Assembly: GCF_030408755.1 (NCBI RefSeq)
Contig: NZ_CP047209.1
Coordinates: 1,116,001 to 1,180,000, forward strand
Direction: 5' to 3'
DNA length: 64,000 nt
Source of the DNA: Corynebacterium felinum
Lineage (GTDB): Bacteria; Actinomycetota; Actinomycetes; Mycobacteriales; Mycobacteriaceae
Shown: one piece after another, positions 1 to 64,000 of the stretch
Layout: every line of letters starts with the position of its first letter
How positions within the stretch are numbered: position 1 is the stretch's first letter
Translations under genes and position numbers: made by a program
Notes under the pieces: model-generated
The model's input: the letters and a program-made list of their open reading frames with translations, nothing else
Databases searched by the model: none
Told to the model about the DNA's origin: nothing

Positions 1-1
1 C

Positions 2-772
2 AAAGACCGAGTTGTGATCAAGTCTGACGGCGATGCCGCCTACATTGCCGGCGATATTGCCTACGTTGCCGACAAATTCGAGCGCGGACACAACCTTGCT
101 ATCTACATGCTCGGCGCAGACCACCACGGTTACATCAGCCGCCTGCGTGCCGCCACCGCCGCCATGGGATACGACCCGAAGCAGGTTGAGGTGCTCATCG
201 GACAGATGGTCAACCTTGTGCGCGACGGTGAAGCGATCAAGATGAGCAAACGCGCCGGAACAGTCATTACCCTCGACGACCTCGTGGAAGCAATCGGCGT
301 GGATGGTGCCCGCTATGCAATGATTCGCTCCTCTGCCGATTCCACCCTCGATATCGATCTTGCGCTGTGGACCTCCCAATCTTCCGACAACCCTGTGTAC
401 TACGTCCAGTACGGGCATGCGCGCTTGTGCTCGATCGCACGCAAGGCGGAAGAACTCGGCGTGAGCGCTGAAAACCCAGACCTTTCCCTGCTCGCCCATG
501 AGCGTGAAGGCGATTTGATCCGCACCCTCGGTGAGTTCCCAGCCATCGTGAAGGCTGCTGCTCAACTGCGCGAACCACACCGCGTTGCCCGCTACGCCGA
601 AGCCTTGGCCGGTACTTTCCACCGTTTCTACGACAACTGCCAGATCCTGCCGAAGCAGGGCGAAGAAGTACAGCCTATTCACACAGCTCGCCTCGCGCTG
701 GCTTTCGCGAGCCGCCAGGTTCTGCGCAACGCCCTCGAGATGCTTGGCATCAGCGCACCAGAGCGCATGTAA
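2..772 (+). CDS. argS: Arginyl-tRNA synthetase, C-terminal part
   Basis: Charges tRNA-Arg with arginine in the cytoplasm (class I synthetase). Only the last 256 codons are inside the window; the gene enters from the left edge in frame from base 2. The fragment shows the KMSKR signature (KMSKRAGTV, near base 240), followed by the all-helical anticodon-binding DALR domain that ends in [12 protein letters not shown], the usual ArgS terminus. lysA follows after 114 bases in the same direction. In C. glutamicum, argS and lysA form an operon responding to arginine and lysine, and the same order is kept here. Identification is secure; only the N-terminal catalytic half is missing because of the window edge. 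Confidence 0.96.
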
Positions 773-780
773 CTTACGAA

Positions 781-850
781 CCCCACCATCGCTGACGATA
801 AGCACAGTCTAGGTTCAGCCTGAACTGTCTGCTTATGTGCGTTGGTGGGG
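781..850 (+). promoter_or_regulatory. Nested inverted repeats between argS and lysA
   Basis: Three concentric arms can fold into one long hairpin: CCCCACCA (781-788) with TGGTGGGG (843-850), ATAAGCA (798-804) with TGCTTAT (830-836), and GTTCA (813-817) with TGAAC (821-825). No T-run follows, so it is not a typical intrinsic terminator. It sits in the spacer of the argS-lysA operon and could adjust lysA expression or RNA stability. The pairing is seen; the role is inferred. Confidence 0.5.
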
Positions 851-886
851 CTACCTTCGACCAAACATTGACATAAAAGGAAACCG

Positions 887-2218
887 ATGAGCTTTAATGC
901 GCTGCCAGCACATGTCTGGCCCCGAAACGCCCGACGTGAAGAAGACGGCAGCGTCAGCATCGCTGGGGTGAGCCTTCCTGCGATTGCCGAGGAGTTTGGC
1001 ACCGCGGTGATGGTTGTCGATGAAGATGACTTCCGCTCCCGCTGCCGCGACATGGCTGTGGCTTTCGGCGGTGGCGAGCACGTGCACTATGCCTCTAAGG
1101 CGTTTCTTACGTCCCGCATTGCCCGCTGGGTTGCGGAAGAAGGACTGTGCCTAGATATCGCTTCGCATGGCGAGTTTTTGGTGGCACTGAATGCAGGGTT
1201 CCCCGCTGAGCGAATTGCTGCACATGGTAACAATAAAGATCATGCTTTCCTGCATGCCTTGGTGAGCAACGGTGTCGGGCATGTGGTGGTTGATTCCCAC
1301 CAAGAAATCGAGGAGCTAAATGCTGTAGCCGGTAGCTTGGGCATTGTCCAAGATGTGCTGGTGCGAGTCAAACCTGGTATTGATGCGCATACGCACGAGT
1401 TCATCGCGACCGCGCATGAGGATCAAAAGTTTGGTTTCTCACTTGCTTCTGGTTCTGCTTTTCGGGCAGCCGCGCGCGCCGTGGAATTGGAGAACCTCCG
1501 CTTGGTTGGCCTGCACTGCCACGTTGGCTCCCAGGTTTTCGACGCGGAAGGTTTCTCTTTGGCGGCAGAGCGTGTGCTCAAGCTCTACGGCCGCATCATG
1601 GATGAGCTGTCGGTGGGGGAGGAATTCCATATCTTGGATCTCGGCGGCGGCTACGGTATCGCATATTTGGAGAAAGAAACCCCGCTGGATGTGGTCGGCG
1701 TGGCCCAAGATTTGCTGAGCCGGGTGGAAAAGCATGCGGCACGATTCAACGTTCCGGTTCCCACGATCAAGGTGGAGCCCGGCCGAGCGATTGCCGGCCC
1801 GTCTACTGTCACTATGTATCGCGTGGGTACGGTCAAGGATGTGACGGTGGAGGATAATTTCTCCCGCCGCTACATTTCCGTCAACGGCGGTATGAGCGAC
1901 AATATTCGCCCAGCGCTTTACGACGCCGTCTACGACATCCGCAAAGTCAACGGCCTGACCCAGGGCGAAGAGATTCCAAGCCGCGTGGTGGGTTCGCACT
2001 GCGAATCTGGCGATATTTTGATTCATGACCAAAAGTTGCCGGATGATATTGCTACCGGTGATTTGGTGGCGTTGGCGGCAACGGGTGCGTATTGCTATTC
2101 CATGTCCTCGCGCTACAACATGATGATGCGTCCTGCGATTGTCAGCGTGAAAGAAGGCCAGGCCAGCTTGATGGTACGTCGCGAGACTATTGAGGATTAC
2201 CTCGCGCTCGAAGTGTAG
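887..2218 (+). CDS. lysA: Diaminopimelate decarboxylase
   Basis: Catalyses the last step of lysine synthesis, meso-diaminopimelate to L-lysine plus CO2, with pyridoxal phosphate. The 443-residue length is typical. An alanine-racemase-like TIM barrel comes first, with the PLP lysine in HYASKAF near residue 70, the HCHVGSQ motif, and the phosphate-binding GGGYGI loop. The beta-sandwich domain follows, with [10 protein letters not shown] carrying the conserved cysteine and [11 protein letters not shown] with the substrate tyrosine. The ATG at 887 follows an AAAGGAAA ribosome binding site. It lies downstream of argS and upstream of hom, all in aspartate-family or linked metabolism. Confidence 0.97.
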
Positions 2219-2235
2219 AGTTCGCGGTACTTTTT

Positions 2236-2281
2236 ACACTGCTTCCTTGAAATCACCAGAGGTGGGACGAGGGAGCAGTGT
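2236..2281 (+). terminator. Hairpin after lysA
   Basis: ACACTGCTTCC (2236-2246) pairs with GGGAGCAGTGT (2271-2281), an 11-bp stem with one G-U pair, 17 bases after the lysA stop. No T-run follows directly, so termination may be weak or Rho-assisted. Confidence 0.4.
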
Positions 2282-2412
2282 TGTGTGCGGGATTTTCAAC
2301 GTGTGACACTGGTGTGGCAGGTGGGGCGCTCACGCTTTGCGGGTTACCTTGGTTGGTGGTGCGGGTGAATAAAAGTGTGCACCTTAACGAGGGTAAAACT
2401 CAATCGGTCGGG

Positions 2413-2418
2413 TAGAAT
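2413..2418 (+). promoter_or_regulatory. Promoter -10 box for hom-thrB
   Basis: TAGAAT fits the corynebacterial TANNNT -10 pattern. It lies seven bases before an ATG at 2426 that opens a short ORF, so the transcript probably begins at or next to that ATG. This gives hom a leader of about 106 nt. No convincing -35 is visible. Confidence 0.5.
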
Positions 2419-2425
2419 GCTACCA

Positions 2426-2491
2426 ATGCGTACCGCATGGTCTGTTTCCTTTCCAAAAAGAGGAAGTGTTTCTATGTGTTGTGCCAGCTAG
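2426..2491 (+). CDS. Possible leaderless 21-aa leader ORF upstream of hom
   Basis: ATG at 2426 to TAG at 2489-2491 encodes a 21-residue peptide ending SVSMCCAS. It is placed so that a transcript from the TAGAAT box would start on its ATG. Met-Cys-Cys near the end is notable because homoserine feeds methionine synthesis, and leaderless cysteine-rich upstream ORFs that respond to cysteine supply are known in mycobacteria. No terminator hairpin lies between it and hom, so any control would act through translation or Rho. Expression is unproven. Confidence 0.35.
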   Translation: MRTAWSVSFPKRGSVSMCCAS

Positions 2492-2531
2492 ACCGAGAAC
2501 TTTTACTCATGTTTCGTCGAAGGAGTCATTC

Positions 2532-3878
2532 ATGAACGAGAACGCAGCTGTCAGCCATTTCAATCCCGGAAAGGGCGCTGGATCTTCTGTAGGCGTCGCT
2601 ATTTTGGGATACGGAACCGTTGGTTCCCAGGTGCTGCGTCTCATGGTGGAGAATGCTGACGAATTTGCGCATCGCGCAGGCGGCCCGCTGGAAGTGAAAG
2701 GCGTTGCCGTGTCTAATAAGGAAAAGCATCGCGGTTCCCTCGCCGATGAGCTGGGGTTGCTCACCGATGATGCACGTGGGCTTATTGAGCGCGAGGATAT
2801 CGATCTTGTTGTCGAGGTGATCGGTGGTATTGATTATCCTCGCGAGCTGGTGCTTAAGGCCTTGCGCGCCGGTAAATCTGTGGTGACTGCGAATAAGGCT
2901 TTGGTGGCTGCGCACTCCGCTGAATTGTCTGAGGCTGCGGATGCAGCAGGCGTGGATCTGTATTTTGAGGCTGCGGTTGCTGCTGCTATTCCTGTGGTTG
3001 GTCCGTTGCGTCGTTCTTTAGCAGGTGATCGCATTCTGAGCGTGTCCGGCATCGTCAATGGCACCACTAACTTCATTCTTGATGCGATGGATACCGATGG
3101 TGTTTCCTACGATGAGATTTTGGCTGAGTCGATCCGCCTGGGTTATGCGGAGGCTGATCCTACCGCCGATGTTGAAGGCTATGATGCTGCATCGAAGGCC
3201 GCGATTCTTGCATCCTTGGCTTTCCACACGCGTGTGACGGCCGATGATGTGTTCCGTGAGGGCATTTCTAAGATCACTGCTGATGATATTTCGGCGGCGA
3301 AGGCTGCTGGCTACACCATCAAGTTGTTGGCAATTTGTGAGCGCCTTATCGACGCCGAGGGTAAGGAAAGCGTGTCTGCTCGCGTGCACCCCACCCTGGT
3401 TCCGCACGATCACCCGTTGGCGAGTGTTACTAAGAGCTTCAACGCGATCTTCGTGGAAGCTGAGGCCGCTGGCCGCCTGATGTTCTACGGCAATGGTGCT
3501 GGCGGTAACCCTACTGCTTCAGCGGTGTTGGGCGATATTGTTGGTGCTGCCCGCAATAAGGTTTTTGGTGGCCGTGCACCGGGTGAATCCACCTACGCGA
3601 ATCTGCCGATTGCTGATTTCGGTGATGTTCCAACCCGCTACCACATCGATATGGATGTGGTGGATCGTACCGGCGTGTTGGCTGAGCTGACCAAGATTTT
3701 TGCTGAACATCAGATTTCGTTGCGCACTGTGCGTCAGGAGGAAAAGGGTGAGCACGCTCGCCTGATTTTGGTCACCCATGCTGCCCGCGAGGCTGATTTG
3801 GCTCGGACGGTTGAGGCGTTGGCGGCAACCGATGCGGTGTTGGCTGTGAATTCTGTGTTGCGTTTGGCAGGGGAGTAG
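2532..3878 (+). CDS. hom: Homoserine dehydrogenase
   Basis: Reduces aspartate semialdehyde to homoserine with NAD(P)H, the branch point to threonine and methionine. The 448-residue protein has an N-terminal Rossmann fold ([11 protein letters not shown]), the catalytic domain with [11 protein letters not shown] and the ADPTADVEG stretch, and a C-terminal ACT domain ([17 protein letters not shown]) that in C. glutamicum mediates threonine feedback. The ATG at 2532 is chosen because AAGGAG precedes it at normal spacing and the protein then starts like the C. glutamicum enzyme. An in-frame upstream start at 2466 lacks these features. thrB follows after 7 bases, so the two are one operon. Confidence 0.97.
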
Positions 3879-3885
3879 AGTCACG

Positions 3886-4812
3886 ATGGCGAGTGAACTT
3901 CCAGTAGGGAAAAAAGTCACTGTGACTGTTCCTGGTTCCTCTGCGAACCTCGGTCCCGGTTTTGATACCTTGGGTATGGCCGTGTCGATTTACGACACCG
4001 TTGAAGTTGAAGTGACTGATTCTGGCCTTGTTGTTGAGGTTTTTGGTGAAGGTCAAGGCGAGCTCCCGCTTGATGGCTCCCATTTGGTGGTGAAGGCTAT
4101 TCGCTGCGCCTTGAAGGCGGCTGATGTTCATGCTCCTGGTTTGCGTGTGGTCTGCCATAACACGATTCCGCAGTCGCGTGGGTTGGGTTCGTCGGCCGCT
4201 GCTGCTGTTGCGGGTGTTGCTGCTGGAAATGGGCTGGCTGGTTTCCCACTTTCCGCGGCACAGGTGGTGCAGCTGGCTTCTGCTTTTGAAGGTCATCCTG
4301 ATAATGCCGCTGCCTCTGTGTTGGGTAATGCGGTGGTGTCGTGGACTGAGGTGCCAGTTGATGGGCGCACGGAGCCACAGTATAAGGCAGTGACGGTGCC
4401 GGTGCATGAGAAGATCATTGCTACTGCGTTGGTTCCTGATTTCCATGCATCCACTGAGGCTGTACGTCGGGTTTTGCCTTCGGATGTAACTCACGTGGAT
4501 GCGCGTTTTAATGTGTCGCGCTGCGCTGTGATGACTGTTGCATTGCAGCACCATCCTGAATTGCTGTGGGAAGGCACGAGGGATCGGCTGCACCAGCCTT
4601 ATCGCGCCGACGTGCTTCCTGTGACCGCCGAGTGGGTGAATCGTTTGCGTAACCGTGGGTACGCAGCCTACCTGTCTGGTGCAGGTCCGACGTGTATGAT
4701 TTTGTCCACTGAGCCGGTGGAGGAAAAGATTCTGCAGGAAGCTCGCGACGCTGGTTTGCGAGTATTCAACTTGGAGGTTGCAGGCCCTGTTGAAGTAAAA
4801 GTCGACGCCTAA
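3886..4812 (+). CDS. thrB: Homoserine kinase
   Basis: Phosphorylates homoserine with ATP, committing it to threonine synthesis. It is a GHMP-family kinase of 308 residues. Three family motifs are visible: the N-terminal [12 protein letters not shown], the ATP-binding glycine/serine loop [14 protein letters not shown] around residue 100, and the C-terminal [10 protein letters not shown]. It starts seven bases after the hom stop and is almost certainly cotranscribed. A terminator hairpin lies just behind it. Nothing unusual in length or motifs. Confidence 0.97.
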
Positions 4813-4830
4813 ACTTCTAACTTTTTCACG

Positions 4831-4863
4831 CCCGCCTTGATCACTGTGGTGAGACTAGGCGGG
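4831..4863 (+). terminator. Terminator of hom-thrB
   Basis: CCCGCCT (4831-4837) pairs with AGGCGGG (4857-4863), with an inner TCAC/GTGA extension, followed by TTTCGTGC. Placed 18 bases after the thrB stop. Confidence 0.7.
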
Positions 4864-5004
4864 TTTCGTGCTTTACCCCTGCAAGTATGCGCGTGTCTGA
4901 ATTCCGCTTGCCTGGTGGGTGTGGGATGGGTAAAAGGTGTGAAAAGGCTTGGAATGTTCTGACTTGTCTGCCGTGGCGGTCACCGGTTGGCTAGGGTGGA
5001 GGCT

Positions 5005-5439
5005 ATGAAAAAGACAGCAACGGGAATAGTCATTGGTGTGCTTCTGATCGTGGCGGTGGTGATCGTCGGTATAAGCTGGGTGATGGTTGGGCGATCCCCA
5101 GTGGAAAAACATCTTGCAGGAAAAGTCGAGCACACCCAAATCACCTTGGGGCAGATATTCCCCGAAGCTGATAGTTTCACGTTGTGGTGCCCGAATTCGC
5201 GGGAGGAACTGGGTGATGAAAACCGCAGTATCCTTGCCGTCAATGCCCACGGGGATACGAAAGAATACACTTTAAAACACTCGGTGATTAACCTGTGTGC
5301 AGAGATAGAGGAATCCGGTAGTAGTCAAGGCAGCCCGCCTGCGCTGGGGGCGCAGGGAAGTGTGACTATTGCCCCTGATGAAATTCTGTACTTACAGCAA
5401 GACTCCGCCACCCATGCGTGGGTGCGAGTGAGTAGCTAA
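5005..5439 (+). CDS. Small membrane-anchored protein of unknown function
   Basis: The 144-residue product starts MKKTATGIV followed by one hydrophobic segment (about residues 5-27), then a soluble part that is probably outside the membrane. Two cysteines (in LWCPNSREE and NLCAEIEE) lie in that part and could form a disulfide. There is no lipobox, so it looks like a signal-anchored protein. I do not recognise the family. The ATG at 5005 follows GGTGGAGG closely; an upstream in-frame TTG at 4987 is less likely because it would put charged residues before the anchor. It stands alone between two terminators and is convergent with the next regulator gene. Confidence 0.6.
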   Translation: MKKTATGIVIGVLLIVAVVIVGISWVMVGRSPVEKHLAGKVEHTQITLGQIFPEADSFTLWCPNSREELGDENRSILAVNAHGDTKEYTLKHSVINLCAEIEESGSSQGSPPALGAQGSVTIAPDEILYLQQDSATHAWVRVSS

Positions 5440-5446
5440 AAATACT

Positions 5447-5482
5447 AGCGCCAGCTAGTTCGGTGGTGAACTAGCTGGCGTT
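5447..5482. terminator. Bidirectional terminator between convergent genes
   Basis: CGCCAGCTAGTTC (5449-5461) and GAACTAGCTGGCG (5468-5480) form a perfect 13-bp stem with a 6-nt loop. TTTT follows on the plus strand and a T-rich run on the minus strand. The right arm overlaps the last codons and stop of the minus-strand regulator. Confidence 0.85.
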
Positions 5483-6223
5483 TTCACATTCAGTGTCGAT
5501 GTCGTAGAGTGCGTGATCTGCCACTGTGGTGTGTGGATCTGGCTGGTGAATTTCGAGCACGCAGGAGCCGCCGGTTTTCAGCGGAAGCAGGCGTGCCTCA
5601 AGGCCAGAACGGCTGGTGTGGTACAACATCATGCCGCGGTGCAAATCGCAGATTGCTTCGCCTGGCGAGCCGGAATCGTCGATGAATGGGCAGGAGTGCA
5701 TACAGACACTCACTTCACCATTGGCGCCGGTGCACACCTCAGGGTCGAAGCCCATGCGGGTGAGATTGGCGACAAGATCTTCAAATTCGTACTCTTCGCC
5801 TTCGCTGACACCTTCCAGGCCGGAAGAATACGAGGCAGCCATTTTCTTTGCCCACTGTTGACCCAAATTCTGGATAGTTTCAGAATCGGTAGCATCCAAA
5901 TGCTGACCAAGAACCTGGATCAGGGACAAGTATTCGTTGGCAACAATACGATTGTCGGGCACGCGCGCTTTATAGATCAGCGATGGTCGACCGCGACCGC
6001 TGCTGGGGGCGGACATGGTGTGCACCGCGCCTTTTTCTACAAGCTCGTCGAGGTGTCTGCGGGCGGTATTAATGTGCATGCCCAGATGGTCCGCAATATC
6101 TGTGACCCGTGCGCCCTCACGGTAAGTTGCAAGCACATCGAGCACGATGCGTTGCTTGTGACTCAGCCGGAAGGCCTCCGGGAAGAGGTCGGTAGCGGGC
6201 TTGAGCTGGCCGTTATTTGTCAT
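5471..6223 (-). CDS. ArnR-like winged-helix regulator with cysteine cluster
   Basis: A 250-residue DNA-binding protein. Residues about 20-75 form a winged helix (HKQRIVLDVL, then DIADHLGMHINTARRHLDEL). The C-terminal half carries Cys164, Cys174, Cys178 and Cys192 (C-x9-C-x3-C-x13-C), plus Cys221, a likely iron-sulfur ligand set as in SufR-type sensors. In C. glutamicum the gene after thrB is arnR, a nitric-oxide-sensitive Fe-S repressor of the nitrate reductase operon narKGHJI. Position and features match, so ArnR is the best candidate, but no nar genes are next to it here. The symbol is left blank because the match was not tested. The promoter region holds a small inverted repeat (6278-6302). 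Confidence 0.75.
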   Translation of the reverse strand: MTNNGQLKPATDLFPEAFRLSHKQRIVLDVLATYREGARVTDIADHLGMHINTARRHLDELVEKGAVHTMSAPSSGRGRPSLIYKARVPDNRIVANEYLSLIQVLGQHLDATDSETIQNLGQQWAKKMAASYSSGLEGVSEGEEYEFEDLVANLTRMGFDPEVCTGANGEVSVCMHSCPFIDDSGSPGEAICDLHRGMMLYHTSRSGLEARLLPLKTGGSCVLEIHQPDPHTTVADHALYDIDTECENAS

Positions 6224-6277
6224 AGGTAAAAGACTCTCACAAGGGGAAGGACTGCCCGAAGGTAGTTCTTCCGGGGG

Positions 6278-6302
6278 CTAAGCAGTGTTTTTCAAAGCTT
6301 AG
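6278..6302 (-). promoter_or_regulatory. Inverted repeat upstream of the ArnR-like gene
   Basis: CTAAGC (6278-6283) and GCTTAG (6297-6302) flank a 13-nt spacer, about 60-80 bases before the regulator start. This could be an autoregulatory operator; no binding consensus was tested. Confidence 0.25.
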
Positions 6303-6454
6303 TCCAGTTCCTTTGTGTGATAAAACCATGTTTTTCCATTTTTAATAGTGTGTGGCACAAGGTTCTACCCCATTACGGGGGAGGTGAATATTTTTAACAG
6401 CAGTAAGCGCAGCTCAAAAGGGAGATTTGTATCACACCTTAATGGGAGTCATAA

Positions 6455-8242
6455 TCACATGGGCGTGGGATTGGGGGTATCTGAGGGGGTAGAATGTGGG
6501 TCGGAATCCAACACTTCTTCACCGAGGCGACGCCCAGGGCCACGCAAAGCAATGACGTCAAATTCATTCTTAGCCACATGCTCGCGCAGATCAATCTTGT
6601 CGAACTTACCCACACTGGTTTTATCGATTGCATCCACAAACGCCCAATACTCCGGCAGCATCCACGAAGGGAATGAATCCTTCAACTCAGCGCGCAATCG
6701 CTCCGCGGTTTCCTTCGTGCGTTCAACGCCTTCGGTGACAACCGTGACTGCCAAGGGGCGTTCGCCCCACTTGGTATCGGGATATCCGATCACCGCGCAT
6801 TCGACTACTTCTGTCGAGCCCATGATTTCGTTTTCAAGCAGGGTGGAGTAGATCCATTCGCCGCCCGAACGAATAACGTCGCGCGCACGATCGTGAATGG
6901 TCAAATAAGCATCAGAGGTTACCGATCCCACATCACCTGTTCGTAACCAACCATCGGCGGTAAATTGGCCAGGCGCATCATCAACCGCGTGATTGCGGAA
7001 TGTGTGTGCCGATCCGCCACTTTCTTCTGAAGGGGAGTGGTAGTAAGAGCCAGTAACCCAATTGCCCCGCACTTGAATTTCGCCGTGGTTTCTGTCCGTT
7101 GTAGGAACGACTTCACCGTCGTTGACAACACGATATTCGACAGAAGCGGGGAAGCGGCCCTGGCTAATCCGATACGCTTCGCGTGCCTCACCAGAAACTC
7201 CTGTGGGTGGGCGGGCGACAGAGCAGATCGAGGAGGTTTCAGTCATGCCCCACACTTGGATGACATCCACGCCGTAGCGTTCTTCCCACATGTGCATCAG
7301 AATCGGTGGCACAGCCGAACCGCCGGAAAAGATTTCCTGCAAACTCATACGTGCAGGCGGGTTATTCATGTAGTACACCATCAGCTGGATCCATACCGTG
7401 GGCACACCGTTGGCCACTCGTGGATGCGTTGTGGCAATCAGCTGCGCTAAGGATTCCGGCGACATGTCAGCGCCGGGGAAAACTAACGGGGTACCGGACA
7501 TGAATGCGGCAATGGGCACGCCCCAGGATAGAACATGGTAGATCGGAACACAGCAGAGGAAAGACTGGCCATGCGAAATCGACAGAGAGTCGGTGGTGCG
7601 CAGCGAAAGGGACTGCAAATACATTGAGCGGTGTGAATACACCACTCCTTTGGGTGCTCCGGTGGTGCCAGTCGAATAGCACAGTGCTGCTGCGGTATTT
7701 TCGGGCAACACTGGCCAATGGTAGGTGGTGGATCGGCCGTCGAGAAGCGCCTCGTAGGAGTAACACTTAATGTGCTCGGGGATGAAACGCGCGGCAGGGG
7801 AATAATCAGCCCTGCCGATAAAAACCACAGCGCGCACAGTCGGGCAACCCCGCTCAAGGATAACCCCAAGCTGCTTGGCTAGTCGCTGGTCAGCGATAAT
7901 AACCTCGTCTTCGGCGTGGTTGATAATGTGGGCAATCTGATCGTTCATCAACTGCTTATTTAAAGGGTTAAACACCGCACCCATGCACGCAACCGCAAAT
8001 AAGGATTCAAGGTGCTCTGCACAGTTGTGCATGAACGTGCCTACGCGCTGGTCGGCGGTAATACCTAATTCATCGCGCAGCGCGTGCGCTAAGGCTGCTG
8101 CGCGGGCGGCAATTTCGGAATAGGTTGTTTCGTGTAATTTATCGGCTTCCCACGTGGTTACTTTCGTGTGTCCGAAAGCAGTAGCGCCGTGAGTGAGGAT
8201 GCGCGAGAGATTCAAGGGTAAATCTTGCATAGTTGAGAACAT
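6455..8242 (-). CDS. Long-chain fatty-acid-CoA ligase (AMP-forming)
   Basis: Activates a fatty acid to its acyl-CoA through an acyl-adenylate. The 595-residue protein is a full-length AMP-binding (ANL family) enzyme. The P-loop-like motif YSTGTTGAPKGVVYSHRS lies around residues 190-208, then QVWGMTETS and the hinge region GWLRTGDVGSV. The C-terminal lysine comes in KTSVGKFDKIDLR, matching the catalytic Lys of FadD-type enzymes. The ATG at 8242 follows AAGGTG. It lies alone between the ArnR-like gene and rho. Which chain length it uses cannot be told from sequence. The symbol is withheld because Corynebacterium carries several fadD paralogues. Confidence 0.88.
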   Translation of the reverse strand: MFSTMQDLPLNLSRILTHGATAFGHTKVTTWEADKLHETTYSEIAARAAALAHALRDELGITADQRVGTFMHNCAEHLESLFAVACMGAVFNPLNKQLMNDQIAHIINHAEDEVIIADQRLAKQLGVILERGCPTVRAVVFIGRADYSPAARFIPEHIKCYSYEALLDGRSTTYHWPVLPENTAAALCYSTGTTGAPKGVVYSHRSMYLQSLSLRTTDSLSISHGQSFLCCVPIYHVLSWGVPIAAFMSGTPLVFPGADMSPESLAQLIATTHPRVANGVPTVWIQLMVYYMNNPPARMSLQEIFSGGSAVPPILMHMWEERYGVDVIQVWGMTETSSICSVARPPTGVSGEAREAYRISQGRFPASVEYRVVNDGEVVPTTDRNHGEIQVRGNWVTGSYYHSPSEESGGSAHTFRNHAVDDAPGQFTADGWLRTGDVGSVTSDAYLTIHDRARDVIRSGGEWIYSTLLENEIMGSTEVVECAVIGYPDTKWGERPLAVTVVTEGVERTKETAERLRAELKDSFPSWMLPEYWAFVDAIDKTSVGKFDKIDLREHVAKNEFDVIALRGPGRRLGEEVLDSDPHSTPSDTPNPTPM

Positions 8243-8533
8243 GATTTCACCTTAGCAACCTTTAACACCAAGGAATTCGGTTGCGCGAACGTCAAGCGCT
8301 GCTGTGCGCCTTGCTGCGAAAACCGACAACGTTCTGCTTGTGCGCGAACATATCACGCGTATCGACGTCGCCCACTTACTGTGTGCAGGAGACAAGGGAG
8401 AAGAGTAAGGCGCAGGAAAAACTCAGTTCCCTTTGAGGGAATGGGGAGTGGGAGGAGTGTGATTGAACAACGATAAAAAAATTTTTTTAATAAAAACTTC
8501 GCGCCAGCTTTTCCCAAGAATCCTTACGTGCGC

Positions 8534-8897
8534 TACACTGATTGGTGAACAGTCCAATCTTTGAAACAAGCCCCCTTTAACGCCGCAGATGCCCGAGAAA
8601 AATACTCGGTGTGTTTTTTGATGAGAGCGTGAGGGTGAGGCTGCTTGAACCTTATTTTGAGATTGTGAAATTTGTTCGCCTCCACTACTTCACACAACAA
8701 CGTGACTGTGAATACTGTCGAAGCCCCTCAAAGCCGCGGCCTTATACGCACGCATCAGTTTTGCGTGTGAAGCTGCGTGAACGACAGGGGTTGGACTCTT
8801 ACCTCATTTGGGAGCTTTCCGCTTGAAAGCACCTGCGTGCACCTTATAGAAAAGGCTGTGCAGTAGGTGGACGGAAAGCGAAACTGAAAGGAAATCT
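8534..8897 (+). promoter_or_regulatory. Putative rho promoter and long 5' leader
   Basis: The gap 8243-8897 between fadD and rho holds no supported gene. It contains an AT-rich tract (A7T7 near 8475-8490) and a -10-like TACACT at 8534-8539. Transcription from there would give rho a leader of about 350 nt. Long rho leaders used for autoregulation are known in several bacteria. A short ORF at 8611-8826 lacks a good ribosome site and looks spurious. Confidence 0.4.
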
Positions 8898-10907
8898 GTG
8901 ACCACAACAGATACCGGCGCACCGCGTAATCTCGCTGCAATGCGCCTACCAGAACTGCGTAAAATGGCTGCAGATCTGGGGCTCAAAGGTGTTTCCGCCC
9001 TGCGTAAGGGCGACCTGATTACCGCAATCAGCGGTGCCACTACAGGATCAGCCGAGGCTGCTCCTGCGAAAAAAACAACCCAGAAGCGCGCCACCACAAC
9101 TCAGGCGAGTACCCCAGCTGGCGACGCCGACGCACCATCACAGGAAGTGGCTCAAGAATCCAAGCCACGGCGTCGAGTAACAAAAAATGTTGCCGAAGCT
9201 GCACACACCCCAGCCCACGACAACCAGGAAGCTGAAGACTCACGCCCACGGCGTCGTCGGGTAACCAAGACTTCCCCCACCAGCACCGTCGAGCCAGCTG
9301 AAACCGCCCTCAGCGAGGCACCAGCTGCCCGCGACGAAGCAGAAAGCACTGAGAATCAGGGCGAGACCGCTGAAACGAAGTACGAGTCCCGCTCCGCAGC
9401 GCGCCGGGCTCGTCGCAACCGTGCGCGTCGTGAAGAGCGTGAAGCACGACGTCGCCACGATCGACCAGTGAAAGACGAAGAAAACGTCACCGAGGTCGCT
9501 AACGCTACTGTCGTTGACGCTACCGCGACCACCACTGAACCAGCTGCGGTTGCCACCGAGCGCACCGAACGCACCGAGCGCACTGAGCGTGCAGAACGCG
9601 GTGAGCGCCACGGACGTGGCGAGCGAGGGGATCGTTTTGATCGCTACGAGCGTCGCAACCGCCGTAACCGCCGTGGGCGCGATCGTGACAACGAAGATCG
9701 CGATTTCCGCGACAACCGCGACGAGCGCGAAGAAAACCTCCAAGATGTCGCAGGTATCCTCGACATCGTCGATAGCAACGTCGCATTCGTACGTACCTCC
9801 GGCTACCACGCTGGCCCTGCAGACGTGTACGTCAACAATCAAATGATTCGCCGCCTAGGCCTGCGTGCCGGCGACCACATCGTCGGTGCCGTTCGCATGA
9901 ACGACGGCGGCGAACAGCGCGGACACTACAACCGTGGCCGCAACCGTCAAAAATACAACCCACTGGTGCGCGTCGACAGCGTTAATTCCATGACCGTTGA
10001 AGAAGCAAAGGCACGCCCGGACTTCAACAAGCTCACCCCGCTGTACCCGAACCAGCGTCTGCGCCTCGAAACTGATCCGAAGATCCTCACCACCCGTGTG
10101 ATCGACCTGATCATGCCCATCGGTAAGGGCCAGCGCGCGCTGATCGTTTCCCCACCAAAGGCCGGCAAGACCACCATCTTGCAAAACATTGCCAACGCAA
10201 TCGCGACGAATAACCCAGAGTGCTACCTGATGGTTGTGCTTGTCGACGAACGCCCCGAAGAAGTCACCGACATGCAGCGCAGCGTCAAGGGTGAAGTCAT
10301 CTCCTCCACCTTCGACCGCCCACCAGGAGAGCACACCGCAGTTGCAGAACTGGCCATCGAACGTGCCAAGCGTCTCGTGGAACAGGGCCAAGATGTTGTC
10401 GTTCTTCTCGACTCGATTACCCGCTTGGGTCGCGCCTACAACAACTCCTCGCCAGCTTCTGGCCGTATCCTTTCCGGCGGTGTGGATTCCAACGCGCTGT
10501 ACCCGCCCAAGCGATTCCTGGGTGCTGCCCGCAACATCGAAGATGGCGGCTCGCTGACCATCATCGCCACCGCCATGGTCGAAACCGGCTCTGCAGGCGA
10601 TACCGTGATCTTCGAAGAGTTCAAGGGCACCGGCAACGCCGAGCTCAAGCTTGACCGCAAGATCGCAGAGCGCCGCGTCTTCCCAGCGGTCGACGTCAAT
10701 CCTTCCGGCACCCGCAAGGACGAACTGCTGCTGGCTCCTGAAGAAGCCCGCATCATGCACAAGCTGCGCCGAATCCTCTCTGCCCTCGACAACCAGCAGG
10801 CCATTGATTTGCTGATCAAGCAGCTGAAGAAGACCAAGAACAACCGTGAATTCATGGTTCAGGTCGCATCGTCGTCCATCATGGCCGCAGACGCCGAGGA
10901 GGAGTAA
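8898..10907 (+). CDS. rho: Transcription termination factor Rho
   Basis: Hexameric RNA-dependent ATPase that ends transcription of untranslated RNA. At 669 residues it is about 250 longer than the E. coli protein. Residues about 12-45 form the Rho N-terminal helical domain ([20 protein letters not shown]). Residues about 55-275 are a disordered, highly charged insert with repeated ER-T units and Arg/Asn/Asp-rich runs. The RNA-binding OLD-fold follows, with [18 protein letters not shown]. The Walker [10 protein letters not shown] lies at about 418-426, with [10 protein letters not shown] and [13 protein letters not shown] after it. Such inserts are typical of actinobacterial Rho. The GTG start follows GAAAGGAAA. 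prfA begins 3 bases after the stop. Confidence 0.97.
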
Positions 10908-10910
10908 TTA

Positions 10911-11984
10911 GTGGCTGCACACGTATCTGCCGTAGACGATATCGTCTCCGAATACCAGGGCATCGAAGCCCAAATGGCGGACCCTGAAACCATGGGTGAT
11001 CAGGCACTGTTTAGGAAGCTCTCCAAGCGCTACTCTGAACTGCAGCCCATCATGAACGTCAACAACAAGTTGGTTCAAGCCCGCGAGGATCACGAAGCCG
11101 CCGTAGAAATGGCCTACGAAGATTCCGAATTCAAAGCGGAAGCCGAACGCCTAGCCGCCGAAATCGTCGAGCTGGAAGAACAACTCGCCGACCTGCTGGC
11201 TCCTCGCGACCCCCACGACGGCGACGATATCGTCATGGAAGTCAAGGCTGGCGCCGGTGGCGAAGAAGCTGCACTGTTCGCTGGCGAACTGGTACGCATG
11301 TACCAGCGCTACGCCGAAAAGCACGGCTTTGCCACCGAAGTGCTGGATCTTTCCGAATCCGACCTCGGCGGAGTCAAGGACATGACCTTGTCTATCCGTT
11401 CGAAGCAGCCATCTCGCGATGGTGCATGGAGCGTATTCAAGTTCGAAGGCGGCGTACACCGCGTTCAGCGCGTGCCTGTGACCGAATCTCAAGGCCGCAT
11501 CCAAACCTCCGCTGCCGGTGTTCTGGTCTACCCAGAACCCGACGAAGTAGGCGAGGTTGAAATCGATGACAAGGATCTGCGCATCGACGTCTACCGCTCC
11601 TCCGGTAAGGGCGGCCAGGGAGTGAACACCACTGACTCCGCAGTGCGCATCACCCACCTGCCCACCGGCATCGTGGTGACCTGTCAGAAGGAACGCTCCC
11701 AGATCCAAAACAAGGCACGCGCCATGCAGGTGCTGGCAGCACGACTCCAAGCACTCGCCGAAGAGCAAGCTGACGCGGAAGCAGCGGAAGGACGCGCGGC
11801 ACAGATCCGCACCCTCGACCGCTCCGAACGCATCCGCACCTACAACTGGCCGGAGAATCGAATCTCCGATCACCGCATTGGCTTCAAGGCAAACAACCTT
11901 GACTCTGTCCTCAACGGTGACATGGACGATCTCTTCACCGCCTTGCGTGCAGCGGAGCGGGCGGCGCGACTCGAAGCGGAGTAA
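10911..11984 (+). CDS. prfA: Peptide chain release factor 1
   Basis: Recognises UAA and UAG in the ribosomal A site and triggers peptide release. It has 357 residues, normal for RF1. The GGQ motif that reaches the peptidyl-transferase centre is at residues 234-236 ([16 protein letters not shown]), just after the stop-codon-reading domain. The GTG start lies three bases after rho, and prmC, the enzyme that methylates the GGQ glutamine, starts two bases after the prfA stop. The rho-prfA-prmC order is conserved in actinobacteria and suggests cotranscription. Confidence 0.97.
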
Positions 11985-11985
11985 C

Positions 11986-12825
11986 GTGCGCGAAATCCTT
12001 GCACAAGCCGAAGCCACCCTTGCAAATGCAGGGGTGGCTTCGCCACGCGTCGACGCCCGACTCATCGCCGCACACCTTTTAGGCTGCACACCGCTTGAAC
12101 TTAGCTTTCAGCGTGTCGACGTCGACACCTTCGCCCCCGACTACTTCCAGCTGATCCAGCGTAGAGCCACGCGCGAACCACTCCAACACATTTGCCAGAG
12201 CGCCTTTTTCGGCCCCCTCGAGCTGCGCGTTGGGCCAGGCGTATTCATCCCGCGACCGGAAACGGAACTGCTTGCAGAATACGCCGTCGACACGCTTAAA
12301 AAACTCTATCAAAAGCACCGACGGCAACTATTAGTCGCAGACCTGTGCACCGGATCAGGAGCGCTAGCAGCCTATATTGCCCACGCGCTCGGGGAGAAAG
12401 TACACGTCGTCGCCATCGAACTCTCCGAAGACGCATTGCCCTATACCCGCACCAACGTGGCACCCTACAGCAACATCAGCCTCGTGCGCGGGGATGTCAG
12501 TACAACGATGCTCCGCGGCATGGACATGATCGTCAGCAACCCGCCCTACGTGCCCGAAACACTCGACCTTGAGCAAGAAGTCTACGCCGACCCGCACATG
12601 GCAGTATTCAGTGGCGCTAACGGCATGGACCTTATCCCCACAATGGTCGCAGCAGTAATACCCAGCCTTAGAAGCAACGGCGTGATCATGATCGAACACG
12701 ACGACTCCACCCAAGAAGCCGTCAAAGACGTGTTGGCGCAGCACGCAATGAGCAACATCACCGGACACCGCGACTACGCAGATAAACCACGCTTTGTCAG
12801 TGCCGTTTATTCCCCAGCAACCTAA
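11986..12825 (+). CDS. prmC: Release factor glutamine N5-methyltransferase
   Basis: Methylates the glutamine of the GGQ motif in release factors using S-adenosylmethionine. It has 279 residues with an N-terminal helical substrate domain and a Rossmann methyltransferase fold. DLCTGSGALAAYIA is the SAM loop, and NPPY (residues 185-188) is the signature that holds the glutamine side chain. The start chosen is the GTG at 11986, one base after the prfA stop codon; a longer in-frame reading would begin inside prfA and is not needed. It is translationally close to its own substrate gene. Confidence 0.95.
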   Translation: MREILAQAEATLANAGVASPRVDARLIAAHLLGCTPLELSFQRVDVDTFAPDYFQLIQRRATREPLQHICQSAFFGPLELRVGPGVFIPRPETELLAEYAVDTLKKLYQKHRRQLLVADLCTGSGALAAYIAHALGEKVHVVAIELSEDALPYTRTNVAPYSNISLVRGDVSTTMLRGMDMIVSNPPYVPETLDLEQEVYADPHMAVFSGANGMDLIPTMVAAVIPSLRSNGVIMIEHDDSTQEAVKDVLAQHAMSNITGHRDYADKPRFVSAVYSPAT

Positions 12826-12963
12826 AAAGGCCGCAAGGAATAAGCACCTAACCCTCCAACACAGTAAACTCTGCACCAGTGCACCTGATCGTAACTACGC
12901 TGCAACAACACACAGTGCACGTGGATAGGTCACACACGAGATAATAGAACAGAAAGAAAAACA

Positions 12964-13614
12964 GTGAGCAGAATCTATGACTGCGGCTCGGCCGACAACC
13001 GTGCCATTGGAATTAAAGCAGCAGTCAGCGCGGTTAAATCCGGCCGCCTCGTCGTCCTTCCCACCGACACCCTCTATGGTCTCGGCTGCGACGCCTTCGA
13101 CATCGCCGCAGTGGAACGACTCCTCGCAACCAAAGGCCGCGGCCCCGACATGCCAGTACCAGTCCTCGTCGGAAGCTGGGAAACCGCCCGCGGCCTCGTA
13201 CACTCCTACGACGAACGCCTGCGCACCCTCATCGAAGCATTCTGGCCAGGTGCGCTCAGCATCGTCGTACCGCAAGCCCCATCCCTGGTGTGGAACCTCG
13301 GCGACACCCGCGGTACCGTCATGCTGCGCATGCCGTTGCATCCGGTAGCCATCGAACTGCTGCGCGAAACTGGCCCAATGGCCGTTTCCAGTGCAAACAT
13401 CTCTGGTCACGCCCCATCGACCACCGCGCAGGCCGCTAAGGAACAACTCGGAACCGCTGTGAATGTCTACCTCGACGGTGGAGAATGTTCCGTCGGAGTG
13501 GCATCCTCCATCATTGACCTGTCCGGCGAACGCCCACGCCTGCTGCGCGAAGGCGGAATCTCGGCAGAACGAATCGCCGAAGTCCTCGGAGTCGAAGCGG
13601 AAAGCCTGCGCTAA
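12964..13614 (+). CDS. tsaC: L-threonylcarbamoyladenylate synthase (Sua5/YrdC family)
   Basis: Makes threonylcarbamoyl-AMP from threonine, bicarbonate and ATP, the first step of the t6A37 modification of ANN-decoding tRNAs. The 216-residue length matches the single-domain YrdC form without the Sua5 extension. Recognisable stretches are RLVVLPTDTLYGLGCDAF near the N-terminus, WPGALSIVV, and MAVSSANISGHAPS lining the nucleotide site. It starts with GTG after an AGAAAGAAA ribosome site, and a GATAAT -10-like box lies at 12940-12945. The stop codon directly abuts the wecA start, so the two are probably coupled. Confidence 0.93.
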   Translation: MSRIYDCGSADNRAIGIKAAVSAVKSGRLVVLPTDTLYGLGCDAFDIAAVERLLATKGRGPDMPVPVLVGSWETARGLVHSYDERLRTLIEAFWPGALSIVVPQAPSLVWNLGDTRGTVMLRMPLHPVAIELLRETGPMAVSSANISGHAPSTTAQAAKEQLGTAVNVYLDGGECSVGVASSIIDLSGERPRLLREGGISAERIAEVLGVEAESLR

Positions 13615-14778
13615 ATGGGATCGGGAGTAGCTGGAGTACCGCTACGCGAACTGGGACTGGTCATCCTTGTCGCGGCGGCACTGACCTATCTCACCACTGG
13701 AATCATCAGAAATGTCATGGTTCGCAGTGGCGTGATGGGAGAAATTCGTGAACGTGACGTCCACACCATGCCGAAGCCCAGGCTCGGGGGAGTGGCCATG
13801 TTTACCGGATTTATCTGCGCAGTTTTCCTCGCAGACCAGCTCCCAGCCTTGACTAGAGGGTTTCAGCCGATCACCCCAGAAATGAGTGCGGTGGTCTGGT
13901 CCGGATTCGCTATCGTCATAGTCGGTGTTCTTGACGACCTACTCGAACTCGACGCGATCACCAAACTTTTGGGGCAATTTTTCGCCGCTATCATCATGAG
14001 TTTGCTGGGCGTGAGCTGGACCTTAGCCTACGTCCCCTTCGGGGATGGCACCACAGTTCTACTGGACACATTCTCCTCAACGATTATCACCGTCCTATTC
14101 ACTGTTACGCTGATCAACGCCATTAACTTCGTTGATGGACTCGACGGACTAGCAGCAGGGCTAGGAATGATCGGTGGGGGAGCGATCCTCGTCTTCTCCC
14201 TGACCATCCTCCACGACCAAGGAGGCATGGTCTCGGCCTATCCTCCGGCCATCATCGCCGCCTCACTGGTAGGCATTTGCCTAGGATTTCTGCCCCACAA
14301 CTTTGAACCCAGCCGCATTTTTATGGGCGATTCAGGTTCCATGCTCATCGGGCTTTTGCTCGCGGCAGCGTCCACATCCGCCTCAGGGAAAATCAACATG
14401 AGCCTGTATGGGGCAGTGGATGTGGTGGCCTTGATGTCGCCGATAATCGTGGTATTCGCCGCCGTTTTGGTCCCATTGCTCGACCTTGTCATGGCAGTGG
14501 TACGCCGAACACTGCAAGGGCGCTCACCGTTTGCTCCCGACAAAATGCACCTCCACCACCGACTACTGTCACTCGGGCACACCCACCGCCGCGTGGTTTT
14601 AGTGCTCTACCTCTGGGTCTCAGTTGTGGCCTTCGGTGCAGTTGCCTTCTCCATCGTGCCCCCCTTGGCAGCAGGTCTGGGCATTAGCGCTGCGATTCTC
14701 GTGGCTCTCACAATTACCTGGGCGCCAGTTCGGCGCGCTCAATTGGAGCGCCGAACGAACGCGCAAACATACAGTTGA
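13615..14778 (+). CDS. wecA: Decaprenyl/undecaprenyl-phosphate GlcNAc-1-phosphate transferase
   Basis: Polytopic inner-membrane enzyme that moves GlcNAc-1-phosphate from UDP-GlcNAc to a polyprenyl phosphate. In Corynebacteriales this begins the linker unit joining arabinogalactan to peptidoglycan. The 387 residues contain about eleven hydrophobic segments. Motifs of the MraY/WecA family are present: a cytoplasmic DDLLELDAITKLLGQ, NFVDGLDGLAAG, and the histidine-rich loop MHLHHRLLSLGHTHRR. The ATG directly follows the tsaC stop with no spacer. Also named rfe in some annotations. It precedes atpI by 34 bases. Confidence 0.92.
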   Translation: MGSGVAGVPLRELGLVILVAAALTYLTTGIIRNVMVRSGVMGEIRERDVHTMPKPRLGGVAMFTGFICAVFLADQLPALTRGFQPITPEMSAVVWSGFAIVIVGVLDDLLELDAITKLLGQFFAAIIMSLLGVSWTLAYVPFGDGTTVLLDTFSSTIITVLFTVTLINAINFVDGLDGLAAGLGMIGGGAILVFSLTILHDQGGMVSAYPPAIIAASLVGICLGFLPHNFEPSRIFMGDSGSMLIGLLLAAASTSASGKINMSLYGAVDVVALMSPIIVVFAAVLVPLLDLVMAVVRRTLQGRSPFAPDKMHLHHRLLSLGHTHRRVVLVLYLWVSVVAFGAVAFSIVPPLAAGLGISAAILVALTITWAPVRRAQLERRTNAQTYS

Positions 14779-14812
14779 TAAAGGGGGGTAAACCTAATAC
14801 GATTGTGGCATT

Positions 14813-15265
14813 GTGACTGAAAATACCCAGCAAAACAGCCCTGCACGCACCCCTGAGCTCAGCGAGTATGACGATCAGCGTCGTCCTCTTGTACGGGCCT
14901 TGAAATTTGGCTCAATCGCGCTCGTCATCATCACCGTGGCCTCCCTTGGTCTTTGGGGCTGGCTTCGGGATCTGCCAGGTATCTACGGTGTGCTCATCGG
15001 GGCTGCCATTGGCGGCGGATTCGTATTGATGACCGTCTTCAGTGTTCTCGTGACCTCCGGTACGAATGCGTCCACCACGGGTGCTGTCGTGCTTGGTGGC
15101 TGGTTGCTGAAGATTGTTTTGGTCTTCGCGGTATTTTTCTTCATTCGCGACCTCACGTTCTATGACAACATCGCGTTATTTGTCACTGTTGTGGCCGCTT
15201 TGGTAGTCGTGCTTGCCTGTGAAGTCTACGGTGTCATCACCTCAAAGGTTACTTATGTGAGCTAA
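14813..15265 (+). CDS. atpI: AtpI-like membrane protein of the ATP synthase locus
   Basis: A 150-residue membrane protein with four hydrophobic segments (about residues 27-45, 56-76, 88-108 and 114-135). It sits in the position of atpI upstream of atpB, as in C. glutamicum. AtpI-like proteins are thought to help assemble the c-ring or affect Mg2+ supply; a specific activity cannot be read from sequence. The N-terminus is hydrophilic (NTQQNSPARTPELSEYDDQRR). The GTG start follows AAGGGGGG at a distance. It is separated from atpB by 540 bases, so a second promoter for the synthase genes is likely. Confidence 0.8.
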   Translation: MTENTQQNSPARTPELSEYDDQRRPLVRALKFGSIALVIITVASLGLWGWLRDLPGIYGVLIGAAIGGGFVLMTVFSVLVTSGTNASTTGAVVLGGWLLKIVLVFAVFFFIRDLTFYDNIALFVTVVAALVVVLACEVYGVITSKVTYVS

Positions 15266-15805
15266 CGGTGCGCGTGTAATCGATACTGCACGAATGCTTG
15301 TATTCCCCTTTCTTGTGATCGTTGTTTTTTCGTGATTTTTTGTTTATCTCACGAGAAGCAAGGTGCAAGGAAGGGGTTATTTATTGGGGGTGACGAAATG
15401 CGGGGGCTGTTGAAAGATTGTTGATCAACTTTGATCTCGTCAGACCAAAAGGGGCAAAAGAAAACTACCCCCGTCGACTGTTGTGATGGAGCTTACAATT
15501 GCAATGTAAATGCAGCTAAGGGGCACAGATGAGGGATTCTGACCAGCGGGGGTAAAACGGATGGAGAGACATGTGGGAAAACTGGGGTTCAGGCTGCTAC
15601 TCTAATCGTTGGGTTTATATGGAATATTTGTGCCTTGTGGCGATATTCCACCACAATTCCCCTGTGGTTGCCATGCTGATGTGCGACGGAGTCCATGGTG
15701 GCCACAGAGAGTTTATAGACGTCCATCGCACCGCGGGTCTTTTCATACACTAAAGATCACGCGGCCCGAACACGGGAGAGAACGCTGAGCGTTACATTAC
15801 TGTCC
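15266..15805 (+). promoter_or_regulatory. Intergenic region upstream of atpB
   Basis: 540 bases without a convincing gene. It holds a perfect palindrome GTTGATCAAC at 15420-15429, inside AAAG..CTTT-flanked sequence, and a TACTCT/TCTAAT -10-like motif around 15598-15605 that could start the atpBEFHAGDC transcript about 200 nt before atpB. A 60-codon ORF at 15571-15753 has a fair ribosome site but a composition unlike a protein. Probable promoter and leader of the main atp operon; factors acting on it are unknown. Confidence 0.4.
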
Positions 15806-16591
15806 ATGAAGGGTGAATTCCATGCACCCTCCTTGGAGCACGAATTTTTCCCGGATGCCATTTGGTTCGCCGATGTGGCGAACGGCTGGTTCACAATCGA
15901 CCGTCTGATGTTCGTCCGCCTGCTGATGGCAGCGGTTCTAGCAATTTTCTTCCTCGTTGCTATGCGTAACCCGAAGCTTGTTCCTAAGGGTCTGCAAAAC
16001 GTTGGCGAAATCATGCTGGATTTTGTCCGAATCCACATCGCAGAAGAAATCCTCGGTAAGAAGGAGGGGCGCCGATTCCTTCCGGTTCTGGCCACCATCT
16101 TCTTCGTGGTTTTGTTCATGAATGTGCCATCGGTCATTCCATTCCTGAATATTTCCCCGAACGCACGCATTGGTATGCCTCTGGTTCTGGCAGTATTCGG
16201 TTACTTGGCCTTCATCTATGCAGGTGCTAAGAAGTATGGCTTTTTCAAGTATGTGAAGAGCTCGGTAGTTATTCCTAACCTGCCACTGCCACTGCACATC
16301 TTGGTTATTCCGCTGGAGATTCTCTCCACCTTCATCCTGCGCCCTGCCACTCTGACTGTCCGTCTGATGGCAAATATGTTGGTTGGACACATCATTCTGG
16401 TTCTGCTTTTCTCTGCCACCAACTTCTTCTTCTGGCAGTTGAATGGTTGGACTGCTCTGTCTGCATTCACGATCGTTGCAGGCGTTGCGTTCAGCTTGTT
16501 CGAAATGTTGGTCATCTTCCTTCAGGCGTATATCTTCGCTCTGCTGGTTGCGGTCTACATCGAACTGTCGCTGCACGCTGACGAACACTGA
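15806..16591 (+). CDS. atpB: F0 ATP synthase subunit a
   Basis: Membrane stator subunit with the two proton half-channels. It has 261 residues with about six membrane segments. The essential arginine is in the fourth-fifth helix region (RPATLTVRLMANMLVGH), the usual place facing the c-ring carboxylate. The C-terminal helix YIFALLVAVYIELSLHADEH is typical of actinobacterial subunit a. The ATG at 15806 is preceded by a weak purine tract. First gene of the contiguous run atpBEFHAGDC, which encodes the complete F1F0 enzyme in standard order. Confidence 0.96.
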   Translation: MKGEFHAPSLEHEFFPDAIWFADVANGWFTIDRLMFVRLLMAAVLAIFFLVAMRNPKLVPKGLQNVGEIMLDFVRIHIAEEILGKKEGRRFLPVLATIFFVVLFMNVPSVIPFLNISPNARIGMPLVLAVFGYLAFIYAGAKKYGFFKYVKSSVVIPNLPLPLHILVIPLEILSTFILRPATLTVRLMANMLVGHIILVLLFSATNFFFWQLNGWTALSAFTIVAGVAFSLFEMLVIFLQAYIFALLVAVYIELSLHADEH

Positions 16592-16674
16592 CCCAAATAG
16601 TGCATCCAACTGGATCACCGCAAGTCTTAAAAATCACAATTCCACGCCCAGCACACAACACGCTGGGTAACTAG

Positions 16675-16932
<258 letters not shown>

Positions 16933-16963
16933 TAACCCAACGACACACGAAAGCTAGAGATTC

Positions 16964-17530
16964 ATGACGAACGCCTCTTATATTTGGGCTGCGGGCGAGG
17001 GGCTCCCTTTGGAGTCCTCCAACAGCGTTCTGCTCCCAGCGAACTATGACATCTTCTGGTCTTCCGTAGTGCTCGTTGTTGTTGGGCTTCTTTTCTGGAA
17101 GCTCGTTCTCCCGAAGTTCCAGGAAGTCCTGACCGAGCGTGAGGACCGGATCAAGGGTGGCATTCAGCGCGCGGAAACCGCACAGGCTGAAGCCAAGGCC
17201 GCTCTTGAGAAGTACAATGCTCAGCTCGCCGAAGCCCGTGCCGAAGCAGCAGAAATCCGCGAAGAAGCCCGCCAAAGGGGCAAGCAGATTGAAGCTGATA
17301 TGAAAGCAAAGGCTACCGAGGAGAGTAACCGAATCATCGAGTCTGGTGAGAAGCAGCTGGCAGCACAGCGTGAGCTGGTTGTTGCTGAGCTTCGCCGCGA
17401 GATGGGTCAGAATGCTATCAACCTTGCTGAGCGCCTGATGGGTGAGCAGCTGTCCGAGGACGTTAAGCGTTCCGGCACCATTGATCGCTTCTTGGCTGAA
17501 CTCGACACCGTCTCCCCGGCAGGAAAGTAG
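16964..17530 (+). CDS. atpF: F0 ATP synthase subunit b
   Basis: Peripheral stalk subunit, anchored by one N-terminal helix and dimerising through a long coiled coil. It has 188 residues. The hydrophobic anchor is at about residues 30-48 ([19 protein letters not shown]), then an Ala/Glu/Lys/Arg-rich heptad region to about residue 165 with typical [20 protein letters not shown] composition. The extra residues before the anchor are usual in actinobacteria. Nine bases separate it from atpH. Confidence 0.96.
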
Positions 17531-17539
17531 GCACCCTTT

Positions 17540-18358
17540 ATGCACGCAGCAAGCCGCGACGCATTGGCAGTCGTCTCCTCCTATCTCGATACTGTTATCG
17601 AAGAGGCAGACAATGCCGTAGCTGTTGCCGCTCAGACTGGCGCTGAGCTTTTCGACGTCGTCGATGCGCTCGACGGTGATCGCGCACTGCGCATCGCTGT
17701 TGCTGATGCTTCGTTGACGGCAGAGCAGCGCACTGGTCTGGTTTCTGCTGTGTTCGCCGGAAAGGTTTCCCAAGCAACCCTAGAGCTGTTGATTACTGCA
17801 GCTCGCCAGGTGTGGTCCACCCCTCGCGAATTCCGCGCTGGTTTGGTCCAATTGGGACGCCAAGCACTGTTGCGCTCTGCTGATAAGCAGGGTCAGTTGT
17901 TGCAGGTTGAGGATGAACTCTTCCGCCTGTCGCGCATCCTCGATAAGGAAGCCCAGCTGACTTTGCGTCTCGACGACCGCAGTGCAGACCGCGCCGCTAA
18001 GCGCGATCTTTTGGCGAAGGTGTTGTACGGCAAGGTTACTGCAGTAACTGAAGCCCTTGCACTCCAAGTCATTGGCCGCCCAGAGCGAAACGCTATTGAC
18101 GACATCGACGCTGTGTCGAAGTTCGCCGCCTCCCTGTGGGGCCGCGAAGTCGCATACGTTGTTTCGGCAGCGCCGTTGAATGACTCGCAGAACCAGGCAC
18201 TGGCAAGCAAGCTAGAGCACATTTACGGTCGTGCGATGAGCATCCACTCTGAGGTTGATCCCAGCCTCCTCGGTGGCATGATTATCCGCGTTGGCGACGA
18301 AGTAATCGATGGCAGCACCTCGGGTAAGCTCGAGCGTCTGCGCGTGAACCTCGTCTAA
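17540..18358 (+). CDS. atpH: F1 ATP synthase subunit delta
   Basis: Links the peripheral stalk to the top of the alpha3beta3 head. At 272 residues it is about 95 longer than the E. coli subunit. The C-terminal 180 residues match the usual delta fold, ending in PSLLGGMIIRVGDEVIDGSTSGKLERLRVNL, the family signature. The N-terminal addition is characteristic of Corynebacteriales; in mycobacteria it is longer still because a b-type segment is fused. The ATG at 17540 has no strong ribosome site, so coupling to atpF translation is likely. Confidence 0.95.
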   Translation: MHAASRDALAVVSSYLDTVIEEADNAVAVAAQTGAELFDVVDALDGDRALRIAVADASLTAEQRTGLVSAVFAGKVSQATLELLITAARQVWSTPREFRAGLVQLGRQALLRSADKQGQLLQVEDELFRLSRILDKEAQLTLRLDDRSADRAAKRDLLAKVLYGKVTAVTEALALQVIGRPERNAIDDIDAVSKFAASLWGREVAYVVSAAPLNDSQNQALASKLEHIYGRAMSIHSEVDPSLLGGMIIRVGDEVIDGSTSGKLERLRVNLV

Positions 18359-18418
18359 AACACGACGAAGAAGATTTTGAAGAAATTGCTGGAAGAAACT
18401 ACCGAGAGCAGGAAGAAC

Positions 18419-20047
18419 ATGGCGGAGCTTACGATCTCCTCCGATGAGATCCGTAGCGCGATTGCGAACTACACCTCGAGCTACTCCGCGGAGGCCTCCC
18501 GTGAGGAGGTCGGCGTGGTCATTTCCACCGCTGATGGTATTGCCCAGGTATCTGGCCTCCCATCTGTAATGGCAAATGAGCTCCTCGAGTTCCCAGGCGG
18601 CGTCATCGGCGTCGCGCAGAACCTTGACACCGACCGTGTTGGTGTTGTGGTTCTGGGTAACTACGAGACACTTAAAGAAGGCGATGAAGTAAAGAGGACT
18701 GGCGACGTCCTCTCCATCCCGGTCGGCGATAAGTTCCTCGGCCGCGTCATCAACCCGCTGGGTCAGCCCATCGACGGCCTTGGTGCCATCGAGGCTGAAG
18801 AGGACCGCGTCCTCGAACTGCAGGCACCTTCCGTGCTGCAGCGCCAGCCCGTTGGTGAGCCAATGCAGACCGGCATCAAGGCTATTGACGCCATGACCCC
18901 AATCGGTCGTGGTCAGCGTCAGTTGATCATTGGTGACCGTAAGACCGGTAAGACCGCAGTCTGCATCGACACCATTTTGAACCAGAAGGCAAACTGGGAG
19001 TCCGGCGATAAGACCAAGCAGGTGCGATGCATCTACGTGGCTATCGGTCAGAAGGGCTCGACCATTGCCGCAGTGCGTAAGACTCTGGAAGAGCACGGCG
19101 CACTGGAGTACACCACCATCGTTGCAGCTCCTGCATCCGATTCTGCAGGCTTCAAGTGGCTGGCACCTTTCGCTGGTGCAGCTTTGGGCCAGCACTGGAT
19201 GTACCAGGGCTACCACGTTTTGGTGATTTACGATGATCTGACCAAGCAGGCTGAGGCTTACCGTGCTATCTCCCTGCTGCTGCGTCGCCCACCGGGCCGC
19301 GAGGCCTACCCAGGTGACGTCTTCTACCTCCACTCTCGCCTGTTGGAGCGTGCTGCAAAGCTTTCCGACGACATGGGTGCAGGTTCGATGACCGCTCTGC
19401 CGATCATTGAAACCAAGGCTAACGACGTGTCTGCCTTCATCCCTACCAACGTGATTTCCATCACCGACGGTCAGGTATTCTTGGAGTCCGACCTGTTCAA
19501 CCAGGGCGTTCGCCCAGCTATTAACGTGGGTGTTTCCGTTTCCCGCGTGGGTGGTGCTGCGCAGACCAAGGGTATGAAGAAGGTTTCCGGCTCCTTGCGT
19601 CTGGATCTGGCCGCATACCGTGACCTGGAAGCATTCGCAACCTTCGCTTCTGACCTGGATCCTGCATCCAAGGCTCAGCTGGACCGTGGCGCACGCCTGG
19701 TCGAGCTGCTGAAGCAGGCCGAGAACTCCCCACAGTCTGTTGAGCACCAGATCGTTTCCATCTGGCTCGCTGGCGAAGGCCACTTCGACAACGTTCCCGT
19801 CGTTGATATCCGTCGCTTCGAGGCAGAGCTTCACGATCACCTGCACTCTGCAGCCCCTGAGGTGTTTGAGCAAATCGCTGGTGGCGCTGCGCTGTCCGAG
19901 GAGTCTCAGAACACCCTGGTTGCACAGACTGAAGCATTCAAGCGTGGTTTCCAGACCACCGATGGCACCCCAGTGATCAACGAAGCTGAGGTGGATGCTT
20001 TGCCAGCAGAACAGGTCAAGAAGAATCAGCTGACGGTTAAGAAGTAA
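18419..20047 (+). CDS. atpA: F1 ATP synthase subunit alpha
   Basis: Regulatory nucleotide-binding subunit of F1. It has 542 residues with an N-terminal beta-barrel, the Walker A GDRKTGKT at residues 172-179, the VISITDGQ stretch, the arginine-finger region [14 protein letters not shown], and an extended C-terminus. That C-terminal extension is typical of mycobacteria and corynebacteria, where it restrains ATP hydrolysis. The ATG at 18419 is chosen because GCAGGAAG precedes it; an upstream in-frame TTG at 18377 would add 14 residues without a better ribosome site. Confidence 0.97.
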
Positions 20048-20104
20048 GGGCAAGGCTCTTATTTCATGACAATCATCAAGGAAAAGAAGGGAGGCGTTTA
20101 ACCA

Positions 20105-21082
20105 ATGGCAAGTCTTCGCGAACTACGCAACCGAATTCGTTCGGTCAATTCGACTAAGAAGATCACCAAGGCCCAGGAGCTGATCGCGACATCGCGCATC
20201 ACGAAGGCTCAGGCTAAGGTGGCAGCTTCGCAGCCATACGCCACCGAAATCCACAACGTGATGGAACGTCTGGCCTCAGCTAGCTCCCTCGACCACCCGA
20301 TGCTGCGTGAGCGCGAGAACGGCAAACGTGCCGCTATTCTCGTTGTTTCCTCCGACCGTGGTATGTGTGGCGGCTACAACTACAACGTCTTCAAGAAGAC
20401 TGCCGAACTGCAGAAGCTTCTTGAAGACCGTGGTTACGAAGTCGTTCGCTATATCACCGGTAACAAGGGCGTTGGCTACTACAACTTCCGTGGCGGCGAT
20501 TATGCTGGCGCGTGGACTGGCTTCTCCCAAGATCCTTCTTGGGATGCAACCCACGATGTTCGCCAGCACCTCGTTGACGGCTTCTTGGCCGGTTCTGAGG
20601 GCACCGCTAAGTACCGTGAGGGTCTAAACAGCGAAGAAGGGGCTGAGATTCAAGGCTTCGACTCTGTGCACGTTGTGTACACCGAGTTTGAATCCATGCT
20701 GACCCAGACTGCGCGCGCACACCAGCTGCTGCCGATCGAGCCAGTGATTGTCACTGAGGAGATCCCACACGGCGAGGGTATTCTGGACGACGCTGGCCAG
20801 CCAGAACCAGATTACGAATTCGAACCTGACGCCGACACTTTGCTTGAGGCTTTATTGCCTCAGTATGTGTCCCGTAGCCTGTATGCCATGTTCTTGGAAG
20901 CGTCTGCTTCCGAGTCGGCATCCCGTCGCAATGCGATGAAGTCCGCAACCGATAACGCTACCGCGTTGGTCAAGGATCTTTCCCGTATCGCAAACCAGGC
21001 TCGTCAGGCTCAGATCACTCAGGAAATCACAGAGATCGTCGGTGGCGCTGGCGCGCTCGCCGAAAGCGGAGAAAGTGACTAG
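20105..21082 (+). CDS. atpG: F1 ATP synthase subunit gamma
   Basis: Central rotor shaft of F1. It has 325 residues, somewhat longer than in E. coli, with an N-terminal helix starting MASLRELRNRIRSVNSTKKITKAQELIA and a C-terminal helix ending RQAQITQEITEIVGGAGAL that together form the coiled-coil axle. The middle Rossmann-like part has the actinobacterial insertion (around residues 160-175 and 215-240). A good GGGAGGCG ribosome site precedes the ATG. atpD starts three bases after its stop. Confidence 0.97.
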   Translation: MASLRELRNRIRSVNSTKKITKAQELIATSRITKAQAKVAASQPYATEIHNVMERLASASSLDHPMLRERENGKRAAILVVSSDRGMCGGYNYNVFKKTAELQKLLEDRGYEVVRYITGNKGVGYYNFRGGDYAGAWTGFSQDPSWDATHDVRQHLVDGFLAGSEGTAKYREGLNSEEGAEIQGFDSVHVVYTEFESMLTQTARAHQLLPIEPVIVTEEIPHGEGILDDAGQPEPDYEFEPDADTLLEALLPQYVSRSLYAMFLEASASESASRRNAMKSATDNATALVKDLSRIANQARQAQITQEITEIVGGAGALAESGESD

Positions 21083-22531
<1,449 letters not shown>

Positions 22532-22547
22532 GAGGGAGGCAAAGCAC

Positions 22548-22919
22548 ATGGCTGATGTCACCGTAGAACTGGTTTCCGTGGAGCGCATGCTGTGGAAAGG
22601 TACCGCGAGCATCGTTACCGCGCAGACCACTGAAGGTGAGATCGGCGTGCTGCCCGGCCACGAACCCATGCTCGGCCAACTGGTCGAGAATGGTGTCGTG
22701 ACCATCCGTCCGACCGAAGGCAACAAGCTTGTTGCTGCGGTTCAGGGTGGTTTCCTCTCCGTATCTAAGGATAAGGTGACCATTCTCGCCGATTACGCAA
22801 TTTGGGCTGATGAGGTTGATACCTCTCGCGCCGAGGCTGCGCTGGGCGATAGTGATTCCCTTACCAAGGCACGTGCTGAGGCCGAGCTGAAGGCAGTACG
22901 CCGTAGCGCAGAGTCCTAG
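22548..22919 (+). CDS. atpC: F1 ATP synthase subunit epsilon
   Basis: Rotor subunit that caps the shaft and restrains ATP hydrolysis. It has 123 residues: an N-terminal beta-sandwich ([42 protein letters not shown]) and a short C-terminal helical pair, shorter than in E. coli as usual for actinobacteria. The ATG at 22548 follows GAGGGAGG; a reading starting earlier would overlap atpD. Last gene of the operon, with a strong hairpin just behind. Confidence 0.96.
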
Positions 22920-22955
22920 TATTTATACTGGACGTACTGCTCCCTCAAACCTTTG

Positions 22956-22987
22956 AAGTCCCCCCAAAGTTTCTTTTGGGGGGACTT
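22956..22987 (+). terminator. Terminator hairpin of the atp operon
   Basis: AAGTCCCCCCAAA (22956-22968) pairs with TTTGGGGGGACTT (22975-22987), a perfect 13-bp GC-rich stem with a 6-nt loop, 37 bases after atpC. The following sequence (CGTCGTAGAATCTTTT) has only a delayed T-run. Confidence 0.7.
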
Positions 22988-23067
22988 CGTCGTAGAATCT
23001 TTTATCAATCCGTGCTGTTGAGTCGGCGCCCCGATGTGTACTTCCACTTTCGACGAAAGAGATCATC

Positions 23068-23538
23068 ATGTCGTCTATCATTCCCCAAATTTTGATGTGG
23101 CTACTTTTGCTTGTCTTCTTCGCGGCTGGAGCACTAGCGGCGTGGCGTTTTTTCACCCTGCGCTCCTCGGGTACTTCCGCTATTATTCGCCGACTTCCTG
23201 CTACCGGTAATCATGGCTGGCGACATGGTCTCGTACGATATGAAGGTAAAGAGTTGAAATTCTATCAGCTTCGATCCTTAAGCCCATTCCCAGACGGCGT
23301 CTTTAATCGTTTTTCCGTTGAACTGACAGGTCAACGTGAAGCCACACGAGAAGAGGCGTCGTTTTTGCCGTTTAATGAACCTATTTTTGAATTCACTCAC
23401 GACGCCGTGGCTTATGAAGCACAAATGTCAGCGCACGGGCGGATGGCTTTTGTTGCGTGGATCGAGTCTGCACCCGATGCACGCACCGACAAGATGAGCC
23501 CACGCGAACTACGCCGTCGGATGCGAAATAAGCACTAA
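23068..23538 (+). CDS. DUF2550 family membrane protein
   Basis: A 156-residue protein with one N-terminal membrane helix (about residues 6-28, ILMWLLLLVFFAAGALAAWRFF) and a conserved cytoplasmic part with HGLVRYEGKELKFYQLRSLSPFPD. This is the DUF2550 family found behind the ATP synthase operon in mycobacteria and corynebacteria. Its function is unknown. The ATG follows GACGAAAGAG. nucS starts 29 bases later in the same direction, as in related genomes. Confidence 0.85.
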   Translation: MSSIIPQILMWLLLLVFFAAGALAAWRFFTLRSSGTSAIIRRLPATGNHGWRHGLVRYEGKELKFYQLRSLSPFPDGVFNRFSVELTGQREATREEASFLPFNEPIFEFTHDAVAYEAQMSAHGRMAFVAWIESAPDARTDKMSPRELRRRMRNKH

Positions 23539-23567
23539 TCTGAGCTTTTCGACTAGGGTAATTATTC

Positions 23568-24266
23568 ATGCGCCTAGTTATTGCTCGTTGCTCTGTTGAT
23601 TATGTGGGACGCCTTGAGGCCCATCTTCCCTCTGCTGATCGTCTGCTGATGGTCAAAGCTGATGGTTCCGTTTCGATCCATGCGGACGACCGCGCATATA
23701 AACCGCTGAACTGGATGACCCCGCCGTGCACGTTAACTGAGCTAGACAAGCCTGAAGGCGCAACGGAAGACGCAGCCGACATCGCCGCCTATTGGGTGGT
23801 GGAAAACAAAAAAGGGGAACAGCTGCGTATTACCCTCGAAGCTATCCATTCCGATCTTTCTTACGAACTTGGCGTGGACCCCGGATTGGTTAAAGACGGC
23901 GTGGAGGCGCACCTACAGGAGCTTTTAGCTGAGCATATTGAAACGCTGGGGGAGGGTTATTCGTTAGTCCGTCGTGAGTATCCGACACCTATTGGTCCGG
24001 TGGATATTCTGTGCAACGATGCTGATGGCACAACCGTGGCTGTGGAAGTCAAACGCCGTGGCGGTATCGACGGCGTGGAACAGCTTAGCCGCTACCTTGA
24101 TCTGCTTAACCGCGACTTACTGCTGGCCCCTGTGATGGGTGTTTTCGCAGCTCAAGAAATCAAACCACAGGCACGTACGTTGGCTGAGGATCGCGGGATT
24201 CGTTGCGTCACTCTTGACTACGACACTCTGCGCGGAATTGAATCCACTGAACTCCGACTGTTCTAA
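23568..24266 (+). CDS. nucS: Mismatch-specific endonuclease NucS/EndoMS
   Basis: Cuts both strands at G-T, G-G and T-T mismatches. It provides the non-canonical mismatch repair of actinobacteria and archaea, which lack MutS/MutL. It has 232 residues. The N-terminal dimerisation domain includes [27 protein letters not shown]. The C-terminal RecB-like nuclease has the catalytic [32 protein letters not shown]. The C-terminal beta-clamp-binding end is [11 protein letters not shown]. The ATG at 23568 has a modest AGGGTAA site. A small zinc-binding gene follows after 6 bases. Confidence 0.95.
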
Positions 24267-24272
24267 GTAACC

Positions 24273-24551
24273 ATGGGCCGTAAAAATCGCAGAACAAACA
24301 TCACCCCAGCACGCGAACTTCCCGCACACGGTGCAGTCATTTTCGGCACGCGGCTAGTCGACGGTCCACGGTGGACTAACGGGGAGCAATACCACATGCG
24401 GATTATGGGCAGTAACACCGCAAAAAAATTCTATATTTGCCCTGGCTGCAACCAAAACATTCCCCCAGGAATCACCCATGTTGTTGCGTGGCCAGAAGGT
24501 CGTGGCGACGATCGACGCCACTGGCATAAGCCCTGTTGGGAACGCCGATAG
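24273..24551 (+). CDS. Small putative zinc-binding protein
   Basis: A 92-residue basic protein next to nucS. It has a CPGC pair (in FYICPGCNQNIPPG) and a C-terminal HWHKPCWERR, so Cys-x2-Cys with His and Cys near the end could bind one zinc ion. The same small protein follows nucS in many actinobacteria, where it is sometimes labelled ATP/GTP-binding without support that I can see here. It might assist nucleic-acid handling by NucS; that is inference from position only. It starts with ATG six bases after the nucS stop. Confidence 0.75.
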   Translation: MGRKNRRTNITPARELPAHGAVIFGTRLVDGPRWTNGEQYHMRIMGSNTAKKFYICPGCNQNIPPGITHVVAWPEGRGDDRRHWHKPCWERR

Positions 24552-24574
24552 TCCCCTCACACGGTGAGGGGACT
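24550..24574. terminator. Hairpin between convergent genes
   Basis: AGTCCCCTCAC (24550-24560) and GTGAGGGGACT (24564-24574) form a perfect 11-bp stem with a 3-nt loop, between a plus-strand gene and the minus-strand epimerase. No long T-run on either side. Confidence 0.65.
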
Positions 24575-24584
24575 GAACGAAACC

Positions 24585-25049
24585 TTATTCGCTAGAGACA
24601 GGCTCAGTAAGCTCAAGCAACACACCACCGGCATCCTTAGGGTGTACGAAATTAATCTTTGCCCCACCGGTGCCCTTCTTTGGTTCTGGGTACAGCAGAC
24701 GAACACCCTGCTGACGCAAGTGCTCAGACAATGCCTCAATATCGGTGGTGCGCAGGCACATCTGCTGCAGCCCTGGCCCCTTCTTGTCAATGAACTTCGC
24801 AATGGTGGACTCCTCATTCAGTGGAGCCAAAAGCTGAATCATGCCGTCGGTCTCTTTCAGACCCTTCGGGCCAACCATGGCTTCAACAACACCCTGTTCT
24901 TCATTGGTTTCCTGATGGTGATTGACCCAACCAAAAGCACTGCGGTAAAACTCAACAGCTGCATCAAGATCAGCAACCGCGATGCCTACGTGGTCAAGGC
25001 AGACAACGAGCTCGTGGGGAATATCAATTGCGTGAAAATCTGGACTCAT
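24585..25049 (-). CDS. mce: Methylmalonyl-CoA epimerase
   Basis: Interconverts the (2R) and (2S) forms of methylmalonyl-CoA, linking the B12-dependent mutase to propionyl-CoA carboxylase. It has 154 residues and two VOC-type repeats. Metal ligands are expected at the His of VCLDHVGIAV, in GPGLQQMCLRT, and in the C-terminal GVLLELTEP glutamate. The catalytic pair lies in this fold as well. A TAAAAT box ends 8 bases before the ATG, so the transcript is probably leaderless. Relevant to the cobalamin theme seen later in the window, since the mutase needs B12. Confidence 0.9.
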   Translation of the reverse strand: MSPDFHAIDIPHELVVCLDHVGIAVADLDAAVEFYRSAFGWVNHHQETNEEQGVVEAMVGPKGLKETDGMIQLLAPLNEESTIAKFIDKKGPGLQQMCLRTTDIEALSEHLRQQGVRLLYPEPKKGTGGAKINFVHPKDAGGVLLELTEPVSSE

Positions 25050-25057
25050 ACCTTGTT

Positions 25058-25063
25058 ATTTTA
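25058..25063 (-). promoter_or_regulatory. -10 box for leaderless epimerase transcript
   Basis: On the minus strand TAAAAT is followed by 8 bases and then the epimerase ATG, and there is no room for a ribosome binding site downstream of a start at normal distance. Confidence 0.45.
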
Positions 25064-25171
25064 GTGTCCTGCTTCGCCTGCTACCCCTGCATGTGAGATT
25101 TGTCCCAGCAACCGATTCATGTTTGAGATACACGGCGTCACACGCAAACGGGGAAGTTACTAGAAAGAATG

Positions 25172-25177
25172 TAGAAT
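25172..25177 (+). promoter_or_regulatory. -10 box for leaderless thiamine-binding gene
   Basis: TAGAAT lies six bases before the ATG at 25184, with no purine-rich ribosome site between. This suggests transcription starting on or next to the start codon. Confidence 0.5.
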
Positions 25178-25183
25178 ATTGCC

Positions 25184-25495
25184 ATGATTGTTGCCTTTTC
25201 TGTAGCCCCCACCGAAGTTCCCAACGCCCAAGCGGAAATGAGTGAAGCGGTGGCCGCTGCCGTCAAAGTCGTGCGAGAATCAGGCCTACCCAATGAAACC
25301 AACGCCATGTTCACGCTCATCGAAGGGGAATGGGACGAGGTCATGGGCGTCGTCAAGCAAGCAACAGAAGCAGTGCTTGCAGTATCACCTCGCGTCGGAC
25401 TTGTACTCAAAGCGGACATCCGCCCAGGCTACACCGGGCAACTGACAGGCAAAATCGAATCTCTCGAACGCCACCTCACCACCCCCACACTTTAG
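25184..25495 (+). CDS. MTH1187/YkoF-type thiamine-binding protein
   Basis: A 103-residue ferredoxin-like protein that begins MIVAFSVAPTEV and carries YkoF/MTH1187 features: an alternating beta-alpha-beta layout, MFTLIEGEWDEVMGVVKQATEAV and RVGLVLKADIRPGYTGQL. Members of this family (formerly DUF77) bind thiamine or related pyrimidines and form small oligomers. No thiamine genes are next to it, and no THI-box is visible upstream, so its physiological partner is unclear. The next gene begins 24 bases downstream. Confidence 0.8.
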   Translation: MIVAFSVAPTEVPNAQAEMSEAVAAAVKVVRESGLPNETNAMFTLIEGEWDEVMGVVKQATEAVLAVSPRVGLVLKADIRPGYTGQLTGKIESLERHLTTPTL

Positions 25496-25519
25496 GAAAG
25501 CGCAGAATCACACCCTATT

Positions 25520-26392
25520 ATGACTACCCCTCACCGATTTCTCGCCGGTGCCATCGACCTCGGCGAAGTAAAAGCACAAGCCGAACTACGCCGCACCGCT
25601 GCCAACACCTCTTCTATTCCCACAACCGTGACACTGACCATGGACAATGTGGAAGAAGAACTCATCAAACGATCCGCACAAGTCCCCGTCATCGTGCTCA
25701 TCGGAACCCCACGCAGCCCCGATTCAGAGCAACTCAAAGCTGACTTCGAACAGCTTGCGCATAAAGCCCAGCGACGCTTCGTCTTCGCTTATATCAACGC
25801 CGACGAAACACCCGACGTGGCACGCATGTTCGGCATTCAAGGCTTACCCACAGTAGTCGCACTCGCATCGGGGCAACCGATCGCCAACTTTGAAGGTGGA
25901 CAGCCACTCGAAGCCCTCCAACAGTGGAGCGAAGCAGTCATTAACGCAGTAGGCGACCAGCTTCTCGGCGCAAAAGAAGAACAACCCGAAGACCCTCGTT
26001 TTGCGCCCGCAACCGACGCCTTGAATAGGGGAGACTTCCAAGCAGCCATTGACGTCTATGAAGAAATTTTGGCCCAAGAACCCAAAAACCTCATGGCTGC
26101 CCAAGCACGCGATAATGCGCGACTTCTCCATCGCCTACAGCAAGCAGAATCAGACGTAGATCCCATTGCCAATGCAGCAGCAAACCCGACAGATATCGAC
26201 GCACAATTTGCCGCAGCTGACGCTGAAATTGCAGCAGGGGCACCTACAGCAGCCTTCGATCGACTCATTAACGTGCTCGCTCTCGACAAAGAAACAGTCC
26301 GGAGGCGACTCGTGGAACTTTTTGCGCTCTTTGACCCCACAGATCCCATCGTTGTCGAAGCCCGCAGCAAAATGGCTTCGGCACTGTATTAA
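25520..26392 (+). CDS. Thioredoxin-fold protein with TPR tail (YbbN/CnoX type)
   Basis: A 290-residue protein with a thioredoxin fold at about residues 35-150 (VPVIVLIGTPRSPDSEQL, then ARMFGIQGLPTVVALASGQPI). The C-terminal half is built of helical TPR-like repeats (LNRGDFQAAIDVYEEILAQEPKNLMAAQARD). The CxxC redox pair is replaced by a PRSPDS sequence, so it should not act as a disulfide reductase. This layout matches YbbN/CnoX, a chaperone-like partner of GroEL in E. coli, and the actinobacterial tetratricopeptide thioredoxins. Chaperone function is inferred. Confidence 0.82.
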   Translation: MTTPHRFLAGAIDLGEVKAQAELRRTAANTSSIPTTVTLTMDNVEEELIKRSAQVPVIVLIGTPRSPDSEQLKADFEQLAHKAQRRFVFAYINADETPDVARMFGIQGLPTVVALASGQPIANFEGGQPLEALQQWSEAVINAVGDQLLGAKEEQPEDPRFAPATDALNRGDFQAAIDVYEEILAQEPKNLMAAQARDNARLLHRLQQAESDVDPIANAAANPTDIDAQFAAADAEIAAGAPTAAFDRLINVLALDKETVRRRLVELFALFDPTDPIVVEARSKMASALY

Positions 26393-26448
26393 AACACACT
26401 CGTGTTTCTTTCCTTCCCCATGCAGCATCGACAATGAGGACATTTCAC

Positions 26449-27957
26449 ATGCGTATTCTTGCCCTTCTGCTTACAGCTAGTGTTGTAGCAGGCTGTGCAT
26501 CAAGCCCCACTACTGACCCACACATCATCACTGTGGGTGCGCAACCACCGGCATCAAAACTTCTGCCCGGTGAGCTGACCCGTGGACCATACGCATCACT
26601 TCTCTACACCGGTTTAGTTGAATACGCTGCTAACGGGACTGTGAAAAATGCGGTCGCTGAGAAGATTAGCTTCGAAGGTGACCGGCGCTATGTCATCACA
26701 CTGAAGAAGAACCAACGATTTTTCGACGGCAGTGAGATCAAAGCACACAACTTCATTGACGCATGGAACTATGTTGTGCGCGAGCGTCAAGAAAACGCCC
26801 AAGCTTTTCACGCTATCGACGGATTTGAAGAAGGCGCTCAGAGCTTACGCGGGCTTCGTAAGATCGATGACTACACAATCCAGATTGATCTGAAGAAACC
26901 CGATCGTCTATTCCCTCAAAACTTAGGCTTGGCGCCTTTCATGCCACTTCCCGACAGTGCTTTTCGTGACATGGAGGAATTTGCCCGAGCACCTCAAGCG
27001 AACGGTCGCTATATCGTTGAAGGATACAATCGGACGAAAAACCTGAAATTGAAAGCTAATCCTGCACGGCAACAGGAACTGCGTAACACGGGTCTTCACT
27101 TCACGTTCTTCCCGCGGGCAGAGTTCGCACGCGATGCGCTGAATAATGGTCAGATCGATGTATTCGACGATATTCCAGTCAAACTCGTCAAAGATCTACC
27201 AACAGTTGAAGTCTCGCCTGCTGCTGGCTTCATTGAACTTTCCATCCGCGCCGATATGCCACACATGTCAGGGGAGGAAGGTAAACTGCGCCGCCAAGCA
27301 CTCTCCCTCGCGCTCGACCGAAAGGCGCTGAGCACCTTTGCCCTGAAGAATGCTGCGGTGCCAGCCACTGGCTTCGGCTCGCCATCAATGCCCGGCTATC
27401 AGGTTTCGAAACCAGGAATTCTGAGCCACAATGCCCAACAGGCGCAAGCCTTGTGGAACCAAGCCGATGCGACCTACGGAAAGTTTACTGGTGCTTTCCC
27501 TATTAATTACTCCTGGGATTCGGATGCAAAAGGCTGGGTTGAGGCAGCCGTGAAACAGCTCAACTCCACCCTAGGCATTGAGGCAGTAGCCGCGCCATGG
27601 CCAGATTTTGCCACATACCGGTACCATTATCATGAAAAAACCATGTACGGGGCATATGTTACAGGGTGGACTTTTAACACGCCCTCGATGAGCAATTTCA
27701 TTGCCATGAATTACAGCACTCAAGGGTGGGGAAATGACACGGGATATTCCAGTGCGTATGTTGATGACATGGTGGATAAAGCGATTCGTTCATCGGATCC
27801 AGGCTATCTCAAGTTAGCTCAACAGCGCCTTGCGGAGGACTTACCTGCCATTCCGGTATTTGTTCGTACTGCCCGCACCGCCTATGGTGATACCGTTGAG
27901 CCGGTCTCACCTGTATGGTCAGGTTACCCAGATTATGCACAAATAAAGAAGAAATAG
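26449..27957 (+). CDS. Orphan oligopeptide-binding lipoprotein (SBP family 5)
   Basis: A 502-residue extracytoplasmic solute-binding protein. Residues 1-19 are a lipoprotein signal peptide with the lipobox VVAGC, so the mature protein is anchored at that cysteine. The body matches the DppA/OppA family, with FDGSEIKAHNFIDAWNYVV, LKKPDRLFPQNLGLAPFMPLP and GAYVTGWTFNTPSMSNFIAMNY. The ATG at 26449 is preferred over the one at 26434, since TGAGGA lies eight bases before it and the signal peptide then starts properly. No permease or ATPase gene lies nearby, so it must use a transporter encoded elsewhere or have another role. Substrate unknown. Confidence 0.85.
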   Translation: MRILALLLTASVVAGCASSPTTDPHIITVGAQPPASKLLPGELTRGPYASLLYTGLVEYAANGTVKNAVAEKISFEGDRRYVITLKKNQRFFDGSEIKAHNFIDAWNYVVRERQENAQAFHAIDGFEEGAQSLRGLRKIDDYTIQIDLKKPDRLFPQNLGLAPFMPLPDSAFRDMEEFARAPQANGRYIVEGYNRTKNLKLKANPARQQELRNTGLHFTFFPRAEFARDALNNGQIDVFDDIPVKLVKDLPTVEVSPAAGFIELSIRADMPHMSGEEGKLRRQALSLALDRKALSTFALKNAAVPATGFGSPSMPGYQVSKPGILSHNAQQAQALWNQADATYGKFTGAFPINYSWDSDAKGWVEAAVKQLNSTLGIEAVAAPWPDFATYRYHYHEKTMYGAYVTGWTFNTPSMSNFIAMNYSTQGWGNDTGYSSAYVDDMVDKAIRSSDPGYLKLAQQRLAEDLPAIPVFVRTARTAYGDTVEPVSPVWSGYPDYAQIKKK

Positions 27958-28275
27958 TCCCTATATACCTGCTCTGGGCGTTGCTTGAAGCTTCACTGAT
28001 TCCTCCCGCCTGCGAATGGGGGTAATTCTGGGGCTGTGAGTCAAACTCAAGGGAAAAAATTATGAAGCTATCTTATGGCAACTTACCTTCTTATAAATGC
28101 AGGTTGAAAATTAAGAAACCTTAGATTATATAGTGTTTCATATAAGACGTTTTTTCTGTTTTGTACGTTATGGGGGTAAAAAACAATAAGTGCAAATCAA
28201 CAACTTTTTTCGAGGTATTAGTCTACGTAGTTGATTGATAGTTGAAGTATGTGATTTCTACCTTGGGAAGGGATT
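27958..28275 (+). other. AT-rich intergenic region before the adhesin gene
   Basis: 318 bases clearly richer in A and T than the neighbours, with several poly-T and poly-A runs. The only ORF with a possible ribosome site is 28062-28124 (20 residues, AAGGG eight bases before ATG), whose codon use does not look coding. It must contain the promoter of the adhesin gene, which has GGGAAGGG before its ATG. No clear DtxR, GlxR or other box could be identified. Base composition suggests recently acquired or relaxed DNA. Confidence 0.4.
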
Positions 28276-29913
28276 ATGAAGCGCAGTATTTTTACACCCC
28301 TTGTAGTGTGTGCTGTTGCCTTCGGTTCTTTTGCGGTGCCTCAAGCATCTGCACAATTGCCGGATGGTGCAAAAATCAACATTGATAGCGTTAAGGTCAC
28401 CAATCCTGAAGGCGATCAGCCGTTGCGCCAATGGGGGATTGCCACTTTTGACGTCAAATGGAGTGCCCCAGAAGGTGTGAAAGCAGGACAGAAGTTCAAA
28501 GTCTCGTATCCACCCTTCTTCCGGATGTACAACAACGACACGTTCCCATTGAAGGGTGCAAACGGAGTTAATGGTGGCACCTGTGAGGTTCACAGCGATA
28601 CAGTGCCTGTGGACGAAGCAACCGCACATTATATTTTGTGCACCTTTGACAAGACTTTCGAGAACCACGACGATGTCCATGGAACCCTAGGCAGTGCACT
28701 GCAAGTTGATTCCGAATTGGATGATAATAAGGTTGATGTTGTTGTGGAAGGCGATCGTAAGATCAAGCTTCAACCAACCTTGCCAGGCGGGACTGGTGTG
28801 GGGCCACAGGATCGCAATCAAGCACTGAATTTCCAGAAGTTCGGTTGGTACACCTGGGATGGTAAAACCGCACAATGGAACATCAATCTGCCAGGTCAGG
28901 ATTTGCATGGACAAACCGGGCCAATTGAAGTAACCGACCAGCTTACCGGTGAAGTTCCACACAAATTCAAGCCAGGTACCCTGCGTATGCGTGCGTCGGA
29001 CTGCAACCCTAACGGTCAGCTTCCTGGTTATTGCAACCTCGACAACGATGAATACGTAGAGAATGTCTTCACTGATGAGACAATTTCTGCCGACGGTCGC
29101 ACTCTCACCTTCAAGCTGGTCCCACCAGCGGGCGGATGGCGTGCCGATAAGTTCTACCGCATGTACTACCAGTCGGAAACCGCCGATGGAAACATTGCTC
29201 CAGCAGGCGACATGAACACCAAGATCACCTCGAACCACATTCGCCTGAGTATTGGCAAAGATTACGAATCCCGCGTGTGGCGTGAGCAGCGTGTCGACGG
29301 CACTATTGAGGGTGTGAAGCGCGGCTCCTTCGAAGTAACCAAGGACTTCAACGGAACCGAAGAGATTCGCAAGAAGCTGAAGGATGCAAACTTCACCGTG
29401 AAGGCTTCGTATACTCTCGGTGGCGAATCCAAGACTGAAGAACTCACAATCCCACTGGGTGACACTAAGGCTGGTTCGATCACTCTGCCACGCGACACCG
29501 TGGTGACTTTGGAAGAGATCAACCTTCCGACCGTTGATGGCGTTACTTTCGGAACCCCGAAGTTCGCAGCAGCTGACGGTGAAGACACCAGCAAAGTCAA
29601 GATTCTCGACAACGGCAAGCGTGCTGAGGTGACCATCCGTAGCGAAAACAACGTGAAGGTGACCTTGACCAACACCGCAAACGAGACCCCAGTGCTGCCA
29701 GGAAACCCAGGGTCCTCCTCGTCATCCGATAATAAGTGGTTGTGGTTGCTGCTTCTCGTACCAGCACTCGCCGGCATCATCGGGCTGTTGGCTAACGTGT
29801 TCAAGCTGCCACACTTTGGAAACCTTATTCCAGGGGCAAAACCTGCACCGAAGCAAGAAGAGCAGAACGTGCAAGGCGTAGCACCAGGCGGAAAGGCAAT
29901 TCCTAAGAACTAA
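28276..29913 (+). CDS. Surface adhesin-like protein, membrane-anchored
   Basis: A 545-residue secreted protein. Residues 1-26 form a signal peptide (cut after QASA). Residues about 35-330 look like paired Ig-like adhesin domains of the Sdr/Ig type (TFDVKWSAPEGVKAGQKFKVSYPP, ITSNHIRLSIG). Residues about 345-470 resemble the DUF5979/Cna-B-like stalk domain (GSFEVTKDFNGTEE, then KVTLTNTANETPV). A hydrophobic helix (about 488-506) and a 39-residue Pro/Lys/Gly tail close the protein. In place of a sortase LPXTG there is LPGNPG (474-479), and the tail is far too long for a sorting signal. It is therefore probably membrane-anchored. Host ligand unknown; an adhesion role is inferred from the fold. 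Confidence 0.75.
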   Translation: MKRSIFTPLVVCAVAFGSFAVPQASAQLPDGAKINIDSVKVTNPEGDQPLRQWGIATFDVKWSAPEGVKAGQKFKVSYPPFFRMYNNDTFPLKGANGVNGGTCEVHSDTVPVDEATAHYILCTFDKTFENHDDVHGTLGSALQVDSELDDNKVDVVVEGDRKIKLQPTLPGGTGVGPQDRNQALNFQKFGWYTWDGKTAQWNINLPGQDLHGQTGPIEVTDQLTGEVPHKFKPGTLRMRASDCNPNGQLPGYCNLDNDEYVENVFTDETISADGRTLTFKLVPPAGGWRADKFYRMYYQSETADGNIAPAGDMNTKITSNHIRLSIGKDYESRVWREQRVDGTIEGVKRGSFEVTKDFNGTEEIRKKLKDANFTVKASYTLGGESKTEELTIPLGDTKAGSITLPRDTVVTLEEINLPTVDGVTFGTPKFAAADGEDTSKVKILDNGKRAEVTIRSENNVKVTLTNTANETPVLPGNPGSSSSSDNKWLWLLLLVPALAGIIGLLANVFKLPHFGNLIPGAKPAPKQEEQNVQGVAPGGKAIPKN

Positions 29914-29917
29914 CATA

Positions 29918-29956
29918 AAAGAAACCCCAACTAGTCACTATAGTTGGGGTTTCTTT
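29918..29956. terminator. Strong bidirectional terminator
   Basis: AAAGAAACCCCAACTA (29918-29933) pairs perfectly with TAGTTGGGGTTTCTTT (29941-29956), a 16-bp stem with a 7-nt loop, between the adhesin gene and the converging glgB. Confidence 0.93.
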
Positions 29957-29958
29957 GG

Positions 29959-32148
29959 TTATAGCTCAGTCCATCGATAGTACTGGGCACTCATCGCCGG
30001 AATGTTCACAGTGATCGAATGATCGTATCCATCCCAACCGGTATCCCATGCAGCAACATTTTGCTCCAGAATCGCATTCGTACCCACATACACACCAGCA
30101 TCCGTGTTCAACACACACTGCCAGTTACCGGACTCAGGAACACCAAACTTGTAGTTGTCAATCGAGGTTCCACCAAAGTTAAACACGCACAACATCTTCT
30201 CGCCATCAAGACCATAGCGGACAAAAGCGAGAATATTGTTCGCCGCATCGTCAGACTTCACCCAACTAAAACCAGCAGGGGAGTGATCCTGCGTATGCAA
30301 CGCTGGGGAAGTGGAATACAGACGATTCAGATCTTTCGATAACTGCTGCAAAGTCTCATGGTATTCGCCTTCCCAGCCAACCATGTCATCCCAGCTCAAC
30401 GAACGAGCCTCACTCCACTCCAACACCTGGCCAAATTCCTGGCCCTGGAAAAGAAGCTTCTTACCAGGGTGAGCGTACATATAAGCAAATAAGGTACGTA
30501 ACCCCGCAGCCTTATTCCACGCATCACCGGGCATGCGAGCCCACAATGAGCCCTTACCATGCACAACTTCATCATGGCTAAACGGCAAACAATAGTTCTC
30601 AGAGAATGCGTACACCAAAGAGAAAGTAATGTCGTTATGATGCCACGAACGATGAATCGGGTCGAGCTTGAAGTAAACCAGAGTATCGTTCATCCAGCCC
30701 ATATTCCACTTCAAATTGAAGCCCAAACCATTGAAATCAGTAGGCGTAGTCACACCCGGCCACGAAGTAGACTCCTCAGCGATGGTCAACACACCTGCAT
30801 GATTCTTATGAACTGTTGCGTTCATCTCCTGTAAGAACTGCACAGCCTCAAGATTTTCACGACCGCCAAACTCGTTTGGCAACCATTCACCTTCCTTGCG
30901 CGAGTAGTCGAGATACAGCATCGATGCCACGGCGTCGACACGCAAACCATCAATGTGGAACTCCTCCAGCCAATACAAAGCATTGGCGACAAGGAAGTTG
31001 CGGACTTCGTTGCGCCCGAAATTGAAAACGTAGGTGCCCCAATCCTGCTGCTCACCGCGGCGCCAATCAGGGTGCTCATACAACGGCTGACCATCGAAAC
31101 GGCCCAAAGCGAAATCATCCTTCGGGAAGTGTGCAGGAACCCAGTCCATAATCACACCAATGCCCTCAGCGTGGAACGCATCAATCAACAACTTCAACTC
31201 ATCTGGGGTACCCCAACGCGCCGTCGGCGCATAATAACCGGACACCTGATAACCCCACGAGCCGCCAAAAGGATGCTCCGCCACCGGCATGAACTCCACG
31301 TGGGTATAGCCCATCTCCTTCACATAGGCCACCAACTCAGTCGCGAGCTCACGATAACCCAAGCCCTGGCGCCACGAACCTAGGTGAACTTCATAGACGC
31401 TCATCGGGGTAGACATGTAATCGATGGTGGCACGCTGCGACATCCACTCGGAGTCCTTCCACACATAGGAAGATTCCGTGACCACCGAACCCGTCCGAGG
31501 CGGCTCCTCCGTTGCGCGCGCAACTGGATCTGCCTTATCCAAACGCCAGCCTTCGCCAGTATGGATGGCGTACTTATACACCGCACCCGCAGTGATACCA
31601 GGGATGAAAATCTCCCAAATACCCGACTCGCCCATAGAACGCATAGGGAACTGATTGGGATTCCATCCGCAGAAATCACCAATCACAGCAACACCCACTG
31701 CATTCGGAGCCCACACCGCGAAAGACACGCCGCTCACCCCATCAACAGTGCGAACGCGAGAGCCCAAAACCTCCCACAAGCGTTCATGGCGACCTTCTCG
31801 GAGCAAGTGGATATCCAGCTCACCCAAGGTGGGCAGGAAGCGGTACGGATCGTCCACAACGACGGTGTTTTCCTCTGACCAGGTGACACGAAGCTGATAC
31901 TCGGGGGAATCAATAACCGCTACGAAGATATCGTCACCAATTGGTTGACATTCAACAACCTTGGGTGTTTTCGTGCCCACGAGAATCTCAACTTTGTGCG
32001 CACCAAGCTGACGAGTGCGAACAACAAAATTGCCCTGCTCGTCAGGGTGGCAGCCATAAATACTGTGCGGGTCATGGTGGCGACACTGCGTTAGAAGAGT
32101 GCGGTCGTGATCGTCAATAGCAGTATGTGAGACAGGCTGAAACCCCAT
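29959..32148 (-). CDS. glgB: 1,4-alpha-glucan branching enzyme
   Basis: Cuts alpha-1,4 glucan chains and rejoins them as alpha-1,6 branches (GH13 family 9). It has 729 residues, the usual length for enzymes with two N-terminal carbohydrate modules. The catalytic barrel shows the nucleophile Asp405 in DGLRVDAVASML, the acid/base Glu458 in TIAEESTSWPG, and FSHDEVVHGKGS. In Corynebacteriales it works with GlgE to build branched glucan from maltose-1-phosphate. glgE lies 1.1 kb upstream on the same strand, with a CAP-domain gene between; in C. glutamicum, as I recall, glgB and glgE are adjacent. Confidence 0.97.
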   Translation of the reverse strand: MGFQPVSHTAIDDHDRTLLTQCRHHDPHSIYGCHPDEQGNFVVRTRQLGAHKVEILVGTKTPKVVECQPIGDDIFVAVIDSPEYQLRVTWSEENTVVVDDPYRFLPTLGELDIHLLREGRHERLWEVLGSRVRTVDGVSGVSFAVWAPNAVGVAVIGDFCGWNPNQFPMRSMGESGIWEIFIPGITAGAVYKYAIHTGEGWRLDKADPVARATEEPPRTGSVVTESSYVWKDSEWMSQRATIDYMSTPMSVYEVHLGSWRQGLGYRELATELVAYVKEMGYTHVEFMPVAEHPFGGSWGYQVSGYYAPTARWGTPDELKLLIDAFHAEGIGVIMDWVPAHFPKDDFALGRFDGQPLYEHPDWRRGEQQDWGTYVFNFGRNEVRNFLVANALYWLEEFHIDGLRVDAVASMLYLDYSRKEGEWLPNEFGGRENLEAVQFLQEMNATVHKNHAGVLTIAEESTSWPGVTTPTDFNGLGFNLKWNMGWMNDTLVYFKLDPIHRSWHHNDITFSLVYAFSENYCLPFSHDEVVHGKGSLWARMPGDAWNKAAGLRTLFAYMYAHPGKKLLFQGQEFGQVLEWSEARSLSWDDMVGWEGEYHETLQQLSKDLNRLYSTSPALHTQDHSPAGFSWVKSDDAANNILAFVRYGLDGEKMLCVFNFGGTSIDNYKFGVPESGNWQCVLNTDAGVYVGTNAILEQNVAAWDTGWDGYDHSITVNIPAMSAQYYRWTEL

Positions 32149-32270
32149 TGCACGCTCTTTTCTCGAAAATGATGGTCAGATCTACACTTTTAACCCTACA
32201 GTGGTAGCAGATTTATTTCGCTTGTTATTGCACCCGACTCACCGCTGCTCATGAAGAAAAAATGCAGGAA

Positions 32271-32320
32271 AGCGCCTGTGGGTTGGGAAAAATCACAATT
32301 TTTCCCAACCCACAGGCGCT
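32271..32320 (-). terminator. Very long perfect hairpin after the CAP-domain gene
   Basis: AGCGCCTGTGGGTTGGGAAAAA (two arms, 32271-32292 and 32299-32320) gives a perfect 22-bp stem with a 6-nt loop, 15 bases past the stop of the CAP-domain gene on the minus strand. Far longer than needed for termination, and it isolates the CAP gene from glgB. Confidence 0.85.
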
Positions 32321-32335
32321 GAGAAGCTTCTTTGC

Positions 32336-32881
32336 TTAGTACCCTAAGATCATCGTGGCGTAGTAATTGCCATCCAGCGAAGGGACAATTGAAACCCCAA
32401 TCTTGGTGAAAGCGGGATTGAGCATATTGTCGCGGTGCGAAGGGGAATTCAGCCACAGCTTGAAGCAAGAATCCCAGCGCAAGTAGTTAGCCATGAGGAT
32501 ATTCTCGCCCACATAGTAGCGCTCAGGAAGGGTGCTGTGGTGGAATTCGCCAGAACCTGCCATGAAGCCAGAGTGCTGGTGGGCAAGGTCGGCGTGAAAG
32601 CCGGTGCTTTGCAGAGGTCGCATTCCACGTCGGACGCGTTCTTCATTCAGCAGGCGAATGGTTTCCTGTTCGGCGTGAGTGGTGTCGTGATTTGCGGGCA
32701 TCTCACGGTGAACACCAGGGAGAGCAACAGGAATACTTGGGTTGCTGCTGGAGTGGGAGGAACCGGCGATCAGGGGGGCGAATGCGAAAGCAGGCGCTGC
32801 GGAAAGGGTAGTGGTGGCACACATTCCGAGGGAGATGAACACTGCTGCGCTGAGGGTGCGCATACGGCTGGGGTACAACAT
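32336..32881 (-). CDS. Secreted CAP-domain (SCP/PR-1) protein
   Basis: A 181-residue exported protein. The N-terminal signal peptide (MRTLSAAVFISLGMCATTTLSAAPAFA, six residues after the chosen start) is followed by a short Ser/Pro linker and a CAP domain of about 120 residues. Typical elements are ETIRLLNEERVRRGMRPL, AHQHSGFMAG, HHSTLPERYYVGENI and the final FKLWLNSPSHRDNMLNPAFTKIGVSIV, with His and Glu residues that form the CAP cavity. Bacterial CAP proteins have no single known activity. The start is uncertain (32905, 32881 or 32863), since none has a strong ribosome site. It sits between glgE and glgB without an obvious link to glucan synthesis. Confidence 0.85.
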   Translation of the reverse strand: MLYPSRMRTLSAAVFISLGMCATTTLSAAPAFAFAPLIAGSSHSSSNPSIPVALPGVHREMPANHDTTHAEQETIRLLNEERVRRGMRPLQSTGFHADLAHQHSGFMAGSGEFHHSTLPERYYVGENILMANYLRWDSCFKLWLNSPSHRDNMLNPAFTKIGVSIVPSLDGNYYATMILGY

Positions 32882-33239
32882 TAAGAACCAATCGGTTGAG
32901 AGCAAAACTGGAATTTCATAGCTTTGCTTTATTGAACTAATAGTTCTTAATATACTCTTATCTTTAATTTATCTGCCAATCAACCACTGGGCACGATCTT
33001 CAATAACCTGCAACTTTATGGCGCAGTCAAGCTTAGAAAAATCTTAATGAAATCTACTTCCTCGGGTAGCAAACCTGCCAAATGGAGCAGTTTTACCGTG
33101 TATTGTGCACAATTTTCAAAAAATCGACGCGCTTTTTCTTAATGGTTGTGAAAATCATGCCGGTATTGCTGTGACAGGGTTGACATGAATAAATCCTCCC
33201 CACACTACTGTTTGGGGAGGATTTGTGCAGAGGAATAAA
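32882..33239 (-). promoter_or_regulatory. Upstream region of the CAP gene and downstream region of glgE
   Basis: About 358 bases without a gene. A 13-bp perfect palindrome GAACTAATAGTTC lies at 32934-32946, about 55 bases before the CAP start, in AT-rich DNA, and is a likely operator or promoter element. The glgE terminator lies at the far end. Nothing else is recognised. Confidence 0.4.
33191..33224 (-). terminator. Terminator of glgE
   Basis: AAATCCTCCCCA (33191-33202) and TGGGGAGGATTT (33213-33224) form a perfect 12-bp stem with a 10-nt loop, 15 bases behind the glgE stop on the minus strand; ATTTATTC follows. Confidence 0.8.
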
Positions 33240-35264
33240 CTACGGGCGGTAGTCGTCAGCTTCCCGCCTACGGATGCTGCTTAATGCATCACCGGTTACT
33301 TGCGGCAATGCAAGAATATGGGCGACGTCCTTTGTAGGGTCAAGGCGCACATAGGTGCTTTGAGCCCACGGGAATTGCTGATCACTGATGAGATCATGGG
33401 CGGTAAATGCAGCGTTGCGGGGAAGCCCGATCTTATCCATGTCCAATTCCACCGTTGTTTCTTGTGGGTTGAGTGGATCGAGGTTGATCACAACTAATAC
33501 GGCATCGCCGGTGACCGGATCGACCTTGGTGTAGGCGAGAACTTGGTCGTTGGCGGTGTGGTGGAAATGAATCTGACGCAGCTGCTGCAGGGCAGGGCAT
33601 TGACGTCGAATGCGGTTGAGCGCTGTGATATACGGTTCGAGGGTATCCTCAACATCGAAATTCCTCGGTTTGAGCTCATATTTTTCGCTATCGAGGTATT
33701 CTTCCGAGCCGGGGGCAACCGCAGTTCCTTCGTAGAGCTCGAAACCGGAATACATGCCCCACAGCGGAGACATCGTAGCAGCGAGAGTGGCACGAATAGC
33801 AAACATTGCCCGGCCCCCATATTGCAAAGACTCGTGCAAAATATCGGGAGTGTTCACAAACAGGTGTGGTCGGCTCACATCCGCCATGCGTGCGATTTCG
33901 AGAGCGAATTCTTTCAACTCATGCTTACTGACCTTCCATGTGAAGTAGGTATAAGACTGGGAGAAACCAATCTTGGCCAAGCCATACAACCGGGCTGGTC
34001 GGGTAAAGGCTTCGGCAAGGAAAATGACCTCAGGGTGGGTCTTGTGGATCTTCTTAATCAGCCATTCCCAGAAATCTGCAGGCTTAGTATGCGGATTGTC
34101 CACACGGAATGTGCGCACGCCCAAGTCCACCCAGAACTTCACCACACGATAAATCTCGTTATAAATTGCATGGCGATCATTGTCAAAGTTCAGTGGGTAA
34201 ATATCCTGATACTTCTTCGGGGGATTTTCAGCATAGGCAATCGTGCTGTCAGGAAGCACTGTGAAAAACTCCTCATGGGTTTTCGCCCACGGGTGATCAG
34301 GGGCAGCCTGAAGCGCAAGATCAAGCGCGATCTCAAGATTCAAGCTCTTGGCGTAGGCAAGAAGGCGCTGAAAATCCTCCACGGTGCCCAATTCGGGGTG
34401 GGTGGCATCATGCCCGCCGTACGCGGAACCGATCGCCCACGGCGAGCCGACGTCGTCACGCTCCGGCGTCAAGGTGTTGTTGCGGCCTTTCCTGTTGACC
34501 TCCCCAATGGGGTGAATAGGGGGGAAGTAGACAGTATCAAAGCCCATGCGAGCGACCCGATCGAGCGCCGCAGCAGTGGTATCAAAGGTGCCATGGATCG
34601 GCTTGCCTTCATCATCCCAGCCACCAGTAGAGCGGGGGAACAGCTCGTACCACGAGTTGACCAGCGCATCGCGACGCTCCACCAGCACTTTGTGCGTATC
34701 CCCACTAGTTACCAGCAAGCGCAGAGGATTTTCGCTCAAAATTTCCGTCACTTCAACCGATAAGCCAGGGGCCACACGGGTGCGCAGGGGTGCGGTCTCG
34801 TCGCGCAGCTCTTTGGCCACAGCGAGCAACGCACTGCGTTGAAGGTTTTCGCTCAAACCAGCCGCAGCACGCTCGAACAGCTGTGCACCATATTCCAGAT
34901 CATTAGCTAGTTCAGTGACAGATTGTCCCGCTTCAATCTTCGTGGTGACGGCATGGCGCCACGTTTTCATGGGGTCGCTCCACGCTTCAACATGGAAAGA
35001 CCAGTCACCCGTGACATCGGGGATGAAGAAAGCGTGAACCAGATCAACATTGTGAGGGTCTTGGCGCATCGTTATCTTCATCGGCGAAGCGGCAATATGA
35101 GATGATGCTGGGCCCTGTACGGTCAGCGTTGCAGAAATAGCGTCATGGCCCTCCCGCCACACCTGAGCGCTGATAGGGATGAGCTCGCCGACCACAGCTT
35201 TCGACGGGTATGCTCGGCCGGAGATGAGGGGGCGGACATCCTCGATCGCAAGTCTTCCAGTCAT
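33240..35264 (-). CDS. glgE: Alpha-1,4-glucan:maltose-1-phosphate maltosyltransferase
   Basis: Extends alpha-1,4 glucans using maltose-1-phosphate. It is a GH13 family 3 enzyme of 674 residues. The catalytic nucleophile Asp389 is in TFRVDNPHTKP and the acid/base Glu418 in FLAEAFTRPARLYGLAKIGFSQSYTYFTWK, a signature close to unique for GlgE. The ATG at 35264 (MTGRLAIEDVRP) is preferred; earlier in-frame codons would only add a lysine-rich stretch. It forms a glucan pathway with glgB downstream. The ABC ATPase gene diverges from it across 98 bases that must hold both promoters. Confidence 0.95.
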   Translation of the reverse strand: MTGRLAIEDVRPLISGRAYPSKAVVGELIPISAQVWREGHDAISATLTVQGPASSHIAASPMKITMRQDPHNVDLVHAFFIPDVTGDWSFHVEAWSDPMKTWRHAVTTKIEAGQSVTELANDLEYGAQLFERAAAGLSENLQRSALLAVAKELRDETAPLRTRVAPGLSVEVTEILSENPLRLLVTSGDTHKVLVERRDALVNSWYELFPRSTGGWDDEGKPIHGTFDTTAAALDRVARMGFDTVYFPPIHPIGEVNRKGRNNTLTPERDDVGSPWAIGSAYGGHDATHPELGTVEDFQRLLAYAKSLNLEIALDLALQAAPDHPWAKTHEEFFTVLPDSTIAYAENPPKKYQDIYPLNFDNDRHAIYNEIYRVVKFWVDLGVRTFRVDNPHTKPADFWEWLIKKIHKTHPEVIFLAEAFTRPARLYGLAKIGFSQSYTYFTWKVSKHELKEFALEIARMADVSRPHLFVNTPDILHESLQYGGRAMFAIRATLAATMSPLWGMYSGFELYEGTAVAPGSEEYLDSEKYELKPRNFDVEDTLEPYITALNRIRRQCPALQQLRQIHFHHTANDQVLAYTKVDPVTGDAVLVVINLDPLNPQETTVELDMDKIGLPRNAAFTAHDLISDQQFPWAQSTYVRLDPTKDVAHILALPQVTGDALSSIRRREADDYRP

Positions 35265-35362
35265 AGTGAACATCACTTTCTTAAGAAGTTGAAACTCAAA
35301 TCTTTCTTCCAAGCGTAGTCATGCTGTGTCAATTCCACACGAGTTTAAGGATTTAAGACACA

Positions 35363-36196
35363 ATGGTGCTTATGACAAATTCTGACCTGCGCAATCCTGA
35401 CCTCCTCCTCGATTTTGAAGACGTCCATTTTATCCGCGACGGTAAAACACTACTCGGGCCAGTGACGTGGCAGGTCGAACTGGATGAACGGTGGGTCATT
35501 ATTGGCCCGAACGGTGCAGGTAAAACCACATTGATGCGCCTTGCCGCCGCCGAAGAATACCCATCAAAGGGTATGGCCTGGATTATGGGTGAAAAAATTG
35601 GTCGCACAGATATGCGTGACCTGCGCAGCATGATCGGCCTATCCTCTGCCGCGTTGGCTAACCGCATTCCGGTGGACGAAAAAGTAGGCGACCTCGTTAT
35701 TTCCGCAGGATACGCTATTTTGGGGCGGTGGCGTGAAGAATACGAAGAGTTTGATGTGTCCCGCGCTGACGAAATTTTAGAACAGGTTGGTGCCGCACAC
35801 CTGTCCGACCGCACCTGGGGCACCTTAAGTGAAGGTGAGCGTAAGCGAGTTTTGGTTGCGCGTGCACTGATGGCCAACCCCGAACTATTGCTTCTCGACG
35901 AGCCAGGTGCCGGCATGGATTTGGGCGGACGCGAAGACCTCGTAGGTTATCTCGGCGAGCTTGCATTAGATGCGGACGCCCCAGCCATGGTGATGATCAC
36001 CCACCACGTGGAGGAGATTCCTTTCGGATTTACTCACGCCATGATCCTCGACGCCGGCCACGTGGTGGCTCAGGGCTTGATTGATGATGTGCTGACCAGT
36101 GAACATCTGAGTCGAGCCTTCCATCAACCAATTAAGGTCGATAGGATTGATGGCCGGTTCTTTGCCCGACGCAGCACTGATGGTTTAAGCAGCTAG
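35363..36196 (+). CDS. ABC transporter ATP-binding protein
   Basis: A 277-residue nucleotide-binding protein. Walker A GPNGAGKTT (about residues 51-59), the signature LSEGERKRV, Walker B LLLLDEPGAGMD, and the switch histidine in ITHHVEEIP are all present. The sequence resembles the ModF/YlmA-type stand-alone ATPases. No permease or binding protein gene is adjacent; the next gene is a NUDIX hydrolase. The transported substrate, if any, is unknown. An alternative ATG lies three codons in (35372). Confidence 0.85.
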   Translation: MVLMTNSDLRNPDLLLDFEDVHFIRDGKTLLGPVTWQVELDERWVIIGPNGAGKTTLMRLAAAEEYPSKGMAWIMGEKIGRTDMRDLRSMIGLSSAALANRIPVDEKVGDLVISAGYAILGRWREEYEEFDVSRADEILEQVGAAHLSDRTWGTLSEGERKRVLVARALMANPELLLLDEPGAGMDLGGREDLVGYLGELALDADAPAMVMITHHVEEIPFGFTHAMILDAGHVVAQGLIDDVLTSEHLSRAFHQPIKVDRIDGRFFARRSTDGLSS

Positions 36197-36211
36197 GGGA
36201 GTTAGAGTCTC

Positions 36212-37009
36212 ATGTCTGAGGCGGTTGTGGGATACGAGGGCGCAAAGCTTGCTGTCACCGTGGTGATGGTGCGCGATACTGAGCACGGTCTTGAGGTGTA
36301 TGTCCAGGAGCGTGTGTCTTCGATGCCCACTTTTCCCAATGCCACAGTGTTTCCTGGAGGTGGGGTGGACAGCCGTGATGTGGACGCTACCGATGACGAA
36401 TCTATTTGGTTCGGGCCAACCCCCGACCAATGGTCGCAAGTACTGGGCACGGATCGTCGAAAAGCTCGCGCGTTAGTGATGGCCGCAGGTCGAGAGCTTT
36501 TTGAAGAATCGGGAACGCTGCTCGCGTCACATCTTGATGGTTCACTGATTGCCGATGCCACCCCGTACCACTCGCAGCGTCTTGCTTTAGAATCGCACCG
36601 CTTGTCATTTTCGCAGGTGCTCAAGCGCAATGATCTGGTGGCCCGCTCAGACCTCCTTCACCCCTGTTCACGCTGGGTGAGCCCAGAAGAAGATGCAGTC
36701 AAATTCGACATGTATTCCTTTATCGCACAATTACCGGATGGACAAGAACCTGATGGTTGCACACGGGAAGCAGCATCAACGGGGTGGTTTAGTCCTTCCT
36801 TGATTCTTGATGGGTGGCGGGCTGGATTGCTGCGCCTTGTGATCCCTACCTGGGCGCACCTGTTGTTGTTAAGCCAGCATGATACGGTTGCATCCTTGTT
36901 AGCAGCATTAGAAAACCCTGTGATTGAACCTGTGTTGGGCAATCCGGTGGATGATCCCCGCTATGCAGAATTTTTTAATTACACCCCTCCGAATCGGTTG
37001 AATGTATGA
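36212..37009 (+). CDS. NUDIX hydrolase
   Basis: A 265-residue protein with a NUDIX fold. The glycine pair FPGGGVDSRD opens the box, and RALVMAAGRELFEESGTLL carries the REx2EE metal-binding core. The distance between the two parts is longer than in the classic 23-residue box, as in the NUDT19-like (RP2p) branch, which hydrolyses CoA derivatives. The C-terminal extension (VIPTWAHLLLLSQHDTVASLLA) fits that group too. Substrate not determined. GGGGAG precedes the ATG. Its TGA overlaps the ATG of the next gene (ATGA), so translation is coupled. Confidence 0.82.
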   Translation: MSEAVVGYEGAKLAVTVVMVRDTEHGLEVYVQERVSSMPTFPNATVFPGGGVDSRDVDATDDESIWFGPTPDQWSQVLGTDRRKARALVMAAGRELFEESGTLLASHLDGSLIADATPYHSQRLALESHRLSFSQVLKRNDLVARSDLLHPCSRWVSPEEDAVKFDMYSFIAQLPDGQEPDGCTREAASTGWFSPSLILDGWRAGLLRLVIPTWAHLLLLSQHDTVASLLAALENPVIEPVLGNPVDDPRYAEFFNYTPPNRLNV

Positions 37010-38151
37010 GTTTAAGCCCAGACGAAGTTCGATTTTTACGCACCTGCGAGATCCCTAGTGACCGCGAACTATCCGCGCGTTCAGCCATTGAAGACGCAGA
37101 GTTTTTCCGTCGCGCTTTCGGCAAATTCGGCCGCGCTGCCTTTGAATTAGCGAAAGCGCGTAGCGCACATAAACTTCCCGATTCCTGGCTGATGTGCCAC
37201 GAGTCGATGCAACAGGCAACCCCACCTGCTGTGGCACAGGTGCGAGCCCGTCGCATTGCCCGTCTTTTCCCCGATGCGCTTGTTCATGACGTGACCTGCT
37301 CTATCGGTACCGAAGCGCACGCGTGTGTAGAGGAAAAACTGAACTATTATGGTTCAGATTTAGATCTTTCGCGCATCCTCATGGCGCAGCATAATGTTTC
37401 CGCTCCCTTCCATATCGCGGATGCACTGCAACCAGCTATGCGTGCGGATATTGTGATCGCTGATCCTGCGCGCCGAGCGAAAGGGCGCAGGATTTTCAAA
37501 CCCGAGGATCTCCTTCCGCCGCTCCCAGACCTGATCAACGCGCACCCTCAGGCGCTGTTAGCGATCAAATGCGCACCGGGCATTGATTTTTCCGAATGGG
37601 ATGGCCTTGTTAGCGTGGTCAGTACGACCACGGGAGTGAAAGAGGCATGCCTGTATAGCGGCGCACTGTCTGAAGGGCATCGCCGCGAAGCTGTGATGAT
37701 CACCAATTCCGGCGTTGATACGGTGACTGATGCATTGCCTGACGACGTCGGCGCGGGCGAACCAGGGAAATATATTCTTGATCCCGATGGTGCTGTGGTG
37801 CGCGCCGGGTTGGTGCGTCATTATGCGCATCGTGAGGGTTTGTGGATGTTGGATGAGCGGATTGCGTATCTCACGGGGGATGAAATTCCACTGGGGCGGA
37901 GTGGATTCGAATACATTGAGACTGTCCCGATGAAGAAACTCAAAGCGGCTTTAAAGGCCCATGACGCTGGGACTATTGAAATTTTGGTCCGTGGTGTTGA
38001 TTGTGATCCGGATACGTTGCGCAAAAAGTTGGCGTTGAAGGGGAAGACCCCAATGACGGTGGTGCTTACACGCATTGGAACTCAGGGTGTGGCGTTGGTG
38101 TGTCGGGCACGTGAGTTTCGTCATGCTGCCGTGAGCGAGGTTGCGGGCTAA
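37006..38151 (+). CDS. Class I SAM methyltransferase with THUMP-like domain
   Basis: A 381-residue protein whose middle part is a methyltransferase fold. VHDVTCSIGTEAH is the SAM-binding turn, YYGSDLDLSRILMAQHN the ribose-binding acidic strand, and IVIADPARRAKGRRI the catalytic-loop position (DPxR). The last 70 residues form the THUMP-like domain (GTIEILVRGVDCDPDTLRKKLALKG) often seen in RNA-modifying enzymes. An rRNA or tRNA substrate is therefore likely but unproven. Coupled to the NUDIX gene by a 4-base overlap. Confidence 0.8.
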   Translation: MSLSPDEVRFLRTCEIPSDRELSARSAIEDAEFFRRAFGKFGRAAFELAKARSAHKLPDSWLMCHESMQQATPPAVAQVRARRIARLFPDALVHDVTCSIGTEAHACVEEKLNYYGSDLDLSRILMAQHNVSAPFHIADALQPAMRADIVIADPARRAKGRRIFKPEDLLPPLPDLINAHPQALLAIKCAPGIDFSEWDGLVSVVSTTTGVKEACLYSGALSEGHRREAVMITNSGVDTVTDALPDDVGAGEPGKYILDPDGAVVRAGLVRHYAHREGLWMLDERIAYLTGDEIPLGRSGFEYIETVPMKKLKAALKAHDAGTIEILVRGVDCDPDTLRKKLALKGKTPMTVVLTRIGTQGVALVCRAREFRHAAVSEVAG

Positions 38152-38190
38152 ACTGTCTTCTTTAGTACGAATTATTGAGAAAGGGCGATG

Positions 38191-38964
38191 ATGCCAGCGA
38201 TTGTTGTGTTGGTCAAAAGTGTTCCAGATACGTGGTCGGTGAAGAGCTTGGAAGCTGACTTCACGTTGGACCGTAACAGCGTGGATAATGTGCTTGATGA
38301 GATTAATGAGTTTGCAGTTGAGCAGGCTTTGCGGTTGAAGGAAGCACATGCAGGCTACGAGGTTGTGGCATTGTCTGCTGGTACGGGGGAAGAGGCACTG
38401 CGCAAGGCATTGGCTATGGGTGCGGATTCCGCTGTGCAGGTTGTTGATGATGCGCTCGCTGGTTCTGATGTGTTGGGTACTGCGTGGGCGTTGACGAATG
38501 CGCTGAATCAAATCCCTGACGTGGCTTTGATTGTTGCCGGTGTTGCATCGTCTGATGGTGCGATGGGTGCGCTGCCGGGCATTCTTGCCGAGTACCGTAA
38601 CCAGCCTGCCTTAACATCTTGCAAGTCGGTTGAACTTGCCGACGGCCAGGTCAAGGCCGTCCGTGAGACTCGCGATGGTGATTTCGCTATCGAGGCTGCT
38701 ATGCCCGCAATCGTGACTGTTACTGATAAGGCTGATAAGCCCCGTTACCCGAACTTTAAGGGAATTATGGCGGCGAAGAAGGCTGAGATTCGGGTGTGGG
38801 ACTTGGCTGCAATTGGGGTGTCGGCTGAGAATGTGGGCTTGGAGCGTGCTGCAACTCGCGTATCGACGGCGGTGCCACGTCCTACGCGCAGCCAGGGTGA
38901 GATGATTTATGGCGATGCTCAGACTCAGGCAGAAAAGATCGTCGATTTCATTAAGAATTCTTAA
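38191..38964 (+). CDS. fixA: Electron transfer flavoprotein subunit beta
   Basis: Beta subunit of the ETF that takes electrons from acyl-CoA dehydrogenases and similar flavoenzymes. It has 257 residues and binds AMP. Recognisable stretches are VEQALRLKEAHAGYEVVALSAGTGEEALRKALAMGAD and the recognition-loop region PRYPNFKGIMAAKKAEIRVWDL. Two ATG codons are adjacent; the second (38191) is preferred, as GAAAGGG then lies at better spacing. The alpha subunit follows after 30 bases, and the two make one heterodimer. Also called etfB. Confidence 0.94.
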   Translation: MPAIVVLVKSVPDTWSVKSLEADFTLDRNSVDNVLDEINEFAVEQALRLKEAHAGYEVVALSAGTGEEALRKALAMGADSAVQVVDDALAGSDVLGTAWALTNALNQIPDVALIVAGVASSDGAMGALPGILAEYRNQPALTSCKSVELADGQVKAVRETRDGDFAIEAAMPAIVTVTDKADKPRYPNFKGIMAAKKAEIRVWDLAAIGVSAENVGLERAATRVSTAVPRPTRSQGEMIYGDAQTQAEKIVDFIKNS

Positions 38965-38994
38965 TACTTTTTTCAAGCCTTGAGGAGTTTGAAC

Positions 38995-39948
38995 ATGTCT
39001 AATGCTTATGTTTTGGTGGAATACACTGGGGATCAGGTCGCAGCTGCGACTGCGGAATTGATTACTGCAGCGAAGGTTTTCGGGGCGGTCACCGCCGTGG
39101 TGGTGGGTACTGAAGGGGCGCATCTTCCGCTCGTCGATACGCTTGCTGCGTTGGGTGCGGATCAGATTGTGGCAGCTGAGGGCGCTGATGTGGCGTCTCG
39201 AATCGTGCTGCCGGAAACGGATGCGCTGTCGATGCTGGCCGCGAGTGCTCCTGCTCCCATCATTATTGACGCTGGCGCGCACGGCAATGAGATTGCTGGT
39301 CGCCTCGCTGCCCGTTTGGCTTCGGGTGTGTTGTGCGATGTTGTGGGCATTAATGCGGATCGCTCCGCACAGATGAGCATTTTTGGTGATTCCATTGAAG
39401 TCACCGCAGTAGTTGGCGGTAACAGCCCGATTTACACTCTGCGCCCTGGTGCGGTTGAGCCGAAGCCGACCCCTGGTGCTGGGGTGGTGAGCACTTTCGC
39501 GCTACCAGCTGCCACGGTGAAGGATGTGACCGTGACCAAATTCACCCCAGCGCCGAAGGGTGATCGCCCTGATTTGGCGCAGGCGAAGGTCGTGGTTGCG
39601 GGTGGCCGTGGCCTTGATTCTGCGGAGGGCTTTAGCAACGTTGCTGAGCCTTTGGCTGATGTGTTGGATGCTGCTGTTGGCGCGACTCGCGATGCGGTGG
39701 ACTTGGGCTGGTATGGCCCACAATTCCAGGTTGGCCAGACTGGTGTGACAGTCAGCCCAGATTTGTACATTGGTTTGGGTATTTCCGGTGCAATCCAGCA
39801 CACCTCTGGTATGCAGACTGCCCGCAAGATTGTTGTGATCAACAATGATGAAGATGCGCCTTTCTTCCAGATCGCTGATTTGGGTGTTGTGGGCGACGTG
39901 CATGAGGTTGTTCCTCGTGTGATTGAGGAATTGAAGAAGCGGGGCTAG
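38995..39948 (+). CDS. fixB: Electron transfer flavoprotein subunit alpha
   Basis: Alpha subunit of ETF, 317 residues, carrying the FAD. The C-terminal FAD-binding part is clear: VVAGGRGLDSAEGF, VGQTGVTVSPDLYIGLGISGAIQHTSGMQTARKIVVINNDEDAPFFQIADLGVVGD is spread over residues about 200-305. The N-terminal half has the acidic adenine-nucleotide-like fold of the family. The ATG at 38995 follows TTGAGGAG at ideal spacing. A cysteine desulfurase begins five bases after its stop. Also called etfA. Confidence 0.94.
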   Translation: MSNAYVLVEYTGDQVAAATAELITAAKVFGAVTAVVVGTEGAHLPLVDTLAALGADQIVAAEGADVASRIVLPETDALSMLAASAPAPIIIDAGAHGNEIAGRLAARLASGVLCDVVGINADRSAQMSIFGDSIEVTAVVGGNSPIYTLRPGAVEPKPTPGAGVVSTFALPAATVKDVTVTKFTPAPKGDRPDLAQAKVVVAGGRGLDSAEGFSNVAEPLADVLDAAVGATRDAVDLGWYGPQFQVGQTGVTVSPDLYIGLGISGAIQHTSGMQTARKIVVINNDEDAPFFQIADLGVVGDVHEVVPRVIEELKKRG

Positions 39949-39953
39949 ACGCG

Positions 39954-41048
39954 GTGTTGTACTTCGATCATGCAGCCACTACTCCGATGCGTGAAAGTGC
40001 GAAAGATGCGTGGCTTGAGGCAAGCTCGGCGCTGAACCCATCTGGGCAGTACGCGCTGGGGCGTCGAGCGCGAAGCTTGCTTGACGACGCCCGCGAAACG
40101 GTGGCGAAAGTATTTGGCTGCGACCCGATCGAAGTAATTTTCACCGCCAGTGGCACTGAATCGGTCAATATTGCGCTGAAAGGCTTCTACGCGATCAGTC
40201 CGCATTCAAAAGTTGTGATCAGTGCCATTGAGCATTCCGCAGTGTACGAAACTGCCCAATTCCTTGGTGATGTGGACTTGCTTCCCGTCACTAGGGAAGG
40301 TTTCGTCCACGATCCCCACAACATACTGGCACAGCCAGCGGCGGTAGTCAGCTGCATGTGGGCCAACAATGAAACAGGCGCCATCCAGCCAATAGAGCAG
40401 ATCATCGCTGCTACCGATGCACCAGTGCACGTTGACGCGGTTCAAGCGGTGGGAAAAGTTCCCATTAATTTCCATGCTTTAGGTGCCGCCAGCCTCGCGA
40501 TGAGTGGGCATAAATTCGGTGGCCCACGTGGGGTGGGGGTGTTGCTTGCCAAGCGCAGTCCAGCACCCGCCCCACTGTTTCATGGCGGTGGGCAGGAGCG
40601 CGGTATTCGTTCCGGAACAGTGGATGTCGCTGGCGCGTGTGGTTTTGCCGCAGCATTGACTGAGGTTGTTGCCACCATGGATGAAGAACAGCAGCGCTTA
40701 GCGGCGCTTAAAGACATGATCATTGCTGCATTACCTGAGGATTCTATTCTCAACACCCCGAAGCATTCGTTGGCAACGCATGTTAATGTGTCGTTTCCTG
40801 GTGCTGAGGGCGATAGTTTGATCATGCTGTTAGATTCTCAAGGTTTCGCACTCGCGACCGGTTCTGCCTGCGCTAATGGTGTGAATCGGGCCTCGCGGGT
40901 GCTTTTGGCCCAAGGCGTTGATGAAAAAACCGCCCGCGGTACGCTAAGGATCAGTTTGGGCTACACCACCACTGAAGATGAGGTAGCCCAGCTGATCGAA
41001 GCGTTACCGAAGGCGGTCGCCATTGCCCGCCAAGCGGGCATGGCCTAG
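39954..41048 (+). CDS. Cysteine desulfurase (NifS/IscS family)
   Basis: Removes sulfur from cysteine as a protein-bound persulfide for thiolation or Fe-S assembly. It has 364 residues. The PLP lysine sits in SLAMSGHKFGGPRGVG, the PLP-stacking region in MWANNETGAIQP, and the catalytic cysteine in the loop LATGSACANGVNRASR. The GTG start comes five bases after fixB with no clear ribosome site, so it relies on coupling. mnmA, which uses such sulfur for tRNA 2-thiouridine, lies two genes downstream; a functional link is plausible but inferred. In C. glutamicum the gene here is called nifS2. Confidence 0.92.
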   Translation: MLYFDHAATTPMRESAKDAWLEASSALNPSGQYALGRRARSLLDDARETVAKVFGCDPIEVIFTASGTESVNIALKGFYAISPHSKVVISAIEHSAVYETAQFLGDVDLLPVTREGFVHDPHNILAQPAAVVSCMWANNETGAIQPIEQIIAATDAPVHVDAVQAVGKVPINFHALGAASLAMSGHKFGGPRGVGVLLAKRSPAPAPLFHGGGQERGIRSGTVDVAGACGFAAALTEVVATMDEEQQRLAALKDMIIAALPEDSILNTPKHSLATHVNVSFPGAEGDSLIMLLDSQGFALATGSACANGVNRASRVLLAQGVDEKTARGTLRISLGYTTTEDEVAQLIEALPKAVAIARQAGMA

Positions 41049-42220
41049 TCTTTCTGGGAGTTTTCTTCAGCCTGAGAGGGGTCCTCGAAAGGTAGGTTGT
41101 CTTTTACCTTGAGAGGAACCTTAGCCCCAGCGGTGGTTGGCTCGTCATCTTCAGCGTCAATTCCGAAGCCTTTGGCGTACACCGGCCAAGAATCCTTCAT
41201 GTCTTTTTCCCAGTAATACCAGGTGTGCACACCGGTATTGCGGAACTTGAAGGTGGCGGGGATATCGAGCTGGTTGAGCTTGGCTTTCAAATCATGAGTG
41301 CATGCATTTGTTGCGGCCTCGATAATCCCACCGACGACCGTGACTTCGGAAGAGGAGGCGAGGGTCTCAATCCACTTTTCGCCCTTGATCTTGATGTTGT
41401 CGTAGAACTCGCGGTCAGAGATCAGACCCGAGCCATTGGATACGTAGATTGTTTTTCCGCGCAGGCCCTCAGCCTGAATCAGCGCATCGTGTTCAATATT
41501 GGTATCGGAGCCCAGTGGACCCCAAATCGATTCTGGGGTCTCCCCGTCACGTTCCATGGTGAAATTGGCGAACAGGGAAGGGAAAGCTTTCGAGGTGGCT
41601 GCGCAACCGGAATATGATCCGACCACATTGTAGAAATCCTCATTGCGTTCAGCCAGCAGTAGGGAAGAGGTGGCCGACATGCTCATGCCGACGATGCCAC
41701 GGTTGTTCGGGTCAGCCTGAATTTCAGGCTCAATCTCTGAAGGAAGCTCCTTGGTGAGAAACGTTTCCCATTTTTGTGGGCCCTTGGCGTACTCAGTGCC
41801 TTGGGCGTCGCGAACCCAGTCCACATAGTAGGTAAACGCCCCACGCATAGGAATAACAACGTTGACATTCTTCTTCCAGTAGAAATCGAGCGCCTCAGTG
41901 TGAGTCACCCACGACACAGACTGCTCCCCACCGCCGGCACCATTGAGGAGATAAATCACAGGGCGGTTCGGATCTTTCGCCTTGAGAACCACCACTGGGA
42001 TTTCACGGCCCAACATGGAAGGGGACTTTATAGAGTATTCAGCAATCCGCTCATCGTTATGGATTCGGTTGAGGCTGTCGATGCGTGCCCGCCACTTGTC
42101 ATCATTAAATTCGCCCTTTTCGGGGCGGTCGGATTTAGTGATGAGCATGGGCGAAGCCGAGGCGACAGGAGCTCCCGCCAAGCAGCTTATAAGAACTAGG
42201 GTGGAAGCAATCCGACGCAT
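41045..42220 (-). CDS. Secreted mycolyltransferase-like esterase
   Basis: A 391-residue exported alpha/beta hydrolase of the antigen 85/corynomycolyltransferase family, which moves mycolic acids between trehalose and the cell wall. A signal peptide (MRRIASTLVLISCLAGAPVASA) is followed by PVIYLLNGAGGGEQSVSW. The nucleophile serine comes in RGIVGMSMSATSSLLLA, and the catalytic histidine in NTGVHTWYYWEKDM. The last 40 residues are a charged tail (EDDEPTTAGAKV). The ATG at 42220 has GAGGAG in front. It converges on the desulfurase gene with a 4-base overlap of stop codons, leaving no room for a separate terminator. Confidence 0.9.
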   Translation of the reverse strand: MRRIASTLVLISCLAGAPVASASPMLITKSDRPEKGEFNDDKWRARIDSLNRIHNDERIAEYSIKSPSMLGREIPVVVLKAKDPNRPVIYLLNGAGGGEQSVSWVTHTEALDFYWKKNVNVVIPMRGAFTYYVDWVRDAQGTEYAKGPQKWETFLTKELPSEIEPEIQADPNNRGIVGMSMSATSSLLLAERNEDFYNVVGSYSGCAATSKAFPSLFANFTMERDGETPESIWGPLGSDTNIEHDALIQAEGLRGKTIYVSNGSGLISDREFYDNIKIKGEKWIETLASSSEVTVVGGIIEAATNACTHDLKAKLNQLDIPATFKFRNTGVHTWYYWEKDMKDSWPVYAKGFGIDAEDDEPTTAGAKVPLKVKDNLPFEDPSQAEENSQKD

Positions 42221-42262
42221 ACGTCTCCTCAACAGCTTGAAAAAATAATGTCCCCTTTCTCA

Positions 42263-43048
42263 TCACCCTACCATGAATGCACGGACCCACTCATCGTTTT
42301 TCATCTGCGCAGGAACCCCACCTTGCAGCAGTTCGCGCGTAATTTCCGGCAGAACAGGCACAGGTTTATCGGAACCAACCAGAATAATATTGCCGTAGCG
42401 GCGTCCCTTCAACATCGAAGGATCTGCAATGACGGCAAGGTGAGCAAAAACTTCCGCCATGCCCCGTAGCTCTGCTTTGGCACCCTTGAGGTCCTTATGA
42501 TCGCCACAGTTTGCGATGTAGAGTCCGCCGTCGGACAATGATGCATGAATTTGGCGGTAAAATGCCAGCTCGCACAAATTATCGGGGGTGACAGCCTGGG
42601 CGAACACATCACGAATCACGACGTCGCGCGACTGCGGAACAAAAGTATCGGCAACTGCTCTCGCCTCGCCCGCACGAATTTTCAACTGCGGTGCTGCCGG
42701 GAGCTGGAACCATTGCCGCACTAGCTGGGTGAGCTCACTGTCGAGCTCAACAACAGAGTTGCGGGAGCGCGGATATTTCGCCACGAAATAGCGGGGGAGG
42801 GAACACGCCCCACCGCCCAAATGCGTGACACGCAGCTTGTCGACGTCGAAACGCTGCTCGATGAGTGGGCACAACGCAACAATCCAACGCATGTACTCGT
42901 ACTCAAGCCTTAAAGGATCGTCACTAATGTGCGAACTTGGCACGTGGTTGACAAAAATTTCATAGCCCCCGTGCGGATCAACCCGCACCTCAACCTCGCC
43001 CGTTGAGGTTTGATACGTCCCTGCAATAGTTTCTCGTTTTCTACCCAC
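42263..43048 (-). CDS. Spermidine synthase-like methyltransferase-fold protein
   Basis: A 261-residue protein with a spermidine-synthase fold. An N-terminal beta part (GEVEVRVDPHGGYEIFVNHVPSSH) precedes the Rossmann domain with VTHLGGGACSLPRYFVAKYPRSRNSVVELDSEL, where GGGACSLPR replaces the usual GGGDGG. The DVVIRDVFAQAVTPDNL stretch lacks the aspartates expected for polyamine binding. It may bind a dcSAM-like or SAM ligand but probably is not a true spermidine synthase. It starts with GTG; no ribosome site is visible, and TAGTAT lies 9 bases before. Diverges from mnmA. Confidence 0.78.
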   Translation of the reverse strand: MGRKRETIAGTYQTSTGEVEVRVDPHGGYEIFVNHVPSSHISDDPLRLEYEYMRWIVALCPLIEQRFDVDKLRVTHLGGGACSLPRYFVAKYPRSRNSVVELDSELTQLVRQWFQLPAAPQLKIRAGEARAVADTFVPQSRDVVIRDVFAQAVTPDNLCELAFYRQIHASLSDGGLYIANCGDHKDLKGAKAELRGMAEVFAHLAVIADPSMLKGRRYGNIILVGSDKPVPVLPEITRELLQGGVPAQMKNDEWVRAFMVG

Positions 43049-43098
43049 GAGAAGTCAATACTAAAGTAGATAAGTCCCGATGACATAAGAGGAGAACA

Positions 43099-44175
43099 AT
43101 GAGAGTACTTGCAGCAATGAGCGGTGGCGTCGATTCCGCCGTCGCCGCCGCACGCGCACTCCAGGCCGGACACGAGGTTGTCGGCGTGCACCTAGCACTC
43201 AGCCGCGACCCGCAAGCCGTGCGCGAATCATCCCGCGGCTGCTGCTCGCTGGAAGACTCAGCAGACGCCCGCCGCGTGTGCGACAAGCTTGGAATCCCGT
43301 TCTACGTATGGGACTTCTCAGACCGCTTCAAAGCTGACGTCATCGATGATTTCGTCGACTCCTACACCCGTGGTGAAACCCCGAACCCCTGCCTGCGCTG
43401 CAACGAAAAAATCAAGTTCGAAGCCCTGCTTGAGCGTGGCATCGCACTCGGCTTCGACGCAGTAGTCACCGGGCACTACGCCCGCCTTGGGGAGGACGGC
43501 TACCTGCGCCGCGGCATCGACCCCAACAAAGACCAGTCCTACGTGCTGGGCGTGTTAGGGGCACACGAAATCGCACACTGCATGTTCCCCGTCGGCGACA
43601 CCGAAAAACCACAAATCCGCGAAGAAGCTAAAGCCCTCGGCTTTTCAGTCGCCTCCAAGCCCGACTCCTACGACATCTGCTTCATCCCCGACGGCAACAC
43701 CCAAGCCTTCCTCGGGCGCCACATCGGGCTGCGACCGGGAATGATCGTGGACACCGAAGGGCGCAAACTCAAAGAACACGACGGTGCGTGGAACTTCACC
43801 ATCGGTCAGCGCAAAGGGCTTGACATCAAGCAACCAGCCACCGACGGCAAACCCCGCTACGTCACCGACATCGACGCCGAAACCGGCACCGTGGTCGTGG
43901 GGGCGAAAGAAGATCTTGTCGTCAACACTATCTACGCCGATCGTCTCAAGTATCTCCACCCCGCCATGACTGGGCGTTTCGACGCCGAAGTCCAGGTTCG
44001 CGCCCACGGCTCCGTTGCCCCCTGCGCTGTCCGCATCGACGGCGATAAGATGACCATCGAACTACGTACGCCACTCAGTGGTGTGGCGAGGGGACAAGCT
44101 GCCGTGATCTACCTTCCCGACCCCGACGGCGACATTGTGGTCGGCTCCGGCACCATTTGCGGAACAGCATCGTGA
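43099..44175 (+). CDS. mnmA: tRNA-specific 2-thiouridylase
   Basis: Inserts sulfur at position 2 of the wobble uridine in Lys, Glu and Gln tRNAs. It has 358 residues. The PP-loop [15 protein letters not shown] begins at residue 9. The two active-site cysteines are Cys101 (in [12 protein letters not shown]) and Cys194 (in [11 protein letters not shown]), matching Cys102 and Cys199 of E. coli. AAGAGGAGAA precedes the ATG. The stop TGA overlaps the GTG start of the next gene. Formerly trmU. Sulfur may come from the cysteine desulfurase encoded upstream. Confidence 0.96.
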
Positions 44176-44981
44176 TCTTCCACACCGGTGCACTTTCTGG
44201 AACCTTCGACGAAGCCGCAGACGTCATCGCCTCCGAAACCACACTCCGCACCATTCCCCGTGGCGAAGACTTCGTCGCCTTCACCTGCTCCATGCTTCGC
44301 GAACTACCCGTCGAACGCGGGCCACGAGGCTGGCGACTGAGCCATTCACCCAACCACCGCCTCTGGGATAGTTTCGACCGGAAACTCGACCGACTCGAAG
44401 AACTCTGGGGCACGACGAACCTTTTTGTGTCCGCGCTCGGCCCGTGGAGCCTAGCCGCACAGGTAGAACTGCCCAATGGGCATCTTGCTGTCACCGACAA
44501 AGGAGCGCTGAGGGATATCACCGAAGTGCTTGCTGAATCTTTGGCCAGCCAATACGAAGAACCCCTCCTTAGCGAACTTGAGGCAGGGCAAATTCCAGGC
44601 ACCAGCGATTTCGACGTCATCGCACCGGTGCCTGCCACAGTGCTTGGCGAAAGGCTCGCTGGAATTAAGCAACTAGCAACCAACCACCTTCACGTGGCAC
44701 GCATAGCCCAACCCCACACACTCGTTTTCCCACTCGCTGAGTTGACAGGAACCGAAAAACTTGACCTATTTGGCGAACTCTATTCCTCAGGAATGGATGC
44801 GGTGCTGGCTGTCGAACCCACCTGTACCGTTTCTACAATCTCCCGTCTGTTTGACTGCTTGAGCATCGAACCCCGTGCCCTCGATCTGACCAACGCCAGC
44901 ACGCGCAGCAACCTCCTTGACACCGCCCGCATGCTTGCTGCTATTCGTCAGGTGGATGAGACTCTAGCGCGTGACTTCTAA
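44172..44981 (+). CDS. MetE-like (UROD/methionine synthase fold) protein, short
   Basis: A 269-residue protein that resembles the C-terminal barrel of cobalamin-independent methionine synthase, but is much shorter than true MetE (about 750 residues). Recognisable parts are [17 protein letters not shown] and [14 protein letters not shown]. Also present are [19 protein letters not shown] and the [16 protein letters not shown] region. A zinc-binding His-x-Cys pair typical of MetE is not clear, so methionine synthase activity is doubtful. In mycobacteria and corynebacteria such a gene follows mnmA and precedes ligA. GTG at 44172 overlaps the mnmA stop (GTGA), indicating coupling. Its last 41 bases overlap the converging HNH gene. 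Confidence 0.72.
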
Positions 44982-46116
44982 GCAGCTGGACGAAAGTGCG
45001 AAGGTTTTCAGCCCGCGACTCGATACGCTGGGCAAAAGTCTGCCCAAACAAGCGTGATCGCGGCACAGCAAGGTTTGTGGACGTAGAACCATCCGGCAAC
45101 GTCCACGACACCGCACCATCAGCCCTCAGGGCGTAGCTCAATGTACCGGCTGACTTTAAGTTATGGCATCGTCTACATAAAGAAACCAGATTCGACACCT
45201 GCGTATTGGCGCCAGTGAAATTGTGCCAATGATCCCGATCCGTATCCTCAACCCTTCGTGAACAACTAGGGCCACGGCACTGACCATCACGCATATCCAT
45301 GAACGCTTTCATATCGTCCGGGGTGTGATAAGCACACGAAACCTTATCCTCAACACCATCCATGCTGCGCTGAATCGGAACCCACCGCGACCGATCCTCA
45401 GTGCTGAGAAAACCAGCACCGGGAACATAAAGATCATCAGTGCCTTCCAATCGATGTGCATGCACAACAACTTTTACATCGATATCGCGACCGTCAAAGA
45501 AAATCTTGCGTGCAGCCTCCTCCAGACTCACTGAAAAACGCTTCGCCACTGACTTCAACGCCGCCCACATCGCCCGACCCGTCACCGAATCAGTTGTGAT
45601 CTCAAGGCTGCTGCGCCCTTCCGAGACATCTGAAAGTCGAACACCCTTCGGCTCACGAGCGACAACCCCATCAAGATTGTCCACCCCGAACAGATCAGCC
45701 AGAATCGCATTCACATGCTTAATAATCTCACGTGCGGATGGAAGCTCCTGATCATATTTTGTGGGACACAAAAAGTGATACAAGCACGCATCAATAACCT
45801 CATAATGGCGCTCATCCACGCTGCATAAGTGATTAAACACCAGCGAAATTCGGGGCAAATCCAGCAGCCACATCTGCCTTTGCAACCCCAAGACAAGAGG
45901 GAACTGACGAAGCGTATGAAAAGCCATGACGTAATTACATGCCATCCGGGCAGACACGCCCGTGCGTGCCGCCAAAAGCCGCGAATAGGCATCTACATCT
46001 TTATCTAAAAGATCATGACTCAACGGCTCCCAGCGGAGAAAATTCATTCGATTCACTTCGGCAGTCAGTGCTGAAACCTCATGCGAAGGATTCAAGCAGG
46101 AGTAGCAGGGTTCCAT
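44941..46116 (-). CDS. DUF222/13E12-type HNH endonuclease
   Basis: A 391-residue protein with an N-terminal helical DUF222 region and a C-terminal HNH nuclease. CRGPSCSRRVEDTDRDHWHNFTGANTQVSNLVSLCRRCHNLKSAG is spread over residues about 290-335, with two CxxC-like pairs and the His-Asn-His core. This family is multicopy in many actinobacteria; in mycobacteria it belongs to the REP13E12 repeats used as phage attachment sites. A strong AAGGAGGAG lies before the ATG. It is inserted between the MetE-like gene and the exonuclease, next to a large inverted repeat. Either a selfish/mobile nuclease or defence-related; neither can be shown from sequence. Confidence 0.85.
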   Translation of the reverse strand: MEPCYSCLNPSHEVSALTAEVNRMNFLRWEPLSHDLLDKDVDAYSRLLAARTGVSARMACNYVMAFHTLRQFPLVLGLQRQMWLLDLPRISLVFNHLCSVDERHYEVIDACLYHFLCPTKYDQELPSAREIIKHVNAILADLFGVDNLDGVVAREPKGVRLSDVSEGRSSLEITTDSVTGRAMWAALKSVAKRFSVSLEEAARKIFFDGRDIDVKVVVHAHRLEGTDDLYVPGAGFLSTEDRSRWVPIQRSMDGVEDKVSCAYHTPDDMKAFMDMRDGQCRGPSCSRRVEDTDRDHWHNFTGANTQVSNLVSLCRRCHNLKSAGTLSYALRADGAVSWTLPDGSTSTNLAVPRSRLFGQTFAQRIESRAENLRTFVQLLRSHALESHPPDE

Positions 46117-46127
46117 TACTCCTCCTT

Positions 46128-46218
46128 TTGAAAATATAAGAACCTAACCGTGTAAATACTGGTAGAAAAACTACTTCCAACTACCACTATTGTACAAACG
46201 CTTGTTCTATATTTTCAA
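46128..46218. repeat. Nested inverted repeats upstream of the HNH gene
   Basis: TTGAAAATATAAGAAC (46128-46143) and GTTCTATATTTTCAA (46204-46218) are inverted copies with a single extra A. Between them lies a second pair TGGTAG / CTACCA (around 46160-46187). The 91-bp element fills almost the whole spacer between the exonuclease stop and the HNH start. It is AT-rich and could be a small mobile element end pair, an att-like site or a cruciform. Confidence 0.55.
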
Positions 46219-46241
46219 GAGAAAACCTGCTAAATTTTTGA

Positions 46242-46937
46242 TTAATTGTTCCTGTGTTCGAACGACTGCATAGGCCAGGAAGTATTAACAGTACTCGCAT
46301 CTTTACCTTTGCCCGCCAAATGCTTAGCAAAACCGGTTTGCACCTCGTGGTAGCCCACCGCCTGAAACTCCATCAGCTCTTCCACACTGCGAGAGCTAAT
46401 CTCCGTGGCATAGTTCCGCTTCGCCTGCATCCATGCAATACGCGCCGCCGCCAACGCATCAGCAGTTGCTTCATGGGCATTATCAAGCTTGACCCCATAG
46501 TGCTCACTCAACGCGGTCAACGTGCGGGGGCCTTTGCGGTAACGATCACAAATCTTATCCATCACGAACGGATCATAAACGGGACCACGCACCAAAAACT
46601 TCGGCTCCAACCGATGCAAAACAGTCAGATCATAGGGGGCGTTAAACACAACCAACGTGTATCCATCAGCCCACGCTTTTTCAATGGTAGAAATCGTCTC
46701 CTGCACAACATCATCGTGGGGGCGACCGTGTTCCCGGGCATACTCGGTACTAATACCGTGCACCTTGCTCGCCTGTTCAGGAATTTCCACACCAGGATCG
46801 GCCAACATTTCATAGGGATGCGATCCGGAAGAATCAATGCGCACAAGAGCGGAGGTGACGATACGTGCTTCAAAAGGGTTGGCGGAGGTGGTTTCGAGAT
46901 CGAAGCTCAAAACTTTCAAAGGGTCGAAAGAACTCAT
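46242..46937 (-). CDS. DnaQ-like 3'-5' exonuclease
   Basis: A 231-residue DEDDh exonuclease like the epsilon proofreading subunit of DNA polymerase III. ExoI is at the start (VLSFDLETTSANPFEARIV), ExoII in YTLVVFNAPYDLTVLHR, and ExoIII in HNAHEATADALAAARIAW (positions read as DNAHEATADALA), giving the acidic residues and histidine. The ATG at 46937 is chosen because the ExoI strand then starts nine residues in. TACTCT ends 7 bases before it, so the transcript is likely leaderless. ligA is divergent 53 bases away. It may proofread or process DNA ends; the main epsilon gene may be elsewhere. Confidence 0.87.
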   Translation of the reverse strand: MSSFDPLKVLSFDLETTSANPFEARIVTSALVRIDSSGSHPYEMLADPGVEIPEQASKVHGISTEYAREHGRPHDDVVQETISTIEKAWADGYTLVVFNAPYDLTVLHRLEPKFLVRGPVYDPFVMDKICDRYRKGPRTLTALSEHYGVKLDNAHEATADALAAARIAWMQAKRNYATEISSRSVEELMEFQAVGYHEVQTGFAKHLAGKGKDASTVNTSWPMQSFEHRNN

Positions 46938-49668
<2,731 letters not shown>

Positions 49669-49904
49669 CGAATATCACAGCCTTTCATCTGAACGAGAAG
49701 TATCAAGGGCACATTCTACGAACATTTAAGCCTACGTGTGTGTTCAAGGGGGTGAGTTGGTGCAAAGATTGTCAGCTTATGCTCGCCTTTTGGTGGCGTG
49801 GGAGTTTTGAATTTTTTACTGGGGTATCCTATAAGCTTGTATCGGCTGGATGATGCCTGCGAAAATGTTTCAACACCCCCTCGAAAGTAAGGACAAGACT
49901 AAAA

Positions 49905-50198
49905 GTGCCTGAGATTTCGCGCGACGAAGTCGCCCACTTGGCAAAACTCGCACGCCTAGCGTTAAGCGATGAGGAGCTTGATCGGTTTGCTGAGCAGATC
50001 GACGGGATCATCTCAAACGTTTCGGCGGTGCAAAAAGTTGCCGCCCTGGGCGTTGAGCCAATGAGTCACCCCCACTCGATCCAAACCACTATGCGTGAGG
50101 ATGTGGTGGAAAAGACCCTCACCGCCGAGCAGGCCCTTGATCAGGCACCTGACGTGGCTGAGCAACGTTTCGTCGTACCACAGATTTTGGGGGAGTAA
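49905..50198 (+). CDS. gatC: Asp/Glu-tRNA amidotransferase subunit C
   Basis: Small subunit that stabilises the GatCAB complex, which converts misacylated Glu-tRNA-Gln (and Asp-tRNA-Asn) to the correct amide form. It has 97 residues and starts MPEISRDEVAHLAKLARLALSDEEL, the family signature, ending RFVVPQILGE. The GTG start follows a purine-rich AGTAAGGACAAGA tract. A TATCCT -10-like box lies near 49824. gatA follows after six bases. gatB is not in this stretch. Confidence 0.94.
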   Translation: MPEISRDEVAHLAKLARLALSDEELDRFAEQIDGIISNVSAVQKVAALGVEPMSHPHSIQTTMREDVVEKTLTAEQALDQAPDVAEQRFVVPQILGE

Positions 50199-50204
50199 CT
50201 TTTC

Positions 50205-51701
50205 ATGAGCAACAAATACTTGGTTGGGGCACCAGGCTCCAACGAACTGACATCCATGACCGCCGCTGACCTGGCTGCGAAAATTCATACGCGCGAAGTA
50301 TCTGCAGTTGAGGTCACCCAAGCGCACCTCGACCGCATCGCGGACATTGATGCTGACATTCACGCATTCCTACACGTCGGCTCTGAGGAAGCACTCGCGG
50401 CAGCACAGCGTGTCGACGCCTCTCTCGATGCCGGTGAAGCCCCAGCATCCCCGCTGGCTGGTGTCCCACTAGCACTCAAAGACGTGTTCACCACCACGGA
50501 TGCGCCAACTACCTGCGCATCTAAAATTCTTGAGGGCTACATTGCCCCCTATGATGCGACTGTTACCCGCAAAATCCGTGAGGCTGGCATCCCCATTTTG
50601 GGTAAGACCAACATGGACGAGTTTGCTATGGGTTCTTCCACCGAAAACTCCGCCTTTGGCCCAACCCACAACCCGTGGGATGTTGAGCGCACTGCCGGTG
50701 GTTCCGGCGGCGGTTCTTCCGCAGCACTAGCCTCCGGTGAAGCACCGCTTGCTATCGGTACTGACACCGGTGGTTCGATCCGCCAGCCAGCCGCACTGAC
50801 CAACACGGTGGGTGTGAAGCCTACCTACGGCACCGTTTCTCGTTACGGCCTTGTTGCGTGCGCATCCTCCCTCGACCAAGGTGGCCCTACGGCACGCACC
50901 GTGTTAGATACGGCATTACTGCACGAGGTCATTGCAGGCCACGATCGTTTCGACGCCACCAGCGTGAACCGCCCGGTCGCCCCAGTAGTGGCGGCAGCTC
51001 GTGAAGGCGCTAACGGCGATCTGCGCGGCGTGCGCGTCGGCGTGGTTAAGCAATTCGACCGCGAAGGCTACCAGCCTGGTGTGCTGGAGCAGTTCCACAA
51101 AGCTGTGGCACAGATGCAGGCCCAGGGTGCAGAAGTAGTAGAGGTTGACTGTCCGCACTTCGATGATGCGTTGGCTGCCTACTACCTGATCCTTCCCTGT
51201 GAGGTGTCCTCCAACCTTGCGCGTTTCGACGGCATGCGTTACGGCCTGCGCGTGGGCGACGATGGAACCCGCTCTGCGGAAGAGGTCATGGCTTTGACCC
51301 GCGCCGCAGGTTTCGGCCCTGAGGTCAAACGCCGCATCATCTTGGGCACCTACGCACTGTCGGTGGGCTACTACGACGCGTACTACCTGCAGGCGCAGCG
51401 CGTGCGCACCCTGATCGCCCAGGATTTCGCCGCAGCCTATGAAAAGTGTGACGTGTTGGTGTCCCCAACCACCCCAACCACCGCTTTCAAGCTGGGGGAG
51501 AAGATCTCCGACCCGCTGGCAATGTACAACTTCGACCTGTGCACCCTGCCGTTGAACCTCGCCGGCCTGTGCGGTATGTCCCTGCCTGCAGGCTTGGCCC
51601 CTGATACCAACCTGCCTGTTGGTTTGCAGATCATGGCCCCTGCCTTTGCTGACGACCGCCTGTACAAGGTGGGCGCAGCTTTTGAAGCTGGGCAAAAGTA
51701 A
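50205..51701 (+). CDS. gatA: Asp/Glu-tRNA amidotransferase subunit A
   Basis: Amidase subunit that frees ammonia from glutamine for transfer to misacylated tRNA. It has 498 residues. The Ser-cisSer-Lys triad is present: Lys92 in [10 protein letters not shown], and the two serines in [36 protein letters not shown] (about residues 163-198). GGGGGAG lies before the ATG. In the window the next genes downstream are on the other strand, so gatB must be at a distance, as in C. glutamicum where other genes intervene. Confidence 0.96.
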
Positions 51702-51713
51702 AAAAACTCGAAC

Positions 51714-51751
51714 GTAAAAGGTCCACTGCTTTCAAGCAATGGACCTTTTAC
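51714..51751 (+). terminator. Terminator of gatCA
   Basis: GTAAAAGGTCCACTGC (51714-51729) pairs with GCAATGGACCTTTTAC (51736-51751), 15 of 16 positions, 6-nt loop, 12 bases after gatA. Confidence 0.85.
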
Positions 51752-51772
51752 TATCTACGAACCAAGATTTTC

Positions 51773-52080
51773 TTATTTCACCCTCATCCTCTGGCCCCAC
51801 ATATCCACACAGATGGGGCGGTTATACCTTTCGAAACACGTAAAAAATAAAGTACGCAAACGAGGCATCGAGGTAAAGCACACAATCGTAGGTTTTACAG
51901 TTAACCAGTCGGCAAAACGTTTGTCTGCTAATTCCTTCATAAAATCAGGGGAAACAATGCGGAAATCATAGCCAAGGGCTAAAACCCATCGTGGAAAACA
52001 CCATCAACTACAATCCTGCGATAAGGCTCGGGTACCTTGTGATCTCGTTCAAGAAAATCTTCGTACTCGTCCCAATCCAT
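51773..52080 (-). pseudogene. Broken coding remnant downstream of the CPBP gene
   Basis: On the minus strand two adjacent readings look protein-like but lie in different frames. The first runs from ATG at 52080 to a stop at 51979 (33 residues, starting MDWDEYEDFLERDHK). The second runs on to a stop at 51773 and includes DFRIVSPDFMKELADKRF. Together they would make about 100 residues if one frameshift and stop were repaired. I do not recognise a family. The region could also be chance. The CPBP gene stop is 17 bases upstream. Confidence 0.35.
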
Positions 52081-52096
52081 GGCCCAAATATAAAAC

Positions 52097-52633
52097 TCAT
52101 ACCAAAAAGGTGACAGCTATATTCGTAGCCATGTGGGCGACCGCGCCGGGGAGGAAAGACCCTGAGTAATGGCGTAACCAGCCAAGAACCCACCCCAGGA
52201 AGAACTGCAACACAACAATTGGACATAGTCCTGTGTTAAGAATGAGCAGTGAGAGGTGGGGGAGTAGGAATATAACCGCTTGGAGGGTATTACCTGCGAG
52301 AAAGCCGAGGCGGCGCATCAAGAACCCGCCTAAGAATCCTCGGAAGAAGACTTCCTCCCCAAATGCTCGCAATGCGATAACAATGCCCGCGCCGATACTT
52401 GTCACGCGAGTAAATGAATCGCCCAAACTTCCAAACACGTCTTCTGGCATGAGCTGGAAAACAATAGCACTGAGTACACAGACGAGGAGGAAAATCCCAA
52501 GCCCAATGGCGTGGCTTTTCTTATCACCCCATGTGGCGCCGAGGCTATGCAGGATACTTTCCCACTCACGCTTTCGCTTTTGCACGAAAGCGTAGATAAA
52601 GGAAGGGATTACCCAAATAACAAATTCAATCAT
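52097..52633 (-). CDS. CPBP-family intramembrane metalloprotease
   Basis: A 178-residue membrane protein with about five hydrophobic segments. The three CPBP (Abi/CAAX) motifs are in place: the glutamate pair in RAFGEEVFFRGFLGGF, the histidine in FLLPHLSLL, and the closing GAVAHMATNIAV. Bacterial members are often linked to bacteriocin self-immunity or membrane protein processing. No bacteriocin gene is visible nearby. The gene is 48 bases behind rtcB on the same strand. Shorter than many relatives, though all catalytic parts are present. Confidence 0.85.
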   Translation of the reverse strand: MIEFVIWVIPSFIYAFVQKRKREWESILHSLGATWGDKKSHAIGLGIFLLVCVLSAIVFQLMPEDVFGSLGDSFTRVTSIGAGIVIALRAFGEEVFFRGFLGGFLMRRLGFLAGNTLQAVIFLLPHLSLLILNTGLCPIVVLQFFLGWVLGWLRHYSGSFLPGAVAHMATNIAVTFLV

Positions 52634-52681
52634 GGTGGCTCATCCTCGTTACCATTGGCCTATTACCGATGGTAACGAAAA

Positions 52682-53878
52682 TTAAGTTCCCTTGACGTTT
52701 AGAATTTGGCGCAACTTGTGCTTGATTTCCACCAGGTCTTTGGAGTCTTCCATCACCTGATCGATATCCTTGTAGGCGTCGGGAATCTCGTCGATCCACT
52801 CCGAACCTGGGCGGTAGACAATGCCTTCCATTCGCTTCTCCAAATCCTGAAGAGTAAAACGGCGCCGCGCCTCGTTCCGTGAGAACCTCCGGCCCGCCCC
52901 ATGGGGTGCGGAATTCATTGAGGCAGCATTGCCCTTACCCTCAACCACGTAGCTGGCGGTACCCATGGAGCCTGGGATCAACGCAAGACGCCCTTGATCT
53001 GCGCGAACCGCACCCTTTCGCGTCAGCCACACCGTGCGGTTGAAGTGTTGCTCGCGAGTGGTGTAGTTGTGGTGGCAGTTAATCCGCTGGATAATCTCCA
53101 CATCTGCCCCCATAAACGTGGCAAGACAATCGGTGAAGCGATCAATCATCTCCTCGCGGTTTAGAAGCGCAAAGCGTTGTGCCCAGTTAAGCTCCTTGAT
53201 GTACTCATTGAACTCCTCGGTCCCAGCAACGAAATAGGCAAGATCGTTGGTGGTCAGTGGAATCCACCATTGGTGCATGAGCTTCTGCGCCTTGGCAATA
53301 TGCTTGCGTGCAATCTTGTTGCCGACTCCTCGGGAACCTGAGTGGAGGAACATCCACACACGATCTAATTCATCAAGACACAGCTCAATGAAGTGGTTTC
53401 CACCACCCAAAGTGCCCAACTGTTGGCGCCAGTTCTTCGAATGGGAAAGATCCACATTATCCTTCTCGGCCAGCTCAGCGAGCTCACTGCATCGCTTTTT
53501 AGCAGTGGGCTGTAACTCCCAGTCGTTGTAGTTGCCCGCCGACATGGGGATGGCGTCGATAAGCGCCTGGCGCAAGACGGTGAGATCCTTCCCCTCAAGA
53601 TCGGCGGCAGTAAATTGGGTCAAAGCTGCGATCATGCCACACCCAATATCGACACCAACTGCTGCAGGAATCACGGCATCGATGGTGCCGAAAACCGTAC
53701 CCACAGAGGAACCAAGCCCCGTGTGTGCGTCCGGCATCAGCGCAACATGCTCATGCACGAAAGGCAACGCGGCTAATTGCTGAGCCTGCTCGAGCGTGGA
53801 GTCCTCCACCAGTGATGCAAAGCTAACAACCTGCGGCTTGTGTGGCTTGAGATGACGATCAAAGCTCTTTCGAGACAT
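52682..53878 (-). CDS. rtcB: RNA-splicing ligase RtcB
   Basis: GTP- and Mn2+-dependent ligase that joins 2',3'-cyclic-phosphate (or 3'-phosphate) and 5'-hydroxyl RNA ends. It repairs RNAs cut by endonucleases. It has 398 residues. The metal-binding Asp/Cys pair is in AVGVDIGCGMIAAL, then GGGNHFIEL, FLHSGSRGVGN, the HHNYTTREQHF histidines, and the guanylylated histidine region near NSAPHGAGRRFSR. No archease gene is adjacent. Its start follows AAAGGA. Upstream lie a small ORF, a terminator and a promoter that together look like an attenuator. Confidence 0.94.
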   Translation of the reverse strand: MSRKSFDRHLKPHKPQVVSFASLVEDSTLEQAQQLAALPFVHEHVALMPDAHTGLGSSVGTVFGTIDAVIPAAVGVDIGCGMIAALTQFTAADLEGKDLTVLRQALIDAIPMSAGNYNDWELQPTAKKRCSELAELAEKDNVDLSHSKNWRQQLGTLGGGNHFIELCLDELDRVWMFLHSGSRGVGNKIARKHIAKAQKLMHQWWIPLTTNDLAYFVAGTEEFNEYIKELNWAQRFALLNREEMIDRFTDCLATFMGADVEIIQRINCHHNYTTREQHFNRTVWLTRKGAVRADQGRLALIPGSMGTASYVVEGKGNAASMNSAPHGAGRRFSRNEARRRFTLQDLEKRMEGIVYRPGSEWIDEIPDAYKDIDQVMEDSKDLVEIKHKLRQILNVKGT

Positions 53879-53946
53879 TGAAAAACTAATCCTTTCTTAG
53901 ACGTTGAGTGATCAGCGGCTAAAAAAGTGAGGCACTCAAGCAAAAA

Positions 53947-53977
53947 GCGCCGCTGAACACGTAAAGGTTCGCGGCGC
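53947..53977 (-). terminator. Intrinsic terminator between leader ORF and rtcB
   Basis: Reading the minus strand, GCGCCGCGAAC (53977-53967) pairs with GTTCAGCGGCGC (53958-53947) with one bulged base and an 8-nt loop, followed by TTTTTG. It begins 14 bases after the stop of the small ORF and about 70 bases before rtcB. Transcription must pass it to reach rtcB. Confidence 0.8.
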
Positions 53978-53991
53978 ACAGTAGTGAAAAA

Positions 53992-54063
53992 TTAGCGCAG
54001 AGAAAGCACCGCGAAAGAAGTAGGTTCTTGGGAATACTGGCGTTTGATTGTCTGATTCAACAT
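53992..54063 (-). CDS. 23-residue leader peptide ORF of rtcB
   Basis: ATG at 54063 to TAA at 53994-53992. An excellent AAAGGAG ribosome site lies five bases before the ATG, stronger than that of most genes here. The peptide is MLNQTIKRQYSQ followed by EPTSFAVLSLR. Its codons 17-20 (bases 54015-54006 on the minus strand) are complementary over 10 bp, one of them G-U, to the 5' arm of the terminator just downstream. Translation would therefore decide which RNA structure forms. It may alternatively be an independent small protein with its own terminator. Confidence 0.65.
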   Translation of the reverse strand: MLNQTIKRQYSQEPTSFAVLSLR

Positions 54064-54108
54064 GGCTACTCCTTTCGAGAAAAATTGACGGTGACGGTGC
54101 TTTTCAAG

Positions 54109-54137
54109 AATTAATATCTCCGGCGCGGAATAGTCAA
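54109..54137 (-). promoter_or_regulatory. Promoter of the rtcB leader transcript
   Basis: On the minus strand TTGACT (54137-54132) and TTAATT (54114-54109) are separated by 17 bases, with an overlapping TATTAA. The start would fall about 40 bases before the leader ORF, immediately downstream of the dehydratase gene. Confidence 0.6.
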
Positions 54138-54141
54138 TCAT

Positions 54142-55098
54142 CTACCCCCATTGGGGGAGGGTTGCGAGTTCCTGTGCTGTGGCGTTGCCTCCGCTTATAA
54201 CGATTCCGACTTTTTCACCAACGCCGAGCTCATATGCACCGGCGAGTGCTGCTGCGCCCGCCCCTTCTGCGAGGGTATGTGCGCAGGTAGCAAGCAGTGC
54301 GCGTGCCTGGTCGATTGCGTGGTCGTCGACAAGCACAAAGTCGTGCAAACCTGCGCGCATAATAGCTTGCGTACGCGGACATGAGGAGGTGGTGGCAAGC
54401 CCAAGCGCACGGGTGCGGGAGGGGGCGGTGCTCATCTCACCTGTGCGCCAGGAGATGTGGGCGGCAGGTGCGAGGGCGGATTGTACACCGATCACGGCAG
54501 TGGAGAGCCCAAGCCCGTCGCGTACGAGGCAAGCACCTGCTGCGCCGGAGCCGGAACCGATGGGAATATACACGGCATCGCAGTCGGGGTGTTCAGCGAA
54601 TAGTTCAAGATAGACACCGGCGTGACCGGCAATAATTTCAGGTTCAGTGGGGGCGATGAAGCTCAGCGATTCTCGCAGCGCAGTTTGCTTCGCATAAGCG
54701 ATAGATTCGGCCATATCCGCCCCGTGGGCAATAACTTTCGATCCGAGAAGTTCGATGCCCTCAATGCGTTCGGTGGGGGTGGATTCGGGTACCACAATGG
54801 TGCAGTCCGTATTGTGCATCTGTGCAGCATACGCGATCGATTGGGCGTGGTTTCCGGTGGAGGCGCTGATGACCCCGTCGCCGAGTTGGTTGGGTCCGCG
54901 GAGTGCGAACAGTGCGATGCCGCCGCGGATTTTGAAGGCACCGGTGGGTTGGGTGTTTTCGTGCTTGAGCACCATGGTGCGCCCAGTGTGCTTGTTGAGC
55001 ATGGGGTAGCTAAAACAGCAGGTGGGTGGCAGGTGGCGGAGGTATTCCTCATGTGCGGCGTGGATGAGGTCGAGGGAAATGTGTGTGCTGTTGGCCAT
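54142..55098 (-). CDS. PLP-dependent threonine/serine dehydratase family enzyme
   Basis: A 318-residue enzyme of the tryptophan-synthase-beta fold. The PLP lysine is in NTQPTGAFKIRGG (about residue 56), the phosphate loop is GSGSGAAGA, and a C-terminal EGAGAAALAGAYELG closes the active site. Members deaminate threonine or serine to a keto acid; some are racemases. There is no C-terminal ACT-type regulatory domain, so it is the catabolic rather than the biosynthetic IlvA form. A LysR-type regulator diverges from it across 72 bases and very probably controls it. Confidence 0.85.
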   Translation of the reverse strand: MANSTHISLDLIHAAHEEYLRHLPPTCCFSYPMLNKHTGRTMVLKHENTQPTGAFKIRGGIALFALRGPNQLGDGVISASTGNHAQSIAYAAQMHNTDCTIVVPESTPTERIEGIELLGSKVIAHGADMAESIAYAKQTALRESLSFIAPTEPEIIAGHAGVYLELFAEHPDCDAVYIPIGSGSGAAGACLVRDGLGLSTAVIGVQSALAPAAHISWRTGEMSTAPSRTRALGLATTSSCPRTQAIMRAGLHDFVLVDDHAIDQARALLATCAHTLAEGAGAAALAGAYELGVGEKVGIVISGGNATAQELATLPQWG

Positions 55099-55170
55099 AT
55101 TCCTAGTGTGACCTGCGCCAAAAGATAGGTCTAATGGATATTTTCTTTTAAACGCATTAATTTAGTCGAT

Positions 55171-56028
55171 GTGATTGATGTTGAGCGCCTCAAAGTCTTC
55201 GTCGCCTTCGCCCGCGAACGCAATGTCCAAGCAACCGCCGATGAGCTCGGGATTTCTCAGCCCACCGTGTCCCACCACCTCAAACAGCTCAGCAAAGAGT
55301 GCGGGGTGCGGCTGTTGGTAAAAAATGGGCGCAGCCTAGAACTGACTCAAGAGGGGCAACTGTTAGCTGAGCGGGGCGCGCGCATTCTTGCTGAGTTAGC
55401 CCACACTGAAACTCAGTTACGTGCTGTGGGCAGGGCGGATACTGGGCTGGTGCGACTGGCTGCCTTTCCTTCCGCCATGGCAGTGTTGGTGCCGGAGTTG
55501 ATTGTGGCGATGCCGCACATTCAACTCGATGTGGTTGATGCAGAACCTGAGCAGGCTCGGCGCATGTTGGAACGGCGGGAGGTGGATATAGCGTTGACGT
55601 TTCGATATCCCGAAGAGGAGGGGGCGAAGGCGCAGGTTTTGTTTGAGGAAAACTTGATGCTTGTCACACCACGTGGGGTGGGTCAGGGGGTGAAGGACGT
55701 TCGCGATGTGGCTTCGGCTACGTGGCTGACTGGTTGTCAGCAGTGCACAAGTCATATGTTGGGAGTGCTTTCGGGGGTGGGGGTGAATCCACGGCTGGGT
55801 TATGCAAGCGATGATTTCGTTGCGGTTCAAGCGCTGATTGCTGCCGGGCTGGGGGTGACTCTGTTGCCGGAGTTGGCGTTGCGGGCATTTCGGGATGATC
55901 GGGTTGAGGTGGTACCTGTTGCGGGACTATCGCGCAGTGTTTGTGTTGAGGCGTTGCCGCATGTGCTCCAGTCGGCACCTGTCAAGGCTGTGTGGGATAT
56001 GGTGTTTTCTTGCTTTGCGACGAGTTGA
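55171..56028 (+). CDS. LysR-type transcriptional regulator
   Basis: A 285-residue LysR-family protein. The N-terminal winged helix is IDVERLKVFVAFARERNVQATADELGISQPTVSHHLKQL, followed by a linker helix and a periplasmic-binding-like sensor domain (residues about 90-285). The GTG start gives the usual short lead into the helix-turn-helix. It is divergent from the dehydratase gene, the classic layout for a LysR regulator of an adjacent catabolic enzyme; its ligand is likely an amino acid or keto acid but is not known. A cobalamin riboswitch starts about 70 bases after its stop. Confidence 0.92.
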   Translation: MIDVERLKVFVAFARERNVQATADELGISQPTVSHHLKQLSKECGVRLLVKNGRSLELTQEGQLLAERGARILAELAHTETQLRAVGRADTGLVRLAAFPSAMAVLVPELIVAMPHIQLDVVDAEPEQARRMLERREVDIALTFRYPEEEGAKAQVLFEENLMLVTPRGVGQGVKDVRDVASATWLTGCQQCTSHMLGVLSGVGVNPRLGYASDDFVAVQALIAAGLGVTLLPELALRAFRDDRVEVVPVAGLSRSVCVEALPHVLQSAPVKAVWDMVFSCFATS

Positions 56029-56099
56029 CAAAGCCCAAGGCGGGGGTGATTTCACTCAGTGTGGTGAACGTTGTTGCTAAAATGTCTAACTGCACTCAG

Positions 56100-56295
56100 A
56101 AGTGAGCTGGTGGGGTAAAAATTGTGTGTATTTTTGCCCCTGGGAACGCCCGGTGAAAGCCCGGGGACTGGCGCGCAGCGGTGAGTGGGGACTCATGTTC
56201 TCATTTTTTAGAAACCACTGGTCTTTTCCATAGGCTGGGAAGGTTCAAGGGAACATGGGGTAGATCCACCGAGTCCGAAGACCGACCAGCTCGTG
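56100..56295 (+). ncRNA. Cobalamin riboswitch, no gene behind it
   Basis: The core GGGAACGCCCGGTGAAAGCC then CGGGGACTGGCGCGCAGCGGTGA (56142-56184) matches the cobalamin-riboswitch consensus, and GAGTCCGAAGACC (56271-56283) matches its 3' conserved part. The closing P1 helix is visible: GAGCTGGT (56104-56111) with ACCAGCTC (56285-56292), extended by two G-U pairs. GGGGTAAAAA/TTTTTGCCCC forms an inner stem (56112-56140). The family binds adenosyl- or methylcobalamin and turns off B12 import or MetE genes. No such gene follows for 520 bases. Confidence 0.85.
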
Positions 56296-56629
56296 ACCTT
56301 TAGTGTGGGCCTCGCGATTTAGGCGCAACACTGATACTCAACGCATCAGCAGGTCTATCTTTCTTTAGTCAGAGGGAAGATGCTACTGCGTGCTACGCCA
56401 CCACGGTGAACTATTCAAAAATGATCAATGTGTAAGGGATGTAGCACCCAACTGCACAAAGTGGATCAATGTCAGCGGGGCGCAGTTTCTGTCAGCCTGC
56501 GTCCTGGGTCCACGATCGTTGTGGCCTTTACGCACATTTTTGAGTGTGAGGTGAGTCAATGAAACCGTGGCGGGGTATTTTTTGGGAAGCAGGAAGCCTT
56601 TAATACTGCCTTCAATGGTGGTGTGTGGC

Positions 56630-56698
56630 GGAAGAAAGCGCTAACCGTGGTGGGGTTTTTCCCACTCCCTTTTAGCCTCAGCGCGGTTGTTTTCTTCC
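56630..56698. repeat. Nested inverted repeat, possible structured RNA
   Basis: GGAAGAAA (56630-56637) with TTTCTTCC (56691-56698), ACCG (56644-56647) with CGGT (56684-56687), and GTGGG (56650-56654) with CCCAC (56661-56665) nest into one fold. A T9 run follows at some distance (56774-56782). Confidence 0.35.
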
Positions 56699-56788
56699 AT
56701 CCGGACTCAGATGCCACATGCTGTTATTGGGGCGGTAGCGGTCAAAGTTTAAAGGCTTTCCTGTTTTCCCAAATTTTTTTTTGCCCTC

Positions 56789-56808
56789 TTGACCTTGACC
56801 TAACGTCA
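56789..56808 (+). promoter_or_regulatory. MerR-type operator/promoter
   Basis: A TTGACC (56789-56794) runs into TGACCTAACGTCA (56796-56808), an inverted repeat TGAC-5-GTCA, just before the MerR gene start. MerR-family operators lie between -35 and -10 in this manner, which suggests autoregulation. Confidence 0.5.
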
Positions 56809-56817
56809 TAGTTCACA

Positions 56818-57507
56818 ATGAGTGGTATGAGGATTTCCGAGCTTGCACGTGCAGCCCACTGTACTGTGCGCACTATTCGCCACTATCACCATAAAGGTGT
56901 ATTGGATGAACCGCCGCGTGACAGTAATGGGTACCGTAACTATGGGATAGCGGATCTCGCTGAACTTTTACGCATTCGTGCCTTAGTGCAGGCGGGAGTT
57001 CCGCTTTCTTTGGTCACGAGTGACACTGCGTTGGATCAGGCGCGTGAACTCATCCAATCACGCATCCAACAGCTTGTTCAGCAGCAAAAATTCCTCGAGC
57101 GCCTCAGTTCTCATACGGTTGGGATTCCCAGTGATGTACGGGAGAGCCTTCGCGCCCTTATCACGGATGAGCATCTCTATGATCAGGAAATTACAGCTCT
57201 AGAAGTGATGGCGCTGAGTGGAATGACAACTCCAGCGACATGGCAGGTACTGCGTGAGAATCTTGCACATCCGCAGATCCAACAAAGCACGACCCGCTTT
57301 CTTCAGGCGTGGGCGACACTGATGCAAGAGCCGTCAGTCGATATTGATCAGATGGTAGAAGAATTCCGCGTTGCTTATGAGCAGGGTTGGATGCGCGGGG
57401 TGGCTGAGACACTCGTCGAAGGGAGCGTCGATATCTCCCTGCCCGATATGCAACTAGAACCGCGGGTGGAGCAGGTACTGTCACAATTCTTAGGGCAGTG
57501 GCAATGA
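56818..57507 (+). CDS. MerR-family transcriptional regulator
   Basis: A 229-residue regulator. The N-terminal MerR helix-turn-helix with wing is MRISELARAAHCTVRTIRHYHHKGVLDEPPRDSNGYRNY, then a coiled dimer helix (RIQQLVQQQKFLERL). A longer effector region follows than in metal sensors, without a metal-binding cysteine set, so it likely senses an organic ligand or drug. The start may be the ATG at 56818 or the one at 56827. Its stop overlaps the next ATG (ATGA). Confidence 0.85.
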   Translation: MSGMRISELARAAHCTVRTIRHYHHKGVLDEPPRDSNGYRNYGIADLAELLRIRALVQAGVPLSLVTSDTALDQARELIQSRIQQLVQQQKFLERLSSHTVGIPSDVRESLRALITDEHLYDQEITALEVMALSGMTTPATWQVLRENLAHPQIQQSTTRFLQAWATLMQEPSVDIDQMVEEFRVAYEQGWMRGVAETLVEGSVDISLPDMQLEPRVEQVLSQFLGQWQ

Positions 57508-58124
57508 ATGTACTTGTGAAGGTTCTTGCCACACATCCAGCAGTCCGACTGCTTGTGAAAGAACTGCGACTTCTGAGTGATCTTGTTCGTTGGATACGCG
57601 GGCACATTCTTGTACCTCAAGGTGCACTGGTTGTGTCACGGCAGGGGAGAGAATTGACACTCCCCATTGCGATTACAGTGGCGAGTGCCATTGAGATTGT
57701 CGTTATCGAACTCATGCTCACTAACCCAAAGTTACGCCTCATCCTTTTCCTGCTTTCTGTGTACGGGGTTATTATTTTTTGGGCCTACGTGGCGCAACAT
57801 TGCATACGGCCTAGTTATCTCACTCAGCAAGAGTGTGTACTGAGGCAGGGTGGTATTCTTCTTGGAACTATTCCACTCAACACTATTATTTGGTGTGGGT
57901 ATGTGCGTGGGCATGATGATCAACGTCGAGGGATCGTCGATACGCGGCTGAACCTAGGAACGAGCGAAGGCACCAATTTCCTTCTTCGCCTCAACACCCC
58001 CATCCGTGTCCCGCATGAACGCTGGTGGTGGAACAAACAACGCTGGTCATTCGTGACAGAAGTGGCACTATGGGCTGATCAACCACGCGAACTAAGAGAA
58101 CACATGATGCGGGGGAGAGAATAA
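57504..58124 (+). CDS. Membrane protein coupled to the MerR regulator
   Basis: A 206-residue protein with two adjacent membrane helices (about residues 52-70 and 76-100). After them comes a basic cytoplasmic domain with a PH-like arrangement (LRQGGILLGTIPLNTIIWCGYV, then RRGIVDTRLNLG). The tail is WWWNKQRWSFVTEVALWADQPRELREHMM. No known family was recognised. It is translationally coupled to the MerR gene by a 4-base overlap, so it is probably the target of that regulator. Function unknown; a stress or drug response at the membrane is only a guess. Confidence 0.65.
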   Translation: MNVLVKVLATHPAVRLLVKELRLLSDLVRWIRGHILVPQGALVVSRQGRELTLPIAITVASAIEIVVIELMLTNPKLRLILFLLSVYGVIIFWAYVAQHCIRPSYLTQQECVLRQGGILLGTIPLNTIIWCGYVRGHDDQRRGIVDTRLNLGTSEGTNFLLRLNTPIRVPHERWWWNKQRWSFVTEVALWADQPRELREHMMRGRE

Positions 58125-58150
58125 AAATCCGCGCACTACACGTGCGCGGA
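58123..58150 (-). terminator. Terminator for the 107-aa membrane protein gene
   Basis: TCCGCGCAC (58128-58136) and GTGCGCGGA (58142-58150) form a 9-bp stem with a 5-nt loop. On the minus strand it is followed by TTTTTA. Confidence 0.7.
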
Positions 58151-58166
58151 GTGAAGAAAAAGTGGA

Positions 58167-58490
58167 TTATTCCTTGACGTCAGACAGGATATAGGCGGCA
58201 CCAGCTGCAGCGGCAGTTACAGTGATTACCGCAGGCCACGCGCCGATCTTTTTAGCCAGTGGGTGGGAAAGGCCGAAAGCAGCCACATAGGCTGTGGTCA
58301 AACCTGCGGCAAGTGGAACGCCGCCCTTTGCTGCCCACGAACGTGCAGCCCAACCACCCGCGGCGGCAAGAATTACACCACCTAACGGGCGGATTCCTGT
58401 TTCGCGGGCAGTAAGCCAACCCCCAATAAGACCCGTAGTTACCACTGCTGCTGTATTGACCTCATCGGCCTTTTTCAATGCGTACGTCAT
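58167..58490 (-). CDS. Small membrane protein of unknown function
   Basis: A 107-residue protein made almost entirely of hydrophobic, glycine- and alanine-rich helices (about four: residues 13-30, 35-52, 60-78 and 83-102). The start is the ATG at 58490 (MTYALKKADEVNTAAVVTTG); a longer in-frame reading upstream lacks coding character. Similar small proteins are found in corynebacteria without known function. It diverges from the BtuCDF-like operon. Confidence 0.6.
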   Translation of the reverse strand: MTYALKKADEVNTAAVVTTGLIGGWLTARETGIRPLGGVILAAAGGWAARSWAAKGGVPLAAGLTTAYVAAFGLSHPLAKKIGAWPAVITVTAAAAGAAYILSDVKE

Positions 58491-58543
58491 GCACCCAAGG
58501 CTACCTGCTTTGTCATGTGAAAAGGGTAAAGAAAAAGAAAAAT

Positions 58544-58593
58544 CCTGAAAGAGAAGAAACATCGTGTTCTGCCAGAGGGTTTCTTCTTTCAGG
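58544..58593 (-). repeat. Long hairpin with T-rich tail on the minus strand
   Basis: CCTGAAAGAGAAGAAAC (58544-58560) pairs with GTTTCTTCTTTCAGG (58579-58593) with a 2-nt bulge. On the minus strand the stem is followed by ATTTTTCTTTTTC, like an intrinsic terminator, though no minus-strand gene ends here. Confidence 0.5.
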
Positions 58594-58632
58594 CTCCACA
58601 AGTGGTGGTGTTTAACAAAGGTGTTCGGAAGG

Positions 58633-58662
58633 TTGAACTTCATCTGCGAAATGGGGGATAAT
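58633..58662 (+). promoter_or_regulatory. Promoter of the BtuCDF-like operon
   Basis: TTGAAC (58633-58638) and GATAAT (58657-58662) are 18 bases apart. The start would lie near 58669, giving a leader of about 50 nt with AAGGAG before the TTG start codon. There is no room for a riboswitch in this leader. Confidence 0.55.
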
Positions 58663-58717
58663 TGAAATTTGGTTCTAAAGCTGGACCAAAAAATATCCAC
58701 AGAAGGAGTTTCTCACG

Positions 58718-59764
58718 TTGAGCACCCTTGGAAGGCGGCTTGCTACTCCGGCACTGTTTGTTGTGCTGGCAGCTTTGGTGGCTTTAAGTTTCGTCATTTC
58801 CTTAACGTTTGGCTCTGTCGACTACTCCCGAACTGAAGTGTGGCAGGTGGTTGCTGCGCATCTGAGTGGCGGAAAAGGTCCTGACCAGGCTATTGATTCC
58901 GTTGTGTGGGAGCTTCGTGCCCCACGTGGTTTGCTGGCAATCATTGTGGGCGCCGGTTTGGCGCTTGCTGGTGTTGCGATGCAAACGTTGGTGCGTAACC
59001 CCTTGGCTGATCCGTATCTTCTTGGTGTGTCTTCGGGCGCATCGGTTGGTGCCACTGCCGTGATCACTTTGGGAGTTTTCTCCTCTTTCGGCCTGTATTC
59101 GCTCTCCGTTGGCGCCTTGTTGGGTGCTTTGGGGGCGACGGCCGCGGTCTATGCGATCACTGTTGCGCAGGGCGGGCTGACACCGCTGCGCCTGATCTTG
59201 ACCGGTGTTGTTCTCTCCTCAGCGTTTTCTGCTCTCGCGAGCTTTCTTGTGTTCAAAGGTCCTGATGCACGAGCGGCGCAAGGCGTGATGTTTTGGATGC
59301 TGGGTTCAGTAGCAGGTGGGCAATGGAACAAACTTTTACTTCCTGCGCTGGTGGTGCTCCTGGCGTTTGTTGTGTTGATGTTCCTTGCTAATAGCCTTGA
59401 TGCCTTGGCTGCTGGTCCTGATACGGCCGCAGCGTTGGGTGTGAATGTGGCTGTTTTGCGTCAAGTGTTGTTTTTCATTCAAGCGCTCCTTGTGGGTGCG
59501 ATGGTTGCGGTTGCTGGTGGTATCGGCTTTGTTGGCCTGGTTATCCCGCATTTGGCTCGCATGTTGGTCGGTTCGCTGCATCGCAGGTTGTTGCCGATTG
59601 CCATGGTGTCGGGTTCGCTGTTTTTGTTGTGGGTTGATGTGATTGCCCGCATTTCGGCGCCGCCGCAAGAAATTCCGCTGGGCGTAGTCACTGGTGTGCT
59701 TGGTGCACCGTTGTTCCTGCTGCTGATGGGTCGTGGACGATACAAGTTTGGGAGTGCGTCATGA
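58718..59764 (+). CDS. FecCD-type ABC transporter permease (BtuC-like)
   Basis: A 348-residue membrane permease with about ten helices. Family marks are RAPRGLLAIIVGAGLALAGVAMQTLVRNPLADPYLLGVSSGASVGA, spread over residues about 65-110, and GGIGFVGLVIPHLARMLVG, the ATPase contact. It imports a cofactor or siderophore as a homodimer. The TTG start is supported by AAGGAG nine bases upstream. Its stop overlaps the ATPase start (ATGA). Candidates for the substrate are vitamin B12, a siderophore, or the F420-0 precursor to which some actinobacterial homologues are assigned; sequence alone does not decide. Confidence 0.9.
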   Translation: MSTLGRRLATPALFVVLAALVALSFVISLTFGSVDYSRTEVWQVVAAHLSGGKGPDQAIDSVVWELRAPRGLLAIIVGAGLALAGVAMQTLVRNPLADPYLLGVSSGASVGATAVITLGVFSSFGLYSLSVGALLGALGATAAVYAITVAQGGLTPLRLILTGVVLSSAFSALASFLVFKGPDARAAQGVMFWMLGSVAGGQWNKLLLPALVVLLAFVVLMFLANSLDALAAGPDTAAALGVNVAVLRQVLFFIQALLVGAMVAVAGGIGFVGLVIPHLARMLVGSLHRRLLPIAMVSGSLFLLWVDVIARISAPPQEIPLGVVTGVLGAPLFLLLMGRGRYKFGSAS

Positions 59765-60522
59765 GCCGACTTGACATTTGTTCCGTCGCAGCGGGGTTTA
59801 ATAAAATTCCGCTCCTTACTAATGTTAGCTTCACCGTTGAACCAGGCACTATGACTGCCCTTGTGGGTGTTAATGGTGCTGGTAAGTCGACGTTGTTGCG
59901 AGCGATTGCAGGCATTTCCCCGGCTCTTGCTGGGCAGGTGCTTTACGACGGCGTGTCGGTGCATTCGATGCGCCCGCGCCAGCGTGCCCGCCAACTCACC
60001 TTGGTTGGCCAAGAAGAAAGCCCACCGGGAGATCTGACAGTTTCCGAAATGGTGGCACTGGGTCGTCTCCCACACCTGAAAAGTTGGGAGATTGGTGGCA
60101 AGAGGGAACAGAAAATTGTTGCCGATGCACTCGCACTGGTTGGTTTGTCTGATTTAGCTGAGCGTCCGTGCGATCAGCTTTCGGGTGGCCAGCGGCGTCG
60201 AGCGCTTCTTGCTCGCGGTTTTGCCCAAGGCACCGATATGGTGATGTTGGACGAGCCGACGAACCATCTTGATGTGCATCATCAGTTGCACTTACTGAAG
60301 GTGTTGCGGGAATCCGGCCGCACCATCTTAGCTACTATCCACGATCTGGATTTAGCCGTAGCCCACTTTGACCAGGTGGTCGTCCTCCATGAGGGGGCCA
60401 TGCTGGCCGCGGGAAATCCATCCGACGTGTTGACCTCTGACAATGTGCGAAAAGTTTTCGATGTTGAGGCGCATTTGCTCACAGTAGCGGGCAAAACGCA
60501 CATCATCGTTGATTCGCTCTAG
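59761..60522 (+). CDS. ABC transporter ATP-binding protein (BtuD-like)
   Basis: A 253-residue ATPase of the FecE/BtuD class. Walker A VGVNGAGKSTLL is near residue 40, then the Q-loop VGQEESPP, the signature QLSGGQRRRALLARGF, Walker B VMLDEPTNHLD, and the switch His in TIHDLDLA. It overlaps the permease gene by four bases, so the two are made together. It energises the uptake system with the permease upstream and the binding protein downstream. Confidence 0.93.
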   Translation: MSRLDICSVAAGFNKIPLLTNVSFTVEPGTMTALVGVNGAGKSTLLRAIAGISPALAGQVLYDGVSVHSMRPRQRARQLTLVGQEESPPGDLTVSEMVALGRLPHLKSWEIGGKREQKIVADALALVGLSDLAERPCDQLSGGQRRRALLARGFAQGTDMVMLDEPTNHLDVHHQLHLLKVLRESGRTILATIHDLDLAVAHFDQVVVLHEGAMLAAGNPSDVLTSDNVRKVFDVEAHLLTVAGKTHIIVDSL

Positions 60523-60544
60523 AAAGAAAGATTCACTTTTCATT

Positions 60545-61612
60545 ATGAAAAAGACTCTCGTAGTCCTCGGTATTTCTTCCCTGTTGTTGGCGGGCTGCTC
60601 GAATGCCGCCGATAACGCATCGACCGCTACCACTCAGGCTGCATCCGAGGGCATTACAGTGACCAACTGTGGTGAAGAAGTGACCTTCACCAAGGCTGAC
60701 AACCTTTTTGTCAACGACGGTAACATCATCTCCATTGTGCTGGCGACAGGTGCCCGCGACAAGATCAAGTACGTCTCCTCCGTGCAGCGCGACCTTGATA
60801 TTCTCAAGGCTAAGTACGGCAAGGATGCAGAAGATCTCAACGACGTAGCCAAGGAATACCCTTCCCTGGAAGAAATCGTGTCCAAGCAGCCTGATATTTA
60901 CGTTGCTGGTTGGAACTATGGTTTCAACGAGGGCAAGAACCTCACCCCAGATACCTTGAAGGAGCAGGGCATTGATTCCTACCTGCTTACGGAGTCCTGC
61001 CGCCAGGAAGGCACCACCAAGCGTGGCATTGTCGACCCTTGGACCGCTGTGACCACCGACTTGGAGAACATCGGCAAGATCACCGGTAACGAGGATACCG
61101 CTCAGAAAGTTATTGAGGATCAGGACGCTCGCCTCCAGGCCCTCAAGGATGCGGATCAGCCTGAGAAGGCACCTGTTGCATTCCTCTTCGACTCCGGTTC
61201 GGACACCATCTTCACCTCCGGTAAGTTTGGTGCGCCACAGGCTATCTTGGAGGCTGCTGGTGCCAAGAATGCAGCTGAGGATGTTGAAGACACCTGGACC
61301 ACTGTTGGTTGGGAGCACTTGACCTCCAACACCCCTGATGTGTTCGTGTTTGTTGAGTACCCAGGCCAGGAGTTTGAGGAGAAGGTGAAGATGCTCAAGG
61401 AGCACCCAGCCACCAAGGATCTTCCGGCTGTGAAGGAAAACCGCTTTATCAACCTGCCTTATGCTATGTGGACCTCTGGTCCGCTGAACATTGACGGTGC
61501 TGAGCATGTGCGCAAGGGCTTGGAGAAGTTCGGTTTGGTTCCAGCGTCTGAGATCACCCCTGGTTTGAAGCTTCCTGATTCTGTTCCTGGCCAGGAGCAC
61601 TTCATTGGCTAA
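60545..61612 (+). CDS. ABC transporter substrate-binding lipoprotein (BtuF-like)
   Basis: A 355-residue lipoprotein. The signal peptide ends with the lipobox LLLAGC (Cys at about residue 19), followed by a Ser/Thr/Ala-rich spacer. The body is the class III periplasmic-binding fold with one connecting helix, as in BtuF and FhuD (EIVSKQPDIYVAGWNYGFNEG, NTPDVFVFVEYPGQEFEEKV, PYAMWTSGPLNIDGAEHV). The ATG at 60545 is chosen since the signal peptide MKKTLVVLGISS then starts there. Substrate as for the permease; a B12 role would fit the methylmalonyl pathway of the window but is unproven. Confidence 0.9.
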   Translation: MKKTLVVLGISSLLLAGCSNAADNASTATTQAASEGITVTNCGEEVTFTKADNLFVNDGNIISIVLATGARDKIKYVSSVQRDLDILKAKYGKDAEDLNDVAKEYPSLEEIVSKQPDIYVAGWNYGFNEGKNLTPDTLKEQGIDSYLLTESCRQEGTTKRGIVDPWTAVTTDLENIGKITGNEDTAQKVIEDQDARLQALKDADQPEKAPVAFLFDSGSDTIFTSGKFGAPQAILEAAGAKNAAEDVEDTWTTVGWEHLTSNTPDVFVFVEYPGQEFEEKVKMLKEHPATKDLPAVKENRFINLPYAMWTSGPLNIDGAEHVRKGLEKFGLVPASEITPGLKLPDSVPGQEHFIG

Positions 61613-61644
61613 AACCAATCTGAATAGGTGATATTCAGTGTGGT

Positions 61645-61683
61645 AAAAATGCTTCACACGGTTATGCTGTGTGGAGCATTTTT
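61645..61683 (+). terminator. Terminator of the BtuCDF-like operon
   Basis: AAAAATGCTTCACAC (61645-61659) pairs with GTGTGGAGCATTTTT (61669-61683), 15 bp with one G-U pair and a 9-nt loop, ending in a T-run, 32 bases after the binding-protein stop. Confidence 0.92.
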
Positions 61684-61715
61684 ATTTACCTGTGTTCACT
61701 GGAGTTTTTGCGTTG

Positions 61716-62906
61716 ATGAAAAGCACAACCTTCCCTGCCACCGCGTGGCTGTATTTGGCTTCAGCTGCGTTTTCTAATTTCGGCAATGCTGTAGCCACGT
61801 TAGTGTGGCCGTGGTTGGTGCTGCAGCGCACCGGCGATCCCGCTGCTGCGGGTTTGGTGGCCACACTCATTGGTATCCCCACAGTTGTGGTGGCGATTGT
61901 GGGTGGACACTTGATTGATACTGTCGGCCGCAAACCTATGAGTGTGATCTCCGATGTTATTTCTGCCTCTAGTATTGTGGCGGTCATCGCGGTGGACCAG
62001 TATTGGGATTTGAACCTGTGGTGGCTGGTGATCATTGGTATCTATGGCGCGGTGGGGGACATCCCGGGTTTTGCGGCGCGTAACGCGTTGATGGGTGATG
62101 TGGCGGCGTCGTCAGGCAAAAGCCTTGAGTGGGTGGCCGGCATTATGCAGGCGATCACGGGCGTGAGTTTTTTGCTCGGCCCAGCGTTGGGCGGCATTTT
62201 GATGGCAAGCCTGCCTCTGACCTCTGTGTTGTGGATTACGGCGGGGTGTTCGCTTTTTGCGGCGGTGCTGACATTCGCGCTGCGCTTAACGGCAACCGGT
62301 AGTAGCGAGGAGGAAGAGCAGCAAGTATTCTCCGGTTGGCGGGCGTGGACAGCGGTGCTCAAAAGCGCACCGGTGCGGATGATGGCGATCATTAACGGCA
62401 TCGCGGAAATTCTTGTTATTCCGTATTTGTTGATTTTCTTACCCGCCCACTTCGAATCCATTAATGCCCCCGCCAGCTTGGGTGCAACCATGTCGGGCTT
62501 TGCGGTGGGGCTGATGGTCGGTGGTGTGATCAGTGCGAAAATGGATTCACTGTCGCCGCTGCAGCGCTGGTGGATCGGCATGGGTTTGTACACGCTTGCC
62601 TTCGCCGGGATGGCGGTGCTGCATGTCACCTGGATTGTGATTGTTGGCATGGTGCTTGCGGGGTTGGGCAGTGGTTTTGTTACGCCGTTGCAAAATGTGT
62701 TTATTACCGAATCTGTGCCGGAGCAGCTGCGCGGGCGTGCGTTCTCACTCATGGGGGCAATTAATCTTCTAGCCCAACCGGTGGGTCTTGCTGCTGCGAC
62801 TGTGGCCTTGGGCTTTGCCAGCATTTACAGCCTTGCTGTTGTGTGCGCAGTACTGTGGGCAAGCGGTGCGCTCTGGGCCAGCGTGGAGGGCAAGCGCGTG
62901 TTGTAG
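61716..62906 (+). CDS. MFS transporter (efflux-type)
   Basis: A 396-residue protein with twelve membrane segments. The motif-A-like loop after helix 2 reads GGHLIDTVGRKPMSVISD, and the middle loop is TGSSEEEEQQVFSGWRAW. It resembles macrolide/enterobactin exporter-type MFS proteins (MFS_3, with DIPGFAARNALMGDVA). Substrate unknown. The ATG at 61716 or the TTG at 61713 could be used, each after GGAG. It directly follows the terminator of the ABC importer and is probably separately expressed. Confidence 0.83.
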   Translation: MKSTTFPATAWLYLASAAFSNFGNAVATLVWPWLVLQRTGDPAAAGLVATLIGIPTVVVAIVGGHLIDTVGRKPMSVISDVISASSIVAVIAVDQYWDLNLWWLVIIGIYGAVGDIPGFAARNALMGDVAASSGKSLEWVAGIMQAITGVSFLLGPALGGILMASLPLTSVLWITAGCSLFAAVLTFALRLTATGSSEEEEQQVFSGWRAWTAVLKSAPVRMMAIINGIAEILVIPYLLIFLPAHFESINAPASLGATMSGFAVGLMVGGVISAKMDSLSPLQRWWIGMGLYTLAFAGMAVLHVTWIVIVGMVLAGLGSGFVTPLQNVFITESVPEQLRGRAFSLMGAINLLAQPVGLAAATVALGFASIYSLAVVCAVLWASGALWASVEGKRVL

Positions 62907-63110
62907 TCACGGTCACGGCTTGCTTTGATCTTGACTTTTGGCTCAGTTGCCAGCGCACTGCGAATCGCGTCACGACGTCGGCTCCATCTGCGTGAGTAGG
63001 ATTAGGAGAATTTATGGGGCTGGTGTGGGGTGTGCTTGTGCCCCTGGCAATGGTTCGATCGGGGTAGTGAGGCTAGGTTACGCTTGGCTGGGGTGAAAGG
63101 GTTGGGGGTG

Positions 63111-63116
63111 TAAGAT
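63111..63116 (+). promoter_or_regulatory. -10 box for leaderless DHA2 transporter gene
   Basis: TAAGAT is followed by seven bases and then the GTG at 63124, without a ribosome site in between. This points to a leaderless message. Confidence 0.5.
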
Positions 63117-63123
63117 TGTCGCG

Positions 63124-64000
63124 GTGAATAAACAACAAACTCAGGTTTCTGAGAAACAAGCGTGGAAAGCGCTTGCCGCATTGTGCATTGGGTTCTTCAT
63201 GATTTTGTTGGACCAGACTGTTGTGGCGGTAGCGACCCCGCAATTTCAAACTGAACTCGGCGCCTCCTTAAACCAGGTGGTGTGGGTTTCAAGCATTTAT
63301 CTTCTATTTTTTGCTGTCCCATTGCTGGTGACCGGCCGAATGGGCGACCGATTTGGCCAGCGCACCGTGTATCTGGTGGGCATGGTGATTTTTACTTTAA
63401 GTTCTTTAGCCTGTGGTTTAGCCCCAAGCGTGGAATGGCTGATTGTGGCCCGCGCAGTCCAAGGCTTGGGCGCGGCAATTATGACCCCACAAACCATGAG
63501 CGTGATCAACCGTATTTTCCCACGCGAAAAGCGCGGCGCTGCCATGGGTATGTGGGGCGCGGTGGCTGGTTTGGCTACCTTGATCGGCCCAATTTTAGGT
63601 GGTGTGCTTGTAGCTCAGGTCGGCTGGGAGTGGATCTTCTTCATTAACGTGCCTATTGGTGTCGTGTCACTCGTGCTGGTATCGATGTGGGTTCCCACGA
63701 TGCCACAGATGGCACGGTCAATTGATTTCGGCAGCATTATTGTATCGATCGTGGCCATGAGCGCATTGATTTTTGCCATCCAACAGGGGCCGGAATTGTC
63801 GTGGCCCGCATGGATCTGGGCGCTGCTGGTGCTTGGGCTGGTGCTGGTTGTGGTATTTGTGAAACTGCAATCCTCCCGTGGCGCTGATGCACTGGTTCCC
63901 CTGGCTATTTTTAGCAACCGCAACTTTTCTCTTGGTTCCTTCTCTATTTCCATGATGAGCTTTGTGGTGGCCGGAATTATGCTGCCTATTATGATTTTCC
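63124..64000 (+). CDS. DHA2-family (EmrB/QacA) drug efflux transporter, partial
   Basis: The reading frame runs from GTG at 63124 off the right edge with no stop (292 codons visible). The start has NKQQTQVSEKQAWKALAALC, then helix 1 with the DHA2 marker FFMILLDQTVVAVATPQF. The cytoplasmic loop is GRMGDRFGQRTVYLVG (motif A), and the antiporter motif C stretch reads GLATLIGPILGGVLVAQVGWEWIFFINVPIG. This is a proton-driven multidrug exporter with an expected 14 helices. Substrates cannot be told. Truncated by the window edge, not by mutation. Confidence 0.9.
   Translation, partial: MNKQQTQVSEKQAWKALAALCIGFFMILLDQTVVAVATPQFQTELGASLNQVVWVSSIYLLFFAVPLLVTGRMGDRFGQRTVYLVGMVIFTLSSLACGLAPSVEWLIVARAVQGLGAAIMTPQTMSVINRIFPREKRGAAMGMWGAVAGLATLIGPILGGVLVAQVGWEWIFFINVPIGVVSLVLVSMWVPTMPQMARSIDFGSIIVSIVAMSALIFAIQQGPELSWPAWIWALLVLGLVLVVVFVKLQSSRGADALVPLAIFSNRNFSLGSFSISMMSFVVAGIMLPIMIF

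Follow-up and report, generated by a model that had tools for sequence, protein, structure and literature searches.

A glutamine-rich translated leader as a probable transcription attenuator of the RNA ligase gene rtcB in Corynebacterium

How is rtcB, the gene of an RNA-repair ligase, controlled in Corynebacterium felinum, where a short ORF and an intrinsic terminator stand directly upstream of the gene? A sequence-only reading of the window (the whole 64,000-nt stretch of contig NZ_CP047209.1 that was analysed) had proposed a transcription attenuator that switches rtcB on when translation is impaired. Judged from the sequence of this locus and of its counterparts across the genus, it is very likely that rtcB is attenuated by a translated leader, and the entire model, in which a translating ribosome governs transcription attenuation through glutamine control codons, appears likely as well. 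The parts of the locus are the following:

54137-54109, minus strand: putative, weak promoter-like pair TTGACT-17-TTAATT (sequence; absent from the promoter scan output)
54075-54069, minus strand: leader Shine-Dalgarno (SD) sequence AAAGGAG (sequence; 5 nt spacing to the ATG at 54063)
54063-53992, minus strand: leader ORF of 23 codons, MLNQTIKRQYSQEPTSFAVLSLR and stop (sequence; an SD-preceded, glutamine-rich leader recurs in the genus)
54054-54052, 54039-54037 and 54030-54028, minus strand: leader glutamine codons 4, 9 and 12 (sequence)
54015-54006, minus strand: antiterminator 5' strand TTCGCGGTGC, inside the leader ORF (duplex z -4.9; minimum free energy helix without the terminator 3' arm)
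53977-53947, minus strand: intrinsic terminator hairpin (-18.9 kcal/mol, z -3.2)
53977-53968, minus strand: antiterminator 3' strand GCGCCGCGAA, which is the terminator 5' arm (sequence)
53946-53942, minus strand: terminator U tract, TTTTT (sequence)
53896-53890, minus strand: rtcB SD sequence GAAAGGA (sequence)
53878-52682, minus strand: rtcB, RNA ligase of 398 aa (Pfam PF01139, E 2.9e-118; solved RtcB relatives)

A check of the sequence found the AAAGGAG site and the 23-codon leader ORF where the sequence-only reading had placed them, and the terminator with its T-run and the 10-bp antiterminator helix (54015-54006/53977-53968) were likewise present, both beyond what chance folding would give. 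Its promoter claim held in part: TTGACT-17-TTAATT does exist, but it is weak, with TTAATT matching TATAAT at three of six positions by manual count, and the promoter scan did not list it. The hairpin at 53977-53947 was not listed by a simple terminator scan either. That scan reported a second terminator-like hairpin at 53951-53931 (minus strand), which overlaps the first, is followed by TCACTTTTTT and may contribute to termination. In the encoded protein, the DIGCG, GNHF, HSGSRG and HGAGR stretches align with solved RtcB proteins. RtcB enzymes join 2',3'-cyclic phosphate or 3'-phosphate ends to 5'-hydroxyl ends. The window RtcB scored 151.7 bits with TIGR03073 (PrfH-associated RtcB), for which the cut-off is 271.8, and no match to RtcA or RtcR was found among the six neighbouring ORFs scanned. 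The window genome also carries a second-RtcB fragment with an open frame of 177 residues (L199; G000:C1:2653990-2654517).

The two helices of the window were then evaluated by folding. None of 200 dinucleotide shuffles was as good as the terminator segment (-18.9 kcal/mol), and the helix between TTCGCGGTGC and GCGCCGCGAA had a duplex energy of -19.4, where shuffled sequences averaged -8.9 (p 0.005, the lowest value that 200 shuffles allow). With the 3' arm of the terminator excluded (54027-53959), exactly the helix 54015-54006/53977-53968 was obtained (-16.8 kcal/mol, z -2.8; 0 of 200 shuffles equal). With both arms included (54015-53935) the terminator was favoured (-25.0, z -1.9), and the stability of the entire leader (54063-53935) was ordinary (z -0.9); antitermination would therefore need to be kinetic. 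The leader glutamine codons are CAG, CAG and CAA (3 of 23 codons), and tRNA-Gln genes with the anticodons CTG and TTG are present in the window genome. The antiterminator strand begins 15 nt past the first base of the last glutamine codon (54030 to 54015); the duplex listing gives 14 nt because the segment printed there includes an unpaired base at its start. A ribosome has a footprint of roughly 30 nt, which extends about 12-13 nt past the first base of the A-site codon. Paused at codon 4, 9 or 12, a ribosome would leave the antiterminator strand free, while one at the leader stop would cover approximately 54012-53980, masking most of this strand and leaving the terminator free.

The locus combines the sequence features of a trp-type attenuator: an SD-preceded short ORF, control codons for one amino acid ahead of the antiterminator, an intrinsic terminator separating leader and gene, and a mutually exclusive antiterminator that overlaps the end of the ORF. 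In the proposed mechanism, RNA polymerase would transcribe the leader while a ribosome translates the short glutamine-rich ORF. With ample Gln-tRNA, the ribosome would arrive at the stop codon and cover the antiterminator strand in the 3' part of the ORF, the terminator would form and transcription would stop before rtcB. With the ribosome waiting at a glutamine codon, the antiterminator strand would lie free just ahead of it and could pair with the emerging terminator 5' arm, and the polymerase would continue into rtcB. The signal would be stalling at glutamine codons, and its natural cause would be damaged or uncharged tRNA-Gln, of which RtcB could rejoin the cut ends. The earlier proposal that rtcB comes on when ribosomes stall is retained in this mechanism, but its trigger is better described as a shortage of charged tRNA-Gln than as a general impairment of translation.

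A search of the genus with the leader DNA matched its own genome alone (1 of 242 genomes), and position and composition were therefore compared instead. RtcB-family matches (E 1e-50) were found in 78 of the 242 genomes, and 70 loci with usable upstream DNA were kept, comprising 56 main-type loci (RtcB identity of at least 64.2%) and 14 divergent loci below this value. Left out were loci without an N-terminal match (L084, L087, L091, L092), truncated loci (L014, L090), paralogues (L029, L030), order-level loci (L017, L019-L028), L054 and identical upstream copies; the fragments of G219 and G231 lie outside the main-type set. Upstream ORFs with an SD sequence, a length of 12-60 codons and two or more glutamines were searched for automatically. 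They precede 37 of 56 main-type rtcB genes and none of the 14 divergent ones; among 245 control genes taken from four genomes there were 7 such cases, and among the 100 controls whose gap measures 200 nt or more there were 4. As a background, 400 kb of control DNA contained, on both strands, 15 SD-preceded ORFs with at least three glutamines. Choosing the ORF by the best SD alone gave an SD-preceded ORF at 44 of the 56 main-type loci. The curated set holds 53 leaders, from 52 main-type loci and one divergent locus (L077, added by eye); since 11 of the 53 were recognised by eye, partly on their glutamines, the glutamine-blind test described below weighs more. A leader was searched for and not found at four main-type loci (L011, L070, L073, L075).

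A tree was built from the RtcB proteins of 68 Corynebacterium rows and nine others, without L039 and L077, whose open frames are shorter than 300 aa. All 51 leader rows fell into one clade of 55 (support 99/97), which also holds four leaderless rows, and the remaining 13 Corynebacterium rows formed a separate clade with Dietzia. The leader label changes three times on this tree, for example by one gain and two losses. Conservation across the genus is thus seen in the architecture (52 of 56 main-type loci, one RtcB clade) and not in the leader DNA. A script for glutamine-rich leaders (at least two glutamines in the first 25 residues) was also applied to L109-L172, 64 loci of which 62 are not labelled Corynebacterium; these 62 yielded no credible leader, and the ORFs listed for three of them (L124, L126, L156) were judged spurious, being long or poorly placed. 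The other two loci, L127 and L140, do carry the Corynebacterium label, and a leader is present in L140 (C. gallinarum). The arrangement also seems to be present in C. glutamicum (L056), a harmless species used in the laboratory, which makes it testable there. In G117, taken to be C. glutamicum ATCC 13032, the leader starts at C1:3202783, the terminator ends near 3202918 and rtcB starts at 3202953. By eye, the leader peptides resemble each other only within families (A-K), and no motif was seen across families except glutamine richness. The downstream genes offered no functional clue in common; a downstream gene recurs at most within one family, in no more than four loci, and some of these genes are probably spurious ORFs.

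The sequence-only reading had described the leader without specific control codons and had overlooked its glutamine codons. In the glutamine-blind selection, glutamine made up 11.8% of the residues of 31 non-redundant leaders compared to 3.1% in 32 control uORFs (from 245 genes), and at least two glutamines were present in 24 of the 31 leaders compared to 7 of the 32 controls. In 36 curated representatives the glutamine share was 12.2%, while their two alternative reading frames gave 1.3% and 3.2% and the RtcB proteins themselves 3.4%. Glutamine was the most enriched residue relative to the leaders' own position-specific base composition (126 codons observed, 84 CAG and 42 CAA, with 82.8 expected; z 4.8), followed by phenylalanine (z 4.0) and serine (z 2.9) under the same null. 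Glutamine density was 20% at codons 6-10, 19% at codons 11-15, 9% at codons 16-20 and 5% or less at codons 21-35; the 13% at codons 36-40 concerns 45 residues and is contributed by long leaders. L032, and to some extent L031, carry their glutamine codons at the far end of a long leader, not in the position expected upstream of the antiterminator. In family B (L049, L053, L058, L059), which shares the motif YQLLQQ, the codons of the last two motif glutamines alternate between CAA and CAG.

At a loose threshold of -8 kcal/mol, a hairpin and T-rich tail were found behind the leader in 37 of the 53 curated loci and were absent from the other 16. The stricter cut-off of -14 kcal/mol was reached in 32 of the 56 main-type loci and 2 of the 14 divergent ones, and in 21 of 100 regions upstream of control genes. 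Antiterminator pairing was tested in the 32 of 53 leader loci (23 of 36 representatives) in which a hairpin of -14 kcal/mol or better starts 0-60 nt downstream of the leader stop codon. The leader region 3' of the first glutamine codon formed a duplex with the terminator 5' arm that was below the shuffled mean energy in 29 of 32 loci (mean z -1.49); taken singly, 10 loci reached p ≤ 0.05 and 22 were not significant, and the combined Stouffer value of -8.45 over the 32 loci counts relatives several times. Extreme duplexes were those of L037 (-36.7) and L042 (-46.8). When partners were swapped among the 23 non-redundant loci, leaders paired better with their own terminator (p 5e-5, the minimum attainable with 20,000 permutations), and the p value was unchanged without the window locus. 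Ensemble folding up to the hairpin apex in these 23 loci gave a pairing of arm and ORF of 0.62 compared to 0.41 for shuffled sequences, with a probability of at least 0.5 in 17 and p ≤ 0.05 in 9 of the 23, in a test that is mildly biased in that the best glutamine was chosen on the real sequence and retained for the shuffles. The genus comparison, a check that the sequence-only reading had itself proposed, with recurrence in one RtcB clade, glutamine enrichment in the blind test, partner-specific pairing and ensemble folding, adds to the parts present at the locus and supports attenuation by a translated leader as first proposed.

The four loci with the most similar RtcB (77% identity; L002, L031, L032, L033) fit the model poorly and, taken singly, do not support it strongly. 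The duplex z values were weak (L002 -0.84, L031 -0.51, L033 -1.04), no qualifying terminator was found in L032, and in the ensemble test L031 was significant (p 0.04) but L002 and L033 were not. A separate leader family (L010, L012, L062, L066-L069), in which no U-tract terminator was found, is also present in contigs named C. striatum, C. phoceense, C. aurimucosum and C. minutissimum. In L010 a hairpin of -16.2 contains the rtcB SD sequence, and this form may be a translational version of the switch.

Among known systems, the nearest are the trp, ilvB, leuA and aroF leaders of C. glutamicum, which are described or named in the available text of five papers (PMC4046766, PMC3890552, PMC1262725, PMC5784534, PMC10272879). 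Like the rtcB leader, these amino-acid attenuators have a short translated leader with control codons, in the trp case together with a terminator and an antiterminator, but they control biosynthesis or synthetase genes, whereas the rtcB leader precedes an RNA-repair ligase and its control codon is that of glutamine. Most known trp-type attenuators control genes of amino-acid supply or of synthetases, and there are a few others; to our knowledge none serves RNA repair, and we know of no other leader in which glutamine is the sensed residue. The sole leaders named in the available text of two C. glutamicum transcriptome papers are trpE, leuA, ilvB and aroF, and the word rtcB is absent from the main texts of both (PMC4046766, PMC3890552). 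The small RNA cgb_33325 (PMC4046766, Table 2) was considered as the rtcB leader of C. glutamicum and rejected, its neighbour cg3334 being an MFS-type permease according to the available part of PMC4353348.

The RtcR-controlled rtcBA operon of Salmonella and E. coli resembles the proposed switch in that rtcB is induced by tRNA damage; broken tRNAs induce the Salmonella rtc operon via RtcR, as stated in the accessible portion of PMC7790460. There, an activator protein senses the fragments, whereas in Corynebacterium a cis-acting RNA switch would respond when a single tRNA no longer functions. T-box riboswitches likewise sense tRNA charging to control a downstream gene, but here the sensing would be done by a translated ORF, and neither a T-box nor any other Rfam family matched 53600-54400 at E up to 5. 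The literature matches listed, which mostly do not cover subscription journals, contain no description of rtcB attenuation or of a comparable glutamine leader, in line with the earlier remark that none was known. As far as these searches show, this would be the first case of a known mechanism applied to an RNA-repair gene.

It is highly improbable that chance placed a short ORF before the ordinary terminator of an upstream gene, with no regulation involved: the leader DNA is unique to the window genome, the promoter is weak and the nearest relatives fit poorly, but recurrence, glutamine enrichment and pairing specificity all speak against coincidence. CAGCTG-like stretches in the leaders and in some terminator hairpins raise the question of whether the glutamine richness reflects RNA pairing through CAG/CTG palindromes rather than codon reading. 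We consider this very unlikely, as the 42 CAA codons among 126 are unable to pair in this way and the enrichment persists against the leaders' own position-specific composition. A further explanation is that the leader acts as a general sensor of ribosome stalling or antibiotics, or encodes an arrest peptide, in which case anything that slows translation of the leader would induce rtcB and glutamine would be incidental. A ribosome that halts anywhere upstream of the antiterminator would indeed expose it, and E. coli Rtc has been tied to ribosome-targeting antibiotics (PMC12606134, in the part available). However, glutamine richness is the only peptide feature seen to be shared across families, its enrichment is specific and positioned, and family B keeps its glutamines through synonymous changes, which makes a general sensor unlikely.

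With glutamine codons as the site of stalling, the same attenuator could respond to glutamine or nitrogen limitation through uncharged tRNA-Gln, rather than to tRNA cleavage, with RtcB belonging to a starvation or stationary-phase programme. We take the rtcB gene of C. glutamicum to be cg3329, from the gene order dps, fpg, rtcB, secreted protein (by eye) and the cg3329/cg3330 listing. In a table of SigB-related changes, cg3329 has a positive ratio of 1.09 (PMC1779776). The cis-element itself cannot distinguish a cut from an uncharged tRNA. Cas13a cutting in E. coli includes tRNA-Gln and does not grossly lower charged tRNA, according to the available text of PMC11042736, and cleavage need therefore not starve ribosomes. 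Against limitation as the signal, the gene product is an RNA ligase, and the automatic search found such a leader at none of the 14 divergent rtcB genes, L077 having been added by eye. Nor do we know of a role of RtcB in glutamine supply. On balance, we would place the limitation signal not far below an even chance.

Cleavage of tRNA-Gln as the natural signal is a link drawn from the known activity of RtcB enzymes, and we put it forward tentatively. The integrity of tRNA-Gln might then be read through the translated leader and answered by a ligase able to rejoin tRNA-Gln, a damage loop without a sensor protein that we regard as possible rather than probable. Besides Cas13a, the toxin VapC52 acts on a tRNA-Gln, that of a phage (PMC13273310, in the part available). 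Both are bacterial nucleases able to cut tRNA-Gln, and neither has been shown for Corynebacterium. The ends made by VapC are not the classical RtcB substrate. If the tRNA-cleavage reading is true, damage to the translation machinery would be sensed directly by a ribosome waiting on one codon and would turn on the repair enzyme, and the loop would imply that the genus repeatedly faces a tRNA-Gln-cutting nuclease, be it from phage defence, the toxin of a rival or a toxin-antitoxin system. Among the matches listed there was no paper on the control of rtcB, and tRNA-Gln would be a testable candidate substrate for the RtcB of this group.

Several further observations concern rtcB genes elsewhere. 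In L087, L091 and L092, an intein-like sequence seems by eye to split rtcB before the active-site cysteine region. A second RtcB type in Corynebacterium (approximately 41-43% identical) is preceded by a start-stop mini-ORF, an ATG or GTG followed directly by TAA, after a strong SD sequence. It occurs in five of six loci (L193, L195, L196, L197 and L198, not L194) compared to 4 of 274 control ORFs, lies 79-182 nt ahead of the first matched RtcB residue and, by eye, is followed by a terminator-like hairpin in some loci. This mini-ORF could sense failure of initiation or termination. None was found in 30 order-level relatives. In 9 of 30 order-level genomes (L252-L281), ARAGORN placed tRNA genes no more than 330 nt ahead of the second-type rtcB, some of them degenerate in appearance when inspected by eye. 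The gene 3' of the second-type rtcB in L197 resembles, by eye, an RNA 2'-phosphotransferase (KptA/Tpt1).
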